34,969 bases of DNA, taken from assembly GCA_020429585.1 (NCBI GenBank), contig JAGQLE010000018.1, positions 1-34,969 on the forward strand, given 5' to 3'. Positions 1-34,969 of this stretch are shown one piece after another. The translations under genes and the position numbers were made by a program. The stretch is from Candidatus Berkelbacteria bacterium. GTDB taxonomy: Bacteria > Patescibacteriota > UBA1384 > JACPKC01. The notes under the pieces are model-generated. The model saw nothing but the letters and a program-made list of their open reading frames with translations. It searched no databases and had not been told where the DNA came from. The stretch's first letter is position 1. Each line of letters opens with the position of its first letter.

Positions 1-461
1 ATTTCTTGATGCTTGCCCGTCAAAATCTCGAACTTATCCGCTTCCATTCGTGCTTCAACTAACTTAGAAACAAGTCGATCCGCTCCTGGAAAACCATAGT
101 CGTCAGAAAAATCCCGATACATCTTAAGATAACCGCAGCCGGTTGGCTCGTGTTTGGCCAAAGCGTGGTTATCAGTATGAGTACAGAGTTTAATCTTAGA
201 CCGACAAATCCCTAGAACTTGATCCAGGTTCTCAACAATCTCAGTCAATGCCTCATCCCGGCCGGTTGGTAGAGACTGAACAAAAGCCTGAATCAGTCTT
301 AGTAACGCCCCGCCGGTTCCACCTAGCATACCGAAAATCGGATGAGCGGTTCGACCATCAACGCAGTAACCTAGCACTTGCTGAGCTGCCTCTTCAACTG
401 TGAGCCAATTAGCAAGCTTCTGAATTGAATGAAGAACGTGTTGTTCCTCGGGGTTATTCAT
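1..461 (-). CDS. Partial gene, possible zeta/cadmium-type carbonic anhydrase-like protein
   Basis: An open reading frame begins at the ATG complementary to 459-461 and stays open for 153 codons to the left edge, so the 3' end is outside the window. An AGGA lies six bases upstream of the ATG. Visible motifs are YCVDGR (Cys33), a glycine-rich IFGMLGGTGG segment just after it, and CTHTDNH followed by TGCGYL (His99 and Cys109, ten residues apart). From memory, CDCA-type carbonic anhydrases bind Cd/Zn through Cys, His and Cys, with a CxDGR-plus-GxPGG segment and a ten-residue His-Cys spacing, so the arrangement matches. The Cys-to-His distance here (66) is longer than I recall for diatom repeats. 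No signal peptide is seen, so it is probably cytoplasmic. Function is inferred; an unrelated metal-binding protein remains possible. Confidence 0.5.
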   Translation of the reverse strand, partial: MNNPEEQHVLHSIQKLANWLTVEEAAQQVLGYCVDGRTAHPIFGMLGGTGGALLRLIQAFVQSLPTGRDEALTEIVENLDQVLGICRSKIKLCTHTDNHALAKHEPTGCGYLKMYRDFSDDYGFPGADRLVSKLVEARMEADKFEILTGKHQE

Positions 462-480
462 TGAAGTCCTATTTAAAAGA

Positions 481-516
481 CTTGGGACGTAAATACCGTC
501 ACCAAGCCCATATGGG
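481..516 (-). promoter_or_regulatory. Bulged hairpin and palindrome in the leader of the carbonic-anhydrase-like gene
   Basis: CTTGG-GACG (481-489) pairs with CGTC-A-CCAAG (497-506), giving nine base pairs with one bulged base and a 7-base loop. The palindrome CCCATATGGG (507-516) follows. On the minus strand both lie between the predicted promoter and the start codon, with the hairpin ending about ten bases before the AGGA. There is no T-run on that side, so it does not look like a terminator. A regulatory role is inferred. Confidence 0.35.
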
Positions 517-584
517 ACCAATACATTCCACAAAGGGTTCGACCTCCCTTAATTAAATTGCCTCCGCAATGCAGAGACTTTAGT

Positions 585-614
585 TTTATAACAAAAAAAT
601 AACCTAAATGTAAA
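585..614 (-). promoter_or_regulatory. Sigma70-like promoter for the carbonic-anhydrase-like gene
   Basis: Read on the minus strand, TTTACA (614-609) and TATAAA (590-585) are separated by 18 bases that include a T7 run. This is a good housekeeping-type promoter aimed at the gene starting at 461. Transcription would begin near 578, leaving a leader of roughly 115 bases. The lepA gene ends only 29 bases upstream with no convincing terminator, so read-through is also possible. Confidence 0.45.
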
Positions 615-642
615 TAATCAAGAAGTAATTCTAGAGCAGCAA

Positions 643-2385
643 TTACTTTAGTAATTTGATAAACACGTCGCTTGGGATATCGACTTTACCAAGCTTTTTA
701 AGGCGTTTTTTGCCGGCTTTTTGCTTTTTTAAGAGCTTGTCTTTACGAGATCGGTCGCCACCATAAAGCTTGGCTGTCACGTCTTTGCGCAACGCCTTGA
801 TTGTTTCACGAGCAATAATCTTGCCGCCGATTGCTGCCTGCAAGGTAACCTCAAAATTTTGCTGAGGAATCAATTCCTTAAGTTTTTCGGTAATTTCTCG
901 GCCTCGAGTCTGAGCTTCACTGCTATGGACAATCATTGCCAGCTCATCAATCTCTTCACCGGCAACCAGAATAGATAATTTGATCAACTTGGAATCAGCC
1001 CGATACTCAATAAATTCGTAGTTCATTGAGGCATAACCCGAAGAAACGCTTTTAAGCTTGTCGTAAAAATTAACAATTACTTCGGCTAACGGTAGCTCAT
1101 AACTTAAAACGGCCCGCTGACTCTGGCCGTCATCCGATAAATAAACGGTGTCGATCAATTTACCTCGCCGCGCCTGAGCGATCTCCATAACCGAACCCAA
1201 AAACTGCTGCGGAACGACAATCTCAACTTTAACCCATGGCTCGGAATAAACTTTTTTACCTTGGTCCTGCACCTCTTTGTGGGCGACCGACGGCGTTGTT
1301 ACGATGAGCTCTAGGTTAAACTCCCGCTCTAGCCGCTCGGTTACGATTTCCATATGGAGCAAACCCAAAAAACCGCAGCGAAAACCTAAGCCAAAGGCCT
1401 TAGACGAATCGGGCTCGAAACTTAGTGACGAATCGTTGAGCTTGAGTTTTTCGAGGGCGTCACGCAAACCGACCACATCCCCATCGGCCGCAAACATCCC
1501 AGCGTAAACCATTGGCACAACTTCTTTATAACCAACCAATGGTTTTTGGGCACGATTAGAGGTGCCTGTGATCGTATCGCCAACTCGAGCAGCCGAAACG
1601 TCTTTAACTCCGGTTACAACATAGCCGATCATTCCCACCGCCAAATCTGGCCTGGCAGTCATCTTGGGTTGAAATATGCCCACTTCCAAGGCTTGGTCCT
1701 GGGTATCATTGGACATAAAAACAATTTGCTCGCGATTTTTTAGACTGCCCTCAAAAACCCGAATATAACTAATAACGCCTCGATAGGAATCATAAACAGA
1801 ATCAAAAATCATCGCCTTGAGCGGTTGACCTTCGGCCAACATTGGCGCAGGAATAGTTGTAATAATGCGGTCTAGAATTTCTGCGACTCCTTCGCCGGTT
1901 TTTCCAGAAGCGAAAATGATCTCTTCATCTTTGATCTTTAATAGATCAATTAACTCTTGGGCAACTCGCTCTGGCTCAGCATTAGGCAAATCTATTTTAT
2001 TTACGACCGGTACAATAGTAAGATTCTGATCGATCGCTTGATTGAGAGTCGTTAAGGTTTGAGCTTGGATACCTTGGGAGGCATCAACCAATAGAACAAC
2101 CCCCTCAACGGCCGCTAAAGAGCGCGAAACTTCATAGCCAAAATCGACGTGGCCAGGGGTATCTATTAGATTAAGAGTATAGCCCTGCCAGCTCATTGTT
2201 ACCGGCTGGAGCTTAATCGTAATACCGCGCTCACGCTCTAAATCCATTTGGTCAAGCAACTGCTCTTTCATCAAGCGCTTGTCGACGGTCTGAGTTTGCT
2301 CAAGCATCCGATCTGCCAAAGTCGATTTGCCATGGTCAATATGGGCAATGATCCCAAAATTACGAATTTTACTACTGTTATTCAT
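643..2385 (-). CDS. lepA: Elongation factor 4 (LepA), ribosomal back-translocase GTPase
   Basis: This encodes a translational GTPase of 580 residues, close to the usual ~600. The N-terminus MNNSSKIRNFGIIAHIDHGK carries the P-loop. DTPGHVDF (G3) and NKIDLP (G4) follow, then domain 2, the EF-G-like domains III and V, and the LepA-specific C-terminal domain ending in a Lys-rich stretch and SDVFIKLL. LepA acts on the 30S/70S ribosome in the cytoplasm. An in-frame start 38 codons upstream (2499) exists, but that extension is not LepA-like and would overlap the divergent gene at 2488, so I chose the ATG at 2385. No Shine-Dalgarno precedes it; TGGTAGAAT ends eight bases before the ATG, which suggests a leaderless or nearly leaderless mRNA. 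It is divergent from the surface-protein operon. Confidence 0.97.
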   Translation of the reverse strand: MNNSSKIRNFGIIAHIDHGKSTLADRMLEQTQTVDKRLMKEQLLDQMDLERERGITIKLQPVTMSWQGYTLNLIDTPGHVDFGYEVSRSLAAVEGVVLLVDASQGIQAQTLTTLNQAIDQNLTIVPVVNKIDLPNAEPERVAQELIDLLKIKDEEIIFASGKTGEGVAEILDRIITTIPAPMLAEGQPLKAMIFDSVYDSYRGVISYIRVFEGSLKNREQIVFMSNDTQDQALEVGIFQPKMTARPDLAVGMIGYVVTGVKDVSAARVGDTITGTSNRAQKPLVGYKEVVPMVYAGMFAADGDVVGLRDALEKLKLNDSSLSFEPDSSKAFGLGFRCGFLGLLHMEIVTERLEREFNLELIVTTPSVAHKEVQDQGKKVYSEPWVKVEIVVPQQFLGSVMEIAQARRGKLIDTVYLSDDGQSQRAVLSYELPLAEVIVNFYDKLKSVSSGYASMNYEFIEYRADSKLIKLSILVAGEEIDELAMIVHSSEAQTRGREITEKLKELIPQQNFEVTLQAAIGGKIIARETIKALRKDVTAKLYGGDRSRKDKLLKKQKAGKKRLKKLGKVDIPSDVFIKLLK

Positions 2386-2393
2386 AGCGTCTG

Positions 2394-2402
2394 ATTCTAC
2401 CA
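2394..2402 (-). promoter_or_regulatory. Extended -10 for lepA
   Basis: On the minus strand the sequence is TGG-TAGAAT, an extended -10 box, and the final T lies eight bases before the lepA ATG at 2385. No convincing -35 is visible. With transcription starting six to seven bases after the box, the mRNA would have a leader of only one or two bases. Confidence 0.4.
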
Positions 2403-2433
2403 GTTTTCCACACAAAAAACAGTTTTTTGAACC

Positions 2434-2442
2434 TGATATACT
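2434..2442 (+). promoter_or_regulatory. Extended -10 for the sortase operon
   Basis: TGA-TATACT forms an extended -10 without a clear -35. Transcription from about 2449 would leave a ~39-base leader containing the AGGAG at 2479-2483, seven to eight bases before the GTG start at 2488. Confidence 0.4.
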
Positions 2443-2487
2443 CAGTATGGAATTAGGAGGGTCTAAAGCTTCCTCCGCAGGAGAACA

Positions 2488-3117
2488 GTGCAACGTCAAG
2501 TTTTTATTGGAATTCTGGTCGGCTTAATACTGGTTGGCGGAATCATAACCTGGCTCAACTTCAACCCGAGTACCGAGGCTTCACCTCGCACAAATACTCA
2601 AATTTCCGCCTTTACTCGCAACGGAACTATTACGTCATTTGATAATGACTTACTTAAAGTCTCAACTGACTTAGGCGAGCTGAGCTTTACCTTAGAATCA
2701 AACCCCGAAATTATCTCCGACAGTGCAACAATTACCCAAGACGACTTATTGATTGGCGACAATATCGATATCTCCTATACCGACAGTAATGGCGCATTCA
2801 CAGTTAGTCGAATCGAAAAGCTTCCAAATCAAACCGACTCGGCGTCAATTCCACCAGGAGAATTCACACTAACAATCATTCCTCTGTGTAACGGCGGCCA
2901 AACCGAAAACCTACTGAGTTGGACCGCGGCGGAAAATGCCTTCAATTACAGCATTGTCATCGACGGCCAGGTAATTACCCAGGTTAATAGTCAAAGCTAT
3001 ACCCATCGCACTAATTTAGTCGTCGGCCAAGTCTATAGTTACCAAGTTATAGCCCAAAATTCCCAAGGCGAAAGCCGTTCTAAAGAAATCCCAATAACGA
3101 TAGAAAGCTGCCAGTAA
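2488..3117 (+). CDS. Membrane-anchored protein with a C-terminal fibronectin-III-like domain
   Basis: The protein has 209 residues and a GTG start served by AGGAG. Residues ~5-24 are a single hydrophobic segment (VFIGILVGLILVGGIITWL), so it is an N-terminally anchored or secreted protein. Residues ~40-110 form a small beta-rich, acidic region resembling DUF5666/OB-like modules. Residues ~125-209 look like a fibronectin type III sandwich: LLSWTAAENAFNYSIVIDG, then YSYQVIAQNSQGES. No catalytic motif is visible. Its stop overlaps the next start (TAATG), and it heads a three-gene operon with a PKD protein and a sortase, so it probably belongs to an extracellular surface structure. The precise role is unknown. 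Confidence 0.75.
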   Translation: MQRQVFIGILVGLILVGGIITWLNFNPSTEASPRTNTQISAFTRNGTITSFDNDLLKVSTDLGELSFTLESNPEIISDSATITQDDLLIGDNIDISYTDSNGAFTVSRIEKLPNQTDSASIPPGEFTLTIIPLCNGGQTENLLSWTAAENAFNYSIVIDGQVITQVNSQSYTHRTNLVVGQVYSYQVIAQNSQGESRSKEIPITIESCQ

Positions 3118-4662
3118 TGCGCCAGCGAATTATCTTGTTTATTGTCATAACTCTCGTTTTTTTTGGCGGGGTGTTTTTGATTTATGCCGAACGGTCAGGT
3201 TTAATCAGTATTTTTGCCGACGTACCAAATGTCCCAGGAACTGCAACAATCGAATCCAAGATCGACTTGCAAAAGGGTCTGATGGTGTCGGAAAATCTTG
3301 AGCTAAAGGAAGACGGACTGGCGCTAATCAATAAAGAACAACCTGGCACTTGCCAATATGACGTTGGCAGTCCTCAAGTCAAAGAGTTTTTCCGATTTCA
3401 GAGTATTAAAAAAATAGACACGCCTGGCGCCCTGATAAAAGTTAAATTTGCGAGCTCTCTAGACGGTATTAGTTACAGCGAATTCAGCCCCGACTTTCGA
3501 CTCGATCCGAATGCTGCCGTTCCTGACTCAGTTGACCTAACCCAAATTCTGCCTGACAACACTCGCTTTATCCGGGTAAAATGCGAGCTCTTGGGTGAAA
3601 AAGCACTGTTCCAAGGATTTAGCCTCAATTTTGAAGCGCTTAACCTGCCTTCAGCGACGACCGGTCCGCTCAACTTCGGACTCGACCCAATCAAGGGCCA
3701 AGCTCCTCTCTCGGTCGAACTGTCGCGATCTACCGAACTTAACAACTGCAGTTGGAATTTTGGCGATGGCCAAACCGAGCCGCAAGCCCAACTAACTGTC
3801 AACCATCAGTTTCAAGACCCAGGTACCTACCAAGTAGCCTTAACCTGCGGCAATCAAACCGGTACCCGTCAAGTCACGGTCACCGCCGAACCCTTCTCTC
3901 AATCCAGGATAACGACTAGTCAAAATTCGTACGCTACTAATCAAGTAGTTAACTTTAACCTTATTAACGATGGGCCTGATCCAATCCAGCTACCGAGCAC
4001 TACTCCATTTGTTATAAGTAATGCCGAAACCGATGAGCTGGTTTACAGTCCGCTAAGCGCTCAAGAAATAATCAACCTGCCCGTCAATCAGAGTCGGGAT
4101 TTTGATTGGGACCTTAAAAACGATCAGGGTCAGACAGTCAAACCTGGAATCTACAGTATTCAAATTAACTACAGCGTTAAAGATAAGGATTACTCGCTTA
4201 ACCGAGTTATCACCGTCAGTCCACCAGGGGTCAACCTTAACAGCCTCGGCTTAACTGTCTCCCCAATCCAAGGCCAGGCACCTCTTGAAGTTAACTTAGA
4301 TTCTGAACTGCCTGCAATCATAGATCTTGGTAACGGAACAGTAATCAAGAACCAAAATACGCTCACCTATACCTACAACCTACCTGGCACTTACTCAATC
4401 ACTACTCATTCCAACGGCAGTATTGCGAATCAAGTTGTCTTGGTTAGCGCTGGCTCAATCAATAACCAATTGGCCCAAGTCCCGATCTTGATTAACGGCT
4501 TTTTAGCCGGTAGCAGTGACCAAATCGATGTTGGTAATCTTTCCGGCACAACAGAAACCTTGATTGCAACCGGCTTTCTAGATATCTCGACAAATATTTT
4601 AATTATCTCTTGGATAATTGGTACGGTATTGATTTTCGCTCTGCGACCCAACGTAGCCAAAA

Positions 4663-4670
<8 letters not shown>
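3117..4670 (+). CDS. PKD-domain surface protein with a sorting-signal-like C-terminus, likely sortase substrate
   Basis: The protein has 517 residues. An N-terminal signal or anchor segment (residues ~4-24, IILFIVITLVFFGGVFLIY) precedes a long extracellular part. A PKD domain is visible around residues 195-255 (NCSWNFGDGQ, then DPGTYQVALTCGNQTG). A second, degenerate one lies around residues 385-445 (IDLGNGT, then LPGTYSITTHSNG). The C-terminus carries TETLIATGF (LIATG at 482-486), a hydrophobic segment (493-509) and a short basic tail (RPNVAKNE). This is the order of a cell-wall sorting signal, with Ile in place of the usual Pro of LPxTG. It overlaps the sortase gene by eight bases, supporting an enzyme-substrate pair. 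The cleavage motif is my inference. Confidence 0.8.
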
Positions 4671-5596
<926 letters not shown>

Positions 5597-5604
<8 letters not shown>

Positions 5605-6454
5605 GGTAGGGAGTAATTAACTTCTGAGCCTCTGCTGGCAGACTCTCCAGACTTTGAGAAAGCGCCTTGAGTTCAGTATTAGTCAGGGTATTGTTCTTTA
5701 AATCCAAAAGGCTCTTTCCTTCTAAAGTCGAAAGGCTCGTCAACTCTCCTAAGTCAACTTTTTCTAGAATTTGTTCTTGGGCCTGATCCGAAATACCCAA
5801 GACAACATTGCCAGGCTCAATCTCAATCGAACTCACGTTATATTTCTCTAGGAGCCCCAATAAACTCAAATCTTCACCCGAGATAAGCCTAATCAAGCGC
5901 TGAGCCAATCCGGTTGGCAGTTTTAAATAGCCTAAACGAATCGAATCAACAATCAAGTCGTTCCCATCCGGAATCAAATCGGCCCTAATTACTAACTGGC
6001 TATCGTCGCCAGCTAAGCTATAAATTTCGGCTCGATCCGATTCGATCGCAACTTGAGACTGTTTAAAAGTCAACTGTCCTGTATCGGAAGGTTGCTGAAG
6101 TAAACGGGTAAGTTGACTCTCCGATATTCTAATCGTCATGCCATCATTAACTGCTCCTGCGAAAACGTCTTCGACAGTTTGGTCGGCGGGCGTAACAACT
6201 CTTACTGGCTGAGGGTCTTGTCCGTAAGTTACGGCACTAATAATAGGAACCTTGACTAAACCGGTACTCGATATCAGACCAAGGCCAAGTAGAAATAGTA
6301 CAAAAACTAAAATAATGATAATGCCTAAGCAACTACCCCAACCACAACCTCGCTTGGTCTTCTTTTCGCTTCGCTGCTTTTCTTTTTGTTCGAAGAAATC
6401 GTCAGTCCGAGCCACTTCGCTGGTTTTAGCAACGTTTTTTCTTTTAACTACCAA
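5597..6454 (-). CDS. Single-pass membrane protein of unknown function
   Basis: The protein has 285 residues with a TTG start preceded by GGAGG four bases away. Residues 1-36 are very basic and polar (KEKQRSEKKTKRGCGWGSC) and ~42-65 are a strong transmembrane segment (IIIILVFVLFLLGLGLI), so the rest is extracytoplasmic. The outer part has alternating beta/alpha character: ISESQLTRLLQQ, QVAIESDRAEIY, LVIRADLIPDG, then SSIEIEPGNVVLGI near the end. This resembles lipid-binding or YpmS/DUF2140-like extracellular modules in outline only; I do not recognise the family firmly. Its start overlaps the end of the 46-aa gene, so it is translated as the last gene of the yraN-rnhB-gltX-murJ operon, hinting at an envelope role. 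Confidence 0.8.
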
Positions 6455-6584
6455 GTGTCCTCCAAATAAAAATTGAGCCTAAAATAACGATAATAATCAT
6501 TAAAACCAATAAGCCCCACCAGGTGCAAGCCGAACCATGCCCTCTTTCTTTTTGCTGATCGACATCACTGTAAAAGTCGTTCAT
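6444..6584 (-). CDS. Small membrane protein, 46 aa
   Basis: The ATG (6584) overlaps the murJ stop as TAATG, and the stop (6444-6446) lies inside the start of the downstream 285-aa gene, so translational coupling is built in on both sides. The peptide starts MNDFYSDVDQQKERGHGSAC and continues with a hydrophobic segment (residues ~21-41, including GLLVLMIIIVILGSIFIW) and a short RTLGS tail. It is a predicted single-pass protein with N-terminus inside. I know no family for it. The overlap architecture and typical small-membrane-protein composition are the evidence that it is real; its position after murJ suggests a possible partner in lipid II export. Confidence 0.7.
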   Translation of the reverse strand: MNDFYSDVDQQKERGHGSACTWWGLLVLMIIIVILGSIFIWRTLGS

Positions 6585-8239
6585 TAATTGTGACGCTCAC
6601 TGGCATCTTCTAACTCAAAGGCCGTGTTTTTAAGCTGACGTCCCGAGAGCTTAAAAAACCTAATTAATAGAAATCTCTTGATTAGCTCGATCTCCGGAAC
6701 ATTTAATAATTGCAATAACCAAAGATAAACCAACGAACCAACCACGATCGCACCAGCAGTCTGAACAAAAACTCCCCAAAACTTACCCATGTCAACCAAG
6801 CCGCCGATTACTATCTTCTCTAGTTGCACTACCGCCACCAGAGCGATGCCGGCAATAAACAAATTCCTAAAGAACAGGCCAAGATCCTTTTCTAAAGCAG
6901 CAAGCTCGCTTACCCGTCCCCTAATCGTTAAGTATAGAATTAGCAAACTGACAAAACTCCCAAGCGAAAATGCCAAAGCCAAACCAGGCACTCCCAAATC
7001 CAAACCAGCCACTGGCGCAAACCACCAGCCAAGTCCAATAGAGATTAGATAACCGATGACTAAAATAACAGTCGGGGTTTTAGTATCGTGCAGGGCGTAA
7101 AAAGCTCTCGAGATTAAAACTACCAAGGCTTGAGAGAAGAGCGACAATGAAAACAGACCTAGGGTATCGGCGGTTAAAATTGTCTGCTCCCAACCAAAAT
7201 GGCCGGTTCCAAGAATCAAACGAACAGTCTGAGAACGCAGAAGAATAAGACCGATTCCAGCTGGCACTAGCAAAACGATTAAATAACGAATCCCTCGCCA
7301 AATCAGATGAGCGAACTCGCCAATTTTCTTTTGGGCGACATTTTCCGACATTGTCGGATACATGGCGGTAATAAATGACAAGCCAAAGACAGCTGTTGGC
7401 ATCGTTTGGATATTGTCGGCCAAACTATAAATTGCTACCGCCCCAGGACCCAAAGCTGATGCGATCGCAGTAAATGTTAAAAGCATCGCCTGAAGCATTC
7501 CCAAGCCAATAGACCTTGGCACCATTAAACGCAGAATCTTTTTAAACGCAGGATGGGAAAAATCAAAACTAAAGGCCAATTTGAGACCGATATTTTTAGC
7601 AACTAATAACTGAATTGCCATATGTAAAAACGAGCCAGCAACCACTCCCCAAACCAGAGCGCTCGGACCGTGCTGATCGGCGAATAACAACGTTGAAATA
7701 ATAATAGCCGCGGTATAAACAAGCGGCGCCAAAGCATAGACAAAAAATCTCTTCAGGGCATTAAGAACGCCGGAAAATAAATAGGAAAAACCAAAGAAAA
7801 TTGGTTGAAATAACATAATTCTAGCCAACTCGACTGTTAATGACTGCTTTTCCGCTGAAAAATCCGGCACCAGCAGGGGCACAAGATAAGGCATTAGCAA
7901 CAGTAGTAGCACTGAGATACCTAAAAGGCTGACTGTTATTGCTCCCAACATAATATGAACAACCCGCCAAGCGTCTTCTTTATTCTTTTCCCGATACTCA
8001 AGGAAAACCGGAATAAAAGCGGCGGTAATAGTGCCGAGAATTAAAATGTTAAAAACGAAATCCGGGATTCTGAACGCCGCAAAATAAGTGTCGAGTAAAT
8101 CAGTGGGAATCTTTTGGGCAAAAAACCGGTCTCTCAATAGACCTAAAACGTTCGAAGCCAAAGTTGTCAGGATAAGAATAGTGGCGGCACTAACTAAGGA
8201 ATTTTTACCACTGACTAAGTTTTTCAACTTATTGATCAC
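6584..8239 (-). CDS. murJ: Lipid II flippase MurJ
   Basis: This 551-residue polytopic membrane protein of the MOP superfamily has the usual MurJ length and about 14 hydrophobic segments. The N-terminus has the family pattern ATILILTTLASNVLGLLRDR followed by FAAFRIPDFVFNIL and TAAFIPVFLEY. Internal family-like stretches include LVPRSIGLGMLQ and ISRAFYALHDTKTPT. It moves lipid-linked peptidoglycan precursor across the membrane. The GTG start at 8239 overlaps the gltX stop as GTGA, so it is coupled to gltX. A polar C-terminal extension (~520-551, SGRQLKNTAFELEDASERHN) follows the last transmembrane segment. Confidence 0.95.
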   Translation of the reverse strand: MINKLKNLVSGKNSLVSAATILILTTLASNVLGLLRDRFFAQKIPTDLLDTYFAAFRIPDFVFNILILGTITAAFIPVFLEYREKNKEDAWRVVHIMLGAITVSLLGISVLLLLLMPYLVPLLVPDFSAEKQSLTVELARIMLFQPIFFGFSYLFSGVLNALKRFFVYALAPLVYTAAIIISTLLFADQHGPSALVWGVVAGSFLHMAIQLLVAKNIGLKLAFSFDFSHPAFKKILRLMVPRSIGLGMLQAMLLTFTAIASALGPGAVAIYSLADNIQTMPTAVFGLSFITAMYPTMSENVAQKKIGEFAHLIWRGIRYLIVLLVPAGIGLILLRSQTVRLILGTGHFGWEQTILTADTLGLFSLSLFSQALVVLISRAFYALHDTKTPTVILVIGYLISIGLGWWFAPVAGLDLGVPGLALAFSLGSFVSLLILYLTIRGRVSELAALEKDLGLFFRNLFIAGIALVAVVQLEKIVIGGLVDMGKFWGVFVQTAGAIVVGSLVYLWLLQLLNVPEIELIKRFLLIRFFKLSGRQLKNTAFELEDASERHN

Positions 8240-9681
8240 TGGCCCAACTTATCTTTAGCTAACGTCAACCGCTTTAATGATTCGTCTTTACCTAAAACCC
8301 ACAAGCACTCGCTCGGGGAAGGAGACTTTTGTTGCCCTGTAAGAGCGACTCGAATCGGCCAAAACAAATCGCCATTCGTAAGATTTTTATGATCTCGCAC
8401 TTCACCCAAAAGACTATTTAACGTCTCTTCAATCTGCCAACCCGCCTCGTCCAGGCTAAACAAAGCCTGATGGGCGAAATCCAAGCCCATCAAACTGGAT
8501 TCAGCCGTTGACTTTTTAAAAACCAAATCTTCTTTTTCATACTCCGGCAGCTCAAAAAAATAGTGGCTGGAACTTTCAAAGTCCGCCAACCTAACTAAAC
8601 GATTCTGAACAACCGTCGCAACTCGTCTGACTAAATCTCGATCCAAATCGGAAGAAATAAAATATTCTAAGCGCTTTGCTAAATCGTCTACAGTCAGCTG
8701 CTTAATATAATGGTTTTGAAAATGGTCGAGTTTGATTGGGTCGAAAACCGCTCCGGCCTTATGGACACGATCAAGACTAAATTTGGCTACTAACTCGTCT
8801 AAACTGAAAAACTCTTGGTCGCCGCCAGCATTCCACCCTAATAAAGCTAAATAATTTACAATGGCTTCGGGCAGATATCCCTGATCACGATAAGTACCAA
8901 TCCAGACACCCTCCCCGTGCACTCGTTTTGAGAGCTTCTTTTTGTCGGTTGCCAAGATTAAGGGCAAATGCGCAAACTCAGGCCGCGGCCACCCTAAACC
9001 GTCATATAACACTAAATGCTTCGGAGTACTGGGCAACCACTCTTCGGCTCGCAAAACATGACTGATCTCCATCAGGTAATCATCGACAACGTTGGCTAAA
9101 TGGTAGGTTGGATAACCATCCGACTTTAGTAAAACTGCATCGTCAACTGTTGCCAAGTCAAAGGTCACTTTGCCACGGACCAAATCATTAAATTCAATCT
9201 TGCCTGCCGGAACTTTTAATCGGATAACCGCTGTTTCACCGTTTGCAAGCCTCTCTCGAGCTACTTCAAGATTTAAGTTACGATCTTCTCCCCTGTAAAT
9301 TACCCGGCCAGCCCTATAAGCTTCATCTTCGAAGCCACCGGAGCCAGCACTAGTCGAAAAATCATAGTAGGCTAAACCCTTCTCTAGTAGTTCTTGGGCG
9401 ATCTTTTGATGACTCTCCAGTCGCTCCGATTGGATATACGGCTCGAATCCCCCACCTTGAACTGGCCCCTCGTCTGGAGCCAATCCAAGCCAATCCAAAT
9501 CAGCTAAAAATCGCTCCATACTCCCCTCGACATAGCGCTCTTGGTCGGTATCTTCGATACGCAAGACGAACTGACCGCCTAAATTTCGCGCAACTAAGTA
9601 ATCATAGAGAGCTGTTCTTGCTCCACCTAAATGAAGCTCGCCTGTCGGCGAGGGTGCAAATCTTACACGCACTTTTTTCAT
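8236..9681 (-). CDS. gltX: Glutamyl-tRNA synthetase
   Basis: This is a class I aminoacyl-tRNA synthetase of 481 residues, a normal bacterial length. The HIGH-type signature is FAPSPTGELHLGGARTALYD near the N-terminus, and the KMSKS-type loop is KKKLSKRVHGEGV around residue 250. The catalytic Rossmann domain is followed by an all-helical anticodon-binding C-terminal half. It charges tRNA-Glu in the cytoplasm. The start at 9681 has AGGA nine bases upstream. It lies 28 bases after rnhB and overlaps murJ by four bases. Whether it is discriminating (Glu only) or also charges tRNA-Gln cannot be told from the window; gatCAB is not present here. Confidence 0.97.
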   Translation of the reverse strand: MKKVRVRFAPSPTGELHLGGARTALYDYLVARNLGGQFVLRIEDTDQERYVEGSMERFLADLDWLGLAPDEGPVQGGGFEPYIQSERLESHQKIAQELLEKGLAYYDFSTSAGSGGFEDEAYRAGRVIYRGEDRNLNLEVARERLANGETAVIRLKVPAGKIEFNDLVRGKVTFDLATVDDAVLLKSDGYPTYHLANVVDDYLMEISHVLRAEEWLPSTPKHLVLYDGLGWPRPEFAHLPLILATDKKKLSKRVHGEGVWIGTYRDQGYLPEAIVNYLALLGWNAGGDQEFFSLDELVAKFSLDRVHKAGAVFDPIKLDHFQNHYIKQLTVDDLAKRLEYFISSDLDRDLVRRVATVVQNRLVRLADFESSSHYFFELPEYEKEDLVFKKSTAESSLMGLDFAHQALFSLDEAGWQIEETLNSLLGEVRDHKNLTNGDLFWPIRVALTGQQKSPSPSECLWVLGKDESLKRLTLAKDKLGQ

Positions 9682-9709
9682 AGCTTTAATCCTAACCTAA
9701 TCGCTCGGT

Positions 9710-10342
9710 TTAAAAAAGTGGCCGAGTCAATTCACGAGCAACTGGTTTAAAACAGGTACGATGAAAGCCAGTTGGACCTAGTGACCTTAGCTCTTGTCGA
9801 TGAAGAGGTGATGGATAGCCTTTGTTCAGATCAAAACGAAACCGTCTTAAATTTTGATGAGTTCGATGCAACGTTCTCATCATTCGATCCCGTTCAACCT
9901 TAGCCACCACTGACGCCGCCGCAACGCAACGGATCGTCATATCGGCTCTCACGTACGCCTTCTGCCGAGTATCAAGCTTTTTAAATTCATAAAGACCGTC
10001 GACTAAAACTAAATCAGGAACAAGTTTTAAGTTACCAATGGCTCGCTTCGCCGCCAATTGCAGTCCCTCGGCCAAACCAAAACTGTTAAGTTCGGACACG
10101 GCGACAATTCCGATCGACCAACTCAAGGCATTTTTTTTGATTCTTCGGGCGAGCCTATCTCTTTCAGACCTTGTCAGTAATTTAGAGTCACGCAAGCCAT
10201 TAAGGCGCAAATTATTCGGCAAAATCACCGCACCCATTACGAGTGGCCCAGCCCAAGACGATCGACCAACCTCGTCTAAACCAGCAATCAGTCCAAAACC
10301 TTGACTCCGATGCTTAGCCTCAAGACTTTCCCGTGGAATCAT
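9710..10342 (-). CDS. rnhB: Ribonuclease HII
   Basis: This 210-residue type 2 RNase H removes ribonucleotides from DNA and RNA primers. The four acidic active-site residues are recognisable: Asp23-Glu24 in GLDEVGR, Asp115 in VLVDG and Asp134 in VRADMTIRCVAAASVVAK. The substrate-sensing GRG motif that normally follows Asp-Glu reads GRS here (residues 26-28, then SWAG), which is unusual. The C-terminus HRTCFKPV is family-like. The start overlaps the yraN stop as ATGA, so the two are co-translated; rnhB-yraN pairing is common in bacteria. Confidence 0.93.
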   Translation of the reverse strand: MIPRESLEAKHRSQGFGLIAGLDEVGRSSWAGPLVMGAVILPNNLRLNGLRDSKLLTRSERDRLARRIKKNALSWSIGIVAVSELNSFGLAEGLQLAAKRAIGNLKLVPDLVLVDGLYEFKKLDTRQKAYVRADMTIRCVAAASVVAKVERDRMMRTLHRTHQNLRRFRFDLNKGYPSPLHRQELRSLGPTGFHRTCFKPVARELTRPLF

Positions 10343-10647
10343 TCCGCTTCGACTGCGCTAATAATGTGAGCAACTTGACCATCTCCCGCAACGTCAATGA
10401 CATCAATTCTTAAGCAACTATCGGGATATTCCTGACTAACCCGCGCGGCCAGCTTTCTAAGCTTTGCCTGTTTACGCCGGTCGACTCTTTCGAGCGGAAG
10501 GCCATATTTAGTAGTTGACCCCGCTTTAACTTCAACTAGCACTATAACATCACCGTCCTTGGCAATAATATCGACTTCGCCGATCCCATAGGTCTTATTC
10601 CGAGCTAAAATTTGGTAAGATCGACTTAAAAGATAGTTAGTTGCCAA
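10339..10647 (-). CDS. YraN/UPF0102 family endonuclease-like protein
   Basis: The fold signature is GIGEVDIIAKDGDVIVLVEVKAG, matching the PD-(D/E)xK-like arrangement of UPF0102 (YraN), usually ~115 residues long. From the only canonical start (TTG at 10647) the product is 102 residues. That TTG cuts into the conserved N-terminal GEELATNYL helix, and GAGGAG abuts it with no spacing. The frame stays open upstream through IGLKGEELA to two ATT codons (10684-10686 and 10681-10683) behind AGAGGAG (10695-10689). The natural start may therefore be ATT at 10683, giving 114 residues and a head-to-head overlap of six bases with the gene at 10678. The biochemical role of the family is unsettled. Confidence 0.85.
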   Translation of the reverse strand: MATNYLLSRSYQILARNKTYGIGEVDIIAKDGDVIVLVEVKAGSTTKYGLPLERVDRRKQAKLRKLAARVSQEYPDSCLRIDVIDVAGDGQVAHIISAVEAE

Positions 10648-10677
10648 CTCCTCACCCTTAAGACCAATTTGATTCGT

Positions 10678-11247
10678 ATGAATAATCGCTCCTCTAAACT
10701 TATTTTTGTCAACTTCTTAACAGGCTTACGCTTTGTTTTTGCCGGTCTTGCTCTTATTTACTACCAAAACCTCACACTTGTCACCTGGTTTATCATCGGT
10801 GCATTTTTGACTGATGCTTTCGATGGCTTCTTAGCTCGTGGTTGGCAGGTCACCTCAAAATTCGGTAAGAAGCTTGACTACAATGCTGACCGAATCTTCT
10901 TTATCTGCTTGCTGATTTTTATGCTATTACGCAACGACACCTTTCCCACCTGGCTACCAATAGCGATTGCTACTGGATCTACTGCCTTGGCGATAGTCAG
11001 CGCCGAAAAAAGCAAAAAGTATTTTCAGCCCAAAACCTGGGCTACTATCGGCTTGATTTACTTTGTCGTGATTGTCTTTTTTTGGCTAAGCCTCATCTCT
11101 TATTTGGCCTGGTTAAGCCTAAACAATCCTTTCAATTGGATCGTTATAATCCTAACAACTACAGGTTCTATCTTCGCTCTTTCTCGCTACAGCATAAATC
11201 TTATAAAGTGGCGCCAAAAATATCTTAAAGAGCTAAAAATTGATTAA
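10678..11247 (+). CDS. CDP-alcohol phosphatidyltransferase, probably PgsA-like
   Basis: This 189-residue membrane enzyme transfers a CDP-activated lipid headgroup or phosphatidyl group. The complete family motif D-x2-D-G-x2-A-R-x8-G-x3-D-x3-D is present in TDAFDGFLARGWQVTSKFGK followed by KLDYNADR. About five to six hydrophobic segments surround it. Phosphatidylglycerophosphate synthase is the likeliest activity from size, but the acceptor cannot be read from the sequence. A TTG nine bases upstream (10669) is an alternative start; neither has a Shine-Dalgarno. It is transcribed alone and ends at a strong terminator shared with rplS. Confidence 0.88.
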   Translation: MNNRSSKLIFVNFLTGLRFVFAGLALIYYQNLTLVTWFIIGAFLTDAFDGFLARGWQVTSKFGKKLDYNADRIFFICLLIFMLLRNDTFPTWLPIAIATGSTALAIVSAEKSKKYFQPKTWATIGLIYFVVIVFFWLSLISYLAWLSLNNPFNWIVIILTTTGSIFALSRYSINLIKWRQKYLKELKID

Positions 11248-11254
11248 GCCCACT

Positions 11255-11283
11255 AAAAAAGGCCCGAGCGGGCCTTTTTTTTA
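11255..11283. terminator. Bidirectional rho-independent terminator
   Basis: The A6 run is followed by GGCCC-GAGC-GGGCC (11261-11274) and a T8 run, so both strands show a stem of five G-C pairs with a U-tract. It serves the phosphatidyltransferase gene (+) and rplS (-); the T-run reaches into the rplS stop codon. Confidence 0.92.
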
Positions 11284-11826
11284 TTTGCCTTCTTGTGTAC
11301 CGGGATTTTCTTGCGTTTCGTGACGAGCTTTGGCTTTAGCTACCTCGGCCTCGGCTTCGGCCTCTTTTTGGGCTTCAGCTTCTGCGCGAGCTTTGGCTTC
11401 AGCCTCTTGCTGAGTTTTGATCTCCTCTTCGTCATGGGAAGCATCCTGCTCCTCAAAAACAACATAATCACCCAAATCACCTAAAGTTTTCTTTTTGAGC
11501 TGTTTAGCGGTCATCGTACGCAAGTAATAAGGGCGAGATTGGCGAAGTTTAACCTGCTTAACCTTCTCGACTTTAACAATTGAAGGCAAATGGAGAGGAA
11601 AGGTTCGCTCAATACCGATGCCACCGGTTGTCCGACGAACAGTAAAGGTACCATTAATACCCAGACCACCTCTGACTCGCAAAACTATGCCTTCAAAAAT
11701 CTGAATACGTTCTTTATTACCCTCTTTGACTTTCTGGTGAACACGAACAACATCACCCGAAGAAAGTTGCGGCGGGTTATTTTTTACATGCTTTTTAACT
11801 ACTGCTTCAAGATATTTAACATTCAT
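11281..11826 (-). CDS. rplS: 50S ribosomal protein L19 with a long charged C-terminal tail
   Basis: Residues 1-~120 are a standard L19: SGDVVRVHQKVKEGNKERIQ, FEGIVLRVRGG, TFTVRRTTGGIGIERTFPLH, then LRQSRPYYLR. L19 sits at the 30S-50S interface. Normal L19 is about 115 residues; this one has 181 because of a tail (~125-181) rich in Glu, Ala, Lys and Gln, predicted to be a charged helix (for example EAEAKARAEAEAQKEAEAEA). The gene starts two bases after the rpmA stop in the methyltransferase-rpmA-rplS operon. The tail lacks hydrophobic residues and its function is unknown. Confidence 0.97.
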   Translation of the reverse strand: MNVKYLEAVVKKHVKNNPPQLSSGDVVRVHQKVKEGNKERIQIFEGIVLRVRGGLGINGTFTVRRTTGGIGIERTFPLHLPSIVKVEKVKQVKLRQSRPYYLRTMTAKQLKKKTLGDLGDYVVFEEQDASHDEEEIKTQQEAEAKARAEAEAQKEAEAEAEVAKAKARHETQENPGTQEGK

Positions 11827-11828
11827 GA

Positions 11829-12119
11829 TTATTCCTTAACCGGAATCGGTTCGACATGAACATACTGGACAGATTTTAAACTACCAGTAAAGCGACGACG
11901 GTTTATTTTCTGGAATTTAACTTTGCCAGCAATTAAGGCAACCAAGGAATCGTCACCGGCGCGCTTAACGTTTTTACCTGGATGATATTTAGTGCCCCGC
12001 TGCCTAATAATTATCTCGCCAGCACCAATTACACTACCACCGTAGCGTTTTACCCCTAACCGTTTTGATTCAGAATCGCGACCGAGCCGAGTCGAACCGG
12101 CCGCCTTTTTATGAGCCAT
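11829..12119 (-). CDS. rpmA: 50S ribosomal protein L27
   Basis: The protein has 96 residues and starts directly with [20 protein letters not shown], so the conserved N-terminal tail that reaches the peptidyl-transferase centre is present from the first codon. There is no Firmicutes-type cleaved leader. [16 protein letters not shown] and KYHPGKNV are typical L27. The gene lies 12 bases after the methyltransferase gene. The usual upstream partner rplU (L21) is absent; pairing with rplS is uncommon. Confidence 0.97.
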
Positions 12120-12131
12120 ATCACTCCAAAA

Positions 12132-13262
12132 TTAATCAATTTTTGCAAAAATGCCAATGCAGCGACCGATGAATTGTCTAGGTCGACTTACACTGACCGA
12201 ATCGACGAGATCATACCTGTTCTTAGGCAGCTTGTCAATCAAGATATCGAGTAAAGATGAATTATTAATTTCGGGAAAGACCACCACCAACGATTGCAGA
12301 GTCGAAATCTGTTCGGCCTGCTTAAACAAATCCAGATAAAGCGGGGCAACTTGAGCAAAGATTAGCCCTTGATCATGCTTACTAACCCGAGCTTGCTGGG
12401 GCTGGCCGATAAATGACTCGGTTACAATCGCGCCAACTTGGCTCAAATCAAGCCGATCCAAATTTGCAATCTCCGTCTCCACTATTTGATAGCTATCGGC
12501 TTTAAACCAAGATAAATTCTTTTTAGTTGCTTCGACTGCAACCGGATCAATATCGCTCCCAACCACCTCATAACCCAAATCTATTGCTTCAATTAAAACC
12601 CGACCAACACCGCAAAAAGGATCCAAAATTTTAAGGTTGGGACGAGGCTGAGCTAAATTAACCATTGCCCGGGCAAGTTTTGTAGGCAACATCCCTCTAA
12701 TCGGATCGGCAACAGGTAAATCGCGATCACGATGACGAAAGGCATCAATGTCCTGACTATGCTCAATTGTCGCAAGCTTAAACTTTCCTTCATCCTCAAA
12801 GATTAGAACTTCCAAGCCTTTCTTAAGACCTTTTGATTGCGCATCGGTAAGCAAGTCGCCATGGCTCGCCACCACAAACCGACGAACCAGGCCAGCTTTT
12901 TTAACTGCTTTTCCCAGACGCAGCGCAGAAAACCCTTTAGTCAAGGAAGAAATTCCAAGGACCCTTAGGTCGCCCAAGGCCTTTTCGAGAATACCTAAAT
13001 CCAGTTCATCCGCCCGGTCAAATGTGGCGATAATTTGTCCAGCCTTACGCAAACTACCAAGGCGCTTAAACTGTTCAGAGCCGACTAAAGCGTTGGCTTT
13101 GACGACAATCAGAGAACTAGTTAAGTTAAGAACACGCAGGTTTTCAAAATCAAAAACCGCCTTCAGTTCTAACAACGACAGCTTTGGCACCCGGCCGGCA
13201 ACAAAAACGTATTCAACAGGAGGAGAAGTTTGAGCTTTGTCCATCTTCATACTCATAGTCAT
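12132..13262 (-). CDS. SAM-dependent methyltransferase, Trm11/UPF0020-like
   Basis: This is a 376-residue protein. Residues ~15-170 resemble a divergent RNA-binding (THUMP-like) half. Residues ~185-376 are a Rossmann methyltransferase with the PF01170 hallmarks: DPIRGMLPTKLARAMVNLA, motif I LDPFCGVGRVLIEA, and VVGSDIDPVAVEATKKN. The usual catalytic (D/N)PP(Y/F) is replaced by VTESFIGQP, a form I associate with CPR Trm11-like proteins from memory. The likely substrate is a tRNA guanine N2, but that is inferred. The ATG at 13262 has AAGGA four bases away and lies inside dnaE, so the two divergent genes overlap by 33 bases; later in-frame ATGs at 13256, 13250 and 13244 would shorten but not remove the overlap. 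Confidence 0.85.
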   Translation of the reverse strand: MTMSMKMDKAQTSPPVEYVFVAGRVPKLSLLELKAVFDFENLRVLNLTSSLIVVKANALVGSEQFKRLGSLRKAGQIIATFDRADELDLGILEKALGDLRVLGISSLTKGFSALRLGKAVKKAGLVRRFVVASHGDLLTDAQSKGLKKGLEVLIFEDEGKFKLATIEHSQDIDAFRHRDRDLPVADPIRGMLPTKLARAMVNLAQPRPNLKILDPFCGVGRVLIEAIDLGYEVVGSDIDPVAVEATKKNLSWFKADSYQIVETEIANLDRLDLSQVGAIVTESFIGQPQQARVSKHDQGLIFAQVAPLYLDLFKQAEQISTLQSLVVVFPEINNSSLLDILIDKLPKNRYDLVDSVSVSRPRQFIGRCIGIFAKID

Positions 13263-16200
13263 TATTCCTTGCTCGATGGCTTAAATAAAATCAATCAATT
13301 AATCGAACGAGCCAAAGAGCATAACATGCCAGCGATGGCTTTAACAGACCATGGCGTAATGTATGGAGCAATTGAGTTCTATCAAAAGGCGAAGGATGCA
13401 GGCATCAAGCCAATCATTGGCGTCGAAGCCTACATGGCCCGACGCACCCTCAATGATCGGGAAGCCGGTCTTGATTCCAAACCCTATCATCTAACGATGC
13501 TGGCCCGTAACCTAACTGGCTACCGCAATCTGATTAAGATGGTTTCCGTTTCCCACCTGGAAGGCTTTTACTATAAACCCCGAATGGACAAAGAACTCCT
13601 AGGTAAACATTCAGAGGGGATTACCGTTTTAACCGGCTGTCTTAACTCTGAATTGGCTCGAACTATTCTGGGCAACAAACAAGCCGAGGCCGAAGAACTT
13701 CTAAAATATTACATGGACACCGTTGGCCGCGAAAACGTGTTTCTCGAAGTCCAAGACCATCCCGCTCTCAAGGACCAAATTACAGTTAATCAGGCAGTAA
13801 AAAAACTTGGTGAAAAACTCAATTTGCCACTCGTTGCCACCGGTGACAGTCATTACTTGACCCACGATGACCAAGATGCCCACGAAATACTACTTGCGGT
13901 TTCAACCGGCAAGGACGTGGACGATGCGGATCGAATGACGCTCAAAGATGTGGATCTGTCGGTTGCCACACCAGAAGAAATGAAAACCCGTTTTTCAGCC
14001 TTTGGTGAAGCGGTCGAAAATACTCTCAGAGTCGCTGAAAATGTTGACCTGGAATTTGAGCTGGGTAAAAACATCCTGCCTAAGTTTGATATTCCGGTTA
14101 AAAACAAAACCGCCAATGAATACTTTGTCGAACTCTTAGACAAAGGCTTCGAAAAAAAATACAAATCGGATAATCAAGAAGCGCGAGAACGTCTCGAATA
14201 CGAAAAGGAAGTCATTAAAAAGATGGGCTTCGAAGATTACTTCCTGATCGTTCAGGATTTTGTTAATTGGTCGAAGGATCAAGGCATTATTGTCGGCCCT
14301 GGTCGTGGCTCAGCTGCCGGCTCGATCATTGCTTACATCTTAGGCATAACCAACTTGGATCCGCTCAAATACGGGTTACTCTTTGAGCGCTTCCTAAATC
14401 CAGATCGCATCTCCATGCCCGATATCGACATTGACTTCGCCGACGACCGGCGTGACGAAGTTTTACGTTATGTCCAAGAAAAATACGGCGAGGAGCGGGT
14501 CGGCCAAATTATCACCTTCGGTACAATGGCAGCCCGCGGCTCAATCCGCGATGTCGCTCGCTCACTAGGTATGAGTTTTGCCGACGGCGATCGGATCGCC
14601 AAGCTTATCCCCGGCAAACCAGGCACCACCCTTAAAGAATCACTCGAAGGGGTTGCAGAGCTCAAAGAAATCTATGACTCCGAACCGAACATGAAACATC
14701 TACTCGACATGGCCATGAAACTCGAAGGCGTTGCCCGTCACGCTTCAACCCATGCCTGCGGAGTCATTATTGCCGACAAACCACTCACCGATTACGTTCC
14801 ACTGGCTACTAACCAAAAAGGACCAATGAAGTCCTTAACTCAATTCAGCATGGTCGACTGCGAGACTGTCGGCCTACTTAAGATGGACTTTTTGGGGTTG
14901 TCTAACCTGACGATCATCAAAAATGCCCTCAGGATTATCAAGAAGCGACACAATAAAGAAATTGACATCGACAATTTGCCACTCGACGATAAACCAACTT
15001 ACGAACTACTATCACGAGGTGAAACAACTGGCGTCTTCCAGCTTGAATCTGGTGGAATGAAACGCTATCTCAAGGAACTTAAACCCTCTCAGCTCGAAGA
15101 CGTTATCGCGATGGCTGCCCTTTATCGTCCGGGCCCAATGGAATTTATTCCGGACTTTATTGATGGCAAACATGGACGCAAAGAAGTTGTCTACATTCAT
15201 GAAAGTGTTGAAGAAGTCCTCAAGCCGACCTACGGGGTTATGGTCTACCAAGAGCAAATGATGAGCATGAGCCGGATCCTAGCTGGTTTTACTGGCGGCG
15301 AGGCTGACACGCTCCGCAAAGGTGTTGCTAAAAAGATTATGGCCGTGCTGGAAAAAATCCAACCCAAATTTGTCGCTGGCTGCGAAAAAGTCGGCTATAT
15401 AACGCGAGACCAAGCCGAAAACCTCTGGCAAGAGTGGTTAGCTTGGGCCAAATACGGTTTTAACAAGTCGCATGCTGCTTGCTATGCCCTTATCGCCTAT
15501 CAGACCGCCTACCTTAAAGCGCATTACCCGGCTGAGTTTATGGCTGCGCTGATGACCTCAGATATCAACAACCTTGATCGCATCTCGATCGAAATCAACG
15601 AGGCTGAAAAGATGGGTCTGCATGTTCTACCGCCCTCGGTTAACGAATCATTCGTCGAGTTTGGTGTCGTCGGTGACGAAGGCAAGGAGATACGTTTTGG
15701 CCTGGCGGCAATTAAAAATATTGGCGATAAAGTCTCGGAAAATATCGTCGAAGACCGTAAGAAGAATGGTTCCTATCAAGACCTAGATGATTTTTGCAGT
15801 CGCCTAGGAACGGAGACAGTCAACAAAAAAACCTTAGAAAACTTGGCAATGAGTGGCGCCTTTGATTGTTTTGCCGAGCGTCAGCAAATCCTCGACAATG
15901 TTGATCTAATCATTAAGTTTACGCAGGCAATCGAAAAAGAAAAAAACTCAGCCCAAGTTAGTTTATTTGGCGGCCTTTCTGAATCAGCTGCACCTACAAC
16001 CAAACTCCAATTGGCTGCCGCAACCCCTGCAACTAAAAAACAACGCTTAGCTTGGGAGAAAGAACTACTCTCAGTCTACGTCAGCGAACATCCGCTCGAT
16101 TCCCATAAAGAAAAAATCGAAAAAATCGACCAACCAATTAATACCCTTAATAGCGTTATGGTTGAACAGCAGGTAACAATCGGTGGCATCATTACCCAAA

Positions 16201-16691
16201 TTAAGCAAATTACCACTAAGAAAGGTGATCCAATGGCCTTCGCCAAATTCGAGGATTTTTCCGGCGAAATCGAACTTGTCGTCTTCCCCAATACCTTTAA
16301 GGAAAAACAAGACCTCTGGCAACTCGACCAGGTTCTAATGGTTAGGGGCAAGATGAACGATCGCGACGGGGAGCGTAAAATTCTCGTCAGCTCAGCTCAA
16401 AATCTTGAAGATGCCAAAATTAAAACCAAGAGAAAACCGACTACTCCACCGACCGACCCAGCCCGAATTAGAGAAATTCATTTAACTTTTGATGCCAGCG
16501 CTAATCGTGCCCTACTTATGGAGTTAAAAGAATTTCTCGCCAAAGCACCTGGGGCAGTTCCTGTTCATTGTGTTATCGAAGAAGATGGCAATCACCGCTT
16601 CGCCACCAATATCAATGTCAAACCCGACCAGGAGCTTATCAATAAACTTTTTAACTCACTCGGCAGAGAAAAAATTCTATTAGTTAGGTAA
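13230..16691 (+). CDS. dnaE: DNA polymerase III alpha subunit
   Basis: This is the 1153-residue replicative polymerase. An N-terminal PHP domain (residues 1-~270) starts FVHLHTHSHYSLLDG and continues with TDHGVMYG, GVEAYM, SVSHLEGFY, TGCLNSEL and TGDSHYL. The palm holds the catalytic aspartates Asp398 and Asp400 (PDIDIDF) and Asp553 (KMDFLGL). Helix-hairpin-helix and OB domains follow (VTIGGIITQIKQITTKKGDP). All nine PHP metal ligands known from Mycobacterium DnaE1 seem present, so intrinsic proofreading is plausible. The start is TTG at 13230 with AGGAGG seven bases upstream; the PHP motif leaves no room for a later start. gdhA follows after seven bases. Confidence 0.97.
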   Translation: MSFVHLHTHSHYSLLDGLNKINQLIERAKEHNMPAMALTDHGVMYGAIEFYQKAKDAGIKPIIGVEAYMARRTLNDREAGLDSKPYHLTMLARNLTGYRNLIKMVSVSHLEGFYYKPRMDKELLGKHSEGITVLTGCLNSELARTILGNKQAEAEELLKYYMDTVGRENVFLEVQDHPALKDQITVNQAVKKLGEKLNLPLVATGDSHYLTHDDQDAHEILLAVSTGKDVDDADRMTLKDVDLSVATPEEMKTRFSAFGEAVENTLRVAENVDLEFELGKNILPKFDIPVKNKTANEYFVELLDKGFEKKYKSDNQEARERLEYEKEVIKKMGFEDYFLIVQDFVNWSKDQGIIVGPGRGSAAGSIIAYILGITNLDPLKYGLLFERFLNPDRISMPDIDIDFADDRRDEVLRYVQEKYGEERVGQIITFGTMAARGSIRDVARSLGMSFADGDRIAKLIPGKPGTTLKESLEGVAELKEIYDSEPNMKHLLDMAMKLEGVARHASTHACGVIIADKPLTDYVPLATNQKGPMKSLTQFSMVDCETVGLLKMDFLGLSNLTIIKNALRIIKKRHNKEIDIDNLPLDDKPTYELLSRGETTGVFQLESGGMKRYLKELKPSQLEDVIAMAALYRPGPMEFIPDFIDGKHGRKEVVYIHESVEEVLKPTYGVMVYQEQMMSMSRILAGFTGGEADTLRKGVAKKIMAVLEKIQPKFVAGCEKVGYITRDQAENLWQEWLAWAKYGFNKSHAACYALIAYQTAYLKAHYPAEFMAALMTSDINNLDRISIEINEAEKMGLHVLPPSVNESFVEFGVVGDEGKEIRFGLAAIKNIGDKVSENIVEDRKKNGSYQDLDDFCSRLGTETVNKKTLENLAMSGAFDCFAERQQILDNVDLIIKFTQAIEKEKNSAQVSLFGGLSESAAPTTKLQLAAATPATKKQRLAWEKELLSVYVSEHPLDSHKEKIEKIDQPINTLNSVMVEQQVTIGGIITQIKQITTKKGDPMAFAKFEDFSGEIELVVFPNTFKEKQDLWQLDQVLMVRGKMNDRDGERKILVSSAQNLEDAKIKTKRKPTTPPTDPARIREIHLTFDASANRALLMELKEFLAKAPGAVPVHCVIEEDGNHRFATNINVKPDQELINKLFNSLGREKILLVR

Positions 16692-16698
16692 GGAGATC

Positions 16699-17934
16699 AT
16701 GAGCAACCCATTTTCAAACATGTTAGAGCTGGTCAGTTCTACCGCCAAAACACTCAAAATTGACGACGAAGTGGTAAATATCCTTAGTCAGCCGGAACGG
16801 TCGGTTGAAGTCCAAGTGCCTTTTATGCTTGATAATGGTCAGCAAGCGATCGCAACTGGTTACCGGGTTCAGTACTCTAGTGCACGCGGTCCATACAAAG
16901 GGGGGTTACGTTACCATCCGCAAGTTGACCTCGACGAAGTCAAGGCTTTGGCTGGCTGGATGAGCTGGAAGTGCGCGGTCGTTGATATTCCCTACGGTGG
17001 CGGTAAAGGAGGAATTGAAATTGATCCTAAAAAACTTTCCGAACTAGAACTAGAAAGCCTCAGTCGCTCGTTTGCCCGCCAACTCGTGCCCTTTATCGGA
17101 CCCCACAATGACATTCCTGCGCCCGACGTTAACACTAATGCGCAGACCATGGCCTGGATAATGGATGAATACTCGCGCGCAACTGGCCAGCATAATCCGG
17201 GTGTAATTACCGGCAAACCGATTCAGCTTGGCGGCTCCCTTGGTCGCGACACTGCTACTGCTCAGGGTGGAATATTTGTCTTGAGCCGCTACTTAGCTAA
17301 ACAAAAAAAGGATCTTAAAGGATTAACAATTGCCATCCAGGGCTTTGGCAATGCGGGCATGAACGCCGCCCAGATCCTCTCGAACTTAGGGGCAAAAATA
17401 ATCGCCGTGTCTGATTCCCGTGGCGGGATTGTCGATCGAAATGGTCTCAATATTGGCCACGTCATTAAAACTAAAAATAAAACTGGATCTGTTCAGGAAC
17501 CAAAGGCAGAAAAAATAACCAGTGAGGAACTATTGGAGCTTGAAGTCGACATACTAATTCCCGCCGCCCTTGAAAACCAAATTACTGCTGACAATGCTAA
17601 AAATATCAAAGCGCCAATTATTTTAGAGTTAGCCAACGGCCCAACCGACCCGGCTGCCGACAAAATCCTCGAATCTAATAACCAGATAGTCATCCCTGAC
17701 ATCCTCGCTAATGCTGGTGGCGTTACGGTTAGCTATTTTGAATGGACCCAAAACATCACTGGTTTTTACTGGACTCTTCAGGAGGTTCAAACCAAGCTCA
17801 AGCTAAAGATGGAGCAAGCTTTTGATGACGTCGCCGGAGCAGCCAAAATCCACAATAGCTCATTGCGCCAAGGCGCCTATATCATCGGCTTAAGCCGAGT
17901 CATTGAGGCCATGAAACTCAGGGGCAACTACTAA
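16699..17934 (+). CDS. gdhA: Glutamate dehydrogenase
   Basis: This 411-residue enzyme interconverts glutamate with 2-oxoglutarate and ammonia. Family motifs in order: YRVQYSSARGPYKGGLRYHP, KCAVVDIPYGGGKGGIEIDP with the catalytic lysine, IPAPDVNTNAQTMAWIMDEYS, then the dinucleotide fold IQGFGNAGMNAAQIL with AVSDSRGG at the end of the second strand, and LANAGGVTVSYFEW. Length is typical of the short (~415-residue) hexameric form. Cofactor preference cannot be fixed from the motif alone. The ATG has AAGGAG six bases upstream and follows dnaE closely. The stop overlaps the convergent PH-domain gene by four bases. In a CPR background it is one of few amino-acid metabolic enzymes. Confidence 0.96.
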   Translation: MSNPFSNMLELVSSTAKTLKIDDEVVNILSQPERSVEVQVPFMLDNGQQAIATGYRVQYSSARGPYKGGLRYHPQVDLDEVKALAGWMSWKCAVVDIPYGGGKGGIEIDPKKLSELELESLSRSFARQLVPFIGPHNDIPAPDVNTNAQTMAWIMDEYSRATGQHNPGVITGKPIQLGGSLGRDTATAQGGIFVLSRYLAKQKKDLKGLTIAIQGFGNAGMNAAQILSNLGAKIIAVSDSRGGIVDRNGLNIGHVIKTKNKTGSVQEPKAEKITSEELLELEVDILIPAALENQITADNAKNIKAPIILELANGPTDPAADKILESNNQIVIPDILANAGGVTVSYFEWTQNITGFYWTLQEVQTKLKLKMEQAFDDVAGAAKIHNSSLRQGAYIIGLSRVIEAMKLRGNY

Positions 17935-18461
17935 GCACCCTTATTAGCCGCTGGAGATTTTCTCCGTCGTTCTTGAGCCCGGCGTAAGATTGCTTGCTGA
18001 ATTGCCTGTGGGTCAGTCACGCCTTCGATCGATATCTGAGTATTAACTGAAGCGGTTTGAACTACGACTGTCCCCATATTAAGCAAGGTTGAAATTGGTC
18101 CACGAATCTCATAAGTCACGTCTTGAATATTCTCTAGAGGTGCCTCAGCAACCGCTCGATGCCAGATACTTTCTTGGTCAATATCGATTAGCCGCTGATT
18201 AGTTAAAACGTAAGTATCGTAGCGATAGATATACCAACTTACACCGACTACAACCGGCACCACCATTAGCCAACTGGCCACCATTAATGATGTAACCGGA
18301 CTAGCCCCAAAAACCATTAGCGAACCAACCGCCAATAAAGTCAAGAAGGTGATCAGGCTGGCGGCTTTAATAAAAGTAAACGGGTTGCGCCGCCAAACAA
18401 AATGTATTTTCTCATTGTCTCTTAGACCGTCGAAAATTCCTGTATCGATTTCGTTATTCAT
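17931..18461 (-). CDS. PH-domain (bPH2/DUF304) membrane protein
   Basis: The protein has 176 residues. After a short cytoplasmic N-terminus come two hydrophobic segments (~residues 32-50 and 58-77). A bacterial pleckstrin-homology-type domain follows: YDTYVLTNQRLIDIDQESIW, then APLENIQDVTYEIRGPISTL, GTVVVQTAS and ISIEGVTDPQAIQQAI. A basic tail (RRAQERRRK) ends it. Such YdbS/DUF304 proteins sit in the cytoplasmic membrane; their biochemical role is mostly unknown. The ATG overlaps the stop of a 34-codon membrane ORF (ATGA), and it is the last gene of the PAP2-to-PH operon. Confidence 0.88.
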   Translation of the reverse strand: MNNEIDTGIFDGLRDNEKIHFVWRRNPFTFIKAASLITFLTLLAVGSLMVFGASPVTSLMVASWLMVVPVVVGVSWYIYRYDTYVLTNQRLIDIDQESIWHRAVAEAPLENIQDVTYEIRGPISTLLNMGTVVVQTASVNTQISIEGVTDPQAIQQAILRRAQERRRKSPAANKGA

Positions 18462-18562
18462 TGAAACAAGCCGATGCTAGGTAATGAATAAATAATGACC
18501 ATCGACAGAATCATGAAAACAATAAAAGAGATAAAAAAGAATCTAACTAGTTTCTTTTTGAT
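18458..18562 (-). CDS. 34-aa membrane peptide with a probable ATC start
   Basis: Between the WecA-like gene and the PH-domain gene an open frame reads (start)KKKLVRFFFISFIVF, continues with ILSMVIIYS and ends LPSIGLFQ. This is a basic N-terminus followed by one hydrophobic segment. Its stop overlaps the PH-gene ATG (ATGA), and a perfect GAGGAG (18573-18568) lies five bases before the first codon, which is ATC (18562-18560). No ATG, GTG or TTG occurs between the in-frame upstream stop and this codon; the first internal ATG would leave only 18 residues. The 5' end overlaps the WecA-like gene by 20 bases. It is either a gene with a non-canonical start or one whose ATG was lost by mutation or sequencing error. 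Confidence 0.5.
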   Translation of the reverse strand: MKKKLVRFFFISFIVFMILSMVIIYSLPSIGLFQ

Positions 18563-19604
18563 GACGGCTCCTCGCTTTTAATACTAGCATTGATCCCATA
18601 ATAACCATCACAACCACTAAAACGCCAATCGAAATAATCTTACCCCGAGTGCCAGTCGCCAACGCAACTAAGCCAAAGGCACCAGCTAAGGCGTATAAAA
18701 TAATTACTGTTTGACGGACACTAAAACCAGCCTCCAAAAAACGGTGGTGTAAATGCTTTTTATCGGCCTTCATAATTGATTGGCCTGCAAGGGCACGTCT
18801 GGCGATTACCCAAATTGCATCTAAAACCGGAATACCTAAAACTAAAAGAGCGGTCGCGAACTTAGCACCAGAAATAATCGCAAATACACCCATCATAAAA
18901 CCCAAAAACATCGAGCCAGTGTCGCCCAAAAATATCTTGGCGGGGTTCCAATTGTAGGGTAAAAAACCCAGGACTGAACCAGCCAAAATCGCTGCTAGCA
19001 TCGCCGTTGCCGGTTGATCAACAACTGGATCAAGAGCTAAAAAGATAATCGCGATCGAAGCAATTACCGACAGACCGCCGGCCAAGCCGTCCAAGCCATC
19101 GAACCAATTCATAACATTAATCATTAGTAGTAACCACAGAGGAACAATCAAATAGGTCCAGTTACCCAAGGTGATTATTCCACCAAACGGATTGGTTACC
19201 CAAAAAATCTTTACTCCGAAAGCTACTACCAGAAAGGCCGCGGCTATTTGCCATAATAATTTAGAAAGCGGATTTAAATCTCTAACATCATCGTAAACAC
19301 CAACCAACACCAAAATCAGGGCTCCGAGCAAAACACCAAGTAAGTTTAAATCAAAAATTAAAACTCTCTGTTCTACAAATTTCAACGATTCCGGATTAAA
19401 AACCAAAGCGCCCAGGATCACCAAAGCAAAACTAAAAAAAACAACCAAGCCACCTAGTCTAGGCAAAGCATTTTGATGAGTGTCGCGGGATCGGGGAACG
19501 GCCAGGCCAATTTTTTTAGTGACTAAAAATCTTTTCAGTAAAGGCGTAGCAACCAAGCTCAGCCCAAAGGCGATCAAGCCATAAAGCAAGAGCTCAAGAG
19601 TCAT
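18543..19604 (-). CDS. Undecaprenyl-phosphate sugar-1-phosphate transferase (WecA/TagO/MraY family)
   Basis: This 353-residue polytopic enzyme of glycosyltransferase family 4 has about ten to eleven transmembrane segments. Cytoplasmic catalytic motifs are intact: GVYDDVRDLNP (DDxxD), MNWFDGLDGLAGG, KIFLGDTGSMFLGF and the WecA-type HLHHRFLEAGF. The HxHHR loop favours UDP-GlcNAc (WecA/TagO) over MraY, whose loop differs. It would start a cell-surface polysaccharide or teichoic-acid-like chain on undecaprenyl phosphate. It directly abuts ndk and is in an operon with a PAP2 phosphatase that could recycle the lipid carrier. Confidence 0.92.
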   Translation of the reverse strand: MTLELLLYGLIAFGLSLVATPLLKRFLVTKKIGLAVPRSRDTHQNALPRLGGLVVFFSFALVILGALVFNPESLKFVEQRVLIFDLNLLGVLLGALILVLVGVYDDVRDLNPLSKLLWQIAAAFLVVAFGVKIFWVTNPFGGIITLGNWTYLIVPLWLLLMINVMNWFDGLDGLAGGLSVIASIAIIFLALDPVVDQPATAMLAAILAGSVLGFLPYNWNPAKIFLGDTGSMFLGFMMGVFAIISGAKFATALLVLGIPVLDAIWVIARRALAGQSIMKADKKHLHHRFLEAGFSVRQTVIILYALAGAFGLVALATGTRGKIISIGVLVVVMVIMGSMLVLKARSRHQKETS

Positions 19605-20075
19605 TTAAAGCTCATCGGCGGCGTACAAAGCCGTTAGGTCAGCTCGATGGTAATCAAAAAAGTCACTTTCCTTAAAAAAGTTTTTGATTTCTTTTTCGGC
19701 GTTTTCTAAATCTTCGCTAATATGAACTACGTTCTGCTGAATCGACAAGGCAAAGTCACCACGGATCGTACCCGGCAAAGCCTCCGAAGCATCAGTTGAA
19801 CCGGCCATTTGCCGCGCCGCCTGCACAACGTTCTTACCCTCAAGTACAAATGCCAAGGAAGGCGCGCTGGTCATAAACTTAAGCACACCTGGAAAGAATG
19901 GCTTGTCTTTAATGTGGGCATAATGCTCATTTAATAGCTCCTCGGTTAAATGGGTAAACTTAGCCGCGACGATTTTTAAACCCTTGCGCTCAAAACGGTT
20001 TAAGACCTCGCCCATTAAGCCGCGGGTAACTGCGTCGGGCTTTACAATTACTAACGTGCGTTCAACTTTTGACAT
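19605..20075 (-). CDS. ndk: Nucleoside diphosphate kinase
   Basis: The 156-residue enzyme balances NTP and dNTP pools by phosphotransfer through a histidine. RTLVIVKPDAVTRGLMGEVL opens the fold; GSTDASEALPGTIRGDFAL is the signature loop. The active histidine is in NVVHISED, where most bacteria have HGSD, so the residues around it are slightly divergent. The typical length is ~140; the extra residues are at the C-terminus (YHRADLTALYAADEL). An AGGAG sits four to five bases before the ATG. The stop abuts the WecA-like start. Confidence 0.96.
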   Translation of the reverse strand: MSKVERTLVIVKPDAVTRGLMGEVLNRFERKGLKIVAAKFTHLTEELLNEHYAHIKDKPFFPGVLKFMTSAPSLAFVLEGKNVVQAARQMAGSTDASEALPGTIRGDFALSIQQNVVHISEDLENAEKEIKNFFKESDFFDYHRADLTALYAADEL

Positions 20076-20087
20076 ATAACTCCTTTA

Positions 20088-21356
20088 CTAATAGCGCTCT
20101 AGGATAGAACAAAAATCTTCCTCAGTAAACGGACCAATCGCCGCTAAATTCAATCGATCTCCAACAAATAACTCGGTAGCTAAATTTTGAATATCATCCT
20201 TGGTAACCGCTTCGACCTTCTTTTCTAATTCGGCCAAGGTGATTTGATGGCCGTAGTAAAGTTCCTGCTGCGTATAAAACGATGTCACTTCCTGCGAACC
20301 CTCGAGCGTTAAGGCCATCTTACCCTTATAAAATTCCTTGGCGCGTTTTAACTCATCGTTTTCCACCGGTTTAGAGCGGATCAAATCCAGTTGCTCAAGA
20401 ATAATCTTGAGCGCCTCTTTAGCATGAGAATTTCTAACGCCTGTCGCCACCGAAAAAACTCCAGTGTCATGAAAATTCTCATTAGCCGACCGGACATAGT
20501 ATGCTAAGCCCCGTTTTTCTCGAACCTCGATAAAAAGACGCGAACTCATTGAGCCACCTAAAATAATATTTAAGATGTCCAGTACCGGTTGGCGCGAATC
20601 AGTCTCAGGCAAACTTGGCAAGCCAATAGCTAAATGGGTTTGATCTGTCTGCCTTTGCTCAACGACAATCTTAGGCCGACCCTGATTAATCATTACGCCC
20701 GTAAAATTGTGATCAAGTTTGCCCTTTTTGGATCCAAGTAACTTTTTAATCGAACCTAGCCAGTCATATTCGGCCTCATTGCCACCAACTGCCACGATGA
20801 TATTGTCTGGAGTATAAAATTTAGTTTGGTAGTCTTCGAAGTTCTTTTTAGTAAAGGAATTAACGGTTTTTTTATCGCCGGCGATATTCCAACCCATCGG
20901 GACGTCACCGAAAATCGTTGAGAACAACAACTCATAAACATGGCGCTGCGGTAAATCCCGATACATATTAATCTCTTCAACGATGACACCCTTTTCGCGT
21001 TCGATATCCTCGTGGGCATAGCGGGGATGATAAAACATTTCGTGCAAGACATCGAGCGCCAAAGGAAAATGAGTGGCCGCTGCCTCAATATAAAAACCAG
21101 TATACTCTTGACCAGTATAAGCGTTGAAGTTTGCGCCAATGCCATCGAGCGTTTGGGCCAAGATTTGAGGATTAGGATACTTTTCCGTTCCCTTAAATAA
21201 GATGTGCTCTAAAAAATGGGAGATTCCGCTTTCGGCTGGCGTCTCATAACGGGAACCTGCCCCAACCAAGAAAAGCAAAGTCATCGCCTTCGTTTCCGCC
21301 TGAGGAACGGTTAACACTCGCAAGCCATTACTAAAAGTCTCTTTGGTAAATTTCAT
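20088..21356 (-). CDS. M16 family zinc peptidase (processing-peptidase-like)
   Basis: The protein has 422 residues, the size of single-unit bacterial M16B peptidases. The inverted zinc motif is SGISHFLEHILFKGTEKYP (His47, Glu50, His51), with the third ligand Glu127 in EKGVIVEEINMYRD, 76 residues downstream as expected. The second half carries the family RLFIEVREKRGLAYYVRSANE segment. No signal peptide is present, so it is probably cytoplasmic. Its substrate is unknown. A GAGG lies five bases before the ATG, and the gene is seven bases after the COG2426 gene. Confidence 0.94.
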   Translation of the reverse strand: MKFTKETFSNGLRVLTVPQAETKAMTLLFLVGAGSRYETPAESGISHFLEHILFKGTEKYPNPQILAQTLDGIGANFNAYTGQEYTGFYIEAAATHFPLALDVLHEMFYHPRYAHEDIEREKGVIVEEINMYRDLPQRHVYELLFSTIFGDVPMGWNIAGDKKTVNSFTKKNFEDYQTKFYTPDNIIVAVGGNEAEYDWLGSIKKLLGSKKGKLDHNFTGVMINQGRPKIVVEQRQTDQTHLAIGLPSLPETDSRQPVLDILNIILGGSMSSRLFIEVREKRGLAYYVRSANENFHDTGVFSVATGVRNSHAKEALKIILEQLDLIRSKPVENDELKRAKEFYKGKMALTLEGSQEVTSFYTQQELYYGHQITLAELEKKVEAVTKDDIQNLATELFVGDRLNLAAIGPFTEEDFCSILERY

Positions 21357-21363
21357 ATAAACC

Positions 21364-21861
21364 TCAAAAAATAGATACTGCTCCGACGGTTAGTAAGGAT
21401 ACTATAAATCCAGAAATCAACACCCCAATATAAATAAGCGGCATCGCCACCCGTTTTTTTATTCCAAACAAATACGCGGCCACCGAACCGGTCCAGGCTC
21501 CAGTAAAGGGTAGGGGAATCGCTACAAATAACACCAGGGCGATCGCGCCATACTGCTGAATCTTGCTATTGGTTTTTTTGTGGGTTCGCTCAAAAAACCA
21601 ATCAAAAAAATTCTTGACCATTTTTGAACGGATCGACAACCAATGTGAAAGCGGCCCAATCAACCACAATATAAAAAATACTGGCAGCATATTACCCGCG
21701 ACCGACCAAAAGTATGCTGCTAAAATTGGCAACTTAAAAACGGTAATAGCAATTGGCAAAGCGCCACGCAGCTCGCCAAATGGCAAAGCAGCGATCAGGA
21801 GCGTTGCAATCTCTGGCGAAATATTGGCTAAGTACTCTGCAACCGTCTCTGTTAAGCTCAT
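21364..21861 (-). CDS. Small multidrug export-related membrane protein (COG2426)
   Basis: The protein has 165 residues and four to five transmembrane segments. Two re-entrant-type repeats are recognisable: AALPFGELRGALPIAI near the N-terminus and IPLPFTGAWTGSVAAYLFG in the second half. These match the Sm_multidrug_ex family (PF06695), distant relatives of DedA proteins. The transport substrate is not known, and the family name should not be taken as proof of drug export. The start overlaps the PAP2 stop (ATGA). Confidence 0.85.
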   Translation of the reverse strand: MSLTETVAEYLANISPEIATLLIAALPFGELRGALPIAITVFKLPILAAYFWSVAGNMLPVFFILWLIGPLSHWLSIRSKMVKNFFDWFFERTHKKTNSKIQQYGAIALVLFVAIPLPFTGAWTGSVAAYLFGIKKRVAMPLIYIGVLISGFIVSLLTVGAVSIF

Positions 21862-22439
21862 GCCAGTTTCAACAATTTCGCCAGTTTAAGCAAAGGTTTA
21901 TAGAGGTACTTTTTGAGCCAATCTCGTAGCAGCCAAACCAATCCGGCAGCAGTAAGACCAACTACAACGCCGCCCAAGATATCGGTTGGCCAATGGGTAG
22001 CAGTTACAATTCTCGACAAACCAACCAAAACAGAAGTCGCTAAAAGAGCGTGTCCAACCTTTCTCCATCCCAAAAGATAGGCATAAGTCGTAAGGGCTAC
22101 TAGGAAGGCAGTGTGATCGGAGGGAAATGATTGGTCAGGGCGATGAAAAAAGATTTCCTTAACATTAAATCCGGCGGCAGCCGGCCTTGGTCGATAATAA
22201 AAGACTTTGATCAACCTGCTCAAAAGCTGCCAAGCAACAACACCCGAAAAAGTCATCGCTAAAAGCGATTCGCGATAATAAGGCAATTTAGTTTTAACAA
22301 ACCAAGCAATCAGCAATGCAACCGGCACCAAATAAACCAGCCATTCCGACAAAAATCTAAAAATAAAATCTACTGGCGCCGACTGACCGATCAGCGAATT
22401 AAATAAATTAAGGGTTGATTCATCAAACTTAGTAATCAT
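21858..22439 (-). CDS. PAP2-family membrane phosphatase
   Basis: This 193-residue lipid phosphatase probably acts on undecaprenyl pyrophosphate or phosphatidylglycerophosphate. The three PAP2 motifs are complete: KVFYYRPRP, PSDH (PSGH in most relatives) and SRIVTATHWPTD. Five to six transmembrane segments surround them, and the C-terminus is basic. I chose the ATG at 22439 because a TGC-TAGGAT box ends eight bases before it. In-frame ATGs at 22445 and 22472 are alternatives that would add up to 11 residues without family character. It is the first gene of the operon reaching the PH-domain gene and is divergent from the Xer gene. Confidence 0.9.
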   Translation of the reverse strand: MITKFDESTLNLFNSLIGQSAPVDFIFRFLSEWLVYLVPVALLIAWFVKTKLPYYRESLLAMTFSGVVAWQLLSRLIKVFYYRPRPAAAGFNVKEIFFHRPDQSFPSDHTAFLVALTTYAYLLGWRKVGHALLATSVLVGLSRIVTATHWPTDILGGVVVGLTAAGLVWLLRDWLKKYLYKPLLKLAKLLKLA

Positions 22440-22447
22440 ATACATAC

Positions 22448-22494
22448 ATCCTAGCACTCTAACCAAGTCCAAGGCCAGTCTTATTTGCTAAATT
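22448..22494. promoter_or_regulatory. Divergent promoter region between PAP2 and Xer genes
   Basis: On the minus strand TGC-TAGGAT (22456-22448) is an extended -10 ending eight bases before the PAP2 ATG. On the plus strand TGC-TAAATT (22486-22494) is an extended -10 exactly six bases before the Xer ATG at 22501. Neither side shows a clear -35, and the Xer gene has no Shine-Dalgarno, so it looks leaderless. Confidence 0.45.
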
Positions 22495-22500
22495 GTATTT

Positions 22501-23391
22501 ATGAAGTTAAGCATCGCAATCAGAGAATTTTTGGAAGATTGTGAACTGGCCAAGGGCCTGGCCCCAAAAACGATCACTAATTACCAACACTATTTAAATA
22601 GGTTGTTAGAATTTGCCGGTGATATTGATGTCGCACAACTTACAGATAAAATCGTCCGGCAATGGCGTCTCAACCTAAATTCAAGCGGCAAACTCTCGTT
22701 AACGTCGCAAAACTATCACCTTGTTGCCTTAAGAGCGCTCTTGGCTTGGCTAGTGGCTCGCGATATACCCAGCCTACCTCCCAAGAAAATTGATTTACCA
22801 GGCGTCGAACAGCCAGACGTTGTTTTTCTAAACCAACAATCGATCGAAAAACTTCTTGCGGCTCCTGATGCCTCGACTTTAAAGGGCAAACGAGACCGAG
22901 CCATACTTGAGACTCTTTTCTCTACCGGCCTTCGGGTATCAGAGCTAATTTCGCTCAATCGTAAGCAATTCAACGATTCGGACGAACTAAGCATTAAGGG
23001 CAAAGGTGGCAAGCGACGGGTTGTCTTTATTTCCTCTCGGGCCCGCCAAGCAGTCGAAACCTATCTAGGGGCTAGGCACGATACTAACGATGCCCTGTTT
23101 GTACCACTGAGAATCAAAGAGGATGCCGACAACCGCCTCACCCAAAGAAGTATCCAAAGAATTATTTCTGAAACCTCGCGCACAGCTGGCTTGGATGACG
23201 AAATCACCCCTCATACCCTCCGTCATACATTTGCTACAGACCTGCTTCAAGCTGGCGCCGACCTCCGGTCAGTCCAAGCTCTACTTGGCCACTCCTCCGT
23301 CGTCACTACCCAACGCTACACCCACCTTACCGACACTCACCTTAAAGAAGTCCACTCAGCCTTTCATGGAAGGCAGCAGTCCGACAGCTAG
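22501..23391 (+). CDS. XerC/XerD-type tyrosine recombinase
   Basis: This 296-residue recombinase has an N-terminal SAM-like core-binding domain (~1-85, with LAPKTITNYQHYLNRLLEF) and a C-terminal catalytic domain. Catalytic residues are all present: Arg145 (STGLRVSEL), Lys168/Lys171 (GKGGKRR), His238 and Arg241 (HTLRHTFATDLL), His264 (LLGHSS) and Tyr273 (QRYTHL). It probably resolves chromosome dimers at a dif site. I see only one Xer gene in this window and no phage or integron context. The ATG has no Shine-Dalgarno and a -10 box six bases away. Confidence 0.93.
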   Translation: MKLSIAIREFLEDCELAKGLAPKTITNYQHYLNRLLEFAGDIDVAQLTDKIVRQWRLNLNSSGKLSLTSQNYHLVALRALLAWLVARDIPSLPPKKIDLPGVEQPDVVFLNQQSIEKLLAAPDASTLKGKRDRAILETLFSTGLRVSELISLNRKQFNDSDELSIKGKGGKRRVVFISSRARQAVETYLGARHDTNDALFVPLRIKEDADNRLTQRSIQRIISETSRTAGLDDEITPHTLRHTFATDLLQAGADLRSVQALLGHSSVVTTQRYTHLTDTHLKEVHSAFHGRQQSDS

Positions 23392-23460
23392 CTCTTACTT
23401 ACAATTAAACCGATTATCGGATACCCTCGCTTCATCTTTAACAGAAAGGTAAGTATTAAT

Positions 23461-24225
23461 GTGAAGGAAACTACCATCCAGGGCATTGTCTACCCATCCG
23501 AACTCCAACCGACCAAAAGAGACTATGTCTGGAAGAGACACGTAAGCTCTAAGCCCGATGATCCCTGCACTGGTTTGTGTCGGGTTGCCTCTGGCGACAA
23601 AGTCACTAGTTGTTTACGTCAGTTAAAAAGGCAACGCTTTACCAACCCCGACGGTGCCTGTATGGCAGCCCTCAAAATCTATGGCTGGTATTGCGATTGG
23701 TACGGAAAGAACCTTTGCAGCCTTATAACTAAATCGGAATTTGATCTTTTGGTAATCGAAGACGAAGGCTCGATTGTCAGCGGCATCGTTAAGATAATCT
23801 TCCAAAATCGAATTCGTGCCCAGGCAAATATTCTTCTAAAAAGACACGCCTTCCAGGCTACTGCTGAACAACCTGCCCGCTACGAGTACCGAGTCGTCAG
23901 ACCAAGTGTTGGTCCGGACTTCGGCCACGATGATTGCCCACTATTAATTATCGATCCAACCTTGGCCACTGGCGGCTCAATCACGGCTTTTCTTGAGTGG
24001 TTCAAAACTGAATATGGAATTGAGATTGCCCCTAAAAGAATCACCATCTGGACAATTGTCGCTGCCCCGTATGGAGTCAACCGGCTTTGCAACCAGGGCA
24101 TGAGGATTGTCACCGCAGAAATAGCTGACGGTCTCAACAAAAACGGTTTTATTGCCGATTCAAAAGGAGAAGATTGGATTGGTAGTATGGCTGACTTTTT
24201 TAGAAACTGCATTTCACATCGCTAA
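23461..24225 (+). CDS. Divergent uracil-phosphoribosyltransferase-like protein
   Basis: The protein has 254 residues. The C-terminal half carries the Upp signature: LLIIDPTLATGGSI (PRPP loop at 165-172; DPMLATGGS in true Upp), IVAAPYGV, and DGLNKNGFIADSKGEDWIG in the place of Upp's LNxxGYIxPGLGDAGDR. The PGLGDAGD part that contacts uracil is altered, so the base specificity may differ. The N-terminal half is not Upp-like and is cysteine-rich (Cys36, 40, 51, 67, 78, 86), which could form a metal site. The start is GTG; AAAGG lies about eleven bases upstream, which is loose. The PRTase assignment is solid in the C-terminus; the reaction is inferred. Confidence 0.75.
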   Translation: MKETTIQGIVYPSELQPTKRDYVWKRHVSSKPDDPCTGLCRVASGDKVTSCLRQLKRQRFTNPDGACMAALKIYGWYCDWYGKNLCSLITKSEFDLLVIEDEGSIVSGIVKIIFQNRIRAQANILLKRHAFQATAEQPARYEYRVVRPSVGPDFGHDDCPLLIIDPTLATGGSITAFLEWFKTEYGIEIAPKRITIWTIVAAPYGVNRLCNQGMRIVTAEIADGLNKNGFIADSKGEDWIGSMADFFRNCISHR

Positions 24226-24323
24226 TCAAAAGCTCTATATTAAAAGAGCTGGAAGCTGTTCTTTAATAACTTGGCCGAGGTTGTAATAGAGCAATGACAG
24301 ACATCAAACTAAGGAGAAAGCAC

Positions 24324-25136
24324 TTGGCAAATAGTGCTGAATTAAAACTGCAGGTTGGAGACAAAACGGTACGAGTAACCGTGGAAGTCGAGGATGCTAC
24401 AGAGGAAAATGATGGCGCCGAAGTAGTATCTGGGCCCGCAGCAAAAGAAAGTGAGGAAACTGCCATTGCAGAAGAGTCCGAGGCGGACGATGCTGAGGAA
24501 GACAACAACCAAGAAAAGGAAGCTGAATCAGAAGTAGCTTCCGATGACTGCAACGACCAGGACCAAGACAATGACTCAGACGAAAACACCGAACCCGACT
24601 CCACCGACGAGGTAGAAGATGACTCCGAAGCCCAGGTGGCTGAAGACGAGGAATCAGAAGCTGAATCGGATGACTTAGCCGACGAAACGGATGACGAATC
24701 CGAAGAGGAAGTCGGCGACGAAGACGAGGAAGATCTCGATCTCGAGGACGAAGAACTTGAGGACCAAAACGAAGAACCCGAAGAATCGGAAGGCGAGACC
24801 GATTCTGATGATGAAGCCGACGAGGCAGAAGCCGAGCAAGACGAAGAAGTAGAATCTGAAGACGATGAGTCTGAAGAGGAAGCTGAAGAAGATGCTGAGG
24901 CATGCCCCGAAGACGAGGAAGAAGTCGACGACGAACCTGCCGACAAGGTAGTCGAAGACGAAGAAGAGGAGCCCGAAGAGGGCGAGGCAGAGGCTGAGGT
25001 AGAAGAAGCGGAATCTGAGGATGAAACCGAAGAGGAAACTGAAAAAGCCGAGGCGAAAGCCGAAGATGAGCCAGAGCCCGAGCCGGAACCAAAGCCGGCC
25101 AAGGCCAAGAAGAAGAGCGGCGGCAAGAAAAAGTAA
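24324..25136 (+). CDS. Extremely acidic protein with a basic tail
   Basis: The protein has 270 residues from the TTG at 24324, which has AAGGAG seven bases upstream. An ATG at 24294 is in frame, but it lacks a ribosome site and would encode that AAGGAG as part of its codons. Residues 1-~30 look folded (AELKLQVGDKTVRVTVEVED). The next ~220 are almost only Glu, Asp, Ser, Ala and Val, clearly disordered and highly negative. The last ~20 switch to Pro-Glu repeats and a lysine tail (KAKKKSGGKKK). There is no signal peptide, so it is cytoplasmic. I do not recognise a family; a chaperone, nucleic-acid mimic or ion-buffer role would be speculation. A serine-rich frame on the opposite strand is only its shadow. 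Confidence 0.8.
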   Translation: MANSAELKLQVGDKTVRVTVEVEDATEENDGAEVVSGPAAKESEETAIAEESEADDAEEDNNQEKEAESEVASDDCNDQDQDNDSDENTEPDSTDEVEDDSEAQVAEDEESEAESDDLADETDDESEEEVGDEDEEDLDLEDEELEDQNEEPEESEGETDSDDEADEAEAEQDEEVESEDDESEEEAEEDAEACPEDEEEVDDEPADKVVEDEEEEPEEGEAEAEVEEAESEDETEEETEKAEAKAEDEPEPEPEPKPAKAKKKSGGKKK

Positions 25137-25157
25137 AAATTTTTCGAACCAATTAAC

Positions 25158-25191
25158 GAGACCCGTTCGGCCCGGGTCTCATTTCTTTCTT
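25158..25191 (+). terminator. Rho-independent terminator or attenuator after the acidic gene
   Basis: GAGACCCG (25158-25165) pairs with CGGGTCTC (25173-25180), eight base pairs with a TTCGGCC loop, followed by ATTTCTTTCTT. The interrupted T-tract suggests partial read-through into the small basic ORF whose AAGGAGG begins at 25196. Confidence 0.75.
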
Positions 25192-25209
25192 AGGTAAGGA
25201 GGATAAAAT

Positions 25210-25386
25210 TTGCTACTGCCAAACAAACAACTAGCCAGCGAATGGGAATTCGACTCCAGACTCATCAGAAATTCCAAGAAGAGACATAAAAAGAAGATAT
25301 CGAATAAGGGATCGATTTTGTGTCTAGAGACGCTAAGAAAGGCGTCAAAAAGGAAAAATCGACCAGGTCGTATCGAGTCTCTCTAG
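25210..25386 (+). CDS. Small very basic protein, 58 aa
   Basis: A perfect AAGGAGG (25196-25202) is followed seven bases later by TTG (25210) and 58 open codons, ending at TAG (25384-25386) just before a strong terminator. The product begins (M)LLPNKQLASEWEFDSRLIR and is dominated by Lys/Arg (about 17 against 5 acidic; for example NSKKRHKKKISNK and RKASKRKNRPGR). No family is known to me. It lies between two hairpins and directly downstream of the highly acidic gene, so the pair would be oppositely charged. Evidence for coding is the ribosome site, the open frame and the flanking terminators; without homologues it stays a prediction. Confidence 0.5.
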   Translation: MLLPNKQLASEWEFDSRLIRNSKKRHKKKISNKGSILCLETLRKASKRKNRPGRIESL

Positions 25387-25401
25387 TCAACCACACAAGA
25401 T

Positions 25402-25428
25402 AAGGAACTTTTAACAGTTCCTTTTTTT
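25402..25428 (+). terminator. Rho-independent terminator after the basic ORF
   Basis: AAGGAACT (25402-25409) pairs with AGTTCCTT (25416-25423), eight pairs with a TTTAAC loop and a run of seven T. It isolates the basic ORF from the ychF promoter that follows. Confidence 0.85.
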
Positions 25429-25440
25429 CTTTTTTAACCC

Positions 25441-25446
25441 TATAAT
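25441..25446 (+). promoter_or_regulatory. Consensus -10 for ychF, leaderless type
   Basis: A perfect TATAAT lies eight bases before the ychF ATG (25455). The intervening CACCCATT has no Shine-Dalgarno. The upstream region is the T-rich tail of the previous terminator and gives no convincing -35. The mRNA should have a leader of one or two bases at most. Confidence 0.6.
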
Positions 25447-25454
25447 CACCCATT

Positions 25455-26555
25455 ATGAGTCTAAAGATCGGCATTGTTGGCTTACCCAACGTTGGTAAAT
25501 CAACTTTATTTAATGCCCTAACCAAAAAACAATCTGCCCAGGCTAGCAATTTTCCGTTTACAACCATCGATCCGAATATCGGCATTGTTGACTTGCCCGA
25601 CCAGCGACTTGATCAAATTGCCAATCTAGCCAATTCGGCCAAGACCATACCGGCCACCGTTACCTTTGTTGATATCGCTGGTCTCGTTGCCGGTGCCCAC
25701 AAGGGCGAAGGTTTGGGTAATAAGTTTCTCTCGCATATCCGCGAAGTCGACGCCATTGCCATGGTAGTTAGAGATTTTACCGACCCGGATGTTACCCACG
25801 TCTCCGGCGAGGTTAATCCAAAAAGCGATATCGAGGTTATTCAAACTGAACTGGTTTTAGCCGACCTGGAAACAGTTGAGGGTAGGCTAGGGAAGTTAGA
25901 ACGCGAGGTTAAAAGCGGCGATAAAGACGCCCTTGCTCTTCAACAAGTATTAATCGAGGCCAAAAAAACTTTAGAAGAGGGGAGAGGGCTTAACTCACTC
26001 CCCTACTCAGACAACCAAAAAAACTTACTTAAACAGCTGCAACTCCTGAGCCTTAAGCCGCTATTCTTTATTTTAAATGTCGACGAAAACGAGATCGGGG
26101 GAGCAGAGGAGAGGATTAAGGATCTTCAAACTACCGGCCAATTACCCACTTCCTCCCCCGTCATTCCAGTCAGTGCCAAGGTTGAGGCCGAACTCACTGA
26201 GCTTTCAAGCGACGAACAAGCTGAGTATTTAGCTGACTTAGGTATAGCGGAACCAGGTCTAAACAAAGTGATTAAAACCGCTTTTGATACTCTCGGCCTT
26301 ATTACCTACTTTACCGCCGGCCCTAAAGAAGCTCGCGCTTGGACAATTAACGACGGTGATTTGGCACCTCGGGCAGCTGCAGCCATTCACACTGATTTTG
26401 AGCGTGGCTTTATTAAAGCCGAGGTAATTAGCTTTAATGACTACGTTACTAACCAAGGCGAACTCGGCGCCAAAGAAGCCGGCAAACTGCGCCAAGAAGG
26501 CAAAGGCTACTTAGTTAAGGACGGTGACGTCATTCACTTTAAGTTTAATGTTTAA
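25455..26555 (+). CDS. ychF: Ribosome-binding ATPase YchF
   Basis: This OBG-family P-loop protein has 366 residues, the standard length. The G1 loop is GIVGLPNVGKSTLFNALTK, G3 is VDIAGLVAGAHKGEGLGNKFL and the NKxD-equivalent is FILNVDENE, as expected for the ATP-preferring YchF. The C-terminal TGS-type domain ends RQEGKGYLVKDGDVIHFKFN. It is a cytoplasmic regulator of translation and stress response. The gene is transcribed alone from TATAAT at 25441 without a ribosome binding site. Confidence 0.97.
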   Translation: MSLKIGIVGLPNVGKSTLFNALTKKQSAQASNFPFTTIDPNIGIVDLPDQRLDQIANLANSAKTIPATVTFVDIAGLVAGAHKGEGLGNKFLSHIREVDAIAMVVRDFTDPDVTHVSGEVNPKSDIEVIQTELVLADLETVEGRLGKLEREVKSGDKDALALQQVLIEAKKTLEEGRGLNSLPYSDNQKNLLKQLQLLSLKPLFFILNVDENEIGGAEERIKDLQTTGQLPTSSPVIPVSAKVEAELTELSSDEQAEYLADLGIAEPGLNKVIKTAFDTLGLITYFTAGPKEARAWTINDGDLAPRAAAAIHTDFERGFIKAEVISFNDYVTNQGELGAKEAGKLRQEGKGYLVKDGDVIHFKFNV

Positions 26556-26558
26556 GAC

Positions 26559-26587
26559 TTGCCTAAACCTGGTTAGCCTGATAAAAT
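26559..26587 (+). promoter_or_regulatory. Sigma70-like promoter for rpsF-ssb-rpsR
   Basis: TTGCCT (26559-26564) and TAAAAT (26582-26587) with a 17-base spacer form the best promoter in the window. It starts three bases after the ychF stop. Transcription from about 26594 gives a ~50-base leader. Confidence 0.75.
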
Positions 26588-26598
26588 CTCGGGGTAGT

Positions 26599-26615
26599 TT
26601 GGCTAAAGAAGCCAA
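26599..26615 (+). promoter_or_regulatory. Leader hairpin upstream of rpsF
   Basis: TTGGCT (26599-26604) pairs with AGCCAA (26610-26615) around an AAAGA loop, followed by GTTTTGTT. It lies at the 5' end of the rpsF mRNA. It could be an S6:S18 autoregulatory site or a weak attenuator, but the CCG-containing bulge known from S6:S18 leaders is not evident. Confidence 0.4.
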
Positions 26616-26643
26616 GTTTTGTTATTAGTATGGATTTTTGTTT

Positions 26644-27072
26644 ATGACCGACTATGAACTAACTGTAATCACTCGCGAAGAGTCGATTGCCGACCTAGAA
26701 AAATTAATCGAAGAAGCGGGTGGACAAATCCAATCCCGTCAGCCAATGGGCCGTAAAACCCTAGCTTATTCGATCAAAAAAGAAACTGCTGGGTATTACA
26801 CCTCAATTCGACTTAATCTTGATCCGGCTAAAATCGAAGCTCTAAACAAGCAGTTCCTTCTTCAGGCCAACTTGCTGCGACACCTCTTAGTAGTAATTCC
26901 TACTCACAAGCTTACTTCCCACCTCGAAGTCGAAGAAATCAAAGAAGCTAAAGAGGTTAATGAGACCGATTCAAAAAATGTTGCCGACGACCAAGAAAGA
27001 AGCAAGGCTCTCGACGAACAACTTAGCAAACTTATTGGTGGCGATGAGCCCGAAAATCAAAAGGAGATCTAG
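26644..27072 (+). CDS. rpsF: 30S ribosomal protein S6 with a charged C-terminal extension
   Basis: The protein has 142 residues. Residues 1-~96 are S6: YELTVITREESIADLEKLIE, GRKTLAYSIKKETAGYYTSI, LRHLLVVIP. The remaining ~45 residues are an acidic, helical, low-complexity tail (EVEEIKEAKEVNETDSKN onward). S6 binds S18 on the 30S platform. I took the ATG at 26644 rather than the TTG two codons earlier because it gives the normal MTDYE start. It heads the conserved rpsF-ssb-rpsR operon; its stop overlaps the ssb GTG (TAGTG). Confidence 0.96.
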   Translation: MTDYELTVITREESIADLEKLIEEAGGQIQSRQPMGRKTLAYSIKKETAGYYTSIRLNLDPAKIEALNKQFLLQANLLRHLLVVIPTHKLTSHLEVEEIKEAKEVNETDSKNVADDQERSKALDEQLSKLIGGDEPENQKEI

Positions 27073-27515
27073 TGGCCGACTTTAATCAAGCTGTTATCTT
27101 AGGCAATTTGACCCGGGATCCAGAGTTGCGTTCAACCCAATCAGGCCAATCAGTTGCCTCTTTTACAATCGCGACTAATCGACGCTGGACTACTAAAGAC
27201 GGGCAGCAGCAGGAAGAAACAGAGTTTCATAACATTGTAGCTTGGGGAAAGCTTGCCGAAATTGTTTCTCAAATTCTTTACAAAGGCCGTAAAGTTCTTG
27301 TCGCCGGACGATTGCGCACCCGTCAGTGGGAGGGTCAAGACGGCATTAAGCGGTATTCAACCGAAATTGTCGCCGATCATGTCAGCGCTACCGGGCCAAG
27401 CCGAACAGGCGGTGAAGTTCCTGCTCAATCAGGCGGCGAAGAAATGCCTAAGGCCGAAAAACCGGCCGAGGTAAATGTACCCGACGAAATCAACCTAGAC
27501 GATATTCCTTTTTAA
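27072..27515 (+). CDS. ssb: Single-stranded DNA-binding protein
   Basis: The 147-residue protein has an N-terminal OB fold (FNQAVILGNLTRDPELRSTQ, VASFTIATNRRW, EFHNIVAWGKLAEI, GRKVLVAGRLRTRQWEGQDG). A short glycine/proline-rich linker leads to the acidic tip NLDDIPF, which recruits partner proteins in replication and repair. The GTG start overlaps the rpsF stop and has AAGGAG six bases upstream. Placement between the S6 and S18 genes is the common bacterial arrangement. Confidence 0.97.
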   Translation: MADFNQAVILGNLTRDPELRSTQSGQSVASFTIATNRRWTTKDGQQQEETEFHNIVAWGKLAEIVSQILYKGRKVLVAGRLRTRQWEGQDGIKRYSTEIVADHVSATGPSRTGGEVPAQSGGEEMPKAEKPAEVNVPDEINLDDIPF

Positions 27516-27524
27516 GGGAGAAAA

Positions 27525-27740
27525 ATGGCTAAAGCAAAAAGAAAAAACTGTAATTTCTGCAAAAAGAAAATTGAGTGGATCGATTATAAGGATCCGAGCG
27601 CTCTTAAGCGTTATCTTGGAACATGGTCAAAAATCAAATCAGCTAAAGACATTGGCACTTGCACTCGCCACCAGCGTCTTTTAGGCGATGCCGTTAAGCG
27701 GGCTCGATTTTTAGCTCTGCTCCCTTATACTTCTCGATAA
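27525..27740 (+). CDS. rpsR: 30S ribosomal protein S18, cysteine-containing form
   Basis: The 71-residue S18 has WIDYKDPSALKRYL and the conserved GTCTRHQRLLGDAVKRARFL. The N-terminus NCNFCKKK adds Cys9-x2-Cys12, and Cys46-x2-His49 could complete a zinc site, as in the zinc-binding variant of S18. AGGGAGAAAA precedes the ATG. It is the last gene of rpsF-ssb-rpsR. Confidence 0.96.
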   Translation: MAKAKRKNCNFCKKKIEWIDYKDPSALKRYLGTWSKIKSAKDIGTCTRHQRLLGDAVKRARFLALLPYTSR

Positions 27741-27748
27741 ATAATTTT

Positions 27749-27811
27749 CTAGTCGTCCTGAGTTGGCGAAGGATCTAAGTTTTTCTATTCTTCGCTTCTC
27801 AGCAAGACTAG
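27749..27811 (+). promoter_or_regulatory. Long imperfect hairpin in front of efp
   Basis: Three nested stems are visible: CTAGTC/GACTAG (27749-27754 with 27806-27811), CTGAG/CTCAG (27758-27762 with 27798-27802) and GCGAAG/CTTCGC (27766-27771 with 27790-27795). Small internal loops separate them, and the apical loop is 18 bases. It ends two bases before the efp ribosome site. No T-run follows, so it is not a simple terminator. It could be a structured leader, an RNase processing site after rpsR, or a palindromic repeat. Confidence 0.65.
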
Positions 27812-27822
27812 AAAGAGGATTT

Positions 27823-28386
27823 ATGCTTGGAATAACTGATCTTAAACCAGGAACTTTTTTTGAATTCGAAAATGCGCCGCATGTCGTTGTTGCGTCAGAG
27901 CACTCTAAATCCGGACGGGCCGGCGCAGTCATGAGAACTAAAATCAAAAACCTAACTACTGGAGCAATTTACGATCGGACCTTTAAGGGCAATGATCAAT
28001 TCCCAGAAGCAGATATCTCCCGCAAAAAGGGCCAGTTTTTGTATTCTGACGAGACCGGGGCGACTTTTATGGAATTGGATAACTTCGAACAGCATCAGCT
28101 CGATGCCGCTCAAGTTAGTGATGCCAAACCCTATCTAAAAGAAGGACTTGAGTTGGATCTGGTTTTGCACGACGATACCTTGTTAGCAGTTGAGCTGCCA
28201 ACCAAAGTGGATTTAGAGGTTGTTTATACCGAACCGGGCTTTAAAGGCGATACCCAATCAACGGTTACTAAACCAGCTAAACTAGAAACCGGCTTTGAGG
28301 TTAATGTTCCCTTGTTTATCAAGCAAGGCGAAAAAATCAGGGTCAACACTCAAACCGGCCAGTATGTCGAAAGGGCCAATAACTAA
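27823..28386 (+). CDS. efp: Elongation factor P, Arg32 type
   Basis: The protein has 187 residues from the ATG at 27823, which has AGAGGA four bases upstream; a frame open to 27763 crosses the hairpin and is not family-like. KOW, OB2 and C-terminal OB domains are all present (GITDLKPGTFFEFENAPHVV; LELDLVLHDDTLLAVELP; ETGFEVNVPLFIKQGEKIRV). EF-P relieves ribosome stalling at polyproline. The loop that reaches the peptidyl-transferase centre reads EHSKSGRAGA with Arg32 at the tip, as in EarP-rhamnosylated EF-P, not Lys34. The Pro-Ala tract of the nearby sortase is not a Pro-Pro run, so it is not an obvious client. Confidence 0.95.
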   Translation: MLGITDLKPGTFFEFENAPHVVVASEHSKSGRAGAVMRTKIKNLTTGAIYDRTFKGNDQFPEADISRKKGQFLYSDETGATFMELDNFEQHQLDAAQVSDAKPYLKEGLELDLVLHDDTLLAVELPTKVDLEVVYTEPGFKGDTQSTVTKPAKLETGFEVNVPLFIKQGEKIRVNTQTGQYVERANN

Positions 28387-28405
28387 CTAATCGTCTTCAA
28401 TGAGT

Positions 28406-28411
28406 TATAAT
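28406..28411 (+). promoter_or_regulatory. Consensus -10 for the PRC-to-Nudix operon, leaderless type
   Basis: A perfect TATAAT is followed by TAATTT and then the ATG at 28418, so the predicted transcription start is the A of the start codon. No Shine-Dalgarno or clear -35 is visible. It lies 20 bases after the efp stop. Confidence 0.65.
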
Positions 28412-28417
28412 TAATTT

Positions 28418-28927
28418 ATGCTCATCGAAGTCAAAAAACTAAAGCATCTGCCAGTAGCCTCAATGCAAGACGAAGCTCAGATCGGCCAGGTTGATCAGGT
28501 CCTAATTCATCCCGAAACAGGCGAGTTGATCGGCTTTCTTATTAAAACTGGCGGTTGGTTTAGTCCTAAACTAGCGCTTTCTAGTCGCGATGTTACCAGT
28601 TACGACTACAAAGGCATTGTCGTTAGAAATCAAGACTCGCTGGTTGCGATCGATGAAATTCAACCCTTTAAAAGCCTTCTGAATCGTAAAGACTTTTGGC
28701 TAGATAAGGAAGTGATCACCGAATCGGGCGACAAGCTTGGCAAAGTTAATAATTTGATAATCGATACCGACCTCGAACAGTTAGCCAAAATCCATGTTGG
28801 CAGTACTTTTGGCAAGGAATTAATTTTGGATAAAGCTAAGATTGTCGAGGTAACTCCTAGGGTAGTTAAGGTTAAAGATTTGGCCAACACCAATCAAGCC
28901 GCAATACCAGAGCAAGCATTGGCATGA
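28418..28927 (+). CDS. Protein with two PRC-barrel-like domains
   Basis: The protein has 169 residues, no signal peptide and no membrane segment. Residues ~1-80 contain MQDEAQIGQVDQVLIHPETG-like strands followed by LIGFLIKTGGWF. Residues ~90-155 repeat the pattern with WLDKEVITESGDKLGKVNNLIIDTD, LAKIHVGST and ELILDKAKIVEVTPRVVKVK. This is the double PRC-barrel layout (PF05239) found in RimM-like and photosynthetic-reaction-centre-like proteins. Its binding partner is unknown. It heads the operon and its stop overlaps the next start (ATGA). Confidence 0.82.
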   Translation: MLIEVKKLKHLPVASMQDEAQIGQVDQVLIHPETGELIGFLIKTGGWFSPKLALSSRDVTSYDYKGIVVRNQDSLVAIDEIQPFKSLLNRKDFWLDKEVITESGDKLGKVNNLIIDTDLEQLAKIHVGSTFGKELILDKAKIVEVTPRVVKVKDLANTNQAAIPEQALA

Positions 28928-29223
28928 CCGAGTTCTCCAACCGGGTCCATCAGGTCGTCAAGGCAATCCCGGCCGGCCAAGTTTTAACCTATGGCCAAGT
29001 TGCCACCCGAGCAGGACGACCAAGAGCTGCCCGAGCCGTCGGCACAATTATGAAAAACAACCCTTGCTCATTCCTAAACACCACACCCAAACAAGCAACG
29101 CCCTGTCATCGGGTTGTCGCCGCTAATTTAAAACTTGGTGGCTTTAATGGCGGCCAGCAGGCAAAAATCCAACTCTTGCAAGCTGAAGGCTGGAAAATTG
29201 ACCGTGGAAAACTCGTACGATGA
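28924..29223 (+). CDS. MGMT/Ogt-type DNA alkyltransferase domain
   Basis: The protein has 99 residues, only the DNA-binding C-terminal domain of O6-alkylguanine-DNA alkyltransferase. Motifs: IPAGQVLTYGQVATRAGRPR, ARAVGTIMKNNP (recognition helix region) and TPCHRVVAANLKLGGFNGG. The acceptor cysteine of PCHRV is present, so it differs from alkyltransferase-like proteins, where Trp replaces it. Between NNP and PCHRV about six extra residues (CSFLNTTPKQAT) are inserted. It could repair alkylated guanine, or only sense it. It overlaps both neighbours (ATGA at each end). Confidence 0.88.
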   Translation: MTEFSNRVHQVVKAIPAGQVLTYGQVATRAGRPRAARAVGTIMKNNPCSFLNTTPKQATPCHRVVAANLKLGGFNGGQQAKIQLLQAEGWKIDRGKLVR

Positions 29224-29906
29224 ACAAAACCGCTCCTAAGCCTCAACCGGTAATTGTTTTTGACCATATTGCCAAAATCTACGGTACCGGTGGCAGCAAA
29301 ACCCACGCGGTCAAAAATGCAACCTTCGAGATTGAGCCGGCCAGTTTTACCGTTATTGTCGGACCGTCAGGCTCTGGCAAAAGTACGATTCTCAATCTAA
29401 TGGGATTACTGGATCAACCAACCAAAGGCGAGTATTGGCTCGATGGCCTCAAGACCGCTGATATCAGCAGCGACAACCAACGCGCAATCCTCAGGAGAGA
29501 CAAGCTTGGCTTCGTTTTTCAACAGTTTAATCTTCTTAGTCGAGCGAGCGCCCTGCAAAATGTGATGATGCCAGGCATCTATTCTCGCAAGAAAAATCGA
29601 CAGGAGCGCGCAACCTATCTTCTTAAAGAGGTTGGTCTTAGCCACCGACTGCACCATCGCCCTAATCAGATGTCGGGTGGAGAGCAGCAACGCGTTGCCA
29701 TCGCCCGCTCACTAATCAACTCACCACGCATCTTATTAGCTGATGAACCAACGGGTAACCTAGACTCAAAAACCGGCAAAGCAATTCTTGAATTATTACA
29801 AGAACTTAACCGTAACGGCCAAACAGTGGTTGTTATTACTCACGATGACTCGCTTGCTGACTTAGCCCATAAGGTAATTCGAGTTAAAGATGGAGTGACA
29901 TCGTGA
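29220..29906 (+). CDS. ABC transporter ATPase, MacB/LolD type
   Basis: This 228-residue nucleotide-binding subunit has Walker A GPSGSGKST (48-56), the Q-loop in FVFQQFNLLSRASALQN, the signature MSGGEQQRVAIARSL (usually LSGGQ), Walker B ILLADEPTGNLD and the switch histidine in VVVITHDDSLA. The order and GNLD ending are those of the type VII exporters (MacB, LolD, FtsE). It energises the permease next door, which starts within its stop codon (GTGA). Confidence 0.96.
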   Translation: MNKTAPKPQPVIVFDHIAKIYGTGGSKTHAVKNATFEIEPASFTVIVGPSGSGKSTILNLMGLLDQPTKGEYWLDGLKTADISSDNQRAILRRDKLGFVFQQFNLLSRASALQNVMMPGIYSRKKNRQERATYLLKEVGLSHRLHHRPNQMSGGEQQRVAIARSLINSPRILLADEPTGNLDSKTGKAILELLQELNRNGQTVVVITHDDSLADLAHKVIRVKDGVTS

Positions 29907-31117
29907 TCTGGGAAGCCTTTAAAGTAGCTCTGGCTTCGATTTGGGCGAACCGCATCCGTTCACTCTTGACCGTTATTGGCATTATTATTGGCATCGGCTC
30001 GGTTGTTATGTTTTTAGCAGTAGGCGAAGGACTTCGTCACGATGTTAATGCCGAAATTACTAGTCTCGGCACCAATTTACTAACGATCCTTCCTGGAGAG
30101 TTTGATACCGAAGGTGGGTTTTCATTTAATGCTAGCCTTTTAACCGGTGACGTCCTTAAAGTTGAGGATATCGAAGACGTTAAGGCACTGCCGGATGTTC
30201 AGGAAGTATCTGCAATCTCGCTCGTTGGCGGCGTTCTCAGAAAGGATGATAGGGCCGCTCCTGGTGCCTTTTTAGCGGGTACACTTGCATCTATGCCCGA
30301 AGTTTTTACCAGCGTTCAGATTGATAGCGGTAGGTTTTTTACAGAAGAGGAAAACGCTAATAAGGCCAAGGTTGTTGTGCTTGCCCCAGGAATTGCCAAT
30401 CAGCTTTTTGGTGATCAAGATCCTCTCGGCCAGACAGTATCGATCGGCGTAGAAGATTTTACAGTTATAGGAATAACTAAAGTTCCAGATTCATCCTCGA
30501 TTCTTGGGGCAACCGACTACTCAACGATCGTTTGGATGCCCTTGCAAACTGCCGGCGAGCTTGGCGACGGCGTCAAAGTCTTTCGTATTCTGGTCAAGCT
30601 TGACGAGACAGTTATGCCAGAAGACTACATTCCCACAATCGAATCGACTCTTCTCAAGAGGCACAACCAAGAAGACTTTAGTGTCGTAACCCAAGATGAT
30701 TTACTTGGAGTTTTAAACACCGTTCTAAATCTTTTGACTGCCGCGGTAGCCGGCATTGCCTCAATCTCGCTTCTGGTTGCAGGCGTAGGGATTATGAACA
30801 TCATGCTTGTCTCAGTTACCGAAAGAACGAAGGAGATTGGGCTAAGAAAAGCAGTTGGTGCTCCCACTCATGCCATTCTTCTGCAATTTATTATTGAATC
30901 AGTTATGCTATCTGTTTTCGGCGCCCTAGTTGCCGTCGGATTAGCCTTTTTAGCCAGCCAGCTCGCCACCCAATACTCGCCTCTAACCCTCATCATTACT
31001 CCTTATTCAATAATCTTAGCCGTTAGCGTAGGTGTCGCGGTTGGTTTAATCTTTGGGATAACCCCAGCCTTCAGAGCTGCTAAACTAGATCCAATAGAAG
31101 CTTTAAGATCGGAATAA
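29903..31117 (+). CDS. MacB/FtsX-like ABC permease
   Basis: The protein has 404 residues. The first transmembrane segment (residues ~18-42, RSLLTVIGIIIGIGSVVMFLAVG) leads to a ~230-residue extracytoplasmic MacB-periplasmic-core domain (ending ~residue 265). Three more segments follow in the FtsX domain (GIASISLLVAGVGIMNIMLV, then ILLQFIIESVMLSVFGALV and PYSIILAVSVGVAVGLIFGI). The C-terminus PAFRAAKLDPIEALRSE is diagnostic of the family. Such mechanotransmission transporters move peptides, lipids or signals rather than small solutes. The substrate is unknown. The following membrane-anchored protein may be the accessory subunit. Confidence 0.94.
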   Translation: MIWEAFKVALASIWANRIRSLLTVIGIIIGIGSVVMFLAVGEGLRHDVNAEITSLGTNLLTILPGEFDTEGGFSFNASLLTGDVLKVEDIEDVKALPDVQEVSAISLVGGVLRKDDRAAPGAFLAGTLASMPEVFTSVQIDSGRFFTEEENANKAKVVVLAPGIANQLFGDQDPLGQTVSIGVEDFTVIGITKVPDSSSILGATDYSTIVWMPLQTAGELGDGVKVFRILVKLDETVMPEDYIPTIESTLLKRHNQEDFSVVTQDDLLGVLNTVLNLLTAAVAGIASISLLVAGVGIMNIMLVSVTERTKEIGLRKAVGAPTHAILLQFIIESVMLSVFGALVAVGLAFLASQLATQYSPLTLIITPYSIILAVSVGVAVGLIFGITPAFRAAKLDPIEALRSE

Positions 31118-31863
31118 TGGCACCAGACGACGAAATATTAGAACAACTCAAGGTAGTCTCGAAACGCAACTCCTTACCTGCCCAGTTTTTGCGAGGTATT
31201 GTCTTTGGCATTGGCTCAGTCATCGGCATCGCTTTTCTCGTCTACCTTTTACTACCAGCTCTGGAAAAGCTACCGGTTGTCGGTCAACTTTTAGAAGAGG
31301 AGGTAGCACCACCTATCCAGGAGACCGCGGATACCAAACTGCCAAGCGCTCTGCAGCAACAATCCAATTCGACCAATACGACCACTCCATCAACAACGAG
31401 CAATAGTACTATTTCCGGATCGTCAAAAATTAAAGCCGATTACTACTCCGTTGTCTTGCCGGCTGGTTGGAACCTATCTCTTAAGGAAAACAACCAAGGC
31501 ATACAACTTAGCCGCCTCACCGCCGAAAGTGACGATTTTGCCAGCCATACCGACGATGCAGCCGACGGGCCGTTCACCCCTATTTATTACGATTCAGGCG
31601 CCGTTATCACGATTCATGTTACCGAACCGGCGGACTCAGGCGAGCATGGCCAAGTTTTTGAGGAGAAAGAAGTTGACGTCGATGGTGAAACTGCTTTGTG
31701 GCATCAATTTTCTGAGCCGAGCACCTTTTCCGGCGTCCAGTACGACGTCCACTTCGACCACGCTGGCCGTTCTTACCTAATTCAATTTGCCGCGGCTGAC
31801 AGTGTTACTGATGCCGAAGTAATATTTAATACTATCCTTGATTCGTTTGAATTCGTCGACTAA
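31117..31863 (+). CDS. Membrane-anchored protein, possible MacB-system partner
   Basis: The protein has 248 residues. Residues ~10-60 (RNSLPAQFLRGIVFGIGSVI, then a transmembrane segment to LLLPALEKLPVVGQLLEEE) resemble the DUF5665-type anchor seen in CPR. A Ser/Thr/Asn-rich linker follows (~75-105), and residues ~110-248 form a beta-rich outer domain (YYSVVLPAGWNLSLKENN, GAVITIHVTEPADSGEHG, VQYDVHFDHAGRSYLIQFAA). The outer domain has a PsbP-like feel, but I cannot name it. It overlaps the permease and the Nudix gene (TAATG at both ends). Confidence 0.82.
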   Translation: MAPDDEILEQLKVVSKRNSLPAQFLRGIVFGIGSVIGIAFLVYLLLPALEKLPVVGQLLEEEVAPPIQETADTKLPSALQQQSNSTNTTTPSTTSNSTISGSSKIKADYYSVVLPAGWNLSLKENNQGIQLSRLTAESDDFASHTDDAADGPFTPIYYDSGAVITIHVTEPADSGEHGQVFEEKEVDVDGETALWHQFSEPSTFSGVQYDVHFDHAGRSYLIQFAAADSVTDAEVIFNTILDSFEFVD

Positions 31864-32369
31864 TGGGCGATCCTAAGCCAACTCACTTAGCGGTTACGGT
31901 TTTTCTCCGCCATGGCGACGACGTCTTGCTTATGAAAAGGTCGCCCCACAAAAGCCACGAGCCCAATAAATTCTGTGGCGTCGGAGGCAAAGTTGACGAC
32001 GGCGAAACGATTATAGAAACATCTGTCCGGGAAACCAAGGAAGAAGCAGGTATCACACTGGCTCCGGAAAAGTTCGTTTCCCGCGGCCAACTTGTTCTTG
32101 ACGGCTATCCCGAAGCCCGCTGGGCTGTCTCACTTTTCGAGGCTTGGCCACAAGATCGCCAAGTTGCCAATAACGACGAAGGCGAGCTGATTTGGGTACC
32201 GATTAACCAAGTCGCCCAAACGGATTTAATGGACGACATCCGTTATTACGTTGAAGAAATTCTTAATTCTCAAAAGAATATTTTTGGCCACTTTATGTTT
32301 AAAGGTGATACCGTTGTCGACCACACTCTCCAGTTCCTAGAAAAAATGGAATTACAACCAACAAGCTAA
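31863..32369 (+). CDS. Nudix hydrolase, MutT/8-oxo-dGTPase-like
   Basis: The protein has 168 residues. The complete Nudix box (residues 42-64) starts GKVDDGETIIETSVRETKEE and ends AGI. HLAVTVFLRHGDDVLLMKR before it is typical of MutT/NUDT1-type enzymes, and the PNKFCGVGGK lead-in supports a nucleotide substrate. Which nucleotide cannot be read. It is the last gene of the operon from 28418 and overlaps the preceding stop (TAATG). Confidence 0.92.
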   Translation: MGDPKPTHLAVTVFLRHGDDVLLMKRSPHKSHEPNKFCGVGGKVDDGETIIETSVRETKEEAGITLAPEKFVSRGQLVLDGYPEARWAVSLFEAWPQDRQVANNDEGELIWVPINQVAQTDLMDDIRYYVEEILNSQKNIFGHFMFKGDTVVDHTLQFLEKMELQPTS

Positions 32370-32435
32370 ACTTTGACTGGCCGAGAAGGAATTGTTCTTT
32401 TTCTACCATAGCTTAAGTGGTTTTTTATTATGGCG

Positions 32436-32441
32436 TATAAT
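32436..32441 (+). promoter_or_regulatory. Consensus -10 box overlapping the inverted repeat
   Basis: TATAAT here overlaps the left arm of the 13-base inverted repeat. TTAAGT at 32413-32418 is a weak -35 at 17 bases. A transcript would start near 32448, inside the left arm, so only the inner part of the stem would exist in that RNA. Confidence 0.35.
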
Positions 32442-32591
32442 GCGCGGCGGTACATGCAAAGTTTACGCCAGGAACGCAGTTATTGGAAAGTAAATTTGGT
32501 ATATACCGAGTATGCGAAGTCGTGAGCGACGAGCAGAACGAGGCAAAGCCGCCGCGCATTAGGCAAAAGAGCGAAGCGATTTTACCTAATG
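32438..32591. repeat. Inverted-repeat element, candidate structured RNA or MITE
   Basis: TAATGCGCGGCGG (32438-32450) and CCGCCGCGCATTA (32549-32561) are perfect 13-base inverted repeats separated by 98 bases. A second hairpin, CATTAGG-C-AAAA (32557-32568) with TTTT-A-CCTAATG (32580-32591), shares CATTA with the right arm, so the two stems exclude each other. Inside lie the small hairpin GTCG-TGAG-CGAC (near 32519-32530) and the palindrome GGTATATACC. No transposase, tmRNA, RNase P or SRP signature is recognisable. Confidence 0.6.
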
Positions 32592-32743
32592 GATGATACT
32601 AACTACTATCTTTCCGATTTATTAAATACAAATTCAAATATCTAAGGTCATTTCTTGTTCAAGGAAAACGAAGTTGTTCGCCACAATCTCCAACTGGTCG
32701 CCGAACCTGCTCTAGCTACCTAGAATTTTCAGTTCTTTTCAAG

Positions 32744-32778
32744 TATAATTCCTCGCGACTAGCAAACTAGCTAGTCGC
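32744..32778 (+). promoter_or_regulatory. -10 box and 5' hairpin of the second Nudix gene
   Basis: TATAAT (32744-32749) is followed by GCGACTAGC (32755-32763) pairing perfectly with GCTAGTCGC (32770-32778) around a six-base loop. The hairpin would sit at the extreme 5' end of the mRNA, where it could protect it from decay. The AGGAG of the GTG start lies about 40 bases further on. Confidence 0.55.
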
Positions 32779-32828
32779 AAAAATGCCAAAAGGCCCAAAT
32801 AGAGCTAATCCCAACTAGGAGTGAGGTA

Positions 32829-33422
32829 GTGAAAACACCCAAAAATGCAAAGTTGATTGCAGGTGGAGAGCGGTTTCAGATCTGGAGTTGGTCTCATGCT
32901 TTCGATGACGGGACAAAAGGTACATACGAACGAGTGAAACGTCGGCCAACAGTAGAGGTAGTCGCTCTTCAAAAAGACCGTGTAGTAGTAATAAGAGAAA
33001 CTCAGCCCTACAAAGGCTCCTTCCTAAGCTTCCCTGGTGGAACCCTTGACTGGAAAGAAGATGCACTTCATGGTGCTAAGCGCGAATTACTAGAAGAAAC
33101 TGGCATGACTTCATCCAATTGGGAAAAGCTAACAACGCTCAACCCGTGGAACTCTTTAGATTGGGATTTACACGTATTTATTGCTCGAGGATGTACGAGC
33201 ACGAATCGGCAAAACTTGGACCCAGGAGAGGATATCAAGTTCGAACTGTTTGACTACGACGATTTTCGAGAATCAGTTTTCGACAAAACGAGAAGGGAGG
33301 GACCATTCTTGACTAGCCTTCTGCGGATAATGCACGACGACAAAAAAGCGAAAGACTTCCAGCGCTTTCTCTTTGAAGGCAAAGAGCCTCACTGGCTTCG
33401 AGAATACCTTCCACTCGACTAA
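32829..33422 (+). CDS. Nudix hydrolase, ADP-ribose-pyrophosphatase-like
   Basis: The protein has 197 residues with a GTG start preceded by AGGAG. The Nudix box (71-93) begins GTLDWKEDALHGAKRELLEE and ends TGM, fully consensus. The upstream VEVVALQKDRVVVIRETQPY segment and size resemble the ADP-ribose pyrophosphatase (NudF/NUDT5-like) subgroup. A C-terminal helix follows (TSLLRIMHDDKKAKDFQRFL). It stands alone behind its own promoter and shares a terminator with groEL. The substrate is inferred. Confidence 0.9.
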   Translation: MKTPKNAKLIAGGERFQIWSWSHAFDDGTKGTYERVKRRPTVEVVALQKDRVVVIRETQPYKGSFLSFPGGTLDWKEDALHGAKRELLEETGMTSSNWEKLTTLNPWNSLDWDLHVFIARGCTSTNRQNLDPGEDIKFELFDYDDFRESVFDKTRREGPFLTSLLRIMHDDKKAKDFQRFLFEGKEPHWLREYLPLD

Positions 33423-33435
33423 TAACACCAAAACT

Positions 33436-33463
33436 AAAGACCGGGCTTCCTAACCCGGTCTTT
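33436..33463. terminator. Bidirectional rho-independent terminator
   Basis: AAAGACCGGG (33436-33445) pairs with CCCGGTCTTT (33454-33463), ten pairs around CTTCCTAA, with A- and T-ends on the two strands. It separates the convergent Nudix and groEL genes. Confidence 0.88.
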
Positions 33464-33491
33464 CACTATCTACCAGCTATAATCCCTCAAA

Positions 33492-34969
33492 TTACATCAT
33501 CCCCATGCCGCCCATGTCAGGCATGCCGCCGCCAGGAGGCATTGCACCGGCATCGGCTTTTGGTTCTGGTAAATCGCTAACTGCTGCTTCGGAGGTGATA
33601 ATCAGACCAGCAATCGAGACAGCGTTTTCAATCGCCGAACGGGTAACTTTAAGCGGGTCGATAATTCCGGCTTCGATCATATCAACGTATTCATCAGTCG
33701 CGGCATTATAACCCATACCTGGTTCGCGCTTTTTAACCTCTTCGATAACAACGGCACCGTCTTTACCAGCGTTGGTGGCAATTTGACGCATTGGCTCTTC
33801 GAGTGCCCGACCCAAAATTTTAACCGCCACACGCTCTTCGTCATCTTCCATAGCAACTTTATTGAGCTCGGAAATAGTATCAACTAAGGCAACTCCGCCT
33901 CCGGCAACGATTCCTTCCTCGACAGCGGCTTTGGTTGCATTAACAGCGTCTTCGATCCGGAGCTTCTTTTCGTTGAGTTCAACTTCGGTCGCAGCTCCAA
34001 CCTTAATTACGCCAACACCGCCCGATAACTTCGCCAGACGCTCCTGGAGTTTTTCCCGGTCGTAATCCGAAGTGGCGCGCTCTACCTCAGCTTTAATCTG
34101 TTCGACACGATCCTTAATGGCAGGCTCCTCACCTTTACCTTCGACAATCGTTGTCTTTTCTTTATCGGCCACAACTTTTCTGGCTCGGCCAAGCTGTTCA
34201 AGAGTAACATCCTCTAGCTTAGTCCCGGTTTCCTCAGAAATTACCGATCCACCAGTTAAAGTCGCCAAATCGGCAAGCATTGCCTTGCGTCGGTCACCAA
34301 ATCCAGGAGCCTTAACTGCTAAGGCATTAAAGGCACCACGGAGCTTATTAACTACCAAGGTTGCCAAGGCTTCGCCGTCGACATCTTCAGCAATTATTAC
34401 CAAGTGCTTTTTACCAACTTGGGCAATTTTTTCTAAGATCGGCACGATCTCTGTTAATGAAGAAATCTTTTTGTCGGTCAGTAGAATGTACGGATCATCA
34501 TAAACCGCTTCCATTCGACCTGGATCGGTCATCATATAAGCTGATAGAAAACCATTGTCGAACTGCATACCCTCAACAACTTCCTTTTCGATGCCCAGAG
34601 TTCGCCCCTCTTCAACAGTGATTACGCCGTCTTTGCCAACAACATCCATTACATCAGCGATCAAATCGCCAATCTCCTGGTCGCCGGCTGAGATTGAGGC
34701 GACTTGGGCAATTTCTTCCTTGCCGGATACAACTTTTTTACGATCTTGCAGCTGTTTTACGACCGCTTCGACCGCCTTATCTAAGCCACGACGAATTGCC
34801 ATCGGATTAGCTCCAGCAACAACGTTCTTAAGTCCCTCGTTAACGATAATCTGCGCCAACAAAGTCGCAGTTGTCGTACCGTCGCCAGCCACGTCATTAG
34901 TCTTAGTCGCTACCTCTTTAACCAACTGAGCACCCATATTCTCAAACTTGTCCTCAAGCTCGATTTCCT
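33492..34969 (-). CDS. groEL: Chaperonin GroEL (5' end outside the window)
   Basis: 491 residues of the ~545-residue 60-kDa chaperonin are present; the frame continues past the right edge, where the codons read [20 protein letters not shown], internal to GroEL. So ATG 34937 is not the start. The ATP-site segment [17 protein letters not shown] is intact. Apical and equatorial parts follow ([33 protein letters not shown]), and the usual Gly-Met tail ends it ([12 protein letters not shown]). It folds cytoplasmic proteins with GroES, whose gene is not visible. Transcription ends at the shared terminator. Confidence 0.98.

Follow-up and report, generated by a model that had tools for sequence, protein, structure and literature searches.

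Integron integrases make use of bottom-strand folding, and the attC site is an imperfect inverted repeat with the boxes R'', L'', L' and R', a G^TT core, and a bottom strand that folds better than the top strand (PMC2727003). Cassettes without genes or ORFs are known from Vibrio superintegrons (PMC11014356) and from oral Treponema (PMC6557892), and some of them have promoter activity. IntI1 also uses lax secondary sites of the type 5'-GNT-3', and CALINs or lone cassettes at secondary sites lie outside integrons (PMC10127599). The list of phyla with integrons given in a 2021 review omits the Patescibacteriota (PMC8618304), and a search of the open-access literature, which is weak evidence on such a point, gave no relevant paper on integrons in this phylum.

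The window, by which is meant the whole analysed stretch of 34,969 nucleotides, carries on its minus strand a 149-bp element (32441-32589) that we consider, with a probability of about 0.82, to be a lone member of a family of ORF-less integron cassettes spanning the phylum. That it belongs among the integron cassettes is well supported. Like the known ORF-less cassettes it has no ORF, is bounded by integron core sites and has an attC at its end. However, the known ones are heterogeneous and have been studied for promoter activity, while the copies described here form one homologous family, spread across a phylum, whose conserved second fold pairs with the attC core; no description of such a family was found in the open-access literature. 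The element shares with the attC site all of the properties listed above, but its single R' serves two R'' candidates (S2 and S4), the fold formed by S2 pairs the normally unpaired spacer, a hairpin with S1 competes for S2, and the core is often A^TT with a compensating AAT. The window copy resembles CALINs and lone cassettes at secondary sites in lying outside an integron, in a genome without integrase, at an insertion point like a lax core triplet. It differs from them in being single and degenerate, in abutting a pseudogene and in having the core A^TT, not GNT.

The preliminary description of this DNA reported a perfect 13-base inverted repeat with 98 bases between the arms, and a second hairpin competing with it for the same CATTA. 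Both are borne out. The arms TAATGCGCGGCGG and CCGCCGCGCATTA match at 13 of 13 positions, the second hairpin has arms of 12 nt (92%), CATTA at 32557-32561 is common to the two, and their exclusivity is conserved in relatives. On either strand the fold is far more stable than those of dinucleotide-shuffled sequences (z -4.74 and -4.68), and none of 200 shuffles equalled it. The TATAAT said to overlap the left arm does sit there (32436-32441), but it was rejected as a promoter as there is no matching -35, and no sigma-70-like promoter was found around it; most of the box is cassette-junction sequence, which varies in other copies. Nor is the gap quite as gene-free as supposed, since it holds the remnant of a NUDIX pseudogene. 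No Rfam family scored above the gathering threshold for the element, and no tRNA or tmRNA was found in it. As the fold looked 5S-like, a 5S rRNA was considered and rejected (Rfam negative for the element, RF00001 negative in the genome), and so was a phage origin, blastn against phages and pattern scans of viral contigs both being negative. A terminator-like hairpin (GCGACTAGC/GCTAGTCGC; window 32750-32783, minus strand) lies upstream of the second NUDIX gene and is no more than shuffles would give.

The lack of other copies and of conserved arms, named in the preliminary description as grounds for refutation, does not apply to relatives, which carry copies of the element with compensatory changes in the arms; in the bacterium's own genome (790 kb, estimated to be 99% complete) no second copy was found. 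For 5S rRNA (RF00001), too, this genome gives no match at E values up to 10, in spite of its completeness; probably the rRNA was lost in assembly, or the 5S is divergent. A search of 60 related genomes gave two copies, here called c1 and c2, with 82% and 78% identity, in the candidate division WS2 bacterium ADurb.Bin280 (MWBO01000006.1; G042). A pattern scan of genome contigs returned one true match, in this same genome, and four others taken as chance. A covariance model of three copies led to three more, in a cassette array of G004; its match in G036:C85 was rejected as a tandem repeat. The family comprises about 30 copies, about 140-190 bp long. In a sample of 380 genomes of the phylum 20 have it, a lower bound since the ten best candidates per genome were scored with a core model of seven copies; one R2-positive genome (G075) and some near-threshold matches may be false. 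Several near-identical copies are found per genome in G162, G297, and G004.

When it comes to the surroundings of the copies, the boundaries are precise. Extracted copies begin at the R^TT of attI or attC, and complete ones end at C[GA]^TT, followed by the first bases of the next cassette; those in arrays start exactly at the G^TT of attI or attC and frequently take the first position, next to an IntI-like integrase. The WS2 genome has one copy at attI (AAAAACGAG^TTATCC) and one after the last attC. The former, c1, starts exactly at the attI G^TT and ends at the A^TT where a methylase cassette begins, and G048 has the element in the same place. The stretch from c1 to c2 encodes a DNA methylase and a possible restriction enzyme, has one more ORF, and contains two sites with the attC geometry R''(..TAAC), 1-3 nt, L''...L', 4-6 nt, G^TT, compared to 0-1 in shuffled sequence. 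In larger regions, copies are interspersed with gene cassettes, and an attC finder detects attC sites around them, against 0-2 in shuffles. Each of the gene cassettes examined starts, as read from the sequence, with the complement of its own R'' box, and the attI-like motif ..AAAAACGAG^TT and variants of it are common to the readable upstream regions of integrase homologues. Three copies lie within one array in G004, those of G283 are next to an IntI gene, and those of G175 and G162 head arrays with no integrase nearby. While the other copies examined begin at an attI-like or attC core, the window copy begins at A^TT in a flank that is not an integron. The first gene cassette of the WS2 integron (L010 5156-6591) is a possible restriction-modification pair, based on a weak UpaP162-type match and an N6/N4 DNA methylase. 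In G042 and G045 the array adjoins what reads as the gene for ribosomal protein L25 (rplY).

The tyrosine recombinase encoded next to c1, which lies just upstream of it, has as its best NCBIfam matches the integron integrase TIGR02249, at 228.4 bits and below the cut-off of 265, and NF040815 (site-specific tyrosine recombinase/integron integrase), at 225 bits and above the cut-off of 220. Integrases of this type are about 43 residues shorter than IntI4 (2a3v) between residues 184 and 199, just before HxLRH, a stretch that presumably holds the IntI-specific helix. Alignment of the query to IntI4 revealed no IntI-specific insertion before this motif, and 58 residues separate KGxKxR from HxLRH in 11 of the 12 homologues read. 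Because of the missing residues and the score below the TIGR02249 cut-off the enzyme is called IntI-like here. Seven other genomes of the class encode integrases 59-68% identical to it, and an IntI-like integrase is found within 1.5 kb of the copies in L067, L068, L069, L080, and L081. The gene at L010 3892-4749 (minus strand) and its homologues in L014-L020 and in the five regions just named are IntI-like integrases with attI/attC arrays. The integrase is present in 12 of the 20 element-positive genomes, compared to 48 of all 380 (hypergeometric p = 2.6e-7). From this proximity and co-occurrence we infer that an IntI-like integrase may mobilise the cassette; its mechanism is assumed by homology. 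The genome of the window itself has no IntI match; it encodes an Xer-like recombinase (window 22501-23391) with 80 and 36 bits to TIGR02249. The arrays document cassettes together with an IntI-like integrase devoid of the usual IntI insertion in tiny, reduced-genome bacteria of a candidate phylum.

The top strand of the cassette, which is the minus strand of the window, is laid out as S1 (GTTxxxx), hairpin, S2 (xxxxAA[CT]), a GC-rich g2, S3 (GTTxTGC), arm B, S4 (xxxxAAC), L''...L', spacer and R' ([GA]^TT). The part from S4 to R' looks like a canonical attC and was found by the attC finder in L087 (9111-9191) and L089 (11628-11709). In the outer stem P1, S2 and g2 are paired with the end of L', the spacer and R', while in the hairpin HP1 S2 is paired with S1. 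Since the S2 and R' segments are shared, P1, HP1, and the S4/R' attC pairing partly exclude one another (Table 1). All 190 P1 pairs in 16 copies, partly picked for having P1, are Watson-Crick pairs; swapped arms pair at 63%, and none of 20000 permutations reached the observed value. In the alignment, 98.9% of P1 is paired and 7 of its 12 pairs are compensated; the figures are 96.3% and 5 of 10 for HP1, and 90% and 6 of 9 for the inner attC stem. None of 500 shuffles attained the covariation scores, which drop by a factor of about four or more once the partners are slid. In the covariance analysis, as proposed earlier, both stems covary strongly across relatives. A change from G to A in the R' core goes with a change from AAC to AAT in S2. 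By inspection of alignment A5, the first bases appear complementary to the copy's own R'' in about 11 of 16 copies; in the window copy they are not. The family displays a conserved, covarying structure in which the cassette holds a second sequence that pairs with its attC core. Copies without P1 do exist (c2, and a-c of G004). There are also minimal derivatives consisting of the P1 stem alone with a tiny loop, in L085 (region 9067-10236, minus strand) and in L074 near 1501-1589 (minus strand). In L085 the derivative, for example AACGTGGCGCGGATATTCATCCGCGCCACGTT, sits at a cassette boundary, and the minimal derivatives suggest that P1 alone may be able to act as an attC.

Table 1. Features of the cassette copy and its surroundings, in window coordinates; the plus strand of the window is the bottom strand of the cassette.
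Feature	Position	Strand	Evidence
ORF-less integron-type cassette, 149 bp, lone copy	32441..32589	-	CM R1 138 bits, CM R2 82 bits (both models built with the window copy included); boundaries by comparison with array copies
Left recombination point, minus strand CCA^TTAGGT (S1 box)	32589..32590	.	Homologous to the attI/attC R^TT that starts other copies
Right recombination point, minus strand GCGCA^TTATACG (R' core)	32440..32441	.	Homologous to the C[GA]^TT that ends other complete copies, the next cassette beginning after it
S1 box, arm of hairpin HP1	32580..32591	-	HP1 96.3% paired over 16 copies
S2 box (GCCTAAT), arm of HP1; outer stem uses the same CATTA	32557..32568	-	Repeat search and covariation
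Outer stem P1, 5' arm on minus strand (S2 end and g2)	32549..32561	-	Repeat search and covariation
Outer stem P1, 3' arm (end of L', spacer, R' core; 3 nt of flanking TTA included)	32438..32450	-	Repeat search and covariation
S3 box GTTCTGC, start of arm B	32533..32539	-	Alignments A4, A5
Arm B inner hairpin GTCGTGAGCGAC	32520..32531	+	Fold and alignment
S4 box, inner attC R'' (GCATAC; xxxxAAC in other copies), degenerate here	32511..32516	-	Alignments A4, A5
Inner attC L'' arm GGTATATACC	32498..32507	-	Equivalent of L'' detected by attC finder in L087 and L089 copies
Inner attC L' arm GCATGTACC	32449..32457	-	Equivalent detected by attC finder in L087 and L089 copies
5'-truncated NUDIX pseudogene remnant, internal stop, abuts element	32586..32714	+	tblastn of NUDIX 31863-32369: E 4e-13, 49% identity over 43 aa
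Intact NUDIX hydrolase paralogue	31863..32369	+	Pfam NUDIX 64 bits

As many copies are first in their array, upstream of gene cassettes, and the two folds are mutually exclusive, the element might be a regulatory ncRNA or a promoter cassette, a leader of the downstream cassettes where a P1/HP1 switch controls their expression. We find this unlikely. There is neither an Rfam family nor a sigma-70-like promoter in the window region, and the ends of the element are recombination points. Furthermore, G-U pairs are absent from the 190 P1 pairs counted in the 16 copies, and three are found in the alignment, which also includes c2. There are 18 occurrences of the GCGAAGC mini-hairpin on the bottom strand and none on the top strand. 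This mini-hairpin has been noted in aptamer work for its stability as DNA (PMC4686876; PMC6582339). With DNA parameters the bottom strand folds more stably than the top strand in 16 of 16 copies. The strict Watson-Crick pairing and the restriction of GCGAAGC to the bottom strand favour recombination of folded ssDNA over an RNA, and the switch-like RNA of the preliminary description gains no backing from these data. P1 could also owe its perfection to template-switch correction, acting on imperfect palindromes, and not to function.

A classical MITE or transposon relic of the DDE or HUH/REP type, inserting by chance near integrons, would likewise be short and ORF-less, with inverted repeats and several near-identical copies per genome. 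It is nevertheless very improbable, as in the copies examined the element starts and ends at attI/attC cleavage points and the association with IntI is strong. The target-site duplications that had been suggested as a check are lacking at the element boundaries, the TTA at both ends being the core itself. The earlier suggestion of a regulatory MITE came close in so far as it implied a non-autonomous mobile element, but what is bounded by attC/attI core points is an integron cassette. A chance inverted repeat or a replication-linked cruciform private to this genome, which would agree with the lack of a second copy there, is hardly credible given z-values of about -4.7 and homologues with compensatory changes, and the cruciform proposed earlier is without support.

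Taking the element as an integron cassette, it would move as an IntI substrate via its folded bottom strand. S2 and g2 would pair with the attC spacer and R' core, or S2 with S1, and the second fold may mask the R' core, or compete for it, and in this way tune excision; a role in attC masking or choice is what we infer for it. The reading that goes furthest is that of a selfish, gene-less cassette of patescibacterial integrons, spread over the phylum, with two nested recombination sites on one R' core, where an ssDNA switch (S1/S2, S2/R', S4/R') sets whether the attC is active or masked and excision is self-regulated. We regard this as possible, though on balance doubtful. The family offers a testable case of how gene-less cassettes persist, and of whether cassette excision can be self-regulated.

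The flanks in the window are not an array. On the minus strand the copy reads CATCCA^TTAGGTAAAATCG...GCCGCGCA^TTATACGCC, from 32589/32590 to 32440/32441. Its S4 has lost AAC and is not complementary to S1, and the attC is therefore probably dead and the copy probably immobile. The NUDIX remnant to the right of the element is a copy of the neighbouring NUDIX gene that lacks the 5' part and contains a stop; it starts a few bases at most from the recombination point. For neither of the NUDIX genes was there a match in G001 or G002, two relatives from the family. To judge from the sequence, an off-target (A^TT) insertion probably placed the copy at CCA^TTA within a NUDIX paralogue, after which the 5' part of the gene would have been lost and the cassette would have decayed. 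The copy appears to be a relic in a genome without a detectable integron integrase. Two G004 copies are likewise fused to different 5'-truncated genes, one being MazG (Pfam) and the other MazG-like by reading. In both of these cassettes (L046, 918-1205 and 1464-1691) the fusion comes right after GCACAACTGTC, and the two fusions hint at recurrent deletion or fusion at the same point.
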